Assembly (NCBI RefSeq): GCF_016756535.1
Contig: NZ_AP023247.1
Span: 434,001 to 498,000 of the forward strand
Source of the DNA: Mesorhizobium sp. 131-2-1
GTDB taxonomy: Bacteria > Pseudomonadota > Alphaproteobacteria > Rhizobiales > Rhizobiaceae
Length of the DNA: 64,000 bases
Direction of reading: 5' to 3'
Shown piece after piece: positions 1 to 64,000 of the stretch; the first letter of the stretch is position 1; every line of letters begins with the position of its first letter. Both the position numbers and the translations under genes were made by a program. Below the pieces are notes generated by a model that saw only the letters and a list, made by a program, of their open reading frames with translations, was not told the origin of the DNA and did not search any database.

Positions 1-591
1 ATTGAGTGGAATGTCGTTCTCGGCCTTGCTGGCCTGATAGGCGCCGGACAGTTCGTCATAGCGAGCCGAGATCTTGCCGATACGCGCTTCCAGCCGCTGC
101 CGCTCGGCCTCCGGCAGCGCACGCGCCAGCCTGCGGATCGAAAAGCTCTTCCAATAGGCGTTCTCGGCATTGTAGCCGCCGGGGTCGAGGGTGAAGACCT
201 CCTTCAGGATCTTGAGGTCATGCGGAATGGCGAAGCTGTCGCGCGAATCCTCATGACTGAAGAGGTAGTAGAAATTGTCGAAGCCGGTCCACGTGATGGC
301 CGACAGGCAGAGCGAGCAGGGCTCGTGCGTGGCGAGGAAGATCGCGTCGCTGGTATCGACCCGCTCGGCCTTCGGCATCTCGTAGAAGCGCTTCAGGCAA
401 TGCACTTCGCCGTGCCAGAGCGGGTTCTCCATCTCGTTGTTGGTCTCGGCCAGCACCAGCGAGCGGTCGTCCTTCCTGAGGATCGCGGCGCCGAACAGCT
501 TGTTGCCGTGGGCAACGCCTTCGGCCGTCTTCGGCACGATGTCGTACTCGATGACGTCAAGCAGGCGGTCGATCAGTGAAATGTCGGTCAT
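1..591 (-). CDS. Nucleoside/cytidine-type deaminase, 3' end cut by window edge
   Basis: The gene reads leftward from an ATG at 591 and is still open at base 1, so at least 197 residues are present and the C-terminus is missing. It carries the zinc signature of the cytidine/deoxycytidylate deaminase fold: HGEVH near residue 61 (the zinc His and catalytic Glu; most relatives have HAE) and EPCSLC about 30 residues later, which supplies the two zinc cysteines. The family removes an exocyclic amino group from a nucleoside or base using zinc-activated water. It starts 19 bases downstream of allA on the same strand, so it is probably the last or a late gene of the ureide operon. The substrate cannot be read from sequence; a purine or pyrimidine nucleobase is the natural guess. 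Confidence 0.85.
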   Translation of the reverse strand, partial: MTDISLIDRLLDVIEYDIVPKTAEGVAHGNKLFGAAILRKDDRSLVLAETNNEMENPLWHGEVHCLKRFYEMPKAERVDTSDAIFLATHEPCSLCLSAITWTGFDNFYYLFSHEDSRDSFAIPHDLKILKEVFTLDPGGYNAENAYWKSFSIRRLARALPEAERQRLEARIGKISARYDELSGAYQASKAENDIPLN

Positions 592-610
592 GGCGGGCAA
601 TCTCGAGCGT

Positions 611-1102
611 TCAGGGAAGGTGGATCTCGTAAGGGTGCGAGAAATGGCACTCTTCGAGGTTGGAGCCGTCGCCGCCGCGGTCGACGATCAGGAAGTCCTG
701 CTCCTCGCCGATCGGCGTCAGCACGCCGTGCCAGAGATTGCGGCGGTAGTTGATGCCTTGGCCGGGCGCAGTGATGAAGGCATGCGGCTCGCCGGGACCG
801 TCCTTGCCGTCATGGCAGACGACGACCAGGAATGGCCTTGGAGACAGCGGAATGAAGGCCTGGCTGCCGAAGGGATGGCGCTCGACCATGGTGAGCTTCA
901 GCGGCATCTCATAGGGCGTGCCGCGCACCATGGAGATCAGCACGCGCGCATTGGGCCCGGTCGCCTCGGCGGTGGCGAGGTCGTGGTAGCGCTCGGCCCT
1001 GCCGCTGTTGATCGGGTAGTGGTTCGAGCCACCCATATCGATGACGTCGCCGAACGGGGCGAAGTTTTCGCGCGTCAGCGGCCGGGCGACGATGCGGGTC
1101 AC
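611..1102 (-). CDS. allA: Ureidoglycolate lyase AllA
   Basis: A 163-residue protein of the AllA family, which splits ureidoglycolate into glyoxylate and urea at the end of allantoin breakdown. Visible hallmarks are the N-terminal RPLTRENFAPFGDVI stretch, an RAERYHDL segment, and the NYRRNLWHGVL block of the small cupin-like barrel. The GTG at 1102 is chosen because it overlaps the allE stop by four bases (GTGA), which implies translational coupling, and because the length then matches the family (about 160-170). A longer reading upstream would run inside allE and adds only Arg-rich shadow sequence. It sits between allE and the deaminase in a leftward operon. Family assignment is firm; some relatives release ammonia rather than urea, and that cannot be settled from sequence. 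Confidence 0.93.
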   Translation of the reverse strand: MTRIVARPLTRENFAPFGDVIDMGGSNHYPINSGRAERYHDLATAEATGPNARVLISMVRGTPYEMPLKLTMVERHPFGSQAFIPLSPRPFLVVVCHDGKDGPGEPHAFITAPGQGINYRRNLWHGVLTPIGEEQDFLIVDRGGDGSNLEECHFSHPYEIHLP

Positions 1103-1962
1103 CGCGCGCGCCCAGTGATGCCGGCGGCGCCGAGCTTGGCGTGGCGGTTTACGTCCTTGTAGAGCAGATAGCGGAACTTGCCGGGGCCGCCGGCATAGCA
1201 GGCCTGCGGGCAAAAGGCCCGCAGCCACATATAGTCGCCGGCCTCGACCTCGACCCAGTCCTGGTTGAGGCGGTAGACGGCCTTGCCTTCCAGCACATAG
1301 AGCCCGTGTTCCATCACGTGGGTCTCGGCGAAGGGGATGACGGCGCCCGGCTCCAGGGTGACGATGGTGACATGCATGTCGTGACGCAGGTCGGCGGGGT
1401 CGACGAAGCGCGTCGTCGCCCAGCGGCCTTCCGTGCCGGGCATCGGGCTCGGCGCGATGTCCTGCTCGTTGGCGAAGAAGGCCGGCGGCGTGTCGAGGCC
1501 CTCCACCGCCTCATAGGCCTTGCGCACCCAGTGGAAGCGGACGGCGGCATTGCTTTCGTTGCGCACCGTCCAGACGCTTGCCGGCGGCAGGAAGGCAAAG
1601 CCGCCGGGGCGAAGCACGTGCTTCTTGCCGGCAAGCGAAACGCTGAGCTCGCCCTCGACGACGAACAGCACGCCCTCGGCGCCGGCATCCGGCTCCGGCC
1701 GGTCGCTGCCGCCGCCGGGCTCAACCTCGACGATGTATTGCGAGAAGGTCTCGGCGAAGCCCGACAGCGGCCGCGCGATGATCCAGACCCTGGTCTTGTC
1801 CCAGAACGGCAGCGCGCTGGTGACGATGTCCTGCATCACGCCCTTGGGGATGACGGCATAGGCCTCGGTGAAGACGGCGCGGCCGGTCAAGAGCTCGCTC
1901 TGGCCGGGATGTCCGCCATGCGGTGCGTAGTAGGTGCGCTCGGGCGTCTTGATCATGTCCAT
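1099..1962 (-). CDS. allE: (S)-ureidoglycine aminohydrolase AllE
   Basis: A 287-residue bicupin that converts (S)-ureidoglycine to (S)-ureidoglycolate and ammonia. The C-terminal cupin has the metal site expected from the plant enzyme: E213, H215 and H219 in the ETHVMEH motif, and Q253 in FCPQAC. The N-terminal cupin (about residues 60-145) lacks this set, as is usual for the family. Its stop overlaps the allA start by four bases, so the two are coupled. The enzyme implies that allantoate is degraded through ureidoglycine, which needs an allantoate amidohydrolase (AllC). That gene is not in this window and may lie beyond the left edge. The short space upstream (1963-2036) holds a palindromic repeat. 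Confidence 0.95.
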   Translation of the reverse strand: MDMIKTPERTYYAPHGGHPGQSELLTGRAVFTEAYAVIPKGVMQDIVTSALPFWDKTRVWIIARPLSGFAETFSQYIVEVEPGGGSDRPEPDAGAEGVLFVVEGELSVSLAGKKHVLRPGGFAFLPPASVWTVRNESNAAVRFHWVRKAYEAVEGLDTPPAFFANEQDIAPSPMPGTEGRWATTRFVDPADLRHDMHVTIVTLEPGAVIPFAETHVMEHGLYVLEGKAVYRLNQDWVEVEAGDYMWLRAFCPQACYAGGPGKFRYLLYKDVNRHAKLGAAGITGRAR

Positions 1963-1975
1963 AGTCCTGATCCTC

Positions 1976-2030
1976 AGAGCAATTCCAGCAAGAGTGCGTA
2001 ACGGCTTTCCATCCGGAATTGCGTAAAACC
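1976..2030. repeat. Short palindromic intergenic repeat
   Basis: Perfect 8-base arms GCAATTCC (1979-1986) and GGAATTGC (2015-2022) flank a 28-base centre, followed by an A-rich tail. From general knowledge this resembles a palindrome found many times between genes in Rhizobiales chromosomes; copy number could not be checked. It fills most of the gap between puuE-uraD and allE and could fold in the mRNA of the leftward operon. Confidence 0.6.
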
Positions 2031-2036
2031 AAACAT

Positions 2037-3467
2037 CTAAAGCGGCAGCATGTCCTTCAGCCGAAGCAGCGCGATGCGCTCGACCTGTTTGCAGGCGGTT
2101 TCGAATTCGGTTGCGCGGCTATTGCCGATGCGCCGTTCGAACTCCGCCAGGATCTCGTCCTTGCTCTTGCCCTTGACCGCTATGATGAAGGGGAAGCCGA
2201 AGGTGGTGACGTAAGCGGCGTTGAGCTTTGAGAACAGCTCGCGCTCCTTGTCGGTCAGCGCGTCGAGCCCGGCGGATGCCTGCTCCCTGGCAGATTCCGC
2301 CGTCAGCCGCCTGGCCTTGGCCAGCTTGCCGGCGAGGTCGGGATGGGCGTTGAGCACCGACAGCCGCTCGGCCTCCGTCGCGGCGCGGAAAACGCGGCAG
2401 AGCGCATTGTGCAGGCCGCCGGCGCTGTCATGAGCCTGGCCGAGCTCCAGCTCGTAGGCGCGCTCGGCGATCCAGGGTGAATGCTCGAAGACGCCGCCGA
2501 AGGCATGGACGAAGGCCTCGAACTCCATCCGTGAAGGTCTGAGCGCCGGCGCCAGGTATGGGTGCGTCTCCTGCCAGTGCCTGGCGATGTCGACGCGCCG
2601 CGCCAGCCATACCCTGTCATGCGACTTCACATAGTCGACGAAGCGCTTCAGCGCAGCCACGCGGCCCGGCCGGCCGACCAGCCGGCAATGCAGGCCGATG
2701 TTCATCATGCGCGGCCGCCCGGCCTCGCCCTCGGCATAGAGCGTATCGAAACTGTCCTTCAGGTAGGCGAAGAACTGGTCGCCCGAATTGAACCCCTGAG
2801 GCGTCGCGAAGCGCATGTCGTTGACGTCGAGCGTGTAGGGGATGACGAGCTGCGGCTTCTCCATGCCATCGCGGTCAAACCAGTAGGGCAATTCGTCGTC
2901 ATAGGTATCGGAGACGTAGTCGAAGCCGCCTTCCTCGGCGACAAGCCGCACCGTGTTGACCGAGGTGCGGCCGGTGTACCAGCCGGTCGGCCGCGCGCCG
3001 GTCACCTCATAGTGCAGCCGGATCGCTTCCTCGAGATCGCGGCGCTCGTCCTCCAGCGAATGATCGCGGTAGTCGATCCATTTCAGCCCGTGCGAGGCGA
3101 TCTCCCAGCCGGCCTCCTGCATGGCCGCCACCTGGTCCGGCGAGCGCGCCAGCGCGGTGGCGACGCCGTAGCAGGTCACCGGCACTGCAGCTTCGGTGAA
3201 CAGCCGGTGGAGCCGCCAGAAACCGGCCCGCGCGCCATATTCGTAGATCGATTCCATGTTCCAGTGGCGCTGGCCCACCCAGGGTGCGGCGCCGACGATC
3301 TCCGACAGGAAGGCTTCCGAGGCCTTGTCGCCATGCAGCACGCAGTTCTCGCCGCCTTCCTCGTAATTGACGACGAACTGCACCGCGACATGCGCGCCGC
3401 CCGGCCATTTCGGGTCCGGCGGATTGGCCCCGTAACCGCGCATGTCCCGTTCGTAACGCATCGTCAC
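2037..3467 (-). CDS. puuE-uraD: Bifunctional allantoinase (PuuE) / OHCU decarboxylase (UraD) fusion
   Basis: A 476-residue fusion of two consecutive uric-acid pathway enzymes. Residues 1-308 are a PuuE-type, metal-independent allantoinase of the polysaccharide deacetylase fold (NYEEGGE near 34-40, WEIASHGLKW 121-130, GWYTGRTS 162-169, NIGLHCRLVGRPGR 256-269). Residues about 310-476 are UraD, with the catalytic His375 in NAHPDLAGK and the NAAYVTTFGFPFI block at 416-428. UraD acts before PuuE (OHCU to S-allantoin to allantoate), so the fusion joins neighbouring steps in reversed order. It starts the leftward operon and is divergent from uraH, whose product supplies the UraD substrate. ATG at 3467 and a second ATG two codons later are both usable. 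Confidence 0.96.
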   Translation of the reverse strand: MTMRYERDMRGYGANPPDPKWPGGAHVAVQFVVNYEEGGENCVLHGDKASEAFLSEIVGAAPWVGQRHWNMESIYEYGARAGFWRLHRLFTEAAVPVTCYGVATALARSPDQVAAMQEAGWEIASHGLKWIDYRDHSLEDERRDLEEAIRLHYEVTGARPTGWYTGRTSVNTVRLVAEEGGFDYVSDTYDDELPYWFDRDGMEKPQLVIPYTLDVNDMRFATPQGFNSGDQFFAYLKDSFDTLYAEGEAGRPRMMNIGLHCRLVGRPGRVAALKRFVDYVKSHDRVWLARRVDIARHWQETHPYLAPALRPSRMEFEAFVHAFGGVFEHSPWIAERAYELELGQAHDSAGGLHNALCRVFRAATEAERLSVLNAHPDLAGKLAKARRLTAESAREQASAGLDALTDKERELFSKLNAAYVTTFGFPFIIAVKGKSKDEILAEFERRIGNSRATEFETACKQVERIALLRLKDMLPL

Positions 3468-3650
3468 TCCTGCCGATTGTTGAGATGAAGATATCGAAAG
3501 GACTGCTCGTGCATTCCCCCGAAAATTTTTGAAAGTGCTTTTTGTCGCGCTCCGCTCGACCGGGACTTATGCATCGCCTTTAATTGGCGCACAATTCAGT
3601 GACGTTCGACTGTACCGGCCAATCGGTCGTACTGGAAATGGGAGACGGCA
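3468..3650. promoter_or_regulatory. Divergent promoter between puuE-uraD and uraH-xdhABC
   Basis: This 183-base divergent space must hold promoters for both arms of the purine cluster. It contains an AT-rich block, CGAAAATTTTTGAAAGT, at 3520-3536. The 11-base string TTTTTGAAAGT (3526-3536) recurs at 13686-13696 in the LysR/puuD divergent promoter, in the same orientation and at nearly the same distance from the leftward start codon. That makes it a candidate shared regulator site. The uraH ribosome site is GGGAGA just before the GTG at 3651. Confidence 0.5.
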
Positions 3651-4025
3651 GTGGCAGAAACGTCGAAAGCCGATGGCGGGCGTCTGACGACGCATGTGCT
3701 GGATACGGCCACCGGCAGGCCGGCCAAGGGCCTGTCGATCGAGCTTTTCCACATCGAGCGCCAGACGCGCACGCATCTGAAGACGGTGGTCACCAACGAT
3801 GACGGCCGCTGTGACGCGCCGCTGCTTGCCGGCGCCGACTTCCACACCGGCGAATACGAGCTGGTGTTCGCCGCCGGCGACTATCTGCGCCGGCAAGGGA
3901 CGAGCCTGCCGGAGCCGGCCTTCCTCGATATCGTGCCGATCCGCTTCGGCATGGCGGAAGAGCGCCACTACCATGTGCCGCTGCTGATCTCGCCCTATGG
4001 CTATTCGACCTATCGGGGGAGCTGA
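3651..4025 (+). CDS. uraH: 5-hydroxyisourate hydrolase (transthyretin-like)
   Basis: A 124-residue transthyretin-related protein that hydrolyses 5-hydroxyisourate, the product of urate oxidation, to OHCU. Both family signatures are complete: [14 protein letters not shown] near the N-terminus with the active-site His, and the C-terminal tetrapeptide YRGS preceded by [13 protein letters not shown]. The start is a GTG at 3651 with GGGAGA about six bases upstream; the nearby ATG at 3638 is out of frame. It begins the rightward operon uraH-xdhA-xdhB-xdhC, with xdhA starting three bases after its stop. No secretion signal is seen, so the enzyme is cytoplasmic. Confidence 0.96.
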
Positions 4026-4028
4026 GAC

Positions 4029-5510
4029 ATGGCCAAGGTCAAGACCCGCAACGAAATCCGCTTCATCCTCAATGGCGAGGACGTCGCGCTGGCCGATGTT
4101 GCGCCCGATGCGACCCTGCTCGACTGGCTGCGGCTGAACCGGACGCTGCGCGGCACCAAGGAAGGCTGCGCCGAGGGCGACTGCGGCGCCTGCACGGTGC
4201 TCGTCGGCAGGCTATCCGCCGGCAGGCTGGTCTATGAAGGCGTCAACGCCTGCATCCGCTTCCTCGGCTCGCTTGATGGCACGCATGTCGTCACCGTCGA
4301 GCATCTGCGCGGCGAAGGCGAAAATCTGCATCCGGTGCAGCAGGCGATGGTCGATTTCCACGGCTCGCAATGCGGTTTCTGCACGCCGGGCTTCGTCATG
4401 TCGCTCTACGCCCTCTGGATGCGCTCGCCCGAACCGTCGGACGCGGCAATCGAAAAGGCGCTGCAAGGCAATCTCTGCCGCTGCACCGGCTATGAGGCGA
4501 TCATGCGCGCGGCGCGGGCCATTTCCAGCTACGGCAAGGCGGCGAAGGACCCGCTGGCGGCGGAGCGCAAGGCGATCACGGCAAGGCTTGCAGCGATGAA
4601 GGACGGCGCGCGCGTCGAGATCGGCTCGGGCAAGGCACGGCTGATCGTGCCGGCCAATGCCGACGATCTGGCCAAGGTGCTCGACAACGAGCCGGGCGCG
4701 ACGCTGGTCGCCGGTTCCACCGATGTCGGCCTTTGGGTGACCAAGCATATGCGCGATATCGCGCCGGCCGTCTTCATCGGCAATCTCGATGGGCTGTGCG
4801 CGATATCCGAGGACAAGGGCGTGATCTCGATCGGCGCCGGCGTCACCTACTCCGAAGCCTTCGCCATGTTGTCGAAGCGGATCCCGGCGCTCGGCCCGCT
4901 GTTCGACCGCATCGGCGGCGAGCAGGTGCGCAACATGGGCACGATCGGCGGCAACATCGCCAACGGCTCGCCGATCGGCGACACGCCGCCGCCGCTGATC
5001 GCGCTCGGCGCGCGGCTGACGCTGCGCAAGGGCAAGAAGCGGCGCTCGATCCCGCTCGAAACCTTCTTCATCGCCTATGGCAAGCAGGACCGGCGGCCGG
5101 GCGAATTCGTCGAGGCCGTGCATGTGCCAGTGCCGGCCAAGGCAACGAAGTTTGCCGTCTACAAGATCACCAAGCGCCGCGACGAGGACATCACCGCGGC
5201 CCTCGGCGCGTTTCACCTCGCACTGGCCAAGGACGGCACCGTCGCCGACATCCGTATCGCCTATGGCGGCATGGCGGCGACGCCGAAGCGGGCTTTCGCC
5301 GTCGAGAAGGCGCTGCTCGGCAAGCCGTGGACGGAGGACACCGTTGAGGCCGCGATGGCCGAATACGCGAGGGATTTCACGCCGCTCACCGACATGCGGG
5401 CAAGTGCCGAATACCGGGCGCTGGCGGCGAAGAACCTCCTGCTACGCTTCTTTGTCGAGACCACCGGCGCCAAGGCGCCGTTCCAGGTCTCACGCTATGA
5501 GGCTGCCTGA
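4029..5510 (+). CDS. xdhA: Xanthine dehydrogenase small subunit XdhA (2Fe-2S and FAD)
   Basis: A 493-residue XdhA subunit that passes electrons from the molybdenum centre in XdhB to NAD+ through two 2Fe-2S clusters and FAD. Plant-ferredoxin-type cluster cysteines are C47, C52, C55 and C75; the second cluster uses C115, C118, C150 and C152 (QCGFCTPG and NLCRCTGY). The FAD domain covers about residues 200-375 (VAGSTDVGLWV, GGNIANGSPIGDTPP) and is followed by the CO-dehydrogenase flavoprotein C-terminal domain to 490. The stop overlaps the xdhB start (ATGA). The two-gene XdhA/XdhB arrangement is the alphaproteobacterial form of the enzyme that oxidises hypoxanthine and xanthine to urate. Confidence 0.96.
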   Translation: MAKVKTRNEIRFILNGEDVALADVAPDATLLDWLRLNRTLRGTKEGCAEGDCGACTVLVGRLSAGRLVYEGVNACIRFLGSLDGTHVVTVEHLRGEGENLHPVQQAMVDFHGSQCGFCTPGFVMSLYALWMRSPEPSDAAIEKALQGNLCRCTGYEAIMRAARAISSYGKAAKDPLAAERKAITARLAAMKDGARVEIGSGKARLIVPANADDLAKVLDNEPGATLVAGSTDVGLWVTKHMRDIAPAVFIGNLDGLCAISEDKGVISIGAGVTYSEAFAMLSKRIPALGPLFDRIGGEQVRNMGTIGGNIANGSPIGDTPPPLIALGARLTLRKGKKRRSIPLETFFIAYGKQDRRPGEFVEAVHVPVPAKATKFAVYKITKRRDEDITAALGAFHLALAKDGTVADIRIAYGGMAATPKRAFAVEKALLGKPWTEDTVEAAMAEYARDFTPLTDMRASAEYRALAAKNLLLRFFVETTGAKAPFQVSRYEAA

Positions 5511-7852
5511 TGACCAAGCACGTCCCCAACCTGAAGGCGCAGAAGATCAAGGGCGGCGTCGCCAGCGATCAGCGCCACGATTCCGCGCACAAGCATGTCA
5601 GCGGCACGGCGGTCTATATCGACGACATGCCGGAGCCGGCGGGCACGCTGCATGGCTGCCTCGGCCTGTCTGCGGCAACGCATGCCACCATCACCAGGAT
5701 GGACCTTTCGGCGGTGCGCACCGCGCCGGGCGTCGTCGACGTGCTGACGGCGAAGGACGTGCCCGGCGAGAACGACATTTCGCCGACCGGCCGCCATGAC
5801 GAGCCGGTGCTGGCCGACGGCAAAGTCGAGTTCTACGGGCAGCCGATCTTCTGCGTCATCGCCGAAACGCGCGAAGAGGCGCGCCGCGCCACCAGGCTGG
5901 CCAAGGTCGAATACAAGCAATTGCCCTTCGTCACCGACATCGGCGACCTCAACCCCAGGAAAGACAAGCTCGTCACGCCGCCGCTGACGCTCAGGCGCGG
6001 CGACGCGGCAGCGGCGATCAAGGCGGCGCCGCGCAGGCTCAAGGGAAAGATGCGCGTCGGCGGCCAGGAGCATTTCTACCTCGAAGGCCATATCGCCATG
6101 GCCATCCCCGGCGAGGACGAGGACGTCACCATCTATTCCTCGACCCAGCATCCGAGCGAAGTCCAGCATATGGTGAGCCATGCGCTGGGCGTGCCGAGCA
6201 ACGCCATCACGGTGGAAATTCGCCGCATGGGCGGCGGCTTCGGCGGCAAGGAGACGCAGGGCAACCAATTTGCCGCCTTGGCCGCAATCGCCGCGAAGAA
6301 ACACCATCGCGCGGTAAAAATCCGTCCCGACCGCGACGACGACATGACCGCCACCGGCAAGCGCCACGACTTCCTCGTCGATTACGAGGTCGGCTTCGAC
6401 GATGACGGCAACATTCTCGGCGTCGACTTCATGTTCGCGGCGCGCTGCGGCTTTTCCTCGGACCTGTCAGGCCCGGTGACCGACCGTGCGCTGTTCCACT
6501 GCGACAACACCTATTTCTGGCCGGCGGTGCATGCGCAGTCGGCGCCGCTTTACACCAACACGGTGTCGAACACCGCCTTCCGCGGCTTCGGCGGCCCGCA
6601 AGGCATGGTCGGCGCCGAGCGCGTCATCGACGAGGTCTCCTTTGCCCTCGGCAAGGACCCGCTCGAGATCCGCAAGAAGAATTTCTACGGCACCTCGGAC
6701 CGCAACATCACGCCCTACCATCAGACGGTCGAGGACAACATCATCCAACGCATCGTCGCCGAGCTGGAAGCGAGTTCCGACTATGCGCGGCGGCGTCGCA
6801 CCATCCAGGCGTTCAATGCCAACAGCCGCTTCATCAAGCGCGGCCTGGCGCTGACGCCAGTCAAGTTCGGCATCTCGTTCACCGCCACGCACTACAACCA
6901 GGCCGGCGCGCTGGTGCATGTCTACACCGACGGCTCGGTGCATCTGAACCATGGCGGCACCGAGATGGGGCAAGGGCTCTACCTCAAGGTCGCGCAAGTG
7001 GTGGCCGAGGAGTTCCAGATCGACCTCGACCAGGTGAAGATCACCGCCACCACCACCGGCAAGGTGCCGAACACGTCGGCGACCGCGGCGTCGTCGGGCT
7101 CCGACCTCAACGGCATGGCGGCGCAGAACGGCGCGCGCCAGATCAAGGATCGGCTGACCAATTTCGCCGCCGAGAAATACCAGGTGCCGCGCGACCAGGT
7201 GCTGTTCCTGCCCAACCGCGTGCGCATCGGCAATCAGGAGATCCCCTTCGCCGACCTCGTCAAGCAGGCCTATATGGCCCGCATCCAGCTCTCGGCGGCG
7301 GGCTTCTACAAGACGCCGAAGATCCACTGGAATCGCGACAAGGGCGAAGGCCGCCCCTTCTACTATTTCGCCTATGGCGCCTCCTGCTCGGAGGTCTCGG
7401 TCGACACGCTGACCGGCGAATATGTGGTCGAGCGCACCGACATACTGCATGAGACCGGCCGCTCGCTGAACCGCGCCATCGACCTCGGCCAGATCGAGGG
7501 CGGTTTCATCCAGGGCATGGGCTGGCTGACCACCGAGGAACTGTGGTGGGACGACAAGGGCCGGCTGCGCACCCATGCGCCGTCGACCTACAAGATACCG
7601 CTCGCCTCCGACCGGCCAAAGATCTTCAACGTCACGCTGGCCGACTGGCCGGAGGCGCATGAGCCGACCGTGCACCGCTCCAAGGCGGTCGGCGAGCCGC
7701 CCTTCCCGCTCGGCATGTCGGTGTTGCACGCGCTGTCGGACGCGGTGGCGAGCGTGGCGAACCACAAGGTCTGCCCGCGCCTCGACGCGCCGGCGACACC
7801 GGAGCGGGTGCTCATGGCGATCGAACGGTTGAAGGGTGACGCCAGGGCGTGA
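5510..7852 (+). CDS. xdhB: Xanthine dehydrogenase large subunit XdhB (molybdopterin)
   Basis: A 780-residue catalytic subunit that hydroxylates hypoxanthine and xanthine at the molybdenum cofactor. Characteristic features are the aldehyde oxidase/xanthine dehydrogenase a/b hammerhead domain (about 25-140), RRMGGGFGGKET (cofactor contact), TAFRGFGGPQG, the HGGTEMGQGL motif, and GEPPFPLG near residue 730, which carries the catalytic glutamate. The length matches XdhB of Rhodobacter-type enzymes. It is coupled to xdhA by ATGA, and its TGA overlaps a possible GTG of xdhC. The N-terminal KGGVASDQRHDSAHKHVSG region is typical of purine-specific XdhB rather than the CO-dehydrogenase-like enzyme at 53-56 kb. 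Confidence 0.97.
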   Translation: MTKHVPNLKAQKIKGGVASDQRHDSAHKHVSGTAVYIDDMPEPAGTLHGCLGLSAATHATITRMDLSAVRTAPGVVDVLTAKDVPGENDISPTGRHDEPVLADGKVEFYGQPIFCVIAETREEARRATRLAKVEYKQLPFVTDIGDLNPRKDKLVTPPLTLRRGDAAAAIKAAPRRLKGKMRVGGQEHFYLEGHIAMAIPGEDEDVTIYSSTQHPSEVQHMVSHALGVPSNAITVEIRRMGGGFGGKETQGNQFAALAAIAAKKHHRAVKIRPDRDDDMTATGKRHDFLVDYEVGFDDDGNILGVDFMFAARCGFSSDLSGPVTDRALFHCDNTYFWPAVHAQSAPLYTNTVSNTAFRGFGGPQGMVGAERVIDEVSFALGKDPLEIRKKNFYGTSDRNITPYHQTVEDNIIQRIVAELEASSDYARRRRTIQAFNANSRFIKRGLALTPVKFGISFTATHYNQAGALVHVYTDGSVHLNHGGTEMGQGLYLKVAQVVAEEFQIDLDQVKITATTTGKVPNTSATAASSGSDLNGMAAQNGARQIKDRLTNFAAEKYQVPRDQVLFLPNRVRIGNQEIPFADLVKQAYMARIQLSAAGFYKTPKIHWNRDKGEGRPFYYFAYGASCSEVSVDTLTGEYVVERTDILHETGRSLNRAIDLGQIEGGFIQGMGWLTTEELWWDDKGRLRTHAPSTYKIPLASDRPKIFNVTLADWPEAHEPTVHRSKAVGEPPFPLGMSVLHALSDAVASVANHKVCPRLDAPATPERVLMAIERLKGDARA

Positions 7853-7914
7853 ACCCCGGCAAACGTGCAAATCTGCCCGAAAAGGCTTACATTTCCGCAA
7901 CGGGAATGCAGACG

Positions 7915-8817
7915 ATGAACTCGAACGTGCAAAGCCTGAAAGCCTTTCTCGGCCAAGCCGCCCGCGTCGCACTGGTCGAGGTCGCGGCGACGAAGGGCTC
8001 GACGCCGCGCGAGAGGGGCGCCTTCATGCTGGTCTCGGCCTCGTCGATTTTCGGCACGATCGGCGGCGGCCAGCTCGAATATATGGCGATCGACAAGGCG
8101 CGGCAGATGCTGGGCGGGCGGACGCCATCGCGATCTGCCACCAATGAAGCCCGGATCGAAGTGGACGAAGTCTGCGCCACGCTCGACGTTCCGCTCGGGC
8201 CCGAGATAGGCCAATGCTGCGGCGGACGGGTCGAGGTGCTGATCAGGCCGGTGCATGCAGCGCTCGAACAAGAGCTCATTCGCAAGGCCGAAGCCGAGGA
8301 GGCGCATCTGCCGCATGTTTATCTGTTCGGCGGCGGCCATGTCGGCCAGGCGCTGGCAGCGTCGCTCGCGCTGCTGCCCATCCATGCCGTCGTCGTCGAG
8401 ACGCGCGCAGACGCCTTGGAAGGCATGCCGGAGACCGTCGAGACGAGGCTGACACCGATGCCCGAGGCCGTAGTGCGCGAGGCGCCGGCTGGATCGGCCT
8501 TCGCCATCCTCACCCACGACCACGCGCTGGATTTCCTGATCGTCGCCGAGGCGCTGAAGCGAAACGACGCCGCCTATGTGGGCATGATCGGCTCGAAGAC
8601 CAAGAAGGCGACGTTCCGGAACTGGTTCCTCAAGTCGGCCGATGGCAGCGAGGCGGAGTTCAACCACCTCGTCTCGCCGATCGGCGGCAACGCAGTGAAG
8701 GACAAGCGCCCGCAGGTGATTGCAGCGCTTGCCGCCGCCGAGATCATGACGGCGCTGGTGTCGCACGCCGCCGAGGCGCCCGGCTCGAGCACGCCAGAGA
8801 AGGCGATGGCCGGCTGA
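7915..8817 (+). CDS. xdhC: Xanthine dehydrogenase accessory protein XdhC
   Basis: About 300 residues. XdhC binds molybdenum cofactor and assists its sulfuration and insertion into XdhB. Signatures are VAATKGSTPRERGAFM near the N-terminus, IGGGQLEY, GQCCGGRVEV with the conserved Cys pair, the Rossmann-like YLFGGGHVGQAL, and AYVGMIGSKTKKATF near the end. The ATG at 7915 is preferred because GGGA lies nine bases upstream and the protein then begins as the family does. A GTG at 7849 overlaps the xdhB stop and would add 22 residues, and an ATG at 7906 is also possible. It ends the uraH-xdhABC operon. Confidence 0.93.
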   Translation: MNSNVQSLKAFLGQAARVALVEVAATKGSTPRERGAFMLVSASSIFGTIGGGQLEYMAIDKARQMLGGRTPSRSATNEARIEVDEVCATLDVPLGPEIGQCCGGRVEVLIRPVHAALEQELIRKAEAEEAHLPHVYLFGGGHVGQALAASLALLPIHAVVVETRADALEGMPETVETRLTPMPEAVVREAPAGSAFAILTHDHALDFLIVAEALKRNDAAYVGMIGSKTKKATFRNWFLKSADGSEAEFNHLVSPIGGNAVKDKRPQVIAALAAAEIMTALVSHAAEAPGSSTPEKAMAG

Positions 8818-8842
8818 TTCCAGGCGGCCTCACCGTCCCTGC

Positions 8843-9331
8843 CTATTCGTTCTCCTGCGTGTGCGCTTCCAGGAACCACAACAGCTTGTCGAGCGAACGC
8901 GAATAGGCGGTGAAGATGTCGGCGGTGTCGGCATCGCCGGCACCGGCTGCCTCGTCGATTGCCGCGCGGGTCAGCTTGGCGGCCGCGGCATAGCGGTCTA
9001 TCAGCGCCGCCAGATGATCCTTGGTCTTGTGGATGTCGGTCGGATAGGGCTTCAGCTTGGTCGCCTTGGCCACCTCCTGCGACGTGCCATGCGCGGTGCC
9101 GCCGAGCTGCGCGGCGCGCTCGGCGATGATGTCGACATGGCCGTCGATCTCCTCGCGAAACGTGTCCAGCATTTCATGGATGGCGATGAATTGCGGCCCC
9201 TTGACGTTCCAGTGTGCCTGCTTGGTGATCAGAGCCAGATCGATGGCGTCGGCAAGCCGGGCGTTGAGAAGGTCGATCGATTCCGACTTGGCATCGGATT
9301 TGAGGTCGTTCCTGGTGACGATGGCGTCCAT
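8843..9331 (-). CDS. dps: Dps-family DNA-protecting ferritin
   Basis: A 162-residue Dps protein. These assemble into a 12-subunit shell that oxidises and stores iron with hydrogen peroxide and protects DNA in stationary phase or oxidative stress. The intersubunit ferroxidase ligands are visible in THKQAHWNVKG (His), HEMLDTF and EIDGHVDIIAERA (Asp and Glu); the N-terminus is short and contains one Lys and one Arg. It faces xdhC tail to tail with 25 bases between. XDH makes reactive oxygen, but shared regulation is not implied by the layout. Confidence 0.94.
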   Translation of the reverse strand: MDAIVTRNDLKSDAKSESIDLLNARLADAIDLALITKQAHWNVKGPQFIAIHEMLDTFREEIDGHVDIIAERAAQLGGTAHGTSQEVAKATKLKPYPTDIHKTKDHLAALIDRYAAAAKLTRAAIDEAAGAGDADTADIFTAYSRSLDKLLWFLEAHTQENE

Positions 9332-9576
9332 GGTCGGCTCCTGTCGCGGTGGGTCGCGTTGATGAAAGCTGAGGATTGATCCAGAGGGGCGGCCTCACGC
9401 GGCCGCCGATTGCCAAAACGGCACCGGGGACGTTTCGTTCCGAAAGAGCGCAGCCGCGGGCGCTTGCGGCAACTGCCGGATATGACCAGCGCTCACAGCT
9501 GCTCGTCGCTTTGTTCGTTTCCCAAATCGCCCAAAAAATGGTTTCTGCGTGCCGGACAGACACGGGGCGGAGTGCC

Positions 9577-10410
9577 ATGGACGTAGTTAGAATTGCAGCG
9601 TTTTCGGATGGCGAGACCGGCGGCAACCCAGCCGGCGTGGTGATTGCGGATGTCTTGCCCGACGCCGCCGAAATGCCGCGCGTCGCGGCCGAGGTCGGGT
9701 TTTCGGAAACCGCCTTCGCCGCCCGCGAAGGCGATGGCTGGCGCGTCCGCTATTTCTCGCCGGAAAGCGAAGTGCCGTTCTGCGGCCATGCGACGATCGC
9801 GCTTGGCGCGGCGCTTGTGCGGCAGTTCGGCGACGGGATTTTCGCGCTCACCCTCAATCAAGCCAGCATCACTGTCGAAGGGTTTCGGGACGGCGCCAAC
9901 ATCGTCGCCGCGCTGCAGTCCCCGCCGACGCACAGCAGACCGGCGCCGCCGGCGCTTGTCGCCGAGACGCTGGCGTTGTTCGGCTACACGACCAACGATC
10001 TCGATCCGGCCATTCCACCGGCGCTGATCCATGGCGGCGCCGACCATCTGGCGCTGGCGCTGAAGTCGCGCGAGGCACTGGCTGCGATGGCCTATGATTT
10101 GAAGCAAGGCCAGGTGCTGATGCGACGCGAAGGGCTGGTGACGATCCTGCTCGCCTACGCGGAGACCTCCAGCCTCTTCCACACGCGCAATCCGTTCGCG
10201 TCCGGCGGCGTCTACGAGGATCCGGCGACCGGAGCTTCGACCGCCGCCTTTGCCGGCTATCTGCGCGACCTCGGCTGGCCGCATGGCGGCGCGATCGATG
10301 TCGTGCAGGGCGAGGATATGGGGATGCGCTCGCGGCTGCATGCCGACATCCCGCCTCAGAAGGGCAGCTCGATCAGGGTGTCCGGCACGGCGCGCATGAT
10401 GGGCGGCTGA
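9577..10410 (+). CDS. PhzF-family isomerase
   Basis: A 277-residue PhzF/YddE-family protein. The family has a diaminopimelate-epimerase-like fold and includes isomerases that use an active-site glutamate without cofactor. Seen here are GNPAGVV (residues 14-20), VGFSETAFA with the family Glu, EVPFCGHAT, and DPATGAS near residue 215. The ATG at 9577 is preceded by GGGGCGGAG; an open frame begins about 200 bases earlier but that extension has no family similarity. The gene stands alone between dps and the leftward monooxygenase genes. The substrate cannot be predicted, because most family members remain unassigned. Confidence 0.9.
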   Translation: MDVVRIAAFSDGETGGNPAGVVIADVLPDAAEMPRVAAEVGFSETAFAAREGDGWRVRYFSPESEVPFCGHATIALGAALVRQFGDGIFALTLNQASITVEGFRDGANIVAALQSPPTHSRPAPPALVAETLALFGYTTNDLDPAIPPALIHGGADHLALALKSREALAAMAYDLKQGQVLMRREGLVTILLAYAETSSLFHTRNPFASGGVYEDPATGASTAAFAGYLRDLGWPHGGAIDVVQGEDMGMRSRLHADIPPQKGSSIRVSGTARMMGG

Positions 10411-10416
10411 AGCAAC

Positions 10417-11675
10417 TCACGCCGGCCGTTTCAGGCCGAGATGCTCGCGCAAAGTGCGGCCTTCGTATTCGGTGCGGAACAGGCCGCGCCGCTGCAATTC
10501 CGGCACGACCAGGGCGCAGAAGGCGTCGAGCTCGCCAGGGAACCAGGACGGCATGACGTTGAAGCCGTCGGCCGCGCCGCCTTCGAAGCGCGCCTGCAGT
10601 TCGTCGGCGATCTGGGCAGCCGTGCCGACGATCCGCCAATGGCCGCGCGCGCCGGCGAAATGGCGGGCGAGCTGGCGGATGGAAAGACCGTCGCGGCGCG
10701 ACTGCTCAACGACCAGCGCCTGCCGGCTCTTCATCCCTCGCTCTCCGGCAGTTCCGGCAGCGGCCCGTCGATCGGGTAGCGCCCGAGATCGGAGATGCTG
10801 AGGTAACTCGAGAGCAGCGCCACGCCGACCTCGTCGGGGATCAGCTCCTGCAATTGCTCATGCTTTGCCCGGGCCTCCGCCTCGGTCGTCGCAACGACCG
10901 GCGCGACGCCCGGCATGATCTTGACGTCGTCCGGCTCGCGCCCATAGGCGGCAAGCCGCCGTTTGACGTCGTCATAGAAGGCCTTCGCCTCGTCGAAGGT
11001 CTGCGCGGCGCTGAACACGACGTCGGCGGTCCTGGCGGCAAGATCCTTGCCATCCTCCGAAGCACCCGCCTGCACCATGACCGGCGCGCCCTGCGGCGAG
11101 CGCGGCAGGTCGAGCGCATCCTTGACCGAAAAGCTCTGGCCGTCATGGTTGAGGCCGCCATTGCCGGCGCCGCGCCAGAGGCCGGTGACCACCTGGGCGA
11201 ATTCCCGCGCGCGCTCGTAGCGGTCGGCATGCGGGCGCAGGCCGGTCGAGCCGAAATTGGCGGCCTCGATGTGGCTTGCCGAAGTGACCAGGTTCCAGCC
11301 GGCGCGGCCGCCGCTTAAGAGGTCGAGCGAGGCGAAGGTGCGGGCCAGCCCGTAGGGCTCGTTGTAGCTGGTCGATGCCGTGGAGACGAGCCCGATGCGC
11401 CCGGTCTGCACGGCGATGGCGGCGAGCAGGCTGATCGGCTCGAAGCCGATCGAGCGCGAGGTCTGGCTGGCGATCTGGACATTGGCCTCGCGCAGGCCGG
11501 CGGCATCCTCGCAGAAGATCATGTCGAGCTTCGCCGCCTCGGCCGTGCGCGCCAGCCGGATGTAGTGGTCGATGTCGATGCCCGCTTTGACATGCGCCTG
11601 CGGATGGCGCCAGGCGGCGATGTGATGGCCCGTCGCCCACAGGAAGGCGCCGAGCTTCATCTGGCGCGCGCTCAT
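10417..11675 (-). pseudogene. Luciferase-like flavin monooxygenase (NtaA/SnaA type), copy B, frameshifted
   Basis: Second of two tandem genes for FMNH2-dependent monooxygenases of the bacterial luciferase fold. It starts at the ATG at 11675, which has GGGAGG six bases upstream and overlaps the TGA of copy A. About 315 residues run in frame (MKLGAFLWATGHH, LDLLSGGRAGWNLVTS, RSPQGAPVMVQAG) to a TGA at 10731 after LPELPESEG. The family sequence then resumes without loss in the next frame, from MKSRQALVVE to VVPELQRRGLFRTEYEGRTLREHLGL, ending at 10417. One missing base in the GGG run at about 10734 explains this. It is either a recent disabling mutation or a sequencing error in a homopolymer. The tail could conceivably be translated separately by ATGA reinitiation. 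The substrate is unknown. Confidence 0.8.
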
Positions 11676-12614
11676 TGTCCGCCTCCCGCGCCAAGTCCGA
11701 GACGTTGGCGCAGCGTCGCGCCGGCATCTGCGGATTGAGCCAGGCCGCGACGTTCCCGGCAGCACACGATCGGTAAAGTCCTCGAGTGAAGGAAGATAAG
11801 CCGGCAAAGCAAAATTGAGGCCGTCGCAGCCGTTCGAGTCGAACCCCGGTTCGAGCCTTTCGGCGGCAACGGTCACAAAAACCTTCAGCGATTCCGGCTT
11901 GCGCCCAGCAGCAAGCGCCCGTCGTTTCAGGTCGCCGCAGGCCACACGCGCCGATGGTTGCCCGTCCAGCAGGACGACGTCGGCGGCACGGACGGCGAAG
12001 TCGAGATTGTCCTCGGTCAGGCCGGACATGACCAGCACCGGCGTGTCCTGCGGGGAGCGCGCCACATTGAGCGGCCCGCGCACCGAGAAGAACTCGCCCT
12101 TGTGGTCGAGGAGATGCATCTTTCCCGGGTCATGAAAGCGGCCGCTGGCCTTGTCGAACAACAGCGCATCGGCGTCCCAGCCCTGCCACAGGCCCTGCAC
12201 GATGCCGATGAATTCTTCGGCGCGGCGGTAGAAATCATCGTCAGAAAAACCTTCGGGCCGGCTGAAATTCGTCGCTTCGCGCGGGTTCTGCCGCATCGTC
12301 GCGTTCCAGCCTGTCCGGCCGTGACTGATTATGTCGAGGGAAGCAAAACGCCGCGCCAGATTGTAAGGCTGGTGCGCGAGCGTCGAGGCGCTGGCGACGA
12401 GCCCGATCCGCTCGGTCACCGTCGCCAGCGCCGCCAGAAGCGTGGTCGCCTCGAACGGGCTGGTCGATCGATCGCCATTGGCGGCGGAATCGGAAACGAC
12501 AACCATGTCGAGCCCTGCCGCCTCGGCTTTGCGCACGAAGCCCGCCAGGCGGCTGAAATCCAGACCTGCCTGTCCGGCCGCGGAAGCTAAGTTGAGCGAA
12601 ACGGCAAGATGCAT
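11672..12614 (-). pseudogene. Luciferase-like flavin monooxygenase (NtaA/SnaA type), copy A, frameshifted
   Basis: First of the tandem pair, starting at 12614 (MHLAVSLNLASAAGQ). The family core is intact (LDIISHGRTGWNATM, RSPQDTPVLVMSG, ADVVLLDG) up to FTDRVLP at about 11772. The expected ending, RRGLAQSADAGATLRQRLGLGAGGG, lies in a different frame and stops at 11672, exactly overlapping the start of copy B. One extra G in CCGGGAA, or a 5-base deletion (relatives have two more residues here), accounts for the shift. Without correction, the frame runs straight through into copy B and makes a 627-residue open frame. Both copies are therefore broken near their C-termini. Oxidation of a sulfonate, polyaminocarboxylate or similar compound is typical for the family, but the substrate is unknown. 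Confidence 0.8.
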
Positions 12615-12709
12615 GACGCGAACCTAAGTCCGCCTCCGTGCAAGGCAAGGCCGTCGAATGGGCCAGCAGCGCGTCACCTGCCGGCCAGCCCTTACTTGCC
12701 GACTACCCC

Positions 12710-13630
12710 CTACTTGCCGGCGAGAATGTCCTTGATCAGCCGCTGGCAGCGCTCGGCCATGAAGTCGAGCAGCAGCCGCACCTTGGGGTCCTGCAGCTTC
12801 TTGTGCGGGTAGACGGCGGCGAACTGCACCGGCGTCGGCGGTGTCTTCGCCAGGATAACCTGCAGCCGCTGGTCGCGGATGAAGGGCTCGACCTCGAAGC
12901 GCGGCTTGTTGATGATGCCGCGCCCGGACAGCGCCCAGCCGGTCAGCACGTCGCCGTCGTCGGTGTCGTAGGGCCCATGCACCTCGAATTTCTGCGGGCC
13001 GGTCGGCGTCTGCAGCGTCCAGACATATTCGCGCGCGCCGGCATAGCGCAGCATCAGGCAATCGTGCTTCTTGCCGATCAGTTCCTGCGGCTCGGCCGGC
13101 TCGCCGCGCGCCTCCAGATATTTCGGCGCCGCCACCAGCACACGCTCGCATTCCATGATGCCGCGCATCCGGAGGCTGGAATCCTCGATGATGCCAAGTC
13201 GGAAGGCGACGTCGATGCCTTCCTTCATGATGTCGACATTGTGGTCGGAGAGCCTCAACCGCACCTCGATATCAGGATATTTGTCGTGGAAATCCGGAAT
13301 GCCGGAGGCGACCAGCCGCCGCCCGAGGCCGAGCGGGGCCGTCACCTTGATCGTGCCGCGCGGCTGGCCGGACAGCGCCGAGACCGCGGCCTCCGCCTCG
13401 GTGATCGCTTCCAGCACCTGCTTGGCGCCGGCGTAGAACACCGTGCCGTGCTCGGTCGGCATCAACTGCCTTGTCGTGCGGTTGAACAGGCGGACGCCGA
13501 GATGCTTCTCCAGCTCCTTGATGCGGTTGGAGGCGACCGCCGGCGAGATGCGCATGTCGCGTCCCGCCGCCGACAGATTGCCGAGCTCGACGACACGGAC
13601 GAAGACGGCAATGTTGTCGAGATAGGCCAT
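12710..13630 (-). CDS. LysR-family regulator, probably of urate catabolism
   Basis: A 306-residue LysR-type regulator. A winged helix-turn-helix fills residues 1-60 (FVRVVELGNLSAAGRDMRIS, VASNRIKELEKHLG, LFNRTTRQL). The rest is the periplasmic-binding-like effector domain from about 90 (GTIKVTAPLGLGRR). It is divergent from puuD with 137 bases between, the classic layout for a LysR protein controlling itself and its neighbour. The effector is not readable; a purine intermediate such as urate is a reasonable inference from position. Its promoter shares an 11-base motif with the other purine divergent promoter at 3.5 kb. Confidence 0.92.
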   Translation of the reverse strand: MAYLDNIAVFVRVVELGNLSAAGRDMRISPAVASNRIKELEKHLGVRLFNRTTRQLMPTEHGTVFYAGAKQVLEAITEAEAAVSALSGQPRGTIKVTAPLGLGRRLVASGIPDFHDKYPDIEVRLRLSDHNVDIMKEGIDVAFRLGIIEDSSLRMRGIMECERVLVAAPKYLEARGEPAEPQELIGKKHDCLMLRYAGAREYVWTLQTPTGPQKFEVHGPYDTDDGDVLTGWALSGRGIINKPRFEVEPFIRDQRLQVILAKTPPTPVQFAAVYPHKKLQDPKVRLLLDFMAERCQRLIKDILAGK

Positions 13631-13767
13631 GCGGGTTCGTGGCTCTCAAGCGGCTGCGTATAGCCAGCCTAGTATTTTCCATTTTTTTTTGAAAGTCATC
13701 GTGCACCTCGCCTCTTTCGGTTTCAGCACGACGCCGTAAAGTCGGCCAATCGGCAGGGACGATTTCA
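13631..13767. promoter_or_regulatory. Divergent LysR/puuD promoter region
   Basis: A 137-base divergent spacer. It contains a ten-T run followed by GAAAGT (13682-13696). TTTTTGAAAGT at 13686-13696 repeats the string found at 3526-3536. It lies 56 bases upstream of the LysR start, against 59 bases upstream of puuE-uraD for the other copy. A LysR protein would be expected to bind here, but no confident T-N11-A box could be singled out. Confidence 0.45.
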
Positions 13768-14985
13768 ATGATGGATTTCGCGATTTTCTGGGACTGGCTG
13801 AGCTTCGCCGTCCGCTGGCTGCATGTCATCACCGGCATCGCCTGGATCGGCTCGTCCTTCTATTTCGTCGCGCTCGATCTCGGGTTGCGCCAGCGCCCCG
13901 GCCTGCCGGCCGGCGCCTTCGGCGAGGAGTGGCAGGTGCATGGCGGCGGCTTCTACCACATCCAGAAATATCTGGTGGCGCCGGCCGAGATGCCGGAGCA
14001 CCTCACCTGGTTCAAATGGGAATCCTACGCCACCTGGCTGTCGGGCTTCGCCATGCTGTGCGTGGTCTACTATGCCGGCGCCGACCTGTTCCTGATCGAT
14101 CCCAATGTGCTGCCGATGTCGGTTCCGGTCGGCATCCTGCTTTCGATGGCGACGATCGGCGTCGGCTGGGTGGTCTACGACCTGCTCTGCCGCTCGCCGC
14201 TGGGCAAAAGCGACACCGGGCTGATGCTGGTGCTCTACGGCGTGCTGGTGTTCATCGCCTGGGGGCTGACGCACCTGTTCACCGGCCGCGCCGCCTTCCT
14301 GCATCTCGGCGCCATCACCGCCACGATCATGTCGGCCAATGTCTTCATGGTCATCATCCCCAACCAGAAGATCGTCGTCGCCGACCTGATCGCAGGTCGC
14401 AAGCCCGACCCGAAATACGGCAAGATCGCCAAGCAACGGTCACTGCACAACAATTACCTGACGCTGCCGGTGCTGTTCCTGATGCTGTCGAACCACTATC
14501 CGCTGGCGTTCGGCACCCAGTTCAACTGGGTCATCGCCTCGCTGGTGTTCATCATCGGCGTGCTGATCCGGCACTATTTCAACACCGTCCATGCCCGCAA
14601 GGGCAACCCGACCTGGACCTGGCTGGGCGCCGCGGTGCTGTTCGTCATCATCATCTGGCTGTCGACCGTGCCGAAGGTTCTGACCGGCGAGCCCAAGGCC
14701 TCGGCGGCGGCCGAGACCTATATCGCCTCGGCGCATTTCCAGGCCGTGCGCGACACGGTGCTTGGCCGCTGCTCGATGTGCCATACCGAGGAGCCGGTCT
14801 ACGAAGGCATTTACCACGCACCCAAGGGCGTGATGCTGGACACCGACGCGCGCATTGCCGAGCACGCGCGCGAGATTTATCTGCAGGCCGGCCGCAGCCA
14901 CGCCATGCCGCCCGCCAACGTCACCCAGATCAGCGACAAGGAGCGGGCGCTGCTGGTCGCCTGGTTCGAAGGCGCGGGAAAGTAA
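13768..14985 (+). CDS. puuD: Membrane urate hydroxylase PuuD with C-terminal cytochrome c
   Basis: A 405-residue integral membrane urate oxidase that converts urate to 5-hydroxyisourate. It replaces soluble uricase in many bacteria and sends electrons to the respiratory chain. About eight hydrophobic segments span residues 10-305, starting with VRWLHVITGIAWIGSSFYF and including the histidines of HGGGFYHIQKYLV. The periplasmic C-terminus carries one haem c site, CSMCH at 335-339, with a distal methionine in SHAMPPANVTQ. It is three bases from guaD and divergent from the LysR gene. This supplies the pathway step between XdhAB and UraH, whose genes sit about 6 kb away. Confidence 0.96.
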   Translation: MMDFAIFWDWLSFAVRWLHVITGIAWIGSSFYFVALDLGLRQRPGLPAGAFGEEWQVHGGGFYHIQKYLVAPAEMPEHLTWFKWESYATWLSGFAMLCVVYYAGADLFLIDPNVLPMSVPVGILLSMATIGVGWVVYDLLCRSPLGKSDTGLMLVLYGVLVFIAWGLTHLFTGRAAFLHLGAITATIMSANVFMVIIPNQKIVVADLIAGRKPDPKYGKIAKQRSLHNNYLTLPVLFLMLSNHYPLAFGTQFNWVIASLVFIIGVLIRHYFNTVHARKGNPTWTWLGAAVLFVIIIWLSTVPKVLTGEPKASAAAETYIASAHFQAVRDTVLGRCSMCHTEEPVYEGIYHAPKGVMLDTDARIAEHAREIYLQAGRSHAMPPANVTQISDKERALLVAWFEGAGK

Positions 14986-14987
14986 GC

Positions 14988-16301
14988 ATGACCTCCACAC
15001 TTCTGCGCGGCCGCACGCTGACCTTCCTGCGCTGGCCGGAAACGATCGACGACCATGCCGCCTGGCGCTACGAGGAGGATGGCGGCCTGCTGATCAGCGA
15101 CGGCCGGATCGTCGCGTCTGGCGCTTATGCGCAAGTCGAGAAACAGGCGGGCGACGGGACGAAAAAAATAGACCATCGCCCGCATCTCATCCTGCCGGGC
15201 TTCATCGACGCGCATGCGCATTTTCCGCAGATGCAGATCATCGCCTCCTACGGCGCCGAGCTTCTCGACTGGCTGAACAAATACACCTTTCCCGAGGAAA
15301 CGAAATTCCGCGACGCCCAGCACGGCCGCCGCATCGCGAGGCTGTTCCTCGACGAGATGGTGCGGCACGGCACGACGACGGTCGTTGCCTATTGCTCGGT
15401 GCACAAGGCTTCGGCCGAGGCCTTCTTCGCCGAATCGCATGACCGCAACATGCTCAATATCGCCGGCAAGGTGATGATGGACCGCAACGCGCCGGACGGC
15501 CTGCTCGACACGCCGCAGTCGGGCTATGACGACAGCAAGGCGCTGATCAAGGAATGGCATGGCAAGGGGCGCCAGCACTACGCCATCACGCCGCGCTTCG
15601 CCATCACCTCGACCCCGGAGCAGATGGAGATGGCCGGCGCGCTGTGCCGCGAGCATCCAGACCTTCACATGCAGACACATCTCTCGGAAAACCATGCCGA
15701 GATCGCCTTCACGCAGGAGCTGTATCCCTGGTCGCGCGACTATACCGATGTCTACGAACACTATGGCCTGCTGGGGAAGAAAAGCCTGTTCGGCCACTGC
15801 ATCCATCTCTCCGAACGCGAGGCGGACGCGCTGTCGGGTTCCGGCTCGGTAGCGGTGTTCTGCCCGACCTCGAACCTGTTCCTCGGCTCCGGCCTGTTCG
15901 ACTATCAGCGCTATCGCAGGCGTGACAGGGCCCTCAGGATCGCTGCCGCCACCGATGTCGGCGGCGGCACCAACTATTCGATGCTGCGCACCATGGACGA
16001 GGGCTACAAGGTGATCGCGCTGAACGGCGAGAAGCTCAACCCGTTCCAATCGTTCTGGCAATTGACGCGCGGCAATGCCGAGGCGCTGTCGGTCGCCGAC
16101 AAGGTCGGCACGCTCGAGGCGGGCAGCGACGCAGACATCGTCGTGCTCGATGCCCGCTCCACGCCGGCGATGCGGCTCAGGATGGAAACGATCGGCACGC
16201 TGGCCGAGGAACTGTTTCTCCTGCAGACGCTGGGCGACGACCGCACTGTCCGCGAGGTCTATGTCGCGGGACGGCCGGCCAAGAGCGCAATCACGAACTA
16301 G
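14988..16301 (+). CDS. guaD: Guanine deaminase
   Basis: A 437-residue amidohydrolase that deaminates guanine to xanthine and so feeds XdhAB. Zinc ligands are seen in the metal motif HAH at residues 76-78 (LPGFIDAHAHFPQ), a His in HMQTHLSENHAE, a His in FGHCIHL, and the Asp in ATDVGGGTNYSML. The guanine-deaminase fingerprint LDWLNKYTFPEE after the metal motif separates it from other amidohydrolases. The ATG at 14988 follows puuD by two bases; the open frame extends far upstream but that part is shadow sequence inside puuD. It is co-transcribed with puuD. Confidence 0.96.
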   Translation: MTSTLLRGRTLTFLRWPETIDDHAAWRYEEDGGLLISDGRIVASGAYAQVEKQAGDGTKKIDHRPHLILPGFIDAHAHFPQMQIIASYGAELLDWLNKYTFPEETKFRDAQHGRRIARLFLDEMVRHGTTTVVAYCSVHKASAEAFFAESHDRNMLNIAGKVMMDRNAPDGLLDTPQSGYDDSKALIKEWHGKGRQHYAITPRFAITSTPEQMEMAGALCREHPDLHMQTHLSENHAEIAFTQELYPWSRDYTDVYEHYGLLGKKSLFGHCIHLSEREADALSGSGSVAVFCPTSNLFLGSGLFDYQRYRRRDRALRIAAATDVGGGTNYSMLRTMDEGYKVIALNGEKLNPFQSFWQLTRGNAEALSVADKVGTLEAGSDADIVVLDARSTPAMRLRMETIGTLAEELFLLQTLGDDRTVREVYVAGRPAKSAITN

Positions 16302-16377
16302 TTTCGTTTGCGCGTTCCGGCTTGACCCCACGGCAACCATCGGCCAAAGCGTGCGGCGACATTGACAGGGGAACGAC

Positions 16378-16881
16378 ATGGCCGTTGCCGACGACATCGC
16401 TCTGATCAAGAAACAGGAAGCCACGCTGGTCTTCCCCGCCTTCGACGAGGCCGTCGCCTTCGAGATCGGTACGGCGATCCGCAAGCGCGCGCTGGCCGAG
16501 AACCTGCCGATCATCGTCGACATCAGGACCTTCGACCGGCCGCTGTTCTACGCCGCGATGCCGGGCTCGAACGCCTCCAATCCCGACTGGGCGCGGCGCA
16601 AGATCAATGTGGTGAAGCGGTTCCTCAAAAGCACTTACCGCATGGTGCTGGAGCAGCAGCGCCCGGACCGCACCTTCAAGGTCGGCGAAGGGCTGGATAT
16701 CGCCGACTACGTGCTGGCCGGCGGCGGCTTTCCGGTCACCGTCAAGGGCGCCGGCGTCATCGGCGTGATTGCCGTGTCGGGCCTGCCGGAGCGTGAGGAT
16801 CACGGTGTGGTGGTCGACGCGCTGTGCGCGCATCTGGGCGCCGACCGCAAACAACTGGCCCTGGCGCCGGAAGCACAATGA
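16378..16881 (+). CDS. UPF0303 / heme-degrading-domain family protein
   Basis: A 167-residue protein of the UPF0303 family, related to the DUF336/GlcG/HbpS fold. It shows [25 protein letters not shown] and [32 protein letters not shown], which are characteristic of the family. The biochemical role is not established; related folds bind haem or cobalamin-like ligands, but no haem ligand can be assigned here. Its stop overlaps the glycerate kinase start (ATGA), so it is in the puuD-guaD operon and coupled to a glyoxylate-salvage step. A role in purine or glyoxylate metabolism is suggested by position only. Confidence 0.8.
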
Positions 16882-18137
16882 CAGACCCCAAATCCTTCCT
16901 GACGTCGATCTTCAACGCCGCCGTCGCCGCCGCCGATCCGGAGAAGACGATTCGCGATCATCTGCCGGCAAGGCCGAAGGGCCGCACCATCGTCATTGGC
17001 GCCGGCAAGGGCTCGGCGCAGATGGCAGCGGCCTTCGAGAAGGTGTGGGACGGCCCGATCGAGGGGCTGGTCGTCACCCGCTACGGCTATGGCGCGAAAT
17101 GCGAGCGCATCGAGATCATCGAGGCGGCGCATCCGGTGCCGGATGCGGCCGGTCTGGAGGCGTCGCGGCGGCTGCTGGAGAAGGTGCGCGGGCTGACGGC
17201 GGACGATCTTGTCGTGGCGCTGATCTCCGGCGGCGGCTCGGCTCTGCTGCCCTCGCCCGCTCCCGGCCTGACGCTGGCCGACGAGATCGCCGTCAACGAG
17301 GCGCTGCTTGCCTCCGGCGCGCCGATCGCGGCCATGAACACGATCCGCAAGCATCTCTCGACCATCAAGGGCGGCCGGCTGGCGGCCGCCGCGCATCCGG
17401 CCAGGGTGGTGTCGCTGGTGGTCTCCGACATCCCCGGCGACAATCCGGCCCTCGTCGCCTCAGGCCCGACCGTTCCCGACACCGGCAGCCGCGAGGATGC
17501 GCTGGCGTCCATCGCCGCCTACAACATGAAGCTGCCGGCCTCGGTGATGGCGCATATCAATTCGCCGGCTGCCGATGCGCCGCGTCCGGACGATCCGGTC
17601 TTCGCCGGCAATGAAGTGCATCTGATCGCCTCGGCCGGCGTGTCGCTGGAAGCCGCCGCCGCCGAGGCCAGGCGGCAGGGTATTGAAGCCGTCATCCTCT
17701 CCGATTCCATCGAGGGCGAAGCGCGTGAGGTCGGCGGTGTGCATGCCGCGATCGCCCGCGAGGTGGCGACGCGCGACCGTCCGTTTGCCAAGCCGGTGCT
17801 GATCCTGTCGGGCGGAGAGACAACGGTGACGCTGCGGGCCAAGGGCAAGGGCGGCCGCAATTCGGAATTCCTGCTCGCCTTCGCGATTGCCATTGGCGGC
17901 CTGGACGGCATTCACGCGCTGGCGGCCGACACCGACGGCATCGATGGCTCGGAAGACAATGCCGGCGCCTTCGCCGACGGCTCGACGGTGTCGCGCATGC
18001 GCGCCGCCGGCATCGACGCCAAGGCGATGCTGGCGGGCAACAATGCCTGGACGGCCTTCAACGCCGTCGGCGATCTCTTTGTCCCGGGCCCGACGGGCAC
18101 GAATGTGAACGATCTGCGAGCGATCCTGATCCGCTGA
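16878..18137 (+). CDS. gckA: Glycerate 2-kinase (MOFRL family)
   Basis: A 419-residue protein of the GckA/TtuD family, which phosphorylates glycerate to 2-phosphoglycerate. Older annotations call it hydroxypyruvate reductase. Visible motifs are [11 protein letters not shown] (nucleotide-binding start), [55 protein letters not shown], and the MOFRL C-terminal domain from about 310 ([35 protein letters not shown]). The start overlaps the upstream UPF0303 stop. With AllA producing glyoxylate, this enzyme would be the last step of salvage through tartronate semialdehyde and glycerate; carboligase and reductase genes are not in the window. Confidence 0.92.
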
Positions 18138-18165
18138 GATCGCGAAACAGGCTCGTCAGCCGAAC

Positions 18166-19551
18166 TCACACCTCGTGCAGATAGAGGTGATAGTCCAGTT
18201 CGCTGACGGTGCGGGCGACGCGCAGATATTCGGCTTGCTTGATCGCCACGAAGGTCCGGTGCAGATCGGGGCCGAGTGCCTCTTTCAGGAAATCGGACGC
18301 CCGCGCCGCCTCGATCGCGGCGCGCCAGTCCACCGGCATGGTCGTGCGCGTGACGGCCGCTTCGTAGCCGTTGCCGGTGGTTTCAGGACCGGGATCGAGC
18401 CCTTCGTCGAGACCCTTGGCAATGCCAGCCAATACCGTCGCCGCCACCAGATAGGGATTGGCGTCGACGCCGGACGGCCGGTGCTCGATGCGCCGGTTTT
18501 TGGCATTGCCCGCAGGCACGCGTAGCGCCACCGAGCGGTTGTTGACGCCCCAGGTCGGCGCCACCGGTGCGTAGGACTGCGAGACGAAGCGTCGCCAGGA
18601 ATTGGCGTGCGGGGCAAACACCAGCATCGATTCCGACATGGTCTGGATCAGGCCGCCGAGACCCTGCAGCAACGGCAGCGACCAGCTCTCGCCGCCGGCT
18701 TCGGCAAACACGTTCTTGCCGGCATCGTCCTGCAGCGAGACATGGAAATGCATGCCGGAGCCGGCATATTTCTCGATCGGCTTGGCCATGAAGCAGGCGG
18801 TGACGCCATGCCGGCGCGCCTGCGCCCTGACCAGCCGCTTCAGCATCACGAGGTCGTCGGCCGCCCGCATGACGTCCTTGCGGTAGTTGAGCGTCAGCTC
18901 GTACTGGCCGGGCGCATATTCGGAAATCACCGTCTCGGCCGGAATGCCTTGCACTTTTGCGGCGGCATAGATGTCGGAGAAGAGCGGCTCCATGCCGTGC
19001 AAATGGTCGACCGAATAGACCTCGGTCTTGGCCGAGCGGCGTCCGTCAAGCACGGCATGCGCCGGCTGCACCTTGCCGTCGGCATCGCGCTCATTGGCAA
19101 GCAGGAAGAATTCGAGCTCGAAGGCGCCAGCTGGGTGCAGTCCCTTGGCCGCCAGACGCTCGACCTGCCTTTTGAGCGTCAGCCGGGGATCTGAGGTCAT
19201 CGGCTGGCCGTCGAGATGGTACATCGCCATCAGCACCTGGCCGCGTGGCGGGCTGGTGCCGAAGAGCGGCACCAGCGTGCCCGGAATCGGCCATGCGCGA
19301 AGGTCGCCGTCGCCGGTGTCCCAGACCAGCCCGGTCTCGTGCACATCCTCACCGGTGATGTCGAGGCCGAGGATCGAGATCGGCAGGTGCCGGCCGCCCT
19401 CGAAAATGCCCATCAGCTCGTGCCGGCGCACGATCTTGCCACGGCCGATGCCGTTGGCGTCGGTCAAGACGATGTCGAAGGCCTCGATTTCGGGGTGGGC
19501 GTCGAGAAAGGCTTTCGCCTCGCGGGGCGTCGAGCCCGAAGGTGAGGTCAT
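18166..19551 (-). CDS. Glutamine synthetase-family ligase (gamma-glutamylpolyamine synthetase type)
   Basis: A 461-residue class I glutamine-synthetase-like protein, close in pattern to PuuA/GlnA3-type enzymes that join glutamate to amines rather than ammonia. Seen are the N-terminal beta-Grasp part (FDIVLTDANGIGRGK), the catalytic GAFELEFFL, EYAPGQYELTL, the ATP-site FMAKPIEKYAGSGMHFHVSL, and the NNRSVALRVP/RRIEHRPSGVDANPY block. The ATG at 19551 gives the usual start for this subfamily. Another ATG at 19602 overlaps the aminotransferase stop by four bases and would add 17 residues. It is downstream of an aminotransferase on the same strand, a pairing seen in amine catabolism. The amine substrate is unknown. 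Confidence 0.9.
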   Translation of the reverse strand: MTSPSGSTPREAKAFLDAHPEIEAFDIVLTDANGIGRGKIVRRHELMGIFEGGRHLPISILGLDITGEDVHETGLVWDTGDGDLRAWPIPGTLVPLFGTSPPRGQVLMAMYHLDGQPMTSDPRLTLKRQVERLAAKGLHPAGAFELEFFLLANERDADGKVQPAHAVLDGRRSAKTEVYSVDHLHGMEPLFSDIYAAAKVQGIPAETVISEYAPGQYELTLNYRKDVMRAADDLVMLKRLVRAQARRHGVTACFMAKPIEKYAGSGMHFHVSLQDDAGKNVFAEAGGESWSLPLLQGLGGLIQTMSESMLVFAPHANSWRRFVSQSYAPVAPTWGVNNRSVALRVPAGNAKNRRIEHRPSGVDANPYLVAATVLAGIAKGLDEGLDPGPETTGNGYEAAVTRTTMPVDWRAAIEAARASDFLKEALGPDLHRTFVAIKQAEYLRVARTVSELDYHLYLHEV

Positions 19552-19598
19552 GATGGAACTCTGCTTTGGCCTGGCCGCCAATCTTCCAGCCGCTTGTC

Positions 19599-20981
19599 TC
19601 ATGCCGCAAGCCTTGCCGCAACCGTCGCGAAAGCGGTGATCAGCCGGTTGACCTGGGCTGCCGTTGTCGCCGGCGAGATCAGCATCATATTGTGGAAGGG
19701 CGCGATCAGCACGCCCTGGTTGACCAGCGCGACATGCATGGCGGCTTCCAGCTCCGGCGCATGCGCGGCCTCCGCCTCACCGCCGTTCCGCAGCGGGCCC
19801 GGCGCGCAGATGAATTCGACGCGGGCGCCGACACGCGCGACATGCCAGGGCAATTGGTAGCGGTCGATGACGGCGGTCAGCCCGGCATCCAGCCGCCGCG
19901 CCAGCCGGTCCATATGGGCATAGGCTTCCTCGGTCATCACCTCCTCGAGTGCCGCACGCATCGTGGCGAACTGCAGCGGGTTGGCCGATAGCGTCGTGCC
20001 CATGCCGGAATAGCCGGGCTCCTTCACCCTGTTGTTGGCGGCATAGCGGGTGGCGACCTCCTCGCTCAGGCCCCAGATGCTCGCCGGCACGCCGCCGGCC
20101 ACCGGCTTACCGAGCACGAAGAGATCGGGATCCAGCCCGTGCTTCCTGGTGTAGCCGCCAGGACCGGTGGAGATGGTGTGGGTCTCGTCGATAAGAAGCA
20201 GCGTGCCGGCGGCGCGGGTGAGGCGCCGCAGCGCGTCGTGGAAGCCTGGGTCGGGCAGCACCATGCAGGAATTGGTCAGCACCGGCTCGGTGATGACGCA
20301 GGCGACATCGCGGTCCGCGAGCGCCGCTTCGAGCCCGGCGACGTCGTTGAACTCCACGATCTTGGTTGCCCGGGTGAGATCGCGGAATTCGCCGGCGAGC
20401 CCCGGCCGGTTCACCGGCTTGCCGTCGATCAGCCGCACCATCGTCTCGTCGACCGAGCCGTGGTAGCAGCCGTTGAAGACGAGGATCTTCTCCCGGCCGG
20501 TGACGGCGCGGGCGACGCGCAGCGCGAAGCGGTTGGCATCGGTCGCGGTGGTGGCGATCTGCCAGAAGGGCAGGCCGAAGCGCTGCTGGAGCAACGGGCC
20601 GATGGCCAGCGCATCCTCGCTCGGCAGCATATAAGTCAGGCCGCGCCCGGACTGGCGGCGGATGGCGCGGGCGACCGGCGGCGGCGAGTGGCCGAACATC
20701 GAGCCGGTGTCGCCGAGGCAGAAATCGTCGAGTCGGTTGCCATCAATGTCGGTAATGAGGGCGCCTTTGGCGCTGTCGACGAGGATCGGGAACGGCGTCG
20801 GCCAGTCGGTCATCCAGTGCATCGGCACACCGCCGAGAAAACCGGCCATGCCATTGCCGACCCTGGCTTCGGATTTCGGCCGCCCCTTGCGGAAAATCTC
20901 TGCCTCCGCCTCACGCAGCGCGGCAATGCGGTCGCGGCCAATGCCACCGATCGAAGTCTTTGAATGGTCGATTGAATGCAT
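19599..20981 (-). CDS. Class III PLP-dependent aminotransferase
   Basis: A 460-residue fold-type I, class III aminotransferase. Landmarks are DNRLDDFCLGDTGSMFGH-like N-terminal residues, FNGCYHGSVDE (phosphate-side loop), the PLP Asp in LLIDETHT, and the Schiff-base Lys in DLFVLGKPVAGG. The DTGSMFGH and GYSGMGTTLSANPL motifs resemble glutamate-1-semialdehyde aminomutase-like transaminases rather than ornithine or GABA transaminases. Being paired with a gamma-glutamyl ligase-like gene suggests use on an amine or amino-acid intermediate, but the substrate is unassigned. The start at 20981 is the first in-frame ATG with family-like sequence. Confidence 0.9.
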   Translation of the reverse strand: MHSIDHSKTSIGGIGRDRIAALREAEAEIFRKGRPKSEARVGNGMAGFLGGVPMHWMTDWPTPFPILVDSAKGALITDIDGNRLDDFCLGDTGSMFGHSPPPVARAIRRQSGRGLTYMLPSEDALAIGPLLQQRFGLPFWQIATTATDANRFALRVARAVTGREKILVFNGCYHGSVDETMVRLIDGKPVNRPGLAGEFRDLTRATKIVEFNDVAGLEAALADRDVACVITEPVLTNSCMVLPDPGFHDALRRLTRAAGTLLLIDETHTISTGPGGYTRKHGLDPDLFVLGKPVAGGVPASIWGLSEEVATRYAANNRVKEPGYSGMGTTLSANPLQFATMRAALEEVMTEEAYAHMDRLARRLDAGLTAVIDRYQLPWHVARVGARVEFICAPGPLRNGGEAEAAHAPELEAAMHVALVNQGVLIAPFHNMMLISPATTAAQVNRLITAFATVAARLAA

Positions 20982-21138
20982 GAAGGCCCCTCTCGCCGGG
21001 CACTGTAGACAATCGCCCTCTCAAACCGCAATTGGCCGCAGGGTTGCCCTGCATTGGTTCAGCCGCAGTCGACCGGCGCTTGACCTCGAGGCAAAACCCG
21101 GCGCCAATAGGGTCGGGCTTTTGATCTTTGGGGGAAAA

Positions 21139-21591
21139 ATGCGGGCGATCATCTGCACTGCAACGCTGCTGCTATCGGCCGGCGCGGCCCTTGCGAGCGG
21201 CGGTATCTGGTGCACCGCCGAGGACGCGGCGGCCATATTCCAGGTCGAAGCCGGCGTCACCAGGGGCATGGGCGGGCCGACGTTCAATTTTCGCGGCGAT
21301 CTCGAAATTCTCGGCCGGCCTGCCGGCGACAGCCTGCGCAAGACCGTCTTCGAGGATTCCAACCTGACCCAGTACTGGCTCGACGACAAGGAATTGCGGC
21401 TGAACATCTACCACGAGCACGAAGTCGCGGAACGTATCAACTCGGTCGAACTGACGATCCTAACCAAGACCAGTGACGAAGGCGTCTATGACGGGCGCTA
21501 TACGCTCGCCATCTACGACCCCGCGGCGGATACGGACCAGGACGGCAAGCCGGTTGAAGTCACCGGCAATGTATCCTGCGGGGCCGAGTAG
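21139..21591 (+). CDS. Secreted hypothetical protein
   Basis: A 150-residue protein with a clear Sec signal peptide (residues 1-19, hydrophobic core ATLLLSAGAALA, cleavage after ALAS or ALA). The mature part has two cysteines (GGIWCTAED and NVSCGAE) that could form a disulfide, and no catalytic motif that I recognise. The ATG at 21139 follows GGGGGAAAA, a good ribosome site; the frame is open further upstream but without a plausible start. It is convergent with the WD40 gene, with six bases between. The family is not recognised; a small periplasmic beta-rich protein is likely. Confidence 0.75.
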   Translation: MRAIICTATLLLSAGAALASGGIWCTAEDAAAIFQVEAGVTRGMGGPTFNFRGDLEILGRPAGDSLRKTVFEDSNLTQYWLDDKELRLNIYHEHEVAERINSVELTILTKTSDEGVYDGRYTLAIYDPAADTDQDGKPVEVTGNVSCGAE

Positions 21592-21597
21592 GCGAGT

Positions 21598-22572
21598 TCA
21601 GGCCGTGATGTCGATGACGCCGCAGTCGCCGGCGGCGCTGCCGAAGACGATCCGGCGCTCTTCCCTGTCCCACATCATCGAGGTGATGGCGCCCTTGCCG
21701 GGCCGGCGCAGCAGCACTTCCTTGGCGTCGGCGAAGCGCACCGCCATCACCATGCCGTCGTCATAGCCGATCGCCACCACATCCTGGCTCGGATGACAGG
21801 CGACCGTGGTGACCATTGCGTTGCCGCGCGTGCCTAACTCCAGCGGCGCCTTGCCCATCGGGCCGTCCTTGCCCGTAAACGGCCAGACGATCGCCGCCGG
21901 CGCGCCCGAGCTCGCCAGCCATTTGCCCTTGGGCGCCCATGACAGGCTTTTGACCTTTGCCGGATAGCCACTCATGCGCATGTGCTTGCCGTCGGCGAGC
22001 TTCCAGCCATGCAGCGCGTTCTCCTGCATGGTGGTGACGAGGAAGGCGCCGTCCGGCGAGAAAGTGATGCCGGTATGGGCGCCGGCCCATTCGAGTTCCA
22101 CCGGCTTGCCCTCGGCGGCCGGGAAATGCAGCGTCGCGCCATTGTAGCGGGCGACGCCGAAGCGCATGCCCTTGGGCGAGAAGGCCAGCCCCTCGACCGA
22201 ACGCTGATGGGCGAATTCCTTGGTCTTGCCGTCGGCAAAGCGCACGAAAGCCGTCTTGCCGGAAGCAAAGGCGATGGCGCCCTGCGGGCCGGCGGCAACG
22301 CTGGTGATCCACTTTTTTCCGGCGCTCGCGAGTTCCGTCGGTTCGGCCCCGGCGGTTACGGCGAACACTTTGCCGTCCTCGCCGCCGGTGATCAGCCGGT
22401 CGTTGGCGGTATCGTGGACAGCCGCGAGCAGCCCGTCATTGGCCTGCGCCGTCTTGTGGCCGTGATCCAGCCGGTGGACGGCGCCGTCGGCCATGGCGAA
22501 ATGCGGGATGTCGCCGAGGAAGACGGCGGCGACGCAATGGCCTTCGAGATCAAGTGGGGCAACAGTGGGCAC
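21598..22572 (-). CDS. WD40-repeat beta-propeller protein
   Basis: A 324-residue protein made of about six or seven degenerate WD40-type repeats, for example SVEGLAFSPKGMRFGVARYNGATLHF, TGITFSPDGAFLVTTMQENALHGW and VKSLSWAPKGKWLASSGAPAAIVW. It has no signal peptide, so a cytoplasmic scaffold is expected. It lies downstream of a COG0523 GTPase on the same strand, separated by 239 bases that contain a repeat element. From general knowledge, WD40-CobW gene pairs recur in Rhizobiales, often in zinc-responsive loci. A role in metal handling is inferred from that pairing only. Confidence 0.85.
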   Translation of the reverse strand: MPTVAPLDLEGHCVAAVFLGDIPHFAMADGAVHRLDHGHKTAQANDGLLAAVHDTANDRLITGGEDGKVFAVTAGAEPTELASAGKKWITSVAAGPQGAIAFASGKTAFVRFADGKTKEFAHQRSVEGLAFSPKGMRFGVARYNGATLHFPAAEGKPVELEWAGAHTGITFSPDGAFLVTTMQENALHGWKLADGKHMRMSGYPAKVKSLSWAPKGKWLASSGAPAAIVWPFTGKDGPMGKAPLELGTRGNAMVTTVACHPSQDVVAIGYDDGMVMAVRFADAKEVLLRRPGKGAITSMMWDREERRIVFGSAAGDCGVIDITA

Positions 22573-22629
22573 AGGAGATCATTCCATTCGAGATTGTTAG
22601 CCCTGGGCGAGCGGCCAGGTGCGGCCCGG

Positions 22630-22774
22630 CCTTCTCCCCCTGTGGGAGAAGGTGGATTGGCGCGCAGCGCCAAGACGGATGAGGGGTGGGTGACGGATCG
22701 CCGTCATTACCAAGCTGGAGCACCCCTCATCCGACGGAGCTTCGCTCGGCCACCTTCTCCCACAAGGGGAGAAG
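22630..22774. repeat. Long imperfect palindromic element (RIME/REP-like) inside the WD40-CobW operon
   Basis: About 145 bases bounded by CCTTCTCCCCCTGTGGGAG (from 22630) and its near inverse CTCCCACAAGGGGAGAAGG (to 22774). Inner arms are GATGAGGGGT (22679-22688) and ACCCCTCATC (22722-22731). From general knowledge this mosaic of palindromes resembles Rhizobiales intergenic elements such as RIME. No coding potential is seen. As RNA it would form a long stem between the two genes. Confidence 0.75.
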
Positions 22775-22811
22775 GAAGAGGAGGCAGCGCTAGCGCCATA
22801 GAGTCGGGAAA

Positions 22812-23867
22812 TCAAGCCGCCTGGCAGGCCTCGAAGCTCTTCCGCAGCCGCTCGGCGTCGAGCTCGCGGCCGATGAAGACCAGCCGGCTCTCGTGCTTCT
22901 CGCCTTCCTTCCAGGCGCGCTGGTGGTCGCCCTCGATGATCATGTGCACGCCTTGGATGACATAGCGCTCGTCGTCGCCCTTGAGCGCAATGATGCCTTT
23001 CAGTCGCAGGATGTTCGGGCCTTCCATCTGGGTGATCTTCTCGATCCACGGGAAGAATTTCTTCGGGTCCATCTCGCCGCCACGCAGCGACACCGACTGC
23101 ACCGTCACGTCATGGATATCGGAAGGGTGCGCGTGGTCGTGATGATGGTGGTCATGGCCGTCATGATCATGATGGTCATGGTCGTGGTGGTCGTGATCGT
23201 GATCATGGTCGTGCGCTTCGAGGAAATGCGGGTCGTTCTCCAGCGCCCGGGCGAGGTCGAAGGCGCCGCGGTCGAGCACCTCGGTCAGTGCCACCCCGGC
23301 GCGCTGGGTGCGATGGATCCTGGCGGCCGGGTTGATGGCGCGGATCGTCGCCTCGACCTTGGCGAGTTCATCCGGCGTGACGAGGTCGGTCTTGTTGAGC
23401 ACGACGACATCGGCGAAGGCGATCTGGTCCTCAGCCTCCTTGGAATCCTTCAGCCTGAGCGGCAGGTGCTTGGCGTCGACCAGCGCCACCACGGCGTCGA
23501 GCTTGGTCTTGGAGCGCACGTCGTCGTCCATGAAGAAGGTCTGCGCCACCGGCACCGGGTCGGCCAGGCCTGTGGTCTCGACGACGATGGCGTCGAAGCG
23601 GCCGGGCCGGCGCATCAGGCCTTCGACGACGCGGATAAGGTCGCCGCGCACCGTGCAGCAGACGCAGCCATTGTTCATCTCGTAGATTTCCTCGTCGGAT
23701 TCCACGATCAGGTCGTTGTCGATGCCGATCTCGCCGAATTCGTTGACGATGACGGCGTAGCGCTTGCCGTGGTTCTCCGACAGGATGCGGTTGAGCAGCG
23801 TCGTCTTGCCGGCGCCAAGGTAGCCGGTCAGCACGGTTACGGGGATTTGCGTCTGCGCTTGGCTCAT
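22812..23867 (-). CDS. COG0523/CobW-family GTPase metallochaperone with His-rich loop
   Basis: A 351-residue G3E-family P-loop GTPase. Walker A is GYLGAGKT (15-22), the metal-binding CxCC motif is CVCC (68-71), and NKTD (158-161) gives guanine specificity. A CobW C-terminal domain runs from about 250. Residues 219-247 are an almost pure His/Asp tract (20 His in about 30 residues), a likely zinc, nickel or cobalt store. Family members deliver metals, often zinc under starvation, to client proteins. It heads the leftward pair with the WD40 gene. No convincing Zur box could be found in the 150 bases upstream, so zinc regulation stays an inference. Confidence 0.93.
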   Translation of the reverse strand: MSQAQTQIPVTVLTGYLGAGKTTLLNRILSENHGKRYAVIVNEFGEIGIDNDLIVESDEEIYEMNNGCVCCTVRGDLIRVVEGLMRRPGRFDAIVVETTGLADPVPVAQTFFMDDDVRSKTKLDAVVALVDAKHLPLRLKDSKEAEDQIAFADVVVLNKTDLVTPDELAKVEATIRAINPAARIHRTQRAGVALTEVLDRGAFDLARALENDPHFLEAHDHDHDHDHHDHDHHDHDGHDHHHHDHAHPSDIHDVTVQSVSLRGGEMDPKKFFPWIEKITQMEGPNILRLKGIIALKGDDERYVIQGVHMIIEGDHQRAWKEGEKHESRLVFIGRELDAERLRKSFEACQAA

Positions 23868-24017
23868 ATCTTGCCTCGAAAACTGTGGCCCTGGAAAATT
23901 CGGCTCGCGAAAAATCCGGGCTTCGAAAAGGGGAGTGTCGGCTCCATATAGGGTGTGTGCCGCGCTTTTGCACGCGGCAAACCGATAGGCCAGGCAGGCA
24001 GATCAGAAAGGCGCAAG

Positions 24018-24749
24018 ATGTCCGAAAAGCCAGCTTCCCTGCCGTTCTCCCGGCGCCGGGCGCTCGGCCTGATCGCCGTCACCGCCGGCGGCGGCATCTT
24101 CCTGCCCTCCACCGCGCCTGCCGCTGAGGTTTCGCCCTATGCCGGCCTTGCCCTGTTCGATGCCGGCGCCGGCGTCTGCGCCATCACGCCCGAGGTGACC
24201 GAAGGGCCATTCTATTTCGATCCGAAGCTCGAGCGCTCCGACATCACCGAGGGGAAGAGCGGCGTCGGCCTCACCGTGCGGATGCAGGTGGTCGATACCG
24301 GCTGCCGGCCTCTCGCCGGCGCGCGCGTCGACATCTGGCATTGCGACGCGCAAGGCCACTATTCCGGCTATCCGGGCCAGGGCGACGGCCAGGATGTCGA
24401 CACGTCCGGCCAGACCTTCCTGCGCGGCTGGCAAAAGACGGACGAAAGCGGCGTCGCGTCCTTCGCCACCATCTATCCCGGGTGGTATCGCGGCCGCACC
24501 ACCCATATCCACTTCAAGGTCTTCCCGAACGACCGCTCGGTGATGACCGGCCAGATGTTCTTCCCCGATGCGCTCAGCGACCAGATCTTTGCGACCGTTT
24601 CGCCCTATACCGAGCGCACCGGCAAGCGCGACACGTCGAATGCGCAGGACGGCATCGCGAAGAAGGCGGGGCCGCTGTCGCAGGCGGCCTTGCGCGAGGC
24701 CGCGGATGCCTACCAGGCGCTTCTGGTGGTGGCGGTGAAGGCCGACTGA
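24018..24749 (+). CDS. Intradiol ring-cleavage dioxygenase, Tat-exported
   Basis: A 243-residue protein of the catechol/protocatechuate 3,4-dioxygenase fold. The N-terminus is a twin-arginine signal (SRRRALGLIAVTAGGGIF), so it is exported folded. The Fe(III) ligand set of two Tyr and two His is visible: GHYSGYPG (Tyr), then YPGWYRGRTTHIHFKV (Tyr, His, His). The segment TEGPFYFDP near residue 60 is typical of the exported subgroup. It is divergent from cobW and followed by a MarR gene 221 bases later. The aromatic substrate is unknown, and exported relatives have few assigned roles. Confidence 0.9.
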   Translation: MSEKPASLPFSRRRALGLIAVTAGGGIFLPSTAPAAEVSPYAGLALFDAGAGVCAITPEVTEGPFYFDPKLERSDITEGKSGVGLTVRMQVVDTGCRPLAGARVDIWHCDAQGHYSGYPGQGDGQDVDTSGQTFLRGWQKTDESGVASFATIYPGWYRGRTTHIHFKVFPNDRSVMTGQMFFPDALSDQIFATVSPYTERTGKRDTSNAQDGIAKKAGPLSQAALREAADAYQALLVVAVKAD

Positions 24750-24809
24750 CACCTCGCCGCTTAGCCGCCTGACGTCCGCGGGAAAAGTCTTCCAGTGGGT
24801 AAAAGTCGT

Positions 24810-24827
24810 TTGTCATCTAACTGAAAT
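24810..24827 (+). promoter_or_regulatory. Possible PhoB box upstream of MarR gene
   Basis: The string TTGTCATCTAACTGAAAT fits the direct-repeat layout of a Pho box: a 7-base half (TTGTCAT, six of seven to CTGTCAT), a 4-base spacer, and a second half (CTGAAAT) matching about four of seven. It lies 144 bases upstream of the MarR start. The weaker second half makes this a low-confidence call. Confidence 0.3.
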
Positions 24828-24970
24828 AAACATCTGGCATCACCCACGGCGGACACCGCAATGCTTGCCGGCAAAGCTGTTTTGCAAGCCGGATTCTTTT
24901 TGATCGTCGATTGCCAACCCGCAGGCAGCCTCTATGCTGTCGGCACCGGTTCGGCCGAAGAGGGATGACC

Positions 24971-25441
24971 ATGGCCAAGGCGGACAAGACAGCGACAATG
25001 AGCCGGCTGCATTCGGCGGCGCGACTGGCGCGCACGGCGCTCGCCGCGCGGCTTCTGGCGCATGGTTTCTATGCCGGACAGGACCAGATCATGCTGGCGC
25101 TCGACCGCGAGGACGGGCAGACTCCCGGCAACCTCGCCGGCCGCCTCGGCGTGCGTCCACCGACCATCACCAAGACCATCAACCGGCTGCAGGCGCAGGG
25201 TTTTCTGGAGAAGCGCGCTTCGGTCAACGACGCCCGCCAGGCGCATATCTTCCTCACCGAGAGTGGCCGCGAAACCATCCGCGCCATCGAGAAGTCGGTG
25301 AAGAAGACCGAAAAGCAGGCGCTGAAGGGTCTCGACAAGAAGGACCAGAAGGCGCTGTTCAAGCTGCTCGCCCGGGTCGAAGCCAACCTCTCCAACGAAG
25401 AGCTGGTGCTGATCGACGACGACGCCGAACTCGATGATTGA
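24971..25441 (+). CDS. MarR-family regulator
   Basis: A 156-residue winged-helix MarR protein. The DNA-binding part is visible as TPGNLAGRLGVRPPTITKTINRLQAQGFLEKRASVNDARQAHIFLTESGRE (about 50-100). A Lys-rich helix (KKTEKQALKGLDKKDQKALFKLL) and an acidic tail ending DDDAELDD follow. The ATG at 24971 is chosen because GAAGAGGG lies at the right distance; an ATG two codons earlier overlaps that site. It may regulate the dioxygenase upstream or act elsewhere. The ligand is unknown. Confidence 0.88.
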   Translation: MAKADKTATMSRLHSAARLARTALAARLLAHGFYAGQDQIMLALDREDGQTPGNLAGRLGVRPPTITKTINRLQAQGFLEKRASVNDARQAHIFLTESGRETIRAIEKSVKKTEKQALKGLDKKDQKALFKLLARVEANLSNEELVLIDDDAELDD

Positions 25442-25445
25442 CGAG

Positions 25446-25537
25446 CGACGCGTCAGCGTCGTCTCGTAGCGACGCACCGGCGTCGTCGCTCAACGCACCG
25501 CCTTAGCATTGTCCGGGAAGCGCGACGCCCAGCGTCG
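25446..25537. terminator. Three matching CGACGC/GCGTCG hairpins in a convergent gap
   Basis: Three small hairpins with identical 6-base arms CGACGC and GCGTCG and 3-4 base loops lie at 25446-25461, 25470-25485 and 25523-25537. They are between the convergent MarR and AraC genes, where a bidirectional terminator is expected. There is no strong U-tract. A cluster of a small palindromic repeat is the alternative reading. Confidence 0.5.
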
Positions 25538-25554
25538 TAGCCCAAAAGGCCAAG

Positions 25555-26448
25555 TCAGGCCGCCGCCGGGCCACGAACCAAGCTTGACCAGCGTCCAGGT
25601 GTCAGCCCGAACGCCTTCTTGAAATGCCGGTTGAAATGGCTCTGGTCGCTGAATCCGGCAGCAACGGCGATTTCGGCCAGCGCCTCACCTGCCTCGATCA
25701 TCCGCCGTGCCCGTTGCAGCCGGCGCATCACCAAGAAACGATGCGGGCTGGTGGAATAAGTCGCGCGGAAATGGCGCGAGAGCGCATAACGGTCGAGACC
25801 CGTGACGGCTTCCAGTTCACCCGACCGCACCGGCCGCCCGGCATTCTCCTCGAGATAGTCGCGGGCAAGTGCGGCGGCGCGCCATGCCGTCTTGCCCATC
25901 GGCTTTGCCGGCTGTCCGGCATGACGACCGAGGTTGCGCGCCAGTTGCGCGATGAAATCGGCTACGAACAGCTCGTCCAGTTCCTCCTCCAGCGGCGCCA
26001 GTGCCGAAAGCAGCGTGCCGCGCAACGCCGGGTCGCTGACCACGGCTTCGGCGACGAAAGGCAGCGGCGCGCCGTCCAGGCTATCGAGGAGCAGCGACGG
26101 TTCCAGATACAGGATGCGATAGCGCAGTCCGTCTTCCGTACCGGCGCCGCCGTCGTGCAATTCGTCGGGATGCAGCACGATCACCTGGCCGGGCAGGCTG
26201 TGCCGCACCGCGCCGCGATAGTGGAAGCGCTGGACGCCGTGCAGCGTCACACCGATGGCATAGGTGTCGTGGCGATGCAGATCGAAGGCATTGCCGTGGA
26301 AGCGCGCCTCGATGCGCTCAATGCCGGTTCCGCCCGGCGCCGACAAGATACGGTCCCCAGACGTGGCCGACTCCGAGCACGAACGTTCAAGACCATGCAG
26401 CGCCGCTTCGCCTAGATTGTGCGCCATCGTTTCATCCAGGCCCGTCAT
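25555..26448 (-). CDS. AraC-family regulator with cupin sensor domain
   Basis: A 297-residue regulator. Residues about 40-140 form an AraC-type cupin (FDLHRHDTYAIGVTLHGVQRFHYRG, LPGQVIVLHPDELHDG). Residues about 195-290 hold two helix-turn-helix motifs, ending in the signature AEIAVAAGFSDQSHFNRHFKKAFGLTPGRW. It is divergent from the DUF2000 gene with only about 25 bases between start codons, so it may control that gene and the exporter beyond it. The effector is unknown; the cupin class usually senses amino acids or small aromatic compounds. Confidence 0.93.
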   Translation of the reverse strand: MTGLDETMAHNLGEAALHGLERSCSESATSGDRILSAPGGTGIERIEARFHGNAFDLHRHDTYAIGVTLHGVQRFHYRGAVRHSLPGQVIVLHPDELHDGGAGTEDGLRYRILYLEPSLLLDSLDGAPLPFVAEAVVSDPALRGTLLSALAPLEEELDELFVADFIAQLARNLGRHAGQPAKPMGKTAWRAAALARDYLEENAGRPVRSGELEAVTGLDRYALSRHFRATYSTSPHRFLVMRRLQRARRMIEAGEALAEIAVAAGFSDQSHFNRHFKKAFGLTPGRWSSLVRGPAAA

Positions 26449-26475
26449 GGGCCGCCTCCCGGAGACTCAATCTTG

Positions 26476-26883
26476 GTGTTCGATACGAAATTTGCAATCG
26501 TGCTCAGGGACGATCTCGCCGTCTGGCAGAAGCTCAACGTCACTGCATTCCTGACCAGCGGCATCGTCGCGCAGTTTCCCGAAATCATCGGCGATCCCTA
26601 TCGCGACCGCGCCGGCAACATCTACAACCCGCTCTCGATCCAGCCGGTGATCGTGCTTTCGGCGGACGGGTCGATGCTGAATGCGATCCATCGTCGCGCG
26701 CTGGAACGCGGCGTGACGACCTCGGCCTATATCGAGGAGATGTTCTCGACCGGGCACGACGCCGCCAACCGCGCCGTCTTCGCCGAATTCGCGCCCGACG
26801 ATGCCAAGGTCGCCGGGATCGCGGTGCGCGCCGAAAAGAAACTCGTCGACAAGATCACCAAGGGTGCCCGCATGCAGGCTTGA
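26476..26883 (+). CDS. DUF2000 family protein
   Basis: A 135-residue protein of the DUF2000 family, whose members adopt a peptidyl-tRNA-hydrolase-2-like fold but have no proven activity. Recognisable parts are FAIVLRDDLAVWQKLNVTAFLTSGI at the N-terminus and FAPDDAKVAGIAVRAEKKLVDKITKGA at the C-terminus. No ATG fits: an upstream ATG at 26419 would lie inside the AraC gene, so GTG at 26476 or TTG at 26473 with GGAG upstream is the likely start. It is divergent from the AraC gene. Confidence 0.75.
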   Translation: MFDTKFAIVLRDDLAVWQKLNVTAFLTSGIVAQFPEIIGDPYRDRAGNIYNPLSIQPVIVLSADGSMLNAIHRRALERGVTTSAYIEEMFSTGHDAANRAVFAEFAPDDAKVAGIAVRAEKKLVDKITKGARMQA

Positions 26884-27022
26884 TCGAGGGCCGGCAGCGC
26901 TGGTCCACGGCAGCCCCTTGGCTGAGCCTGTCCGGGGGCGCTTGTTGGGCCAGTCGCTTTTGGCTTGCTGGCCAGCGGCGATTGCCGCAAAAGGGTGGCG
27001 TCTACCTTTCCCTGGCCCGACC

Positions 27023-27964
27023 TTGAGCGTTCCCAAAAATCAAGACGACAGCGCCACGCCGCCGGCGGCGATGCTGCTGATGCTGTGCGTGTACGTCTGC
27101 TTCACCTTTCTCGACACCAGCAGCAAATATCTGGTGCTGGCGGGCGTGTCGGCGCTGATCGTCGCCTGGGTGCGTTTTGCCGTCCATGTCGTGCTTGTCG
27201 GCGTCTTCCTGCGCGGCTGGCGCAAGCCGTCGCGTTTTCGCGCCAACAACTTGCCGGCGCACATATTGCGCGGCGCCTTCCTGTTCGGCTCGACCATGTG
27301 CAACATCATGGCGTTGCGAACCCTGCAGCTGGCCGAGACGACATCGATCTACTTCTTCGGCCCGATGGTGATCACCGCGCTTGCCGGTCCGCTGCTCGGC
27401 GAATGGGCGGGCTGGCGGCGCTGGCTGGCGATCCTTTCCGGTTTCGTCGGCGTGCTGATCATCACCCGGCCCGGCGTCGGCGTGTTCGGCATCGGCCATC
27501 TCTTCGCGCTCGGCTCGATGCTGTCGAACAGCTTCTATGTCATCATGACCCGCCGCATGTCGGCGAACGAGACTTCCGAAAGCCTGATCCTGTTTTCGGC
27601 GCTGGCGCCAGCAGTGCTGCTCCTGCCCACGCTGCCGTTCTCGCATGCGCTGCCGCAGGACGGCTGGCACTGGCTCATCCTGCTGATGCTCGGCGTGTTC
27701 GGCGCCACCGGCCATTGGCTGCTGGTGCAGGCCTATCGCCTGGCCACCACCACCGCGCTCGCCCCCTACCCCTATTCGCAGATGGTGTGGATGATCATCT
27801 CCGGCTGGGTCATCTTCAACCAGTTCCCTGACCGCTGGACGCTGCTGGGCGCAGCCATCATCGTCGCCAGCGGCCTCTACATCATCCATCGCGAACATCG
27901 GCTTCGCCTGCGCAACAGCGCGACGCTGGATGCAGAGGCGGAAGCCCTGGCAAAAAAACTTTGA
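27023..27964 (+). CDS. EamA/DMT-family membrane transporter
   Basis: A 313-residue member of the drug/metabolite transporter superfamily. About ten hydrophobic helices form two EamA halves; the first includes AILSGFVGVLIITRPG near its end and the second ends with AAIIVASGLYIIHREHR. Such proteins export amino acids, metabolites or drugs. The start is uncertain: TTG at 27023 gives a short cytoplasmic lead, while ATG at 27071 begins just before helix 1. It follows DUF2000 by about 140 bases and precedes the LacI gene. The substrate is not predictable. Confidence 0.85.
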   Translation: MSVPKNQDDSATPPAAMLLMLCVYVCFTFLDTSSKYLVLAGVSALIVAWVRFAVHVVLVGVFLRGWRKPSRFRANNLPAHILRGAFLFGSTMCNIMALRTLQLAETTSIYFFGPMVITALAGPLLGEWAGWRRWLAILSGFVGVLIITRPGVGVFGIGHLFALGSMLSNSFYVIMTRRMSANETSESLILFSALAPAVLLLPTLPFSHALPQDGWHWLILLMLGVFGATGHWLLVQAYRLATTTALAPYPYSQMVWMIISGWVIFNQFPDRWTLLGAAIIVASGLYIIHREHRLRLRNSATLDAEAEALAKKL

Positions 27965-27995
27965 TTTGCCCCCGATCGATGGCATAAGGGCCGCC

Positions 27996-28010
27996 TTTAA
28001 ACAGTTTAAA
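27996..28010. promoter_or_regulatory. Perfect 15-base palindrome, candidate LacI-family operator
   Basis: TTTAAAC-A-GTTTAAA has perfect 7-base arms around one central base. It lies 20 bases before the inferred LacI start, where an autoregulatory operator is expected. LacI-family operators are palindromes of this size. Binding by the adjacent protein is inferred. Confidence 0.6.
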
Positions 28011-28030
28011 TCGGTTCGGGGAGCGAAGGG

Positions 28031-29053
28031 CTGGCACAGAAGATCAAGCTTTCGACGATCGCGGATGCGCTCGGTGTGTCCACGGCCACGGTCTCGCTGG
28101 CGCTGCGCGACAGCCCGCTGGTGGCGGGCAGCACGCGCGACCGCATCAAGGAACATGCCCGCGCCATCGGCTATATCTACAACCGCCGCGCTGCCAGCCT
28201 GCGCACCTCGCGCTCGGGCATCGTCGGCGTCGTCGTGCACGACATCATGAACCCGTTCTTCGCCGAGATCCTGCGCTCGATCGAAAGCGAGCTCGACCGC
28301 AGCCGGCAGACCTTCATCCTGTCCAACCACTACGACCAGCTCGAAAAGCAGCGCACCTTCATCGACACGCTGCTGCAGCTCGGCGCCGACGGCGTCATCA
28401 TGTCGCCGGCCATCGGCACGCCGGCCGAGGACATCATCATGGCCGAGGAAAACGGCCTGCCGGCGGTGCTGATCGCGCGCACCGTCACCGGCGCCGACGT
28501 GCCCGTCTTCCGCGGCGACGACGCCTATGGCACGGCGCTTGCCACCAACCACCTGATCTCGCTCGGCCACAAGCGCATCGCCATGATCGGCGGCACCGAC
28601 CAGACCTCGACCGGCCGCGACCGCTATCAGGGCTATCTCAACGCCATGGAGGCCGCGGGGTTGGAGGTCAGGCCGTCCTGGCGCATCGCCGGCCCGCGCA
28701 CCAAGCAGGCCGGATTCGAGGCCGCTGGACAGTTTTTGGCGCTGAAAGACAAGCCAACCGCCGCCTGCTGCTGGAACGATCTCGTTGCCATCGGACTGAT
28801 GAACGGCATCGCCCGCGCCGGCCTGGTGCCGGGCGTCGACATCTCGGTGACCGGCTATGACGACCTCGAGGAGGCGGCAATCGCGACACCGGCATTGACC
28901 ACGGTCTGGAACGGCCAGCGCGAGGTTGGCCGGCGCGCCGCCAGCGCGCTGCTCGACAAGCTGAACGGACAGACGGTGCGGCCGTCGCAGGAACTGATCA
29001 AGCCGGAACTGCATGTGCGCCAGTCGACCGGCAAGCCGGTGGAGCGTGAATGA
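28031..29053 (+). CDS. LacI-family transcriptional regulator, apparent CTG start
   Basis: About 340 residues: a LacI-type helix-turn-helix (KLSTIADALGVSTATVSLALRDSP, with the hinge segment NRRAASLRTSRSGIVGVVVHD) followed by a sugar-binding-protein-like effector domain. The frame is closed by a TAA at 28007. Between there and the HTH there is no ATG, GTG or TTG; CTG at 28031 with GGGGAG upstream is the best start. GTG at 28076 would delete half of the recognition helix unit. The stop overlaps the 2-hydroxyacid dehydrogenase start (ATGA), so that gene is its probable target, and the palindrome at 27996-28010 its operator. The effector, perhaps a sugar acid, is not known. Confidence 0.88.
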   Translation: MAQKIKLSTIADALGVSTATVSLALRDSPLVAGSTRDRIKEHARAIGYIYNRRAASLRTSRSGIVGVVVHDIMNPFFAEILRSIESELDRSRQTFILSNHYDQLEKQRTFIDTLLQLGADGVIMSPAIGTPAEDIIMAEENGLPAVLIARTVTGADVPVFRGDDAYGTALATNHLISLGHKRIAMIGGTDQTSTGRDRYQGYLNAMEAAGLEVRPSWRIAGPRTKQAGFEAAGQFLALKDKPTAACCWNDLVAIGLMNGIARAGLVPGVDISVTGYDDLEEAAIATPALTTVWNGQREVGRRAASALLDKLNGQTVRPSQELIKPELHVRQSTGKPVERE

Positions 29054-30033
29054 CCAAGGCCGAACAGTTGCAGACCGTCGCCGTTCTGGTGCCGGGGCAT
29101 TTCAACGACCATGCGGTTGAGCGTATCGACCGGACTTTCAAGCGGGTCAGGATCGAACGCGCCGATGCGGCGCTGGTCACCGACGAAATGCGCCGTACGG
29201 TGCGCGCCATTGCTTCCTTCGCCGGCATCGATGCGGCGATGATGGATGCACTGCCCAACCTCGAACTGATCGCCTCTTTCGGCGTCGGCTATGATTCCGT
29301 CGATGCCGGCCATGCGGCGACGAAGAACATCATGGTCACAAACACGCCTGACGTGCTGACCGAGGAGGTCGCCGACACCACGATCGGCCTTTTGATCAAC
29401 ACCGTGCGCGAACTGTATGCCGCCGAGAAATGGCTGCGCGACGGCAGCTGGGTGAAGAAGGGCAACTACCCGCTGAGCCGGCTGACCTTGCGCGGCCGCA
29501 GCGTCGGCATCTTCGGCATGGGCCGCATCGGGCTGGCTATTGCCCGGCGCCTGGAAGCCTTTGGATTGCCGGTCGCCTATCACAACCGGCGCCGCGTCGA
29601 AGGTCTTTCCTACCAGTACCATCCGACGCTGAAGGGCCTTGCAGAAGCGGTCGATACGCTGATTTGCGTGGTGCCGGGCGGCGCCTCGACCGAGAAGGCG
29701 ATCAATGCCGAGATCCTGTCGGCGCTCGGCCCGAACGGCGTCTTCGTCAACATCGGCCGCGGCAGCACCGTCGATGAGCCGGCTCTTGCGGCGGCGCTCG
29801 CCAGCGGGACTATCGCCGCCGCCGGGCTCGATGTCTTTGCCGACGAGCCGAACGTGCCCAAGGCGTTGCTGGAAGCGCCCAACACTTCACTGCTGCCGCA
29901 TGTCGGCTCGGCCTCGCACCACACGCGCCGCGCCATGGCCGATCTCTGCGTCGACAATCTGGTATCCTGGTTCAGCGAGCGCCGGCCGCTGACGCCGGTG
30001 CCGGAGACGGCGCAGGTCCGGCCGCGCGGCTGA
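29050..30033 (+). CDS. D-2-hydroxyacid dehydrogenase (glyoxylate/hydroxypyruvate reductase-like)
   Basis: A 327-residue D-isomer-specific 2-hydroxyacid dehydrogenase. Visible are LIASFGVGYDSVD (substrate loop), TPDVLTEEVADTTIGL, the NAD(P) motif GIFGMGRIG, NIGRGSTVDEPAL with the catalytic Arg, DVFADEPNVP with Glu, and LPHVGSASHHT with the catalytic His. The H-x3-(S/A)-x2-HHT pattern fits glyoxylate/hydroxypyruvate reductases. It is translationally coupled to the LacI regulator. It might use glyoxylate made by purine breakdown, but regulation by LacI points rather to a sugar-acid substrate. Confidence 0.9.
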   Translation: MTKAEQLQTVAVLVPGHFNDHAVERIDRTFKRVRIERADAALVTDEMRRTVRAIASFAGIDAAMMDALPNLELIASFGVGYDSVDAGHAATKNIMVTNTPDVLTEEVADTTIGLLINTVRELYAAEKWLRDGSWVKKGNYPLSRLTLRGRSVGIFGMGRIGLAIARRLEAFGLPVAYHNRRRVEGLSYQYHPTLKGLAEAVDTLICVVPGGASTEKAINAEILSALGPNGVFVNIGRGSTVDEPALAAALASGTIAAAGLDVFADEPNVPKALLEAPNTSLLPHVGSASHHTRRAMADLCVDNLVSWFSERRPLTPVPETAQVRPRG

Positions 30034-30082
30034 CCCGGCCCGCCACACTTGTTAACGACCGATTTACCATATGAAAGCATTC

Positions 30083-30100
30083 TGCATACTTCGTTATGCA
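30083..30100. other. Palindrome TGCATA-N6-TATGCA
   Basis: Perfect 6-base arms around CTTCGT, about 90 bases upstream of the small exported protein gene at 30189. It could be an operator or part of a terminator for the dehydrogenase gene; the sequence alone does not decide. A near CtrA-like pattern (TTAA-N7-TTTA, 30052-30066) lies just before it. Confidence 0.35.
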
Positions 30101-30188
30101 TAGGCAGAAGCCGGGCCGCGGTTCGGGCCTTGCGCATGAAGGCAAGCTTTGAAGCGCTTCGGCGCGTTCAAATGCATGGAGAGATCGG

Positions 30189-30572
30189 GTGAAGGTTCTT
30201 CCTGCGTTGATGGCGGCGGCAGCGGTGGCCGGTGGCATCCAGCTCTTTCACGGCGGCAGCGGCGAAAGCATCGCCAGCGAAACGGCCCCATCCAGCACCT
30301 ACCGGCTGACCGCCAATGGCGACGAGGCGGCCTGCGCCATCCGGCGCGGCGCCGATATGTCGGACGGCTTGTCGCTGCTGACCGTCGCGCCGAACTGCCG
30401 CAAGCTGCTGCCCGGCATCGAGCGCGCGAAATTCTGGCGGGAAGAGGCCGACGGCACGGTTGCCTTCAGCGCGAACGGCATCGATCCGATCGTCACCTTC
30501 AGCGTGGCCGATGGCGACGGCTACGAATCCTACGCGCCGGCCACCCCGCTGCTGTCGCTGAACATCGACTGA
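30189..30572 (+). CDS. Small exported protein resembling AprI/Inh protease inhibitors
   Basis: A 127-residue protein with an N-terminal hydrophobic segment (KVLPALMAAAAVAGGIQLF) that acts as signal peptide or anchor. The mature region STYRLTANGDEAACAIRR...LTVAPNCRKLLPG...FWREEADGTVAFSANG follows the order of the small beta-barrel Inh/AprI domain: two cysteines about 40 residues apart, then an aromatic residue and D-G-T. In the known family this barrel blocks secreted metalloproteases. The GTG at 30189 has GGAGA upstream. No protease gene is nearby, so the role is unproven. Confidence 0.6.
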   Translation: MKVLPALMAAAAVAGGIQLFHGGSGESIASETAPSSTYRLTANGDEAACAIRRGADMSDGLSLLTVAPNCRKLLPGIERAKFWREEADGTVAFSANGIDPIVTFSVADGDGYESYAPATPLLSLNID

Positions 30573-30589
30573 GGCTGGTCGGCTGCGGC

Positions 30590-31363
30590 CTATTCGGCCG
30601 CGGCCCGGGCGCCAACCTTCGCCGCCGCATGCAGGCGGACGGCATCGCCGAAGGCGCGGAAAATCTTGGCCGAGTTGTCGTCCGACTTGACCCAATATTC
30701 GGGATGCCACTGAACGCCGACCGCGAAGGCGCGGGCGTCGCGGACAGACACCGCTTCGACCGTTCCGTCGGCGGCGAGCGCTTCGACCTGCAGCTTCGAC
30801 CCGAGCCGGTCGATCCCCTGGCGATGCAGTGAATTGACCTTGATTTCGCCTGCGCCGAAGACGCCGGCGAGACAACTGCCGGGCTTGATCGAAATCGTCT
30901 GGTGGATGGCGAAGCGTTCGTCCTGGTTGTCGCTCACCGCCGCGCGGTGGTCGAGCGATCCTTCGCGCTCCTGGATCTCGGTGCCAAGCGTGCCGCCGAG
31001 CGCCACGTTCAGTTCCTGGATGCCGCGGCAGATGGCAAGCAGCGGCACGCCGCGCTCGATCGCCTTGCGGATCAGCGGCAACGTGGTGGAATCGCGCGCC
31101 GGATCATAGGGGCCGTTCCGCTCGCTGGCGTCGCCGCCGTAGAGCGAAGGATGCACATTGGACTTCGAGCCGGTGACCATGACGCCGTCGACCGACGACA
31201 GCAGCTCGTCGAAGTCGAGCCGGTCGCCGAAGGACGGCACCAGGAGCGGGAACACGCCGGCGCCGACGAGCGCAGCTTCGAGATATTGCTGCGGGGCGGC
31301 ATGCCAGGTGTAGTTGTCGAACTGGCGGACGTCGGTCGAGATTGCGACGAGCGGCTGCTGCAT
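30590..31363 (-). CDS. Gamma-glutamyl-gamma-aminobutyrate hydrolase-like class I glutaminase
   Basis: A 257-residue class I glutamine-amidotransferase-fold hydrolase of the PuuD (gamma-glutamyl-GABA hydrolase) type. The nucleophile Cys is in LLAICRGIQELNVALGG, and the His-Glu pair in VGVQWHPEYW. GSKSNVHPSLYGG near residue 65 is typical of the subfamily. In the polyamine pathway this step follows a gamma-glutamyl ligase and dehydrogenases, and a ligase-like gene lies at 18.2-19.6 kb in this window. It is a single-gene unit. Note that the name PuuD is also used for the unrelated urate hydroxylase at 13.8 kb. Confidence 0.9.
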   Translation of the reverse strand: MQQPLVAISTDVRQFDNYTWHAAPQQYLEAALVGAGVFPLLVPSFGDRLDFDELLSSVDGVMVTGSKSNVHPSLYGGDASERNGPYDPARDSTTLPLIRKAIERGVPLLAICRGIQELNVALGGTLGTEIQEREGSLDHRAAVSDNQDERFAIHQTISIKPGSCLAGVFGAGEIKVNSLHRQGIDRLGSKLQVEALAADGTVEAVSVRDARAFAVGVQWHPEYWVKSDDNSAKIFRAFGDAVRLHAAAKVGARAAAE

Positions 31364-32765
<1,402 letters not shown>

Positions 32766-32786
32766 GCGCTCCATCAAGCGATCTTC

Positions 32787-32820
32787 AAAAGGCCCCGGGG
32801 TTCCTGCCCCGGGGCCTTTT
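32787..32820. terminator. Strong intrinsic terminator after dctP
   Basis: AAAAGGCCCCGGGG, a 6-base loop, and the exact inverse CCCCGGGGCCTTTT form a 14-base perfect stem flanked by A and T runs. It can stop transcription in both directions, serving dctP and the convergent alcohol dehydrogenase. Confidence 0.93.
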
Positions 32821-32856
32821 CGTCAAGCGACTGGCTGTCGACATGGTTCGAGGCGC

Positions 32857-33885
32857 TCAGCCTCGGCCTGGCACCACCAGCACCTTGACCTCGCCGGGCG
32901 CCGGCGGATTGGCGATCACCGCGGGGGCCTCTTCCAGCGTCACCTGTCTCGAGATCAGCCTGTCGACCTCGATCGCGCCCGAGGCGATGAGCTCGGCGGC
33001 GCGGCCATGGGTGTAGGGATTGAGGAACGAGCCTAGGACCTTCAGCTCCCGAAACAGCAGGTCGAACGGCTCGAACGCCACCTGCATGCCTTGCGGCACC
33101 ACGCCGACGATGACGACCGTGCCGCCGGCTCTCGCCACCCGCATCGACTGCTCCACCGTGTCGCGCACGCCGGCGCATTCGAACACCACATCGACGCCGC
33201 CCGGCACCAACCCTTTTGGCCCGGCAATGGCGTCGATGACATCGCCGGCGCCGGGATCGACCGACGCCGTCGCGCCGAGTTCCTCGGCCAAAGCACGGCG
33301 CGAGGCCTGACGTGTCGAGAGCACGATGGTCGTCGCTCCGGCGAGCTTCGCCAATTGCACGGTGAGCAGGCCGATGACGCCGCCGCCCAGAACGAGCACG
33401 GAAGCGCCCGGTTTGATCGCGGCGAGATCGACGCCGTGCAGGCAGCAGGCGAGAGGCTCACAGAACGCGCCATGCGTGGGCTTCAGGCTGGCGGGTAGCA
33501 GGAAGGCCTGCTTCTGCGGCATCACGACATAGTCGGCGAAGCCGCCGTCGCGATGGATGCCGATGGCATTGAGGTTGCGGCAGAGATTGACCCGCCCGGC
33601 ATGGCAATACGGGCATCGCCCGCAGGCGATGTTGGGGTCGCCTGTGACGCGGTCGCCGACGGAGAAGCCGGTCACCGACGACCCGATCGCCTCGACGATG
33701 CCCGAAAACTCATGCCCGGGCGTCACCGGCGGCTTGCAGGGAAACTCACCATGGAAGAGATGACGATCGGTGCCGCAAACGCCGCAGGCCTCGATCCGTA
33801 CCAGGAGATCGTCGGGACCGGCGGACGGCTTGTCGACCTCGCGCAGCGCGATGCTGCCGACGGATTCCAGTCGAACCGCTTTCAT
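32857..33885 (-). CDS. Zinc-dependent medium-chain alcohol/polyol dehydrogenase
   Basis: A 342-residue medium-chain dehydrogenase. Catalytic-zinc ligands are in ACGVCGTDRHLFHGE and GHEFSG; the four structural-zinc cysteines lie in CGRCPYCHAGRVNLC. The nucleotide fold starts at VLVLGGGVIGLLTVQLAK. The GTDRHLF and LPxHGAFCEPLACCLHG patterns resemble sorbitol/threonine-type members. The ATG at 33885 follows GGAGG and the length suits the family. It is 13 bases downstream of dctM on the same strand, so it is likely co-transcribed with the TRAP permease, and its substrate may be the imported solute or a metabolite of it. Confidence 0.92.
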   Translation of the reverse strand: MKAVRLESVGSIALREVDKPSAGPDDLLVRIEACGVCGTDRHLFHGEFPCKPPVTPGHEFSGIVEAIGSSVTGFSVGDRVTGDPNIACGRCPYCHAGRVNLCRNLNAIGIHRDGGFADYVVMPQKQAFLLPASLKPTHGAFCEPLACCLHGVDLAAIKPGASVLVLGGGVIGLLTVQLAKLAGATTIVLSTRQASRRALAEELGATASVDPGAGDVIDAIAGPKGLVPGGVDVVFECAGVRDTVEQSMRVARAGGTVVIVGVVPQGMQVAFEPFDLLFRELKVLGSFLNPYTHGRAAELIASGAIEVDRLISRQVTLEEAPAVIANPPAPGEVKVLVVPGRG

Positions 33886-33898
33886 GGCGCCTCCGGCA

Positions 33899-35692
33899 TC
33901 AGTTGAATTTCGGCGGCTGCGAAAGATCGGTAGCGGGTGCGGCCGGCTTGGCGGGCGGCGTGTCGCCGAAGCTCGGCGGTTGCGACAGGTCGGTGGCCGG
34001 CGCCGCAGGTGCCGCGCCGCTATTGGCCGGGGCCGCGCCGCCATCCGCCGGCGGCGTGCCGAGCGGCGCCAGGCCCGGCATTTCCGGCACCTGAATGTCG
34101 ATGGTGCCGGGATCGACCACCGCGCCCTTGTAATGCATCACCATCTGCGGGAAGGCGATGGTGAGCCCGATCATGATCACCTGGATGCAAACGAAGGGCA
34201 CGGCACCCCAATAGATCTGGCCGGTGGTGACCGGCGCGATCTGCTTGCCGGTGATGCGATCGAGATAGGGCACGCGGGCGGCGACCGAGCGCAGGTAGAA
34301 CAGCGCGAAGCCGAACGGCGGATGCATGAAGCTGGTCTGCATGTTGACGCCGAGCAGCACGCCGAACCAGATCAGATCGATGCCGAGCTTGTCGGCGGCG
34401 GGCGCCAGCAGCGGCACGATGATGAAGGCGAGCTCGAAGAAGTCGAGGAAAAAGGCAAGCACGAAGACCAGCGCGTTGACGCCGATCAGGAAGCCGACCT
34501 CGCCACCCGGCAGTGACGTCAGCAGATGCTCGACCCAGATGTGGCCGTTGACGCCGTAGAAAGTGAGCGAGAAGACGCGCGCGCCGATCAGGATGAACAG
34601 CACGAAGGAGGACAGCCTGGTCGTCGAGGTCAGCGCCTGCTTGATCACATCCAGCGACAGCCGCCCTTTTGCCGCCGCCATGATCAATGCGCCGACGGAG
34701 CCCATGGCGCCGCCCTCGGTCGGGGTGGCGATGCCGAGGAAGATGGTGCCGAGCACCAGGAAGATCAGCGCCAGCGGCGGGATCAGCACGATGATCACCT
34801 GCTGCGCCAGCCGGGACATCATGTTGATGTTGAGGCCCTTGTCGGCAATCGCCACGATATAGATCAGGATCACGCCGACGCAGGCGCCGAGGATGTCGGC
34901 ATTGTCGCCATGCGCAGGCGCGAAATAGCGATACGCCACGTAGGAAACCGCGATCGCGACCAGCAGCGCCACGATGAGCGACAGCACGCCATGGCCGAGC
35001 TTACGTGCCTCCAGCGGCAGCGCCGGCACGGACTTAGGCCGGACGATCGACATGATCAGGATGTAAAGGGCATAGATACCCGTAAGCACGAGGCCGGGGA
35101 TCAGCGCGCCGGCATACATGTCGCCGACGGAGCGGCCGAGCTGGTCGGCGAGCACGATCAGCACCAGCGACGGCGGAATGATCTGGGCGAGCGTGCCTGA
35201 CGCCGCTATGACACCGGCGGCGAGGCGGCGGTCATAGCCGTAGCGCAGCATGATCGGCAGCGAGATCAGGCCCATGGCGATGACGGACGCGGCCACCACG
35301 CCGGTGGTGGCGGCAAGCAGCGCGCCGACGAAGATGACGGCATAGGCGAGGCCGCCGCGGATCGGCCCGAACAGCTGTCCGATCGTGTCGAGCAGGTCCT
35401 CGGCCATGCCGGATCGCTCGAGCACTATGCCCATGAAGGTGAAGAACGGAATCGCCAGCAGCGTGTCGTTCGACATCACCCGGCTGCCGTAAAAATTGTC
35501 GGGCAGCGCATGCAGCAGCGGCCAGGCGAGATTGATCGATCCGCCCGAATAGGGCGACAGCACGACGCCGATGAAGAAGAACATGAGGCCGTTGGCGGCG
35601 AGCGAGAAGGCGACGGGATAGCCGATCAGGAGGAAGATGATGAGCGAGGCGAACATGATCGGCGCCATGTTCTGGGCGATGAACTCGATCAT
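33899..35692 (-). CDS. dctM: TRAP transporter large permease DctM with Pro/Ala tail
   Basis: A 597-residue large TRAP membrane subunit, which carries the ion-coupled substrate path. It has more than a dozen hydrophobic helices and typical segments such as LLAIPFFTFMGIVLERSGMAEDLL, LLAATTGVVAASVIAMGLISLPIML and IATPTEGGAMGSVGALIMA. It is longer than the usual 430 residues because of inserted helices around 230-290, as in the mannitol/chloroaromatic subgroup, and a C-terminal tail of about 50 residues rich in Pro and Ala. The tail holds two near-identical ATDLSQPP(S/K)F repeats. Its start overlaps the dctQ stop (ATGA). Confidence 0.93.
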   Translation of the reverse strand: MIEFIAQNMAPIMFASLIIFLLIGYPVAFSLAANGLMFFFIGVVLSPYSGGSINLAWPLLHALPDNFYGSRVMSNDTLLAIPFFTFMGIVLERSGMAEDLLDTIGQLFGPIRGGLAYAVIFVGALLAATTGVVAASVIAMGLISLPIMLRYGYDRRLAAGVIAASGTLAQIIPPSLVLIVLADQLGRSVGDMYAGALIPGLVLTGIYALYILIMSIVRPKSVPALPLEARKLGHGVLSLIVALLVAIAVSYVAYRYFAPAHGDNADILGACVGVILIYIVAIADKGLNINMMSRLAQQVIIVLIPPLALIFLVLGTIFLGIATPTEGGAMGSVGALIMAAAKGRLSLDVIKQALTSTTRLSSFVLFILIGARVFSLTFYGVNGHIWVEHLLTSLPGGEVGFLIGVNALVFVLAFFLDFFELAFIIVPLLAPAADKLGIDLIWFGVLLGVNMQTSFMHPPFGFALFYLRSVAARVPYLDRITGKQIAPVTTGQIYWGAVPFVCIQVIMIGLTIAFPQMVMHYKGAVVDPGTIDIQVPEMPGLAPLGTPPADGGAAPANSGAAPAAPATDLSQPPSFGDTPPAKPAAPATDLSQPPKFN

Positions 35693-36294
35693 GGGCGCAC
35701 CTCCTGGGCGAGCGCCTTGGCTTCTTCGGCGAGCGCCTTCGCCTCGAGTTCGGCCTGCTCATGCGCCGATATGAACGGGTTGGGATCGTCCATGTCGCCG
35801 CGCATGATGGCGATCTTCTTGATGATCTCGGAGATGCCCTGCAGCGCCAGCAGGAAGAAGCCGACGAGCAGGATCGCCTTCGCCGGCCAGACGATCAGCC
35901 CGCCGGCATTGTTCGACATCTCGCCGTTGCGAAACGACAGCGACGCGTAGGGAACGAAATAGATCACCATCAGCGTCACGAACGGCATCAGGAAGAAGAC
36001 GTGGCCGAGCAGGTCGATCCAGTGCTGCACGCGGCGCGAGAACATGCCGTAGACGATGTCGATGCGGATATGGTCGTTCTGCTTCAGCGTGTAGGCGGCG
36101 GCCAGCATGAAAGCGGCGCCGAACAGATACCATTGCAGCTCCAGCCAGGCATTGGAGGAGATATCGAACACCTTGCGGATGACGGCGTTGCCGGCGCTGA
36201 CCAGGATCGCCAGCAGGATCAGCCACGACACCCATCTGCCGATGAACTCGTTCACACGGTCGATCGTTCTGGATAGAGCGAGCAGCCCTGCCAT
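35689..36294 (-). CDS. dctQ: TRAP transporter small permease DctQ
   Basis: A 201-residue small TRAP membrane subunit with four helices (WLILLAILVSAGNAVIRKVF, WYLFGAAFMLAAAYTLK, FFLMPFVTLMVIYFV, AILLVGFFLLALQGISEII). The motif LELQWYLFGAAFMLAAAYTLKQNDHIRIDI is the family core. An acidic/Lys-rich soluble tail ends in EEAKALAQEVRP. It is first in the leftward dctQ-dctM-alcohol dehydrogenase unit. The upstream space holds a palindromic repeat. Confidence 0.93.
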   Translation of the reverse strand: MAGLLALSRTIDRVNEFIGRWVSWLILLAILVSAGNAVIRKVFDISSNAWLELQWYLFGAAFMLAAAYTLKQNDHIRIDIVYGMFSRRVQHWIDLLGHVFFLMPFVTLMVIYFVPYASLSFRNGEMSNNAGGLIVWPAKAILLVGFFLLALQGISEIIKKIAIMRGDMDDPNPFISAHEQAELEAKALAEEAKALAQEVRP

Positions 36295-36310
36295 GCATTC
36301 CTCCCTCCTC

Positions 36311-36354
36311 GCATCGGCCCGAAAATCGGTTTCGATTTACGGAAAGCACGATGC
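36311..36354. repeat. Short Rhizobiales-type palindrome
   Basis: Outer arms GCATCG (36311-36316) and CGATGC (36349-36354) enclose near-inverted inner arms CGAAAATCG and CGATTTACG (8 of 9). This resembles a common extragenic palindrome of Rhizobiales chromosomes, known to me in general terms; copies elsewhere could not be counted. It lies 17 bases before the dctQ start. Confidence 0.6.
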
Positions 36355-36538
36355 GTAATTCAAAATATCGGAGGCGCGCCGGCTCCCCTTATTTTCCGTC
36401 GCGCCGCAGTGGCCCAACGGTATGCCGTGCGTGGCACGGCGGGTCAACACGGCAAAGGCGCGGTCAACACGGTTGTGAGACGGGGACGCCAGCAAACCGC
36501 CGGCAAGCGGGGCACAATGCAACCAAAGTCTGATAGGG

Positions 36539-37444
36539 TCAGGCGATCTTCTGCTGGTCGCGGCCGGCGCCGATCAGCACCAGCATGGCGACGAGGAACA
36601 GATACATCCAGGCATCGCGCCATTCGAGCGGGAAGTAGCCGGCCCACAGCGATTCGGCCATGCCGAAGGCGGCGGCGCCGAGGGCGGCGCGCGGCGGCGA
36701 GAGGTAGCCGCCGACCGCCGTCACGAACAGGACCTTCAAGCCGTAGACGAGGCCGGTGCCGAAGCTGATGTTGCCGTAGTAGATGCCGGCCAGCACACCG
36801 GCGAGCGCTGCGCAGAAGCCGCCGAACAGCACTGCGTGGCGGAACACCGCGCGCACGTCGACGCCGCACATCGCCGCCGCCCTGGGATCGTCGGAGACGG
36901 CGCGCCAGCGCCGGCCGAAATTCGAGCGGGCGAAAGCCCAGGCGGCAAGGACGATGGCGGCCAGCACGGCGGCGCAGTCGAGCAATTGGATCAGCGTCAG
37001 CGTCGCCTTGAAGCCGTCGTGCTCGGCGAAGATCACCGGCACGGCCAGCATCGGCGGCAGCCAGAGATCATGGGTGTCGGCGGCGATGCGGCTGGCCTCG
37101 GACAGGACCAGCAATATGCCGAGCGTCGTCACCACGATAGCGTTGGGCGAGCGGTCGGCCAGCGGCTCGAAGACGCTGCGCGATAGGACATGGCTGAGCA
37201 GCGCCGCGTAAAGGAAGGCGGCCAGAACGCCGAGCGCGACAGCGGCATAGAGTGTCAGCCACAGCGCCTGATAGCCGAAGGCGGCGGTCAGGATCATGGT
37301 GTGACCGCAAAAGGCGAACACGGCGCCATAGGCCAGGTTGGTGCGATGCAGGATGCCGTTGGTCAGCACGTAGCCGAAGGCGAGAAGCGCGTAGAGCGCA
37401 CCCGAATGCAGCCCGTTCAGAACCTGCTGGAAGAAATAGAGCAT
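36539..37444 (-). CDS. Orphan LivH-type ABC transporter permease
   Basis: A 301-residue permease of the branched-chain amino acid (LivH) family, with about eight helices. It opens with FFQQVLNGLHSGALYALLAFGYVLTNG and has the FARSNFGRRWRAVSDDPRAAAMCGVDV loop, where LivH proteins contact the ATPases. No LivM, LivG, LivF or binding protein lies beside it, unlike the complete set at 60-64 kb. The ATG at 37444 has GAGG seven bases upstream. It may be a leftover, or may depend on ATPases encoded elsewhere. The substrate is unknown. Confidence 0.88.
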   Translation of the reverse strand: MLYFFQQVLNGLHSGALYALLAFGYVLTNGILHRTNLAYGAVFAFCGHTMILTAAFGYQALWLTLYAAVALGVLAAFLYAALLSHVLSRSVFEPLADRSPNAIVVTTLGILLVLSEASRIAADTHDLWLPPMLAVPVIFAEHDGFKATLTLIQLLDCAAVLAAIVLAAWAFARSNFGRRWRAVSDDPRAAAMCGVDVRAVFRHAVLFGGFCAALAGVLAGIYYGNISFGTGLVYGLKVLFVTAVGGYLSPPRAALGAAAFGMAESLWAGYFPLEWRDAWMYLFLVAMLVLIGAGRDQQKIA

Positions 37445-37594
37445 GCACAAACCTCGGAGCATGTCGCCAAAGTGCAAAGCGGTTTGGGGCGGCGGCGTGC
37501 TCGAAACAGGGGCTGCGACAACTCGCGACCCTGTGCGGAAGGTTGCATTCGGAATCTAACTTGTCAAACGCGATTTATCGGTTAGATTTCTGGC

Positions 37595-38203
37595 ATGACG
37601 GTATCCTGGACCCCGCACCGCTTCACCGGCGGCATTCTCGCGCTCGACACCGCGAACACCGTCGTGCTGCGCAACGATCCGGAAAAGACCTTCGACCGTT
37701 TCGACAATCCGGCGGAGATCGCGCGCTTCGCCGAGGCGGCGAGCGGCTTCCGCGCCACCGAGCTTGGCGGCCGTAAGCTGGAGGCGCCGGCACCGGCGGC
37801 AATCGCGCCGGTGGTGCTGTCGATCCGCGAGACGACCGACCGCCTGTTCCGCAACGCGGTGGCCAAGGGCGCTATCACCACCAGCGACCTGCCCGGTTTC
37901 CTGGCAGCCTGCGCCGACGGCCTGGCAGAGGGCCGTACCGAAATCGGCGGGCCGGGCCGGCCGTTCGGCGATCCGGCGACGCCGATCGCCTTTGAGGCGG
38001 CCCTTGCCGTCTCGGCGCTGTCGCTGCTGCGCGGCGATACGGTCGCGCGGCTCAGGATCTGTCCCAACTGCAGCTGGCTGTTCGTCGACCGCAGCCGCAA
38101 TTCCAGCCGCCTCTGGTGCGACATGGCGGTGTGCGGCAACCGGCAGAAGGCAAACCGTTACTATCGCCGCCGCACGGCGGCCAGGGAGGCTATCGATGTC
38201 TAA
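37595..38203 (+). CDS. CGNR zinc-finger / ABATE domain protein
   Basis: A 202-residue protein with the C-terminal CGNR zinc finger: CPNCSWLFVDRSRNSSRLWCDMAVCGNRQKANRYYRR, with Cys ligands at the two CxxC-like ends. The N-terminal half is the ABATE domain that usually goes with it. The family is thought to contain stress- or ligand-responsive DNA-binding regulators, based on the finger. It is divergent from the LivH-type gene (150 bases apart) and overlaps the downstream lipoprotein gene by eight bases, so the two are co-translated. Confidence 0.88.
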   Translation: MTVSWTPHRFTGGILALDTANTVVLRNDPEKTFDRFDNPAEIARFAEAASGFRATELGGRKLEAPAPAAIAPVVLSIRETTDRLFRNAVAKGAITTSDLPGFLAACADGLAEGRTEIGGPGRPFGDPATPIAFEAALAVSALSLLRGDTVARLRICPNCSWLFVDRSRNSSRLWCDMAVCGNRQKANRYYRRRTAAREAIDV

Positions 38204-38723
38204 GAATTCGCGCTCGATCGTTCTCGGCGCCGTACTGCTGGCGGCGGCGGTGCTTGGCGCCTGCCGCGATTCCGGCAAGGAGCAGTTGTTCGCCATTTCC
38301 GGCAAGCTGTTCGAGTTCAACTATCGGCTGGGCATCGCCACCTATGTCGTCACCCTCAATCCGCTGCGACCGATGGGAGAGGGCCAGGTCGCGGTTGTCA
38401 GCTTCCAGAACCCGGCCGGGGGCGATCCGATCATCGTCAACCAGAAGATCTGGCCAAAGCTGCCGCACATAACGCTGACCAGCCCGCCACTCACCTGTGT
38501 GGTCAAGGACAAGCCTTATTCAATCTCGATCCGCATCGAGGACGCCAAAGGCACGCTGCTGCAAAGCTTCGAGACGACGCTGACCTCGTCGATGGACCAG
38601 TCGGTGCTGCCGGACCGCCCGCTGGTGGTCGGCCCGGTCTACGAGCTCAACAAGGACATGGTCGGTCATGTCGACGGCAAGCTGCCGGGCGAGCCGAAGC
38701 CCGACTGCTCGAAGGCTACCTGA
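38196..38723 (+). CDS. Putative lipoprotein, unknown family
   Basis: A 175-residue protein whose N-terminus is a lipoprotein signal: KNSRS, then VLGAVLLAAAVLGAC with the lipobox LGAC, so Cys23 would be lipidated. The mature part is predicted to be mainly beta-strand (VVTLNPLRPMGEGQVAVVSFQNP, PYSISIRIEDAKG). One further pair, TCVVKD and PDCSKAT, may form a disulfide. The start overlaps the CGNR gene. I do not recognise the family; a periplasmic carbohydrate- or protein-binding role would be a guess. Confidence 0.75.
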   Translation: MSKNSRSIVLGAVLLAAAVLGACRDSGKEQLFAISGKLFEFNYRLGIATYVVTLNPLRPMGEGQVAVVSFQNPAGGDPIIVNQKIWPKLPHITLTSPPLTCVVKDKPYSISIRIEDAKGTLLQSFETTLTSSMDQSVLPDRPLVVGPVYELNKDMVGHVDGKLPGEPKPDCSKAT

Positions 38724-38928
38724 CGTTCAAGTCGCTGGAATTTTCGTGCTCGGCTGAACCGCCCTTCGTGCCGTTGCATGCGTCAACGGCCGCCGATTTT
38801 CCGGTTTGTTGCGCGTCGTCTGGCACCTGCGATTTCGTTTGACCTCTCCGGCAAGGGAAGAAAGACTGCGGCGTCCCACTCCGACGTAGGCCGTGCGATT
38901 CCGTGCGCCTCCGCGAAGGAAATGCCTG

Positions 38929-41900
38929 ATGACGCTGCATGACGTCGCGCTCGACGACAAGTTCGACCTTGGCAAGGAGCGCATCTTCCTTTCCGGCGCG
39001 CAGGCCGTCATCCGCATGCTTTTGATGCAGCGCGAGCGTGACCGCCGCGCGGGCCTGAACACCGCCGGCTTCGTCTCCGGTTATCGCGGATCGCCGCTCG
39101 GCGGCCTCGACATGCAGCTGTGGAGAGCCAAGAAGCAGCTGGCGCAGTCCGACATCGTCTTCCAACCCGGCCTCAACGAAGAGCTCGCCGCCACCGCCTG
39201 CTGGGGCACGCAGCAGGCCGAATTGCTGGGCGAAGGCACGCATGACGGCGTCTTTTCGGTCTGGTACGGCAAGGGGCCGGGCGTCGACCGCTCCGGCGAC
39301 GTGTTCCGCCATGCCAACCTCGCCGGCTCGTCGAAGCATGGCGGCGTGCTTGCCCTGATGGGCGACGACCACATGGCCGAATCCTCGACCAACGCGCATG
39401 CCACCGAATTCCTGTTCGTCGACACGATGGTGCCGATCCTCAACCCGGCCGGCGTGCAGGAGATCATCGACTACGGTCTCTACGGCTTTGCCATGTCGCG
39501 TTTCGCCGGCACATGGGCGGCGATCAAATGCGTCAAGGACAACATCGAATCGACGGCGTCGGTCGATGCCTCGATCGAACGGCTGAACATCGTCCTCCCG
39601 GAACTCGACATGCCGCCCGGCGGCCTCAACATCCGCCACGAGATCGACATGCTCGGCCAGGAAGAACGGCTGCATGAGTACAAGCGCGCCGCGGCTTCAG
39701 CCTTCATCCATGCCAACGGGCTGAACCGCATCGTCTACTCCGGCGGCCGCAGCCCGAAGCTCGGCGTCATCACCATCGGCAAGAGCTATCTCGACGTGCG
39801 CCAGGCGCTGGAGGATATCGGCATCGACGAGGCGGCCGCCAATCGCATCGGCATCCGCCTGTTCAAGGTCGGCTGCCCGTGGCCGCTCGACCTGCAGCAT
39901 GTCGCCGAATTCGCCCGCGGCCTGGACACCATCGTCGTCGTCGAGGAGAAGCGCTCGCTTATCGAGCTGCAGCTGCGCGAAAACCTCTACGGCACCGCCA
40001 GCCAGCCGGTCATCGTCGGCAAGAAGGACGAGCGCGGCGACTGGCTGTTCCCGGCCAAGGGCGCGCTCGACCCGAACGAGATCGCGATCGCGCTCGGCGA
40101 TCGGATCCTGCGCACCATCGGCCCATCGGAGGAGATCGCGGCGCGGGTGGCGAAATTGCGCCAGTTCCAGGCCATGCTCGCCGACACCGTCGATATCGGC
40201 TCGCGCACGCCCTTCTTCTGCTCCGGCTGCCCGCACAATTCCTCGACCAAGGTGCCGGACGGATCGCTCGCCGCGGCCGGCATCGGCTGCCATTTCATGG
40301 CGCTGTGGATGGACCGCAACACGGTCGGCTTCACCGCGATGGGCGGCGAGGGTGCGCAATGGGTCGGCCAGGCGCCGTTCTCGAAACGCGACCACATCTT
40401 CCAGAACCTCGGCGACGGCACCTACAATCACTCCGGCGCGCTGGCTATCCGCTTCGCGCTGTCGAGCGACGCCAACATCACCTACAAGATCCTCTACAAC
40501 GACGCCGTGGCAATGACCGGCGGCCAGCCGCATGAAGGCGGATTGACCGTCGACATGATCGCCAGGCAGGTGCGGGCCGAAGGCGTCGCGCGCATCGCCA
40601 TCGTCACCGACGAGCCGGACAAATACGCCGGCAAGGCCGAGTTCCCGGCCGGCGCCACCATCCATCATCGCGACGACCTCGACCTCGTCCAGCGCGAATT
40701 GCGCGGGGTCAAGGGCATCTCCGTGCTCCTCTACGACCAGACCTGCGCCGCCGAGAAGCGCCGCCGCCGCAAGCGCGGCACGTTCCCCGATCCGGACAAG
40801 CGCGTCTTCATCAACGAGTTGGTCTGCGAGGGATGCGGCGATTGCGGCGTGCAGTCCAACTGCGTCTCGATCCAGCCGGTCGAGACCGAATTCGGCCGCA
40901 AGCGTCGGATCGACCAGTCGAGCTGCAACAAGGATTTCTCCTGCGTCAACGGCTTCTGTCCGTCTTTCGTCACCGTGCACGGCGCGAGGATCAGGAAGGC
41001 CGAAGGCATCGCCGGCAGGACCGACCCGCTCGACGGCGTGCCCGCGCCGGCCGAATTTTCGCTCGGCGCGCAAGGCTGGGCCGGGGTCATCGACGGCGTC
41101 GGCGGCACCGGTGTGGTCACCATCGGCGCGGTGCTCGGCATGGCGGCGCATCTCGAAGGCAAGGGCTGCGGCATGATCGACATGGCGGGCCTTGCCCAGA
41201 AGGGCGGCTCGGTGTTCACCCATGTGCGCATCGCGCGCACGCCGGACGATATCCACGCCATCCGCGTTTCGGCCGGCAAGGCAGACCTTGTGCTCGGCTG
41301 CGACCTCGTCGTATCCGGCGCGCAGAAGGTGCTGGCGGCGGTGCGCGAGGGCCATACGATCTTCCTCGCCAACACCGCCGAGATCATGCCCGGCGAATTC
41401 ACCCGGTCCGCCGATTTCTCGCTGCCGGTCGAGCGGCTGAAAAAGGCGATCCGTAGTGCTGCCGGCGACGGCAAGGCGCATTTCTTCGACGCCACCCGCA
41501 CCGCCAGCCAATTGTTCGGCAATTCGCTCGGCGCCAACATGTTCATGCTCGGTTTCGCCTTCCAGCATGGCGGGCTGCCGCTGTCGGCCGAGGCGGTCGA
41601 GAAGGCGATCGAACTGAATGGCGAGGCTGTGGCGATGAACGTCGCCGCGTTCCGCTGGGGCCGTCGCGCGGCGCATCAGCCGGATTTCGTGCGCGGCCTC
41701 GTCGGCCAGCCGGGCAAGGCGGCCAGCGCGCCCGCCGAGACTCTGGACGAGATCGTCGCCCGGCGCGTCGCCTTCCTCAGCGCCTATCAGAACGCGGCCT
41801 ATGGCAGGCGCTATGCCGAGCGGGTGGCCGTGCTGCGCGAGGCCGAGGCGAAGGCGGTGCCGGGCTCGACCGTGGTGACCGAGGCCGCCGCCCGGAACCT

Positions 41901-42402
41901 GTTCAAGCTGATGGCGATCAAGGACGAATATGAGGTGGCGCGCCTCTATACCGACGGTTCCTTCGCGGCCGAGCTGTCAAAGCAGTTCCAGAGCTACGAG
42001 AAATTGGAATTCCATCTGGCGCCGCCGATGCTGGGCCGGCGCGGCAATGACGGCCGCCCGAGGAAATCCAACTTCGGCCCGTGGATGATGACGGGGTTTC
42101 GCCTGCTCTCGGCGCTGAAAGGCCTGCGCGGCACGGTTTTCGACCTCTTCGGCTATACGGCGGAGAGGCGCATGGAGCGGCAGTTGCTTGCGCAATACGA
42201 GGCCGACCTGGAACTGATCACGGCGGCACTCGCGCCTGGCAGGATCGAGGCGGCCACCGCCCTTGCCTCGGTGCCGGCACTGATCCGCGGCTACGGCCAT
42301 GTCCGGAAGGCCAGCGCCGAAAAGGCCGCCGGCGAGCGTTCGAGACTGGTGGAGCGCCTGGCGAAAGCCTCGGCAAGGCCTGAACTCCAGGCCGCCGAAT
42401 GA
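38929..42402 (+). CDS. Indolepyruvate:ferredoxin oxidoreductase, fused large form
   Basis: A 1157-residue thiamine-diphosphate enzyme of the fused IorA-IorB type, which decarboxylates aryl- or branched 2-oxo acids to acyl-CoA with ferredoxin reduction. In order: pyrimidine-binding domain (GFVSGYRGSPLGGLD, LNEELAATACWGTQQAE), TPP-binding region (CSGCPHNSST, MGGEGAQWVGQAPF, KILYNDAVAMTGGQP), a cluster domain at about 630-690 (CEGCGDCGVQSNC, SSCNKDFSCVNGFCPSF), and the gamma/IorB part (VIDGVGGTGVVTIGAVLGMAA). The ATG at 38929 has GAAGGA upstream. Single-chain forms are known in aerobic alpha- and betaproteobacteria, where they work in aromatic amino acid breakdown. Confidence 0.93.
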   Translation: MTLHDVALDDKFDLGKERIFLSGAQAVIRMLLMQRERDRRAGLNTAGFVSGYRGSPLGGLDMQLWRAKKQLAQSDIVFQPGLNEELAATACWGTQQAELLGEGTHDGVFSVWYGKGPGVDRSGDVFRHANLAGSSKHGGVLALMGDDHMAESSTNAHATEFLFVDTMVPILNPAGVQEIIDYGLYGFAMSRFAGTWAAIKCVKDNIESTASVDASIERLNIVLPELDMPPGGLNIRHEIDMLGQEERLHEYKRAAASAFIHANGLNRIVYSGGRSPKLGVITIGKSYLDVRQALEDIGIDEAAANRIGIRLFKVGCPWPLDLQHVAEFARGLDTIVVVEEKRSLIELQLRENLYGTASQPVIVGKKDERGDWLFPAKGALDPNEIAIALGDRILRTIGPSEEIAARVAKLRQFQAMLADTVDIGSRTPFFCSGCPHNSSTKVPDGSLAAAGIGCHFMALWMDRNTVGFTAMGGEGAQWVGQAPFSKRDHIFQNLGDGTYNHSGALAIRFALSSDANITYKILYNDAVAMTGGQPHEGGLTVDMIARQVRAEGVARIAIVTDEPDKYAGKAEFPAGATIHHRDDLDLVQRELRGVKGISVLLYDQTCAAEKRRRRKRGTFPDPDKRVFINELVCEGCGDCGVQSNCVSIQPVETEFGRKRRIDQSSCNKDFSCVNGFCPSFVTVHGARIRKAEGIAGRTDPLDGVPAPAEFSLGAQGWAGVIDGVGGTGVVTIGAVLGMAAHLEGKGCGMIDMAGLAQKGGSVFTHVRIARTPDDIHAIRVSAGKADLVLGCDLVVSGAQKVLAAVREGHTIFLANTAEIMPGEFTRSADFSLPVERLKKAIRSAAGDGKAHFFDATRTASQLFGNSLGANMFMLGFAFQHGGLPLSAEAVEKAIELNGEAVAMNVAAFRWGRRAAHQPDFVRGLVGQPGKAASAPAETLDEIVARRVAFLSAYQNAAYGRRYAERVAVLREAEAKAVPGSTVVTEAAARNLFKLMAIKDEYEVARLYTDGSFAAELSKQFQSYEKLEFHLAPPMLGRRGNDGRPRKSNFGPWMMTGFRLLSALKGLRGTVFDLFGYTAERRMERQLLAQYEADLELITAALAPGRIEAATALASVPALIRGYGHVRKASAEKAAGERSRLVERLAKASARPELQAAE

Positions 42403-42411
42403 CCCGGAAAG

Positions 42412-42431
42412 CGCCCGAAAAACGGGCGTTT
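42412..42431 (+). terminator. Intrinsic terminator after the indolepyruvate oxidoreductase gene
   Basis: CGCCCG-AAAAA-CGGGCG followed by TTT; a 6-base GC stem ten bases after the stop codon. The U-tract is short, so efficiency is uncertain. Confidence 0.6.
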
Positions 42432-42494
42432 CAGCCCAGGCTAAAGGTTTTTTAATGGGACTATGCCAAGGCTGGGGCTCAATGGGCGCCAGTA

Positions 42495-44810
42495 ATGGGC
42501 AGAACAAAAACCGATAACATCCCTGTGGATGTTTATATCCAGTTTGTGCGCTCGTTGTTCGACAACGCGCACATGCTGGTCATCGGCGCGAGCTGCCACG
42601 CCGTCGTCAGCCTGATGGTCTACTGGCGCAACGGCCAGCCGGTTTTCCTAGTTCTCGCCGGCGCGTTGCTCGGCATCGGCGTTTGGCGCTACTTCAGCCT
42701 GCGGCGCTTCCATCGCTCGGGCGGCGAGATTCGCGACGCCGCCGATGCAACGAAATGGGAGCGCGAGTACATCCTGAAGGGTAGCCTGCAAGGGCTACTG
42801 CTGGGGATTTTTTGCTTCATATCCATCTATGTCTACTCGGATTCCTATGCCGAGATCGGCGCGTTGTCGGTAACGCTGGCCTCCCTGGTGACCGTCGTTG
42901 GCCGAAATTACGGCTCGCCGCGCATGGTCATGATCTTCGCAGTGACCTTCGTCGGACCTATCGCTGCCGCCCTCATTCTCAGGTTCGACATCCCCTATGT
43001 CGTGCTCGGCCTGCTGATCATCCCGTTCATGTTCATCATCAAGGGCAGTGCCGACCACGTCCGCAATGTGCTGTTCTCGGCCGTCGTCGGGCACAAGCAG
43101 GCAAGGCAGCTGGCGCAGCGCTTCAATCGCGCCCTCAACACCATGTCGCATGGCCTGGTCATGCTTGGCCCCGACGGCAAGGTGGTGGTCGGCAACGCCG
43201 AAGCCGCCCATCTGATGTCGCTCAAATCGCCGGACCAGCTGCTCGGGCGTTCGATCCATTCGCTGCTGATGCGCGGCGTTGCCGGCGGCATGCTGGCGCC
43301 GAAGGACTGCCGCTATGTCGAGGCGCAGCTGACGCGCGCGCTGCGCGAGGGACGTGACCGCAAGGTTCTGGTGTCCTTCTCGAACGGCCAGCACTTCGAA
43401 TTCTCGGCGCGCGAAGGCAGCCAGGACCTCGGCGTCATCACCTTCGAGGATGTCACGGCGCGCGTCGAGGCGGAGGAAAAGATCCGCTTCATGGCGCGCT
43501 ACGACAACCTCACCGGCCTGCCCAACCGCGCCTATTTCCACGAGCTGGTCGGGGAATTGATGGCCTCGGGCGACCGGGATCGCCTATGCGGCCTGGCCGT
43601 CGTCGACCTCGACGACTTCAAGAGTGTCAACGACACGCTCGGCCATCCTGTCGGTGACGGACTGATCTATGCGGTTGCCGAGCGGCTGGCGGCCGTTGCC
43701 GGGCAAGGCATCACGGTCAGCCGCTTCGGCGGCGACGAATTCATGATCTTCTTCGACCGCATCGAGGACGAAAGCCATTTGAGCGGCCTGCTCGACCAGA
43801 TCTTCGCCGACCTGCAGGGCGAGGTCGACGTCGCCGGCCACGGGCTGCGCATCCAGGCCAGCGCCGGTGCCGTGCTGTCCAAGGTCGAGGACACCGACGT
43901 CGACGCCATGATCGTCAAGGCCGACCTCGCGCTCTACAAGGCCAAGGAGCTCGGCAAGAACAACTGGCGGCTGTTCGAGGCATCGATGGACGCCGCCTTC
44001 CGCAACCGCCAGCTGATGAAGGCGGACCTGCGCAGCGCCGTGGAAAGCAAGGGGCTGCGCGTCGTCTATCAGCCGATCGTGTCGATGACCACGATGCGCA
44101 TCGCCAGTTGCGAGGCCCTGTGCCGCTGGGACCATCCCGATCTCGGGCCGATTTCGCCCAGTATCTTCATCCCGCTGGCCGAGGAGATGGGCATCATCTC
44201 CGAGATCAGCACCTTCGTGCTGCAGGCGGCCTGCGCCGAATGCGCCAAATGGCCGGACCAGACCAGCGTCTCGGTCAACCTTTCCGCCAAGGACTTCCGC
44301 AACCACGACGTCATCCAGAAGGTCCGCGATGCGCTGGCCACTTCAGGGCTCGCCGCCGGTCGCCTGGAGATAGAGGTCACCGAGACCGCGCTGCTCGACG
44401 ACAAGTCGCTGACGCGCCAGTACATCGAGGAGCTGAAGCAGCTCGGCGTGCGTATCGCGCTCGACGATTTCGGCACCGGATATTCCAGCCTGAGCTATCT
44501 GCACAAGCTGCCGCTCGACAAGATCAAGATCGACCGATCGTTCCTGATGGACGTCACCCAGAACCCGCGCTCGCTCGACCTCCTGAAGGGCGTCGTCGAC
44601 CTGACCCGGATCCTCGGCCTCACCGTCACCGTGGAAGGCGTGGAGACGTTCGAGCAGCTCAAGATCCTGCTGCACTCGGTGAAGCCGGACCTGGTCCAGG
44701 GCTTCCTCTTCGGCGCCGCGCTGAGCGCGTCGGGCATAGAGACCATGTCCAACGTGACCTGGCCTTTCGCCGCCGAATTGCGGCCGGCCGCGAAGCTCGC
44801 CGCCACCTGA
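42495..44810 (+). CDS. Membrane GGDEF-EAL cyclic-di-GMP enzyme with PAS domain
   Basis: A 771-residue c-di-GMP turnover protein. The N-terminus (about 20-190) has roughly five membrane helices. A PAS-like sensor follows (ALNTMSHGLVMLGPDGKVVVGNAEA, about 215-320). The GGDEF domain carries an intact RFGGDEF at about 410-416, so cyclase activity is possible. No RxxD inhibitory site stands five residues before it. The EAL domain has EALCRWDHP (about 540), VNLSAKDF, ETALLDD, DDFGTGYSSLSYL and QGFLFG, the residues needed for phosphodiesterase activity. The protein is probably bifunctional. It is a single-gene unit between a terminator and a CtrA-box promoter. Confidence 0.94.
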   Translation: MGRTKTDNIPVDVYIQFVRSLFDNAHMLVIGASCHAVVSLMVYWRNGQPVFLVLAGALLGIGVWRYFSLRRFHRSGGEIRDAADATKWEREYILKGSLQGLLLGIFCFISIYVYSDSYAEIGALSVTLASLVTVVGRNYGSPRMVMIFAVTFVGPIAAALILRFDIPYVVLGLLIIPFMFIIKGSADHVRNVLFSAVVGHKQARQLAQRFNRALNTMSHGLVMLGPDGKVVVGNAEAAHLMSLKSPDQLLGRSIHSLLMRGVAGGMLAPKDCRYVEAQLTRALREGRDRKVLVSFSNGQHFEFSAREGSQDLGVITFEDVTARVEAEEKIRFMARYDNLTGLPNRAYFHELVGELMASGDRDRLCGLAVVDLDDFKSVNDTLGHPVGDGLIYAVAERLAAVAGQGITVSRFGGDEFMIFFDRIEDESHLSGLLDQIFADLQGEVDVAGHGLRIQASAGAVLSKVEDTDVDAMIVKADLALYKAKELGKNNWRLFEASMDAAFRNRQLMKADLRSAVESKGLRVVYQPIVSMTTMRIASCEALCRWDHPDLGPISPSIFIPLAEEMGIISEISTFVLQAACAECAKWPDQTSVSVNLSAKDFRNHDVIQKVRDALATSGLAAGRLEIEVTETALLDDKSLTRQYIEELKQLGVRIALDDFGTGYSSLSYLHKLPLDKIKIDRSFLMDVTQNPRSLDLLKGVVDLTRILGLTVTVEGVETFEQLKILLHSVKPDLVQGFLFGAALSASGIETMSNVTWPFAAELRPAAKLAAT

Positions 44811-44840
44811 ACATCCGTCAAAAGCCCAGCGTTTGCGGTT

Positions 44841-44855
44841 TAACCATTTGTTAAC
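44841..44855. promoter_or_regulatory. CtrA box upstream of the FeeM-like gene
   Basis: TTAA-CCATTTG-TTAA is an exact match to the CtrA consensus TTAA-N7-TTAA, including the common TTAACCAT left half. It lies about 95 bases before the GTG of the acyltransferase. A second TTAA follows at 44859-44862. CtrA is the cell-cycle master regulator of alphaproteobacteria, so cell-cycle control of this gene is a direct prediction. Confidence 0.75.
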
Positions 44856-44949
44856 GTTAATTTAGAGTAAACGAAAAAGCTCGCAATTTCGCTTCTGGTT
44901 CCCCCACCTGTTCGCTATTGTCCTTTTGCGGTGGCACGAGGGCAAAAAA

Positions 44950-45720
44950 GTGGAAGCTCAGTTGGTGGGTACGCCTCTGGCGGCGTCTAAGGCCAGGGGT
45001 CAGCATCGTCCCTCGGTGTTTTCAGATCACATCATGGAAGTTCTGGATCACATCGAGTATCGCCTTTGCGACGGTGCGGAAGACCTGGAGGCGATCTATC
45101 GGCTTCGCTACAATTCCTACCTTCATGCAGGCATGGTGAAGTCCGATGCTTCCCGCATGGTGAAGGACAGGTTCGACGATCTTCCCAATTCCTATCGCTT
45201 TGGCGTGTTCTTCGACGGCGCACTCGTCAGCACCATCAGAATTCACCACGCCAATGCGAAGTATCCTGTCTCACCCAGCACCGATGTCTTCGGCGACGTG
45301 CTGGCGCGGCGCCTGGCGGGCGGCGAGACCTTCGTCGATCCGAGCCGGTTCGCCGCCGATCTCGAGTGGTCGAGCAGCCTGCGCGTGCTGCCCTATGTGA
45401 CGCTGAGGCTTGCGGTCGTTGCCTGCAGCCACTTCAAGCCGACCTATTGCCTGACGGCCATCAAGGAAGAGCATTCCGCCTTCTATCATCGCATCTTCCG
45501 ATCCGAGCAGGCGGTGCCGCCGCGGAATTATCCGGGGCTTACCGTCCCCGTGCATCTGTTCCAGTCGAAGTGCTCCGACAACATGCAGGCGACGCTGGAT
45601 CGTTTTCCGTTCTTCAATTCCACGACGTTCGAACAGCGCATGCTTTACCAGCGCCCGAAGAGGGGCGAATTGGCGCCGCTGACCATCCTCCCCACCGCCA
45701 AGTATTTCGAAGCGGCCTGA
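44950..45720 (+). CDS. FeeM-like N-acyl amino acid synthase (GNAT fold)
   Basis: A 256-residue protein of the FeeM/autoinducer-synthase-like branch of the acyltransferase fold. FeeM joins fatty acyl-ACP to an amino acid. Recognisable segments are YRLCDGAEDLEAIYRLRYNSYL, MVKDRFDDLPNSYRFGVFFDG, STIRIHH, FVDPSRFAAD, LPYVTLRLAVVACSHF and AIKEEHSAFYHRIF. The start is likely GTG at 44950 with GAGGG at good distance; TTG at 44926 is a longer option. It stands alone downstream of the GGDEF-EAL gene and behind a CtrA box. The acyl chain and acceptor are unknown, but membrane-lipid precursor or signal synthesis is plausible. Confidence 0.82.
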   Translation: MEAQLVGTPLAASKARGQHRPSVFSDHIMEVLDHIEYRLCDGAEDLEAIYRLRYNSYLHAGMVKSDASRMVKDRFDDLPNSYRFGVFFDGALVSTIRIHHANAKYPVSPSTDVFGDVLARRLAGGETFVDPSRFAADLEWSSSLRVLPYVTLRLAVVACSHFKPTYCLTAIKEEHSAFYHRIFRSEQAVPPRNYPGLTVPVHLFQSKCSDNMQATLDRFPFFNSTTFEQRMLYQRPKRGELAPLTILPTAKYFEAA

Positions 45721-45873
45721 GCCTTCCGGGCGTCGTCGCGCTGAAGCAGCTGCATGGCGACATGCATCAGCTGGAGCTTTCAGGGCTTTTCGACGTTGTA
45801 GAAGGCGACGGGCACCACCTGTGGATTGCATTGCCCCAAGCTGGCTGCCATCGCTTATGGAAAGGATACCGAC

Positions 45874-46023
45874 ATGACCATTTCCGCGCTCACCGTCACT
45901 CCGCTGATCTCGCTGATCGCCGGCGTGCTGATCCTGGTGATGCCCAGGCTCTTGAACTACATCGTGGCGCTCTATCTGATCATCGCCGGCCTGCTCGGAC
46001 TCTTCCCGCATCTCGCCGGCTGA
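45874..46023 (+). CDS. DUF3096 tiny membrane protein
   Basis: A 49-residue protein with two hydrophobic helices (PLISLIAGVLILVMP and LNYIVALYLIIAGLLGLFP), matching the DUF3096 pattern SLIAGVLILVMPRLLNYIVALYL. The ATG at 45874 follows AAAGGA. Such proteins are widespread in proteobacteria with no assigned role. It is alone; the 150 bases upstream contain an imperfect palindrome around CAGCTGCATG (45746-45775), possibly the terminator of the preceding gene. Confidence 0.8.
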   Translation: MTISALTVTPLISLIAGVLILVMPRLLNYIVALYLIIAGLLGLFPHLAG

Positions 46024-46188
46024 CGGTCCGAAAACCGCAATAGCCCACCTTGCGGCCGACGGCCTGCCAGGCCGCCGCCTTCAATTTTCATTTGAGGCTG
46101 TTGTGCCGGGCGATGCGGCAATAGCGCCATTGCTCTGCGTCCAGCTTTTCGCTATGTGCCTCCAAGATGTCTTCGAAGGGGTATTCCT

Positions 46189-46413
46189 ATGGCTGATCAC
46201 ACGCCGACCGGTCCTGTCGAACTGGGCGCGAAGATGGACTATGCCGAGCACGACCGCACCTATGCGGGCTTCTTGGCGCTGGCCAAATACGGTTCGCTCT
46301 TTTGCCTGGCCGTGATTATCTCGATGGCTTTCGGCTTCTTCGTGGGCGGCTTCTTCTCGGCGGTCATCCTCTGGGCCGTGATCCTGGCCGCCGGCGCCTT
46401 CGTTCTGCGGTAG
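46189..46413 (+). CDS. aa3-type cytochrome c oxidase subunit IV
   Basis: A 74-residue protein with the KMDYAEHDRTYAGFLALAKYG lead-in and a double hydrophobic stretch (FCLAVIISMAFGFFVGGFFSAVILWAVILAAGAFVL) that define the bacterial aa3 oxidase subunit IV family. The subunit is a small single-gene accessory of the terminal oxidase and is usually encoded away from the main cox operon. The ATG at 46189 has GAAGGGG upstream. It precedes the pnt operon by about 90 bases and may be transcribed with it. Confidence 0.9.
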   Translation: MADHTPTGPVELGAKMDYAEHDRTYAGFLALAKYGSLFCLAVIISMAFGFFVGGFFSAVILWAVILAAGAFVLR

Positions 46414-46499
46414 ACTCTTCCAAAACCCCTTGCCGATGACGCTACCGGAGGTCCGGCCGGCGCCTTGCGCAGACAGGTTCCAGCCGAAAGGATCATGCG

Positions 46500-47765
46500 G
46501 TGGGACAGACGGTTTTCATCCCTCGTGAGCTCGACGCGAACGAGCAGCGCGTCGCTGCCTCGCCGGACACGGTGAAGCGGCTGGCGGGCCTCGGTTTCGA
46601 CGTCGTCGTCGAAAAAGGCGCGGGCACCGGCTCGCGCATTCCCGACGAGGAATTCGCCAAGGCGGGCGCCGCGATCGGCAAGGCCTCCGACGCCTCGAAG
46701 GCCGATGTGGTGCTGAAGGTGCGCCGTCCGACCGATGCCGAGCTGAAAGGCTACAAGTCGGGTGCGGCCGTCATCGCCATCATGGACCCTTACGGCAACG
46801 ATGCCGCCGTCGCCGCACTGGCCAAGGCCGGCGTCACCGCCTTCTCGATGGAATTCATGCCGCGCATCACCCGCGCGCAGTCGATGGACGTCCTGTCCTC
46901 GCAGGCCAATCTCGCCGGCTACCAGGCAGTCATCGACGCCGCTGCCGAATATGACCGCGCGCTGCCGATGATGATGACGGCGGCCGGCACCGTGCCGGCG
47001 GCCAAGGCCTTCATCATGGGCGTCGGCGTCGCCGGCCTGCAGGCCATCGCCACCGCGCGACGGCTCGGCGCCGTGGTCACGGCGACCGACGTGCGTCCGG
47101 CGGTGAAGGAGCAGGTGCAGTCGCTCGGCGCGAAATTCCTGGCGGTCGAGGACGAGGAGTTCAAGGCGGCCGAGACGGCGGGCGGCTACGCCAAGGAAAT
47201 GTCCAAGGAATACCAGGCCAAGCAGGCGGCGCTAACGGCAGAGCACATCGCCAAGCAGGATATCGTCATCACCACGGCGCTGATCCCCGGCCGTCCGGCG
47301 CCGAAGCTGGTCTCGGCCGCGATGGTCGCCTCGATGAAGCCGGGCTCGGTGATCGTCGACCTCGCGGTCGAGCGCGGCGGCAATGTCGAGGGAGCGGTGC
47401 CCGGCAAGGTCGTGACCACGGAGAACGGCGTCAAGATCGTCGGCCATCTCAACGTGCCCGGCCGCGTCGCGGCTTCGGCCTCGCTGCTCTACGCCAAGAA
47501 CCTTTTTGCTTTCCTCGAGACGCTGGTCGACAAGGAGAGCAAGACGCTTGCCATCAAGCGCGACGACGAGCTGGTCAAGGCGACCATGCTGACCGATGGC
47601 GGCAAGGTCGTGCATCCCGCCTTCGCCAAGGCGGTCGAAGAGCCCCGCGTCGAACCGGCCGCAGTCCCGGCGACGACGATGGTCGCCGATGCCTCGGCCA
47701 AACCTGCTGTGAAGAAGGCCGCGGCGAAGAAACCTACCGCTGCCAAGCCGAAGGGGATCGCGTGA
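46500..47765 (+). CDS. pntAA: NAD(P) transhydrogenase subunit alpha part 1 (PntAA)
   Basis: A 421-residue soluble NAD(H)-binding domain I of the proton-translocating transhydrogenase, which makes NADPH from NADH using the proton gradient. Typical blocks are [40 protein letters not shown], the Rossmann motif [27 protein letters not shown], and [13 protein letters not shown]. The extra C-terminus (about 375-421) is Ala/Lys/Pro rich and probably a linker to PntAB. The start is GTG at 46500. The split of alpha into two genes is the alphaproteobacterial form. The stop overlaps the pntAB start. Confidence 0.96.
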
Positions 47766-48184
47766 TGGACGCCTTGCAGAAAGCCCTTGACCAGCTCGAC
47801 CAGGCGACCGCCGCCGTCAGGCTCGCGGTGCAGGACCTGGCCACCGCTCCCGGCGCCGAGGCGGCGGGTGACGCCGCCCATGCGCTCTCCGGCGGCGCCA
47901 TCGACCCGTTCGTCTTCCGCTTCGCCATTTTCGTGCTGGCGATCTTCGTCGGCTACTATGTCGTCTGGTCGGTGACGCCGGCGCTGCACACGCCGCTGAT
48001 GGCCGTCACCAACGCCATCTCCTCGGTGATCGTGGTCGGCGCGTTGCTCGCCGTCGGCATCTCGGCCTCCGGCCTTGCCACGGGCTTCGGCTTCGTTGCG
48101 CTGATGCTCGTCTCCGTCAACATCTTCGGCGGCTTCCTCGTCACCCAGCGCATGCTGGCGATGTACAAGAAGAAGGACAAGTGA
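47765..48184 (+). CDS. pntAB: NAD(P) transhydrogenase subunit alpha part 2 (PntAB)
   Basis: A 139-residue membrane piece of the transhydrogenase proton channel, with three to four helices ([63 protein letters not shown]). The segment [19 protein letters not shown] is the family signature. The N-terminus has a 45-residue amphipathic lead. ATG at 47765 or the adjacent GTG at 47762 both overlap the pntAA stop. pntB begins one base after its stop. Confidence 0.95.
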
Positions 48185-48185
48185 C

Positions 48186-49583
<1,398 letters not shown>

Positions 49584-49610
49584 TCCGGCCAGCACCCTCA
49601 GATGCATGAG

Positions 49611-49639
49611 AAAAAGCCCGGCTCCGCGCCGGGCTTTTT
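49611..49639. terminator. Intrinsic terminator after pntB
   Basis: AAAAAGCCCGGC, loop, GCCGGGCTTTTT: a 12-base perfect stem with A and T tracts on both sides. It serves pntB and, in the other direction, the end of the MarR gene operon at 49659. Confidence 0.92.
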
Positions 49640-49658
49640 GTATCCCGCCGTCCGCGCC

Positions 49659-50120
49659 TTACGCCAGCTTCGCCAGAAGGCGCATGAAGGTGGCGGCCTC
49701 CTTGGCCGACAGCGGCGCCAGAGTTTCCTCCGTGATGGCGCGAGCAAGCGGGATCAGACGCTCGATCGCCTCACGGCCCTGCGCCGTCAGGTTGACCAGC
49801 AGGCGGCGCTTGTCGACTTCGTGCTTTGAGACCTCCACAAGGCCGCGCGCCTTCAGCCGGTCGATGACGCCTTTCACCGTCGCGGCGTCCATGGCGATGA
49901 AGGTGCCGAGCTGATTCTGCGAGCTCTCGCCGATGTCGTGGAGCTTGGCGAGCGCAGCGAACTGCGGCGGCGTCAGATCGGCGATTTGCGCGGCGAAGAT
50001 CGCGACGTGGCGCTGATGCGCCTTGCGCAGGATGAAGCCGACCTGATCCTGCAAATGATAGCCGTTTTCGTCCGGCTCCTCGGCCTCGACGAGACGCAGC
50101 AGATTGTCCTCGCCGCTCAT
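49659..50120 (-). CDS. MarR-family regulator closing the nicotinate-type operon
   Basis: A 153-residue MarR protein. The winged helix is visible in LTPPQFAALAKLHDIGESSQNQLGTFIAMDAATVKGVIDRLKARGLVEVSKHEVDKRRLLVNLTAQG. It is the last gene of the leftward operon, and its ATG at 50120 overlaps the preceding stop (ATGA). In known aerobic nicotinate degraders the pathway is repressed by MarR proteins (NicR in Pseudomonas, BpsR in Bordetella) that respond to 6-hydroxynicotinate. A similar role here is inferred from context. A palindrome at 56830-56847 in the operon promoter is the candidate operator. Confidence 0.9.
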   Translation of the reverse strand: MSGEDNLLRLVEAEEPDENGYHLQDQVGFILRKAHQRHVAIFAAQIADLTPPQFAALAKLHDIGESSQNQLGTFIAMDAATVKGVIDRLKARGLVEVSKHEVDKRRLLVNLTAQGREAIERLIPLARAITEETLAPLSAKEAATFMRLLAKLA

Positions 50121-50701
50121 CTCAACCCGTCCCACGCCTTGATGTCCTCGGCCACGAGGCCGCCCATGCGATCATGCACGCGCGGGCCGCAGGTCATGGC
50201 GAGGCAGAACAGGATCTCGTCGGGACGCGGCCCGTCGCTGACGCCGACCTCCATGGCGTCGAAATGGCTGCGCACATAGGCGGCGTTGATGTGGCCGAGC
50301 GGCACGTCGAGCCGCGAACCGAAGGCGCCGACCTTCTTGGCCGACGGCACGATCGCCTTGGCGCCGCCCAGGCGCTCGCGCATGGCGTAGCCACCGGGCA
50401 CGTGCCAGAGCGCGCCGTGCTCCAGCTCGCCGGCGGAGCCGACGATGGCGCCCTTGCCGTAGCCATCGATCTCCTTCACGTCGCCACCGAGCGCCGCGAT
50501 CAGCCGATCTGCCAGCATCAGGCCGAGCGGCTTCAAGTCGTCCATGGCGCCCTGCAGCTCTTCGACGTAGCGGCCGGCGAAGGGGTTCTTCACCACGGCA
50601 AGGGCGGCGGCGCGGCGGCGTGGCTGCTTCGCCATCGGACCGCCGTCGTGAAATATCTCTTCAGTCAGGACCGCGATCTTGCGGATCGGAAATTCAGGCA
50701 T
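50117..50701 (-). CDS. Amino acid synthesis (AA_synth, PF06684) family protein
   Basis: A 194-residue protein of the so-called amino acid synthesis family, whose real reaction is not established. Typical segments are FPIRKIAVLTEEIFHDGG at the N-terminus, VKNPFAGRYVEEL, GYGKGAIVGSAGELEHGALWHVPGG, AIVPSAKKVGAFGSRLDVPLGHINAAYVRSH and GPRPDEILFCLAMTCGPRVHDRMGG. No metal or nucleotide motif is obvious; conserved Lys, His and Glu residues could be catalytic. It overlaps UPF0280 (eight bases) and the MarR gene (four bases). Its fixed place after the ring-reductase homologue makes it a candidate for a ring-opening or later step. Confidence 0.85.
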   Translation of the reverse strand: MPEFPIRKIAVLTEEIFHDGGPMAKQPRRRAAALAVVKNPFAGRYVEELQGAMDDLKPLGLMLADRLIAALGGDVKEIDGYGKGAIVGSAGELEHGALWHVPGGYAMRERLGGAKAIVPSAKKVGAFGSRLDVPLGHINAAYVRSHFDAMEVGVSDGPRPDEILFCLAMTCGPRVHDRMGGLVAEDIKAWDGLR

Positions 50702-51578
50702 GGGCAGTTTCCTTCGCTTTGTGCTTGTTGGGCGCGACGAGCGCCACGGAACCACTGATGCGTGTCTCACCGGCAAGGAAAAGCGCCGAGGCGGCGACCA
50801 GGCCGCGCCGGCGAAACTCTTCGGCGACGGCAAGCCCGTTGTCCAGCGCCCGCGCCACCTCGCCCTGCGAAAGCGCCCCGACGCCCTGTGTCACCAGCAG
50901 GTCGCCGAGATCGCTGTCGGGCGCAAGATCGCGTGCCGGCACGCGCGTGATGGCAGCGTGTCCGGGCAGATCGACGGCGTTGGCGATGAGCGTTGCCGCG
51001 GCGTCGGCCTCGGCGCCGGTCCGCGCCAGCACGGTGACGGCGTCGGCGATGCCGAGCGAAAACGAGCGGCCGCGCCAGCCGCTGGTCGCGACGCCGCGTA
51101 CGCCATCTTCGGCATGAACGGTGATGCGGTCGGCAAGGCCATGCCCGGTGCCGGCTATGGCCAAGGTCATCAATTGTCCGGCGCCAAGATGGAAGGCGCT
51201 GTCGCCGCCATTGTTGACATAGGCGCGGTCGAGCTTTCGTCCGGCAAGCAGCGCCGCAAGAATTTCGTCGGCTACCGATCCGGCGACGGCCGCCATCGGC
51301 GTGATGAATGTTTCCGCCAGCGGCGCGACAGCGGCCTCCATGCGGCGCGCGGTCGGCCCGGCAAAGGCGCGAAGGCGCAAGGCGGCCGGGCGGCGCAGCT
51401 CGGGAAGCTCCACGACCAGTTCCGGCAGAATCGTCTGGAAGCGCGCGAGGGCCTGACCGTAGGCGGCGCGGCATTCGCCCGCCTCGCCAAAGACCTCGAC
51501 GACCAGGTCGATCGGCCCATGGTTGAGGTGAAGCCGCCTGCCGTCGGCGAGCCAGTGCGCCTGCGGGCCGGTCATCAT
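50694..51578 (-). CDS. UPF0280 family protein (ApbE-like fold)
   Basis: A 294-residue UPF0280 protein. It shows AYVNNGGDSAFHLGAGQLMTLAIAG, ATSGWRGRSFSLGIADAVTVLA, and DLGDLLVTQGVGALSQGEVARALDNG, typical of the family. From general knowledge the family is placed with ApbE-like flavin transferases by fold; the NNGGD motif recalls the ApbE nucleotide site, so FMN attachment or flavin handling is one possibility. The start at 51578 overlaps the reductase stop (ATGA); a second ATG follows one codon on. It sits between the 6-hydroxynicotinate reductase homologue and AA_synth. Function is otherwise unknown. Confidence 0.85.
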   Translation of the reverse strand: MMTGPQAHWLADGRRLHLNHGPIDLVVEVFGEAGECRAAYGQALARFQTILPELVVELPELRRPAALRLRAFAGPTARRMEAAVAPLAETFITPMAAVAGSVADEILAALLAGRKLDRAYVNNGGDSAFHLGAGQLMTLAIAGTGHGLADRITVHAEDGVRGVATSGWRGRSFSLGIADAVTVLARTGAEADAAATLIANAVDLPGHAAITRVPARDLAPDSDLGDLLVTQGVGALSQGEVARALDNGLAVAEEFRRRGLVAASALFLAGETRISGSVALVAPNKHKAKETAHA

Positions 51579-53116
51579 CCGGCCCCGTTCGCCGCGGCAC
51601 GCCGCAGCTGCGCCAGCGGCGGCCAGGGGTTGTTGACCGCGGCGCCGGCGCCACGGCGGGGATTGAGATACTCGCCGCCCCTGGCGAGGATATCCTCGAC
51701 GCTGCGTATCTCCGCCTCGTAGCCGCCCAACCTGACATAGTCGTCGCGGCGCAAGGTGAACTCGATCGGCGCCACCAGCGCCGGTGTCGGCACATAGCCG
51801 AAGGCGCCTTCCGGCACGCGGGTGACGTCGACCATCAGCGTGATGCCGCCGCCCGGCCAGACATAGACCGGCGCGCCGCCTACCGTCACGTAAGTCCTCA
51901 GGCCCTGCACCGAGCGGGTGAGGTTGACCGGGTTCTCGGTGACGCCGGCGCGCAGCGAGCCGCCGGCGCCGCCTATGAACAGCACGGTGCACAGCGCCGG
52001 CTCGCAATTGTCCTCGATCAGCCCGACCGATTTCTGCAGCCGCTCGGGGAACGGTTTTTGGACGGGCTTTAGCTCATCGTCGAGCTCGTAATAGGCGAAC
52101 TGCTCGCCGGTGGTGGAAACCATCAGCAGCGACAGGCCAGGCCGCGCGCCCTTCTTGGCGTTCCATTCGCCGAGGATCGACAGCGGATCGGAAATCGTGG
52201 TGCCGCCCCAGCCGAGGCCGGGCTCCGAGACCTTGAAATAGCGGCCGGGCGTCGAGCGGCGGCCGATGATTTTTATCCCCGTATCCTGCCAGCCCAGCAC
52301 CTTGCCGGCCTGATGCTCGGAGACGACGCCGGTGATGTGGTCGTCGACCACCACCACCTCGTCGACCAGACCGCGCCATTGCGTGGCGAACATGCCGATG
52401 GTGGCCGAGCCGCAGCCGACGCGCATGCGGTGCTCGACCTTGCCGTCGATGACCGGCGGTTTGCCGGCCTCGACGATTACCGTTGCGCCGCCGTCGATGG
52501 TGAGCTCCACCGGCTTGCGGTTGCAGAGGTTGAGCAGCGCGTCGCAGGTCGCGCGGCCCTCCGCCTTGGAGCCGCCGGTCAGGTGATGCACGCCGCCGAG
52601 CGACAGCATCTGCGAGCCGTATTCGCCTGTCGTGACATGGCCGATCGCCTCGCCTTCGGAGCGCACGGTTGCCGTCTCGTCACCGATGTGACGGTCGGTG
52701 TCGATCTTCACCTTGACGCCGCAGTAGGAGAAGATGCCCTCGGTGACGACGGTGACGAGATCGACGCCCTCGACCTCCTGGCTGACGATGAATGGCGCGG
52801 GTTTGTAGTCGGGATAGGTGGTGCCGGCGCCGATGGCGCTGACGAAGCGCCGGCCGGTGTTGACCAGTTCGCCGTTCCAGGCCTCGCCCTCGGCGACGAA
52901 CGGTACGACCGCGCCGCCGGTCTCGGCCGCGTGGTCGAGGATGGTCAGCGGATCCATGCGCACGATGCGGCCGCCGACATTGCCGTAGCGGTCGCAGGCG
53001 CCGGTGCGGCCGTCGGCGATGTAGCACATGACCGGGCAGGCATCGCAGCGGATCTTCTCCGCCACCTGCTTCTCGCCCGGGTCGTGCGTCTCAAAACGTT
53101 CGGCGAGCTCGCTCAT
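51575..53116 (-). CDS. hnr: 6-hydroxynicotinate reductase homologue
   Basis: A 513-residue protein of the 6-hydroxynicotinate reductase family. That enzyme reduces 6-hydroxynicotinate to 6-oxo-1,4,5,6-tetrahydronicotinate, the key step of the reductive route first worked out in Eubacterium barkeri. The N-terminus has four cysteines, C24, C27, C31 and C41 (CDACPVMC ... GAC), for an iron-sulfur cluster. Further family segments are [32 protein letters not shown], and [30 protein letters not shown]. Its start overlaps the Mo-hydroxylase stop. Divergent homologues might act on other N-heterocycles, so the substrate call rests on the family plus the neighbouring nicotinamidase. Confidence 0.82.
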
Positions 53117-55908
53117 CGGCGTGCCTCCTTGTCGCGGATCGCCGCGCGGATGCGGCTCGGTGTCGCCGGCACCTTGGTGACCAGCACGCCGGTGGCGTGG
53201 CGGATGGCGTTGAGGATCGCCGGCGCGGTCGGGATCAGCACGTGCTCGCCCAGGCCCTTGGCGCCGAAGGGCCCTTCCGGGTCCGGAACCTCGACCAGTA
53301 TGTGCTCGACCGGCGGCACGTCGCCGATGGTCGGGATGAGGTAGTCGTGCAGGTTCTCGGTGCGGCCGGGGATGTATTCCTCCATCAGCGCCATGCCGAT
53401 GCCTTGCGCGATGCCGCCCTCGATCTGACCTTCGACCAGCAGCGGATTGATCGCCTTGCCGACATCGTGCGCGGCGGTGATCTTGATCAGCTTTACGGTG
53501 CCCAGCTTGAGATCGACCTCCAGCTCGGCGATCTGCGCGCCATAGCCATAGACGGCGTAAGGCTTGCCCTGGCCCTTGGCGTCCAACGGCAGCGTCGGCG
53601 GGTCGTAGGTTTCTTCCGCAACGAACACCAGCCCGTCGGCATCGGCCTTCAGCTCAGACAGGTCGATCCGCCGTGTCGCGTCGCCTTCGCGAATGAAGAC
53701 GCCGAAGCCGTCGAGCGCGATGGTCGCCCGGTCAGAGACATTGGCGAAGCGCAGGATTTTTTCACGCAGCGCGCGGCCTGCCTTCTCGGCTGCCTTGCCG
53801 GTCACAAAAGTCTGGCGCGAGGCGGACGTCTTGCCGGCGTCGGGCGTGATCGCTGTATCGGCGCCCTTCAGGCGGAATTTTTCCAGCGGCAGGCCGAGCG
53901 CGTCGGCGCAGATCTGGCTGATGACGGTATTCGATCCCTGGCCGATATCGACGGCGCCCTGGTGCAGCACGACCTCGCCCGCGGCCGAGATGCCGACCTT
54001 GATGGTCGAGGGGTTGGGCAGCGAGGTGTTGCCGCAGCCATACCAGCAGGAAGCCACGCCGACGCCTCGCTTTCTGTCCTCGTTGCTGGCATTGAACGCC
54101 GCGACCTCGGCGAGCGAGCGGGCCCAATGCGGGCGCAGCGACTCCAGGCATTCGCCGATGCCGACGCCAGACTCCAGGCGCTGGCCGGTCACCGTTTCGG
54201 TGCCGTTACGAAGGCAGTTTCTAAGGCGGAAATCGAGGCGATCCATGCCGAGCTTGCCGGCGAGCTCATCGTAGAGCGTCTCCTGCATGATCGTCGCCTG
54301 CGGCACGCCGAAGCCGCGGAAGGCGCCGGAGATCGGGCCGTTGGTGTGGATGGCGCGGCCCTCGGCGCGGTAGTTCGGCGTCAAATAGGGGCCGGAGGCA
54401 TGCACCGGCACGCGATTGGCGACGGTCGGGCCCCAACTGGCATAGGCGCCGGTGTTGAAATCGCCGGAAAAGACCATGCCGGTGACGCGGCCGCCGACAT
54501 CGGCGCCGATCGTCGCCTGCATTTCGGCGGGATGACGCTTGGTGGTCGAGACCATCGATTCGTTGCGGGTGTAGGCAAGGGCCGCCGGGCGGCCCGTCTT
54601 CATCGCCACCAGGCCGATGAGAGGCTGCAGCGAGACGTCGAGCTTGGAGCCGAAGCCGCCGCCGGTGGCGGTCGGCACGATGCGCACCTTGTCTGCGGGA
54701 AGACCGAGCACCTTTGCCGTGTCGTCGCGGTCCATATAGGGCGCCTGCGTGCAGGCGACGACGACGAGCGTGTCGCCGTCCATGTAAGCATAGCCGGCTT
54801 CCGGCTCGATATAGGCGTGCTCGACATAGGAGGTTTCGATGGCGCCGGACACGGTGACCGCGGCACCGGCCAGGGCGGCGTCAGGATCGCCGCGTTCGAC
54901 AAAGCCGGAGGTGAGCAGGTTCGCGAGGCGGTGTGGATGAAGTAGCGCCGCGCCATCGGCTTTCGCATCGCAGGGCTGCAGGGCGTGCGGCAGTTCGGTC
55001 CAGGAGACCGGAAAGTCCGTCAGGTCGAGATCGAGGATCGCCTCACGCTCGCCAGCAACCAGCGCCACCGCCTCGCCGCGAAAGCGCGCGAAGCCTTCCG
55101 CGAGGGCCGGCTGGTCGGCGAAGGGACCGATGACGCCGAAGCAGTTGTGGCCGGGAATGTCGGCGGCCGTGAAGACGCCGGCGATGCCGTGGCGGGCGTC
55201 CGCCCAGGCTTCAAGATCGCCGAAGGCGAAGCGGGCATGGTAGTGCGGCGAGCGGACCACAAGTACGGCCAAAGCATCGGCCGGGAAGGAGTCGCCGCCA
55301 AACTTCTCGTCGCCGGTGACCTTCGGCACGCCATCGAGGCGGATCGGCGAGGCGCCGACGGCGCGGCCAGCTTCTGGCATGCGAGGATCGAGGCTGTCGA
55401 CACGACGCGATGCGTCCATGACGGCGGCGATGATCTTGCGGTAGCCGGTGCAGCGGCACAGCACGCCGCCCAACGCGTCCTGCGTCTCGGCCTCGCTCGG
55501 CTGGGGATTGCGTTCGAGAAGTGCGGTCGCCGCCACCAGCAGGCCCGGCGTGCAGATGCCGCATTGCGCCGCGCCATGCTCCAGGAACGAGGCCTGCAGC
55601 GCCGACAGCCTGCCATTCGCAAGACCCTCGACGGTGGTGACGGCCGCGCCCGACACGGAAGCCGCCGGCACCAGGCAGGCGCAGACCGGGTTGCCGTCGA
55701 CCAGCACGGTGCAGGCACCGCAGTCGCCGGCATCGCAGCCGACCTTGGTGCCGGTCAGCCGCAATTCGTCGCGCAACACCTGGGAAAGGCGACGTACCGG
55801 CGGCACGGCGACGCTGACGGCAGCGCCGTTGACCTTGAAGGCGATGTCGGTGTGTTCCACGCTCATGCCGGGATGGACTTCGTTCATCTGAGGCTGAACT
55901 TTGCTCAT
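53113..55908 (-). CDS. Molybdenum hydroxylase, fused 2Fe-2S + molybdopterin subunit (nicotinate dehydrogenase candidate)
   Basis: A 931-residue xanthine-oxidase-family subunit in which the small iron-sulfur protein is fused to the N-terminus of the catalytic subunit. The 2Fe-2S cysteines are C58, C63, C66, C78 and C116, C119, C151, C153 ([15 protein letters not shown]). The molybdopterin part starts near residue 185 and shows [36 protein letters not shown], and [10 protein letters not shown] with the catalytic Glu. These residues fit an N-heterocycle hydroxylase. The neighbouring reductase homologue and nicotinamidase point to nicotinate C6 hydroxylation. It is distinct from XdhAB at 4-8 kb, and no dedicated XdhC-like gene is in this operon. 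It overlaps both flanking genes by four bases. Confidence 0.85.
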
Positions 55909-56765
55909 GCGGCCACCTTGTCGCCAGCAGCGTGGCCGATGGCGCCGAGCACGGCGCGGGCGACGATCTCGCGCGCCGCATCCAGCCGGTATTCGGCGCT
56001 GCCGCGCACGTCGGCGATCGGCGACAGTTCGTCGATCGGCGCGGCGAGCACGGCATGGGAAATGGCGTCGTTGGCCGGCAGGCCGAGCAAGGCCGCCTCG
56101 ACGCCCGCAAGGCGCTTGGCGACCGCCGAGCAGGCGCCGACGGCGACGGCCGCCTCGGCGACCACGCCGTCCTCGACGACGAGGCGCGCCGCCGCCATGG
56201 CGATGGAGATGACCAGATAGCGCCGCGCGCCGAGCTTGACGAAAGTCGATGTGCCGCCGGCCGCCCGCTTCGGGACCCGGATGGCGGTGACCATCTCGCC
56301 CGACGCCAGGGCGGTGCGGCGATTGCCGAGGATGAATTCGCCGAGCGGCAGACGGCGCGCTGCCTTGGCCGAGCGCAGTTCGACCTCGGCGTCGAGCACC
56401 AGCAGTGGCGGCACGCCATCGGCGGCGGGCGAGGCGTTGCAGAGATTGCCGGCGATCGAGGCGACATTCTGTATCTGAACCGAGCCGACTTCGCGCGCGG
56501 CCGCCTTCAGCGCATCGAAGGCGCCCGGCAGCGGATGGCGGACCAGATCGGTCCAGGTGGTTCGCGCGCCGATCAGCCAGTGCGTCTCGCTTTCAGCGAT
56601 GCCGCGCAGGGCCGTCAGGCCGTTGATGTCGAGGATGTTTTCGCGAAACGGCTTGTTGCCTTGCGCCGGATAGAAATCGGTGCCGCCCGCCAGGATGCGC
56701 CAGCGATCCTCGCCAAGCAAGGCGAGCGCCTCGTCGACCGTGGTGGGTTTCGCGTAACGGATCAC
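55905..56765 (-). CDS. FAD-binding subunit of the molybdenum hydroxylase
   Basis: A 286-residue protein of the CO-dehydrogenase medium-chain/FAD family, providing electron exit for the fused subunit downstream. Visible are [11 protein letters not shown] (first FAD loop), [28 protein letters not shown] (second FAD motif and a conserved Gly-Asn-Leu), and the C-terminal CO_deh_flav domain ([37 protein letters not shown]). GTG at 56765 follows GGAAGG and gives the normal length. It is the first gene of the six-gene leftward operon, with its promoter in the 252-base space shared with pncA. Confidence 0.9.
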
Positions 56766-56829
56766 GCTTTGCCTTCCCAGAAAAAGGGGCCTTTGCGAGG
56801 GAACCTGCCGGCGCTCCACCGGTCAAAAT

Positions 56830-56847
56830 TCATTCGTATGCAAATGA
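56830..56847. promoter_or_regulatory. Candidate MarR operator in the divergent pncA/Mo-hydroxylase promoter
   Basis: TCATTCGTATGCAAATGA is an inverted repeat matching at 14 of 18 positions (CATTyGyATrCrAATG core). It lies 65 bases upstream of the operon's first start and in the space shared with pncA. The size and AT-rich ends fit MarR-family operators. The regulator encoded at the end of the operon is the natural candidate to bind it. Confidence 0.6.
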
Positions 56848-57017
56848 TATCAAGTCGGCGGCAATTGTCAAAGCCGGAGTTTCCGGCCTCCGCATCGGCG
56901 AGTGGTTCCACGCGAATGTTATGCCGTTGGAGGTTGACGTCGCCGGTCATCTGGTCAAGTTTCTGCCTCCGGTCGCGACAGCGGCATTTACTTGAGCCCA
57001 CGCTGAGGAGGAGGCCC

Positions 57018-57632
57018 ATGGCCGACGAAGCGCTTGTTGTCATCGACCTGCAAAACGACTTCTGCCCTGGCGGCGCGCTGGCGGTGGCCGGCGGCGACGA
57101 GATCGTGCCGCTGGTCAACGACCTGATCCGGCACACCGAGCATGTGGTGCTGACGCAGGACTGGCACCCTGCCGGCCATTCGAGCTTCGCTTCGAGCCAT
57201 CCGGGCAAGCAGCCGTTCGAGACTATCGACATGGCTTACGGAGCGCAGACTCTGTGGCCCGACCATTGCATCCAGGGCAGCATCGGCTCCGATTTCCACT
57301 CGGGGCTTGCCTGGACCAAGGCGGAGCTGGTGATCCGCAAGGGTTTCCGCCCGGCGATCGACAGCTATTCTGCCTTCTTCGAGAACGACCACGCGACGCA
57401 AACCGGTCTTGCCGGCTATCTGCGCGAACGCGGCATCGACACGGTGACGCTGGTCGGGCTGGCCACCGACTTCTGCGTCGCCTTCTCGGCGCTGGACGCC
57501 GTCAAGCAAGGTTTCAAGACGACGGTGCGGCTCGACGCCTGCCGGGGCATCGACCTCAACGGCTCGGTCAATGCGATGCTGACGCGGATGCGCGAGGCCG
57601 GCGTGGTGCTCGAAGACCATTTGTCGGACTGA
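57018..57632 (+). CDS. pncA: Nicotinamidase PncA
   Basis: A 204-residue isochorismatase-fold nicotinamidase that hydrolyses nicotinamide to nicotinate and ammonia. The catalytic triad is visible: Asp in VVIDLQNDFCPGG, Lys in ELVIRKGFRP, and Cys in GLATDFCVAFSALDA. The metal site is the Asp/His/His of DWHPAGHSSFASSH. The ATG at 57018 follows GAGGAGGAG. It is divergent from the molybdenum hydroxylase operon, so its product may be the substrate of that operon. It may also feed NAD salvage, which is the usual role of PncA. It is followed closely by the antiporter-like gene. Confidence 0.95.
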   Translation: MADEALVVIDLQNDFCPGGALAVAGGDEIVPLVNDLIRHTEHVVLTQDWHPAGHSSFASSHPGKQPFETIDMAYGAQTLWPDHCIQGSIGSDFHSGLAWTKAELVIRKGFRPAIDSYSAFFENDHATQTGLAGYLRERGIDTVTLVGLATDFCVAFSALDAVKQGFKTTVRLDACRGIDLNGSVNAMLTRMREAGVVLEDHLSD

Positions 57633-57639
57633 CCGGACT

Positions 57640-59091
57640 GTGGAGCGTCGAGGGGGCTTCATACAATTGGCGAAGGCTCTGGCTGCAGGCGTTCCTACCC
57701 TGGCTGCACTTCTGTTTCCGCAATTCGCCTTCGCAGCGGAGAACCACGAACTGCCGGGCGAGGCGATGTCGCTGTGGTGGGCGCTGCCATTTGCCGGGCT
57801 GCTGTTGTCGATCGCCACCGGACCCCTGGTGTTCCACCACGTCTGGGAGCATCACTACGGCAAGATCACAGCAGGCTGGGCAGCGCTGGTGGTGGTGCCG
57901 CTGGCGATCGTGTTCGGCATGCCTTCGGCCACAGAAGCGGTGCTGCACACGCTGCTCACCGAATACATGTCCTTCATCATCCTGCTGTTCGCGCTCTACA
58001 CGATCTCTGGCGGTGTCCTGCTCGCCGGCAACATCCATGGCACGCCGCTGGTCAATGCCGGGCTTCTGCTTGCCGGGGCGCTGCTTGCCTCGGTGATCGG
58101 CACGACCGGCGCCTCGATGATCCTGATCCGGCCGATCCTGCGCGCCAACGACAACCGGCCGTTCAATGCCCATGTCGTCATCTTCTTCATCTTCCTGGTC
58201 TCCAACATCGGCGGCTCGCTGACGCCGCTCGGCGACCCGCCACTGTTCGTCGGCTTCCTGCGCGGCGTCGACTTCTTCTGGACGACCGCCAATCTCTGGC
58301 GCGAGACGCTGTTTACCGGTGGGCTGGTGCTCATCGTCTTCCTGGGCATCGACATCATGCTGCACCGGCGCGAAGGCGGTACGCCCAAGATCAAGGACCC
58401 GACGCCAGATAAAGAGGTCCGCCTGCGCGGTCTGCCCAACATTCCGCTACTGGCCGGGGTGATCGGCGCGATCCTGCTGTCGGCGACCTGGAAACCGGGC
58501 TTCAGCATCTCCATCCTCGGCATCGGCCTCGAGCTGCAGAACCTGGTGCGCGACGCCATCATCCTGGCGCTGGCGGGCGCTTCGCTCGCCGTCTCGCGCA
58601 AGAGCCATCGCGAGGCGAACGGCTTCAGCTGGGGACCAATCGCCGAGGTGGCAAAATTGTTTGCCGGCATCTTCATCGCAATAGTGCCGGTCATCGCCAT
58701 CCTGAGAGCCGGCCCCGGCGGCGCGCTGGCACCGCTGGTCGCGCTGGTCACCTCGCCTTCCGGCCAGCCCAACGACCTCGCCTATTTCTGGCTGACCGGC
58801 GCGCTGTCGTCCTTCCTCGACAATGCGCCGACCTATCTGGTGTTCTTCGAGCTCGCCGGCGGCGACGCAAAGCACCTGATGACGGAGGCCGCCTCGACGC
58901 TCGCCGCGATCTCCACCGGCGCCGTGTTCATGGGCGCCAACACCTATATCGGCAATGCACCGAACTTCATGGTCTTTGCGATTGCCAGGCATCGCGGCGT
59001 GAAGATGCCGGGCTTCTTCGGCTATATGGCGTGGTCGGGCCTGGTGCTGATCCCGACGTTTTTGATTGCCGGCTTCCTGTTTTTCGGTTGA
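57640..59091 (+). CDS. Sodium:proton antiporter-like membrane protein (NhaD/citrate-transporter type)
   Basis: A 483-residue ion-transporter-superfamily protein with about twelve helices. Relevant segments are LLLSIATGPLVFHHVWEHHYGKI, IIGTTGASMILIRP, VSNIGGSLTPLGDPPLFVGFLRG, FLDNAPTYLVFFELAGGD, and GAVFMGANTYIGNAPNFMVFAIA, matching the NhaD/CitMHS-like pattern often annotated sodium:proton antiporter. The open frame starts at GTG 57640, seven bases after pncA. A TTG at 57667, with GAGGGGG upstream and followed by a signal-like helix, is an equally good start. Transport of a carboxylate such as nicotinate instead of ions cannot be excluded. Confidence 0.85.
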   Translation: MERRGGFIQLAKALAAGVPTLAALLFPQFAFAAENHELPGEAMSLWWALPFAGLLLSIATGPLVFHHVWEHHYGKITAGWAALVVVPLAIVFGMPSATEAVLHTLLTEYMSFIILLFALYTISGGVLLAGNIHGTPLVNAGLLLAGALLASVIGTTGASMILIRPILRANDNRPFNAHVVIFFIFLVSNIGGSLTPLGDPPLFVGFLRGVDFFWTTANLWRETLFTGGLVLIVFLGIDIMLHRREGGTPKIKDPTPDKEVRLRGLPNIPLLAGVIGAILLSATWKPGFSISILGIGLELQNLVRDAIILALAGASLAVSRKSHREANGFSWGPIAEVAKLFAGIFIAIVPVIAILRAGPGGALAPLVALVTSPSGQPNDLAYFWLTGALSSFLDNAPTYLVFFELAGGDAKHLMTEAASTLAAISTGAVFMGANTYIGNAPNFMVFAIARHRGVKMPGFFGYMAWSGLVLIPTFLIAGFLFFG

Positions 59092-59177
59092 GCCGAAAAG
59101 CCAACCGGCGCTTGCGTATGCCGGGCCGGCAATTTCTGCTATTGTCAAGGGGATGCGGGGTTAGGTCGGGGGCGACA

Positions 59178-60134
59178 TTGACCATCGAAAAGCTGCCCTA
59201 TCTGTCAGCCGAATTCCTGGATGGCTTGGCGATTTCGACGTCCGATGTGGTCGACGAAATCGAGCGGCAGATCATCGGTCAGAGGCGGGGCGAAGTATGG
59301 TGTGCGCCCAAGGCGGTGGTGCTGCCGGGCGACGACCGCTACATCATGGCGACACTTGCCGTCGCGACCGAGCCCCGGGTGCTGGCCACCAAATCGCTGG
59401 TGGTTAATCCCCGTAACCTCGAGCGGGGACTTGCAACCCTGAACTCGCTGGTCACCCTTCTCGACGCCGAGACGGGACTGCCGCTTGCCGTGGTCGACGG
59501 CAATTGGGTGACTTCGAAGCGCACGGCCGGCCTAAGCTGCGTGGCGGCCAAGCGTCTGGCCCGGGCTGGCTCGGCATGTTTCGCATTCGTCGGGTGCGGC
59601 GTTCAGGCGCGCGCTCACCTCGAGGCTCTGGCCGATCTTTTTCCGGTGCGAGAGATTCGAGCCTTTAGTCGGGGCAAAGGCAGTCGCGACGCGCTGTGCC
59701 AGATAGCCGAGACGCGCGGTCTGACTGCAGTAGCGAGCGATACCGCCAAAGCGGCGGTCGAATCCGCCGACATCGTGGTGACGACAGTCACTTTGGTGCC
59801 TGAGCCGGTTCCATTTCTGGATGCGCGCTGGCTGAAGGCGGGAGTCTTCGCGACCATGACCGATCTGGCCCTGCCTTGGCTGCCCGAATCCATAGCCATT
59901 TTTGACCGCATCGTCATAGACGATCTGGTGCAAGAGGCGCAGATGAGCAAGCCGATGGTGAGGCCCGAACTCGTCGCCGGCGACCTGACGGGTCTGGTCA
60001 ACGGCGACGTGCCAGGTCGTCAAGGCGCGAGTGAGCGAACAGCGTTCGCGTTCCGCGGCATGGCGGTCGGCGATCTCGCAATAGCCGGCCTGGCATTTGT
60101 ACGCGCGAAAGCGAGCGGTGCGCTGGACGCCTAG
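59178..60134 (+). CDS. Ornithine cyclodeaminase / mu-crystallin family protein
   Basis: A 318-residue NAD(P)-dependent protein of the OCD/mu-crystallin family, which contains ornithine cyclodeaminase, imine reductases and alanine dehydrogenase-type enzymes. Seen are VNPRNLERGLATLNSLVTLLDAETGLPLAVVDG, the conserved RTAGLSCVAAKRLAR, the Rossmann stretch FAFVGCGVQARAHLEAL, and SADIVVTTVT. The start is a TTG at 59178 with GGGGG upstream; no ATG fits. Which imine or amino acid it uses is unclear, since the family is promiscuous. It faces the livF gene tail to tail with about 20 bases between. Confidence 0.88.
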   Translation: MTIEKLPYLSAEFLDGLAISTSDVVDEIERQIIGQRRGEVWCAPKAVVLPGDDRYIMATLAVATEPRVLATKSLVVNPRNLERGLATLNSLVTLLDAETGLPLAVVDGNWVTSKRTAGLSCVAAKRLARAGSACFAFVGCGVQARAHLEALADLFPVREIRAFSRGKGSRDALCQIAETRGLTAVASDTAKAAVESADIVVTTVTLVPEPVPFLDARWLKAGVFATMTDLALPWLPESIAIFDRIVIDDLVQEAQMSKPMVRPELVAGDLTGLVNGDVPGRQGASERTAFAFRGMAVGDLAIAGLAFVRAKASGALDA

Positions 60135-60153
60135 CGCTTGACCGTTACCTGCC

Positions 60154-60873
60154 TCACCCGACGCCGACATACCGCCGCACCGCCGACGGATCGGCGCGCA
60201 ATTGCTCGACATCGACGGTCTCGCGGTTGCGGCCGTTCTCGATGAAGGCGACACGGTCGGCGACCGACAGCACGGCATCGACGCGCTGCTCGACCAGAAT
60301 GGTTGAGACGCCGCGCTCGCGCAGCTTGGCCACCGTCTCGCGGATCTTGGCGATCATCGACGGCATCAGCCCTTCGGTCGGCTCGTCGAGCAGCAACACT
60401 TGCGGTTCGAGGCAGAGGGCGCGGGCCATGGCCAGCATCTGCTGCTCGCCGCCGGATAGCGTGCCGGAGCGCTGCCTGAGACGCTGACGCAGCAACGGGA
60501 AGAGATCGAGCACGCTCTCCCGGGTCGCCTTGCCCTTGCCGCGTGTCATCAGGCCGATCTCGATGTTTTCCGCCACCGTCATCTCGGCGAACAATCGCCT
60601 GCCCTGCGGCACATAGGCGACGCCGGCCTTCGGCACGTCATGCGCCGCCAGGGCGGTGAGTTCCGTGCCGTCCAGGCTGATCGAGCCGGCCGCCGCCGGA
60701 ACCAGGCCCATGATCGCCTTCAGCGTCGTCGTCTTGCCGGCGCCGTTGCGGCCGAACAGGCAAAGCACCTCGCCCTTGTTGAGGACAAGATCGAGCCCGT
60801 AGAGCACCTGGACCTCGCCGTAGAAGCAGTCGAGCCCGGAGATTGCCAGCGCTTTGGAGCCTGCCTCAGTCAT
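60154..60873 (-). CDS. livF: Branched-chain amino acid-type ABC transporter ATPase LivF
   Basis: A 239-residue ATPase. Walker A is GRNGAGKTT, the signature LSGGEQQMLAMARAL, and Walker B QVLLLDEPTEGL, followed by the LivF-type VEQRVDAVLSVADRVAFIENG. The ATG at 60873 overlaps the end of livG; a GTG at 60882 is three codons longer. It is the last gene of the leftward binding protein-H-M-G-F importer. The specificity of the family covers branched amino acids, urea, amides and aromatic acids. Confidence 0.93.
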   Translation of the reverse strand: MTEAGSKALAISGLDCFYGEVQVLYGLDLVLNKGEVLCLFGRNGAGKTTTLKAIMGLVPAAAGSISLDGTELTALAAHDVPKAGVAYVPQGRRLFAEMTVAENIEIGLMTRGKGKATRESVLDLFPLLRQRLRQRSGTLSGGEQQMLAMARALCLEPQVLLLDEPTEGLMPSMIAKIRETVAKLRERGVSTILVEQRVDAVLSVADRVAFIENGRNRETVDVEQLRADPSAVRRYVGVG

Positions 60874-61594
60874 CGCCGCCACCCAGATAGGCGTCCTGCA
60901 CTTGGCGGTTCTCGCGAACCTGTTCCGGCGTGCCTTCGGCCAGGATGCGGCCGGCGTTGAAGACGGTGATGCGGTCGGCGAGCTGCATGACGACGGGCAT
61001 GTTGTGCTCGATCAGAAGCACGGTGGCGCCCTTGGCGATCTCGCGCACCAGTTCGATGAAATTGTCGATCTCGCTGTCGGCCAGGCCTTGCGTCGGTTCG
61101 TCGAGGATCAGGAGGCGCGGCTTCAGCGCCAGGCCCATCGCCACTTCGAGCAGCCGCTGATGGCCGTAGGAGAGCTGGCCTGCCGGCATATGGGCGCGAT
61201 CAGCAAGGCCGGTGCGCTCGAGCGCGGCCATGACGCCGGTGCGCACCGCGCCCTTCGAGCGGCCGTCGGTCAGCGTGCGCTGCACTGGCAGCGCGACATT
61301 GTCGTAGGCGGAGAGATTGGCGAAGACGCTGGTGATCTGGAAGGTATAGGCGACGCCGAGGCGAACCCTTCGGTAAGCCGGCAGGTTGGTGATGTCGGCG
61401 CCGTCGAAGACGATCATGCCCGACGATGGCTGAATGCGGCCGCTGACCAGGCTTACGAAGGTGGTCTTGCCGGCGCCATTGGGGCCGATGACGGCGCGGA
61501 TCTCGCCCGGCATCAGCGCGAAGTCGACGCCGTCGACAGCACGCAGGCCGCCGAAATTGCGGGACAGGCCCTTGGTGGTCAGAAGCGGCATCAT
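60866..61594 (-). CDS. livG: Branched-chain amino acid-type ABC transporter ATPase LivG
   Basis: A 242-residue ATPase with Walker A GPNGAGKTTF, the signature LSYGHQRLLEVAMGL (LivG proteins carry LSYGQQ, here with His), Walker B RLLILDEPTQGL, and the LivG C-terminal extension VFNAGRILAEGTPEQVRENRQVQDAYLGG. The ATG at 61594 overlaps the livM stop (ATGA), and a second ATG follows. It pairs with LivF to form the ATPase dimer of the importer. Confidence 0.93.
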   Translation of the reverse strand: MMPLLTTKGLSRNFGGLRAVDGVDFALMPGEIRAVIGPNGAGKTTFVSLVSGRIQPSSGMIVFDGADITNLPAYRRVRLGVAYTFQITSVFANLSAYDNVALPVQRTLTDGRSKGAVRTGVMAALERTGLADRAHMPAGQLSYGHQRLLEVAMGLALKPRLLILDEPTQGLADSEIDNFIELVREIAKGATVLLIEHNMPVVMQLADRITVFNAGRILAEGTPEQVRENRQVQDAYLGGGDD

Positions 61595-62553
61595 GGCAGC
61601 CACCCGAGCCAGCGCTGGCGGATACTGCCCATGATCCCCTTCGGGAAGAACAGCACCAGCAGGATGAGCGCGACGCCGACGATCAGCAGATAGGCGGAGG
61701 TGAAGCCGCTGGTGATGTCGGTGACATAGTACATGAACAGCGTGCCGATGAGGGGCCCGAGCGCGGTGGCGGCGCCGCCGAGCAGCACCCAGAGCAATGG
61801 CAGGATGGAATACTGCACCGAGGCGAAGCTGGAGCCGACATAGCCGAACAGCAGTGCATAGGCGGCGCCCGAGGCCGCGCAGATGGTGCCGGAGACGACG
61901 ACGGCAGCGAGCTTGTTGGAGAAGGTGTCGTAGCCCAGCATCTTCGTCCGCTCCTCATTCTCGCGGACGGCGACCAGCACGCGGCCATAGCGGGAGCGGA
62001 CGACGGCAAGCGTTGCCAGCAGGACAATGGAGAACAGCGCCAGCGCGCTCATGTAGCGCACGGTCGGGTTGGTGAGGTCGAGGGTCGTACCGCCGAGGGT
62101 CAGCACCCGCGCCGCTTGCTGAACGACCAGGCCCTGGTCGCCGCCGGTCCAGACGGCGAAATAGAGGATCAGGAGCAGGAACACCTGCGCGAACATCATG
62201 GTGACGATCATGAACGCGACACCGGAGGTGCGCAGTGCCAGCACACCGATCACCAGGGCCAGCAGCGCGCCGCAGGCGATGCCGGCCAGGAAGGCGACCG
62301 GCACGCTCCAGCCGAGGTGATAGACGCTCAAGCCCGCGCCGTAGAGGCCGGCGGCAAAGAACATGGCATGGCCAAGGCTGAGCAGGCCGACATAGCCGAA
62401 CAGGAGATTGTAGCCCATGGCGAACACCGCCAGCACCATGATGCGGGCGATGAGGCCGTGATGGTAGTCCGGCAGGACGAAGCTCAGCGCGAAGAGAAGG
62501 GCGATGACGCCAAGATGCAGCGCGTAGGCCTTTGCCGGCGAAGCTTCCGTCAT
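61591..62553 (-). CDS. livM: ABC transporter permease LivM
   Basis: A 320-residue permease with about ten helices. The LivM core is YNLLFGYVGLLSLGHAMFFAAGLYGAG, and the ATPase-contact loop is RSRYGRVLVAVRENEERTKMLGYDTF. The start overlaps the livH stop (ATGA) and the stop overlaps livG, so the whole permease-ATPase block is translationally coupled. Confidence 0.94.
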   Translation of the reverse strand: MTEASPAKAYALHLGVIALLFALSFVLPDYHHGLIARIMVLAVFAMGYNLLFGYVGLLSLGHAMFFAAGLYGAGLSVYHLGWSVPVAFLAGIACGALLALVIGVLALRTSGVAFMIVTMMFAQVFLLLILYFAVWTGGDQGLVVQQAARVLTLGGTTLDLTNPTVRYMSALALFSIVLLATLAVVRSRYGRVLVAVRENEERTKMLGYDTFSNKLAAVVVSGTICAASGAAYALLFGYVGSSFASVQYSILPLLWVLLGGAATALGPLIGTLFMYYVTDITSGFTSAYLLIVGVALILLVLFFPKGIMGSIRQRWLGWLP

Positions 62554-63431
62554 CGCGACGCCGTCCCGAACAGGCCCTGCGGCCGGAACACCAGCACCAT
62601 GGCAACGACAAGCGTGGCGATGATCTTGGCCAGCGTCGGCGAGAAGAACATCGAGATGATGCCGTCAGACAGGCCGATCAGCACGGCGGCGACGATGGTG
62701 CCGCGCAACGAGCCGAGGCCGCCGATGATGACGACGATGAAGGAGAGCAGCAGTGGATCCTGCCCCATCAGATAGTGCGCCTGGCTGATCGGCACGATCA
62801 GCACCGCGGCGATGGCCGCCAGCATGGCGCCGAGCGCGAAGACGCCGGCATAGACACGGTCAACCGGAATGCCGAAAGCCTGCGCGGTTTCGCTGTCATA
62901 TTGGGTGGCGCGCATGACGAGGCCGATTCTGGTGCGCGTCAGCACCAGCCATGTGGCGACGAGCAGCAGCACCGAGGCGGCGACGACCGACAGCTTGTAG
63001 CCGGAATAGCCGAACCAGGGCAGAAGGATGCGGTAGCTGAAGGGCGGCTCGACCGGGCGCGCCTCGGGGCCGTAGAAGGTCAGCGCCAGCTGCTGGATGA
63101 TGTAGAGCATGCCGATGGTGGCGACGATGGTGGCTTCCGGATTGTAATTGAGCCGGCGCAGCACCAGCCGCTCCGCAAGCAACGCAACCGCGCCGACGAT
63201 CAGCGGTGCGATCACCAGCGCGGCGACGAAGCCAATGGCCGGATGACCCGAAATCGCGGTCGAGATCGCCCAGGCCAGCACCGCGCCGAGCATGAAGAAT
63301 TCGCCATGAGCGACGTTGACGACGCGCATGACGCCGAACACCAGCGACAGGCCAAGCGCCGTCAGCGCCAGCACCGCCGAGGTGACGAGGCCTTCGAGGG
63401 CGGCAAGGAGAAGGTGGGGTCCGAAGTGCAT
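62550..63431 (-). CDS. livH: ABC transporter permease LivH
   Basis: A 293-residue permease. LivH features are LTALGLSLVFGVMRVVNVAHGEFFMLGAVLAW near the N-terminus, the loop RTRIGLVMRATQYDSETAQAFGIPVDRVYA, and GGLGSLRGTIVAAVLIGLSDG. It is first of the coupled H-M-G-F block, 217 bases downstream of the binding-protein gene. That gap contains a long palindromic repeat. Confidence 0.94.
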   Translation of the reverse strand: MHFGPHLLLAALEGLVTSAVLALTALGLSLVFGVMRVVNVAHGEFFMLGAVLAWAISTAISGHPAIGFVAALVIAPLIVGAVALLAERLVLRRLNYNPEATIVATIGMLYIIQQLALTFYGPEARPVEPPFSYRILLPWFGYSGYKLSVVAASVLLLVATWLVLTRTRIGLVMRATQYDSETAQAFGIPVDRVYAGVFALGAMLAAIAAVLIVPISQAHYLMGQDPLLLSFIVVIIGGLGSLRGTIVAAVLIGLSDGIISMFFSPTLAKIIATLVVAMVLVFRPQGLFGTASR

Positions 63432-63460
63432 GGATTACACGCAGGTTGGCGCCAAGTGCA

Positions 63461-63615
63461 CCCCCCTCTGCCCTGTCGGGCATCTCCCCCTCAAGGGGGG
63501 AGATTGGATTTCGCGACGGGTTTCGGCAACTACCGACGCTGGCAAATAGGCGCCATCGCACGAACTGCCGATCTCCCCCCTTGAGGGGGAGATGTCCGGC
63601 AGGACAGAGGGGGGT
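63461..63615. repeat. Long palindromic element inside the liv operon
   Basis: About 155 bases. The left end CCCCCCTCTGCCCTGTCGGG plus CATCTCCCCCTCAAGGGGGGAGA is matched at the right end by the inverse TCTCCCCCCTTGAGGGGGAGATG plus CGGCAGGACAGAGGGGGG. The long arms with small GGGGGAG hairpins inside resemble mosaic intergenic elements of Rhizobiales in general style. It lies between the binding-protein gene and livH and could set unequal expression of the two by mRNA folding. Confidence 0.8.
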
Positions 63616-63648
63616 GCCTTGGCGCGCACGCTTGCTAGATAGCTAAAC

Positions 63649-64000
63649 CTATAGCGCCTGCGTCGTGTAATCCCCTTCCGGCTCGTAGAGGCCATCCTCG
63701 ATCTTGGTCTTGTGGACGACCTTGAGCTTGCCGCCTTCGACCTTGGAGATGTTCTGGATGCCGAAGCACTGGTGGATCTTGCCGTTGAAGGTCTTGGGGC
63801 CCTGCGGATGCTCCGGCCCCTCGGCGAACTCCTTCAGCGCCTCGGTCGCCTCGACCAGCTTGGCGCGGTCTTCCGGTCCCTTGTAGCCGGCGTCTTCCAT
63901 CGCCTTCTTGACGACATAGAGCGTCTCCCAGCAGCCGAACATGTGCGAGGCCGTGGAGACGTCCTTGGGATCGCCGACGGCGGCGCCATTGTCGTCGATG
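63649..64000 (-). CDS. livK: ABC transporter substrate-binding protein, C-terminal part only
   Basis: The C-terminal 116 or so residues of a periplasmic binding protein, open at the right window edge. The segment DVSTASHMFGCWETLYVVKKAMEDAGYKGPEDRAKLVEA and the ending KLKVVHKTKIEDGLYEPEGDYTTQAL match the last lobe of Liv-type receptors (ligand-binding family with the FNGKIHQ-type loop). It is first in the importer operon. The ligand cannot be inferred without the N-terminal lobe. Confidence 0.85.
   Translation of the reverse strand, partial: IDDNGAAVGDPKDVSTASHMFGCWETLYVVKKAMEDAGYKGPEDRAKLVEATEALKEFAEGPEHPQGPKTFNGKIHQCFGIQNISKVEGGKLKVVHKTKIEDGLYEPEGDYTTQAL

Follow-up and report, generated by a model that had tools for sequence, protein, structure and literature searches.

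A putative two-site reductive nicotinate catabolic system in Mesorhizobium, with candidate roles for UPF0280, AA_synth and an unlinked HyuAB pair

The window, a stretch of 64,000 nucleotides from the genome of Mesorhizobium sp. 131-2-1, contains six consecutive genes on the reverse strand: a MarR-family regulator (49659..50135; PF01047, 46.8 bits), an AA_synth protein (PF06684/DUF1185; 50117..50701; 236 bits against a Pfam cut-off of 27), a UPF0280 protein (50694..51578; NCBIfam PRK04334/NF003322, 388 bits against a cut-off of 290), a 6-hydroxynicotinate reductase homologue, hereafter HNR (51575..53116), and the two subunits of a putative nicotinate 6-hydroxylase, one a fused 2Fe-2S/molybdopterin protein (53113..55908; Fer2, Fer2_2, MoCoBD_1 and MoCoBD_2) and the other an FAD protein (55905..56765; FAD_binding_5 and CO_deh_flav_C). 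The start of the FAD subunit gene is that given by the gene caller; its longest open reading frame reaches 56819. Adjacent gene ends overlap by 4 bases at the FAD/fused Mo, fused Mo/HNR and HNR/UPF0280 junctions, by 8 bases between UPF0280 and AA_synth, and by 19 bases between AA_synth and MarR. The run of six overlapping leftward genes described in an earlier sequence-only reading of this DNA is present in full, and its family names were borne out by Pfam and NCBIfam or, for HNR, through named relatives.

Divergent from this run, on the forward strand, is the complete nicotinamidase/pyrazinamidase gene (PncA; 57018..57632; NF008623, 219 bits against a cut-off of 174) that the same reading had reported; the 566-residue open reading frame enclosing it is an over-long reading. 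Searched at E 1e-20, the genome shows no second copy of this gene, and the one HNR-less genome of the same genus also has a match, so that it cannot be counted as pathway-specific. To its right come what reads from sequence as a sodium/proton antiporter (57640-59091) and then a gene of the ornithine cyclodeaminase family (59031-60134). These are followed on the reverse strand by open reading frames that we name from sequence as a LivF-type ATPase (60154..60882), a LivG-type ATPase (60866..61603), a LivM-type permease (61591..62553) and a LivH-type permease (62550..63431), and by the end of a substrate-binding protein gene (63649..64000) that continues past the window edge. Given also its place, LivF may belong to a nicotinate transporter. 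Beyond the edge lie a membrane protein and then, about 2.7 kb out, a nicotinate phosphoribosyltransferase; neither this gene nor the Liv-type transporter appeared in the earlier reading.

We compared this arrangement across 100 HNR loci (our own, 80 from genome contigs and 19 from other genomes), a set in which Mesorhizobium is overrepresented and in which two pairs (L119/L141 and L078/L152) are the same record and hence duplicates within the counts. HNR was called in 95 of the 100; the calls missed were L109 (a fused call), L147 (a split gene), L118, L123 and L124. For the 80 loci in which HNR is flanked by 4 kb or more to both sides, the tabulation of neighbourhoods that had been suggested earlier places UPF0280 with HNR in 80 of 80, invariably on the same strand. 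The other neighbours were AA_synth (71), the fused Mo subunit (69), the FAD subunit (69), MarR (68), LivF/G (63), nicotinamidase (42), HyuA (29), a ferredoxin-NADP-reductase-like gene (23), HyuB (22) and enamidase (6). Because the gene run recurs in most of the 100 loci, the association exceeds chance. The ferredoxin-NADP-reductase-like gene scores 138 bits, below the NCBIfam cut-off of 390; its proximity would be explained if HNR depended on ferredoxin, as the Eubacterium barkeri enzyme does. Seven of the 80 loci lack the fused Mo subunit and have a separate 2Fe-2S protein in its place, accompanied in five of the seven by a called Moco/cytochrome c protein, an arrangement that we take to be the NicAB architecture. 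HNR is present in 40 of 61 related genomes: 36 of 37 from the same genus (own included) and 4 of 24 others of the order.

HNR matches no Pfam or NCBIfam family above its cut-off, and no relative was found among solved structures. Its relatives carry the name 6-hydroxynicotinate reductase, the closest named ones being from Mesorhizobium, and the four cysteines of its CxxCx3Cx9C motif are conserved in 34-35 of 35 sequences. 6-Hydroxynicotinate reductase carries a covalent flavin; no universally conserved flavinylation target motif of the ApbE type was seen in HNR. UPF0280 has an ApbE-like fold, with no match to PF02424 or to any other Pfam family at E 0.01. It keeps the Gly-Gly-Asp/Glu and Asp-x-x-x-Thr elements of ApbE, and its Gly124, Gly125, Asp126, Asp192 and Thr196 do not vary in any of 40 sequences. 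Missing from it in the profile alignment is the His-x-x-Asp-Pro stretch, the His of which is invariant in all nine ApbE sequences compared. Among 349 sampled genomes UPF0280 occurs solely in those bearing HNR. Relatives also exist in two methanogens, in which HNR was not looked for. The cofactor-supply role suggested by the sequence-only reading fits both the fold and the strict co-occurrence, and most likely UPF0280 loads or attaches the flavin of HNR.

The enamidase that the sequence-only reading found wanting here is absent from the window and, with a proteobacterial enamidase as query, from the whole genome (no match at E 1e-20). In several relatives an amidohydrolase near HNR matches the enamidase 2VUN (E 4.8e-109). 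This enamidase clade (identity at least 64%, the next at 42%) occurs in 13 of the 349 genomes and a HyuB clade (at least 66%, the next at 45%) in 15, every one of them HNR-bearing; both limits were drawn after the data were seen, and the genomes were searched with HyuB alone, not HyuA, from the large HyuAB family. Jointly the two clades cover 26 of 26 HNR genomes and none of the 323 others, and both are found only in G030 and G249; the P values do not allow for relatedness among the genomes. More distant relatives occur outside the clades: of enamidase at 41-42% in HNR-negative G343 and G293, of HyuB at 45% in HNR-negative G334 and G351, and HyuB copies at 43-45% in G222, G387 and G393. Outside the genus of the window, five of 11 genera have the enamidase, six have HyuB and none has both. 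Four further HNR genomes (G040, G046, G055 and G056) all have the HyuB clade, two with a 41-42% enamidase relative as well; 17 HNR-negative genomes searched alongside them have neither clade. HyuB is present in 30 of 32 further genomes of the same genus, two of which (G003 and G028) have an additional copy at 55-57%; it was not found in HNR-less G013 or in G024, an HNR-bearing but fragmentary assembly (3.3 Mb in 690 contigs). No well-flanked HNR locus (0 of 80) has HyuA/HyuB together with enamidase, and in L144 and L148-L151 HyuA and HyuB form one run with HNR. On an HNR tree of 33 loci, parsimony gives three changes of the ring-opener label, some of the deciding nodes being weak.

In our own genome hyuB and hyuA lie at C1:347952-351729, about 134 kb from HNR, with both frames intact; the flanking genes read as gyrB and ferredoxin-NADP reductase. 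Three ATP motifs are present in the own HyuA and in 30 of 30 HyuA proteins of the loci. Asp41, His105, Asp108 and His130 of the own HyuB align to Asp41, His99, Asp102 and His124 of CapB, which are metal ligands (PMC8453981), and the metal-ligand motif patterns are complete in 20 of 22 HyuB proteins of the loci. Of the NCBIfam models, those for the alpha and beta subunits of caprolactamase fit HyuAB best, ahead of acetophenone carboxylase, although the scores fall short of the cut-offs (504 and 319 of 1000 bits); among solved structures, amide-ring hydrolases come nearest. Delta-valerolactam is reportedly opened by OplAB (PMC11033972). From these comparisons we infer that the unlinked HyuAB pair may be the ATP-dependent opener of the tetrahydronicotinate lactam. 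The pair is tied to the pathway by co-occurrence, and by linkage in relatives only, being unlinked in our own genome.

AA_synth has a chorismate-mutase-like fold (PMC2954203), with 3BYQ and 2QTP as solved relatives. PF06684 was found in 49 of the 349 genomes, comprising 25 of the 26 HNR-bearing genomes (absent from G194) and 24 HNR-negative ones. The latter hold 26 AA_synth loci, 25 of which were retrieved. Thirteen of the 25 contain a luciferase-like monooxygenase, mostly with an alpha/beta hydrolase, a flavin reductase and an aldehyde dehydrogenase (Pfam assignments of single representatives), a set that presumably resembles the trigonelline (tgn) genes; the remaining 12 have different neighbours, two of them (in G343 and G293) with an enamidase-like gene. 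On a tree of 69 AA_synth sequences, from which TgnF itself was left out, the tgn-like proteins form a single clade (support 1.00), and the HNR-linked ones are found in two others, A and B. Clade A (support 0.58) holds our own protein, those of the HyuAB loci and the first tandem copies, and includes L241, L245 and L247 from HNR-negative genomes. Clade B (support 0.97) is accompanied by enamidase in every case to which a state could be assigned (all but L125), HNR-negative L232 branching beside it. TgnF, a homologue of the DUF1185 protein HcdD, stimulates succinate semialdehyde oxidation by TgnE; attempts to see a like stimulation with HcdD failed (PMC7913881). Since a 2-formyl dicarboxylate is expected as an intermediate of either pathway, and since AA_synth has this second home in trigonelline-like clusters, we tentatively place it at that compound, where it might act by decarboxylation, tautomerisation or imine hydrolysis.

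The reductive nicotinate route has long been known chemically. HNR adjoins the Mo-hydroxylase here, the arrangement that marks a cluster of the E. barkeri/Azorhizobium type, and it is well supported that the Mesorhizobium cluster is of this known kind and serves the reductive breakdown of nicotinate (vitamin B3). A homologous cluster has been in print since 2012 for Azorhizobium caulinodans ORS571 (AZC_2804-2790), Bradyrhizobium USDA110, R. palustris HaA2 and SG-6C (PMC3511419, Fig. 4). The Azorhizobium route to which the sequence-only reading referred is cited as running via 6-oxo-tetrahydronicotinate in PMC3511419, with glutarate, and in PMC9304392, and the former assigns the homologous cluster to it. 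The passages of PMC3511419 that describe the cluster give two of its proteins no role; by conserved gene order, these would on our reading be UPF0280 and AA_synth.

Could the cluster degrade a different N-heterocycle, nicotinate not being its main substrate? The Mo-hydroxylase lies below the cut-off of every NCBIfam model that would assign it, and its substrate in this genus is a prediction from sequence. We nevertheless judge this improbable, given that SG-6C, with a homologous cluster, obtains carbon by degrading nicotinate or 6-hydroxynicotinate (PMC3511419), that the enamidase of relatives matches 2VUN, and that seven loci exchange the fused Mo subunit for a separate 2Fe-2S protein, in what we take to be the NicAB manner. 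Somewhat less improbable, though still unlikely, is that HyuAB serves another step or compound and merely travels with HNR while an unrelated hydrolase opens the ring, as its distance from HNR in our own genome and the presence of both openers in G030 and G249 would allow; the complementary distribution of enamidase and HyuB, which at the clade cut-offs covers every HNR genome and no other, the HyuA or HyuB genes within HNR loci of several lineages, and the amide-ring hydrolases among the solved relatives all argue for HyuAB as the opener.

The sequence-only reading had left UPF0280 and AA_synth as candidates for later steps, ring opening among them, and this part of its interpretation did not hold, whereas the reductive route, the cofactor supply and the missing enamidase did. 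For AA_synth, ring opening would suit its presence in nearly all HNR genomes and a fold that presumably resembles the domains of cyanuric acid hydrolase; that all 13 genomes with the enamidase have AA_synth as well, that HNR-bearing G194 lacks it and that 24 HNR-negative genomes possess it make that role very unlikely, and HyuAB is the better candidate, as it is in the case of UPF0280, where ring opening also looks unlikely. A rather more credible alternative, to which we give a minority weight, is that UPF0280 is a non-catalytic partner of HNR, a flavin-binding or structural subunit or a chaperone, and no flavin transferase: the His-x-x-Asp-Pro stretch is lost, HNR has no universally conserved flavinylation motif, and a common fold proves no function. 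Retention of the other two ApbE elements, with five invariant residues, points instead to flavin loading or attachment by UPF0280.

We therefore favour, with some confidence, a model predicted from sequence in which a MarR regulator controls a system whose genes lie at two separate sites on the chromosome. Nicotinate would be imported by the Liv-type transporter or made from nicotinamide by PncA; by homology and the published cluster, the two-gene Mo-hydroxylase would convert it to 6-hydroxynicotinate, and HNR, its flavin loaded or attached by UPF0280, would reduce this to the six-membered lactam 6-oxo-tetrahydronicotinate. A HyuAB/CapAB-type ATP-dependent lactamase, not an enamidase, would open the lactam to 2-(aminomethylene)glutarate, which would hydrolyse to 2-formylglutarate; AA_synth would come in once the ring is open, with 2-formylglutarate or the corresponding enamine as its most plausible substrate, on the route to glutarate semialdehyde. 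The pathway is already known; what appears new is the HyuB/enamidase swap, the strict pairing of HNR with an ApbE-fold UPF0280 and the link of AA_synth to trigonelline-like clusters. More speculative is the joint proposition that UPF0280 is a second, non-canonical ApbE-fold family attaching flavin to HNR, that HyuAB repeatedly replaces enamidase, and that AA_synth is shared in 2-formyl-dicarboxylate processing by the nicotinate and trigonelline pathways. The model offers a ring-opening candidate for lineages without enamidase and nominates UPF0280 as a possible partner in the maturation of HNR, for which no solved relative was found, and AA_synth would connect two pyridine-ring pathways; if true, the widespread uncharacterised families UPF0280 and PF06684 would gain functions.

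Set beside known systems, UPF0280 differs from the ApbE flavin trafficking protein, an FMN transferase, in having neither PF02424 nor His-x-x-Asp-Pro and in being linked to HNR. AA_synth shares the PF06684/DUF1185 family with trigonelline TgnF (PMC7913881), but the tgn-like proteins are a clade apart and the carbon chain in the pathway of the window would be one longer. HyuAB resembles the ATP-dependent lactamases CapAB and OplAB in its two-subunit architecture, ATP motifs and aligned metal ligands (PMC8453981), and differs in scoring below the caprolactamase cut-offs and in forming a separate clade tied to HNR. Seven genomes of one genus, which we take for Bradyrhizobium, have the enamidase, and the HyuB clade was not found in them, whereas it is near-universal in the genus of the window; lacking enamidase, this genome has a variant of the E. 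barkeri/Azorhizobium-type cluster. With the fermentation of E. barkeri, which has HNR and the enamidase 2VUN, the likeness is drawn by homology and literature (PMC3511419 cites an HNR identity of 42% for SG-6C) rather than by direct comparison: hydroxylation is followed by reduction to 6-oxo-tetrahydronicotinate, after which the aerobic route, unlike that fermentation, runs on through glutarate (PMC3511419).

Between the nicotinamidase gene (57018-57632, forward strand) and the putative Liv-type transporter lie a putative sodium/proton antiporter gene and an ornithine-cyclodeaminase-family gene (window 57640-60134). Relatives of the putative antiporter were found repeatedly, at 25 of the 100 loci carrying the 6-hydroxynicotinate reductase homologue (HNR).

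We observed that HNR itself is divided between two reading frames at loci L147 and L052/L053 (G076:C1:2969820-2971255); the gene there is either naturally split or frameshifted. For one HNR relative, P0080 (796 aa), the precomputed annotation gives a molybdopterin-binding domain, and this protein is possibly an HNR fused to a Mo-hydroxylase.

At L251 and L252, which are second loci in two same-genus genomes that also carry the HyuB clade, an enamidase gene has as neighbours two AA_synth genes (PF06684/DUF1185) in tandem and a MarR-family gene. In two genomes without HNR (L240 and L242), AA_synth directly adjoins an enamidase-like gene, with 41-42% identity. The Mesorhizobium genome itself has a second AA_synth copy at L250 (G000:C1:2562000-2576000), whose neighbours encode a 596-aa fused alpha/beta-hydrolase/flavin-reductase protein, a luciferase-like monooxygenase and an aldehyde dehydrogenase, within a trigonelline-like cluster.
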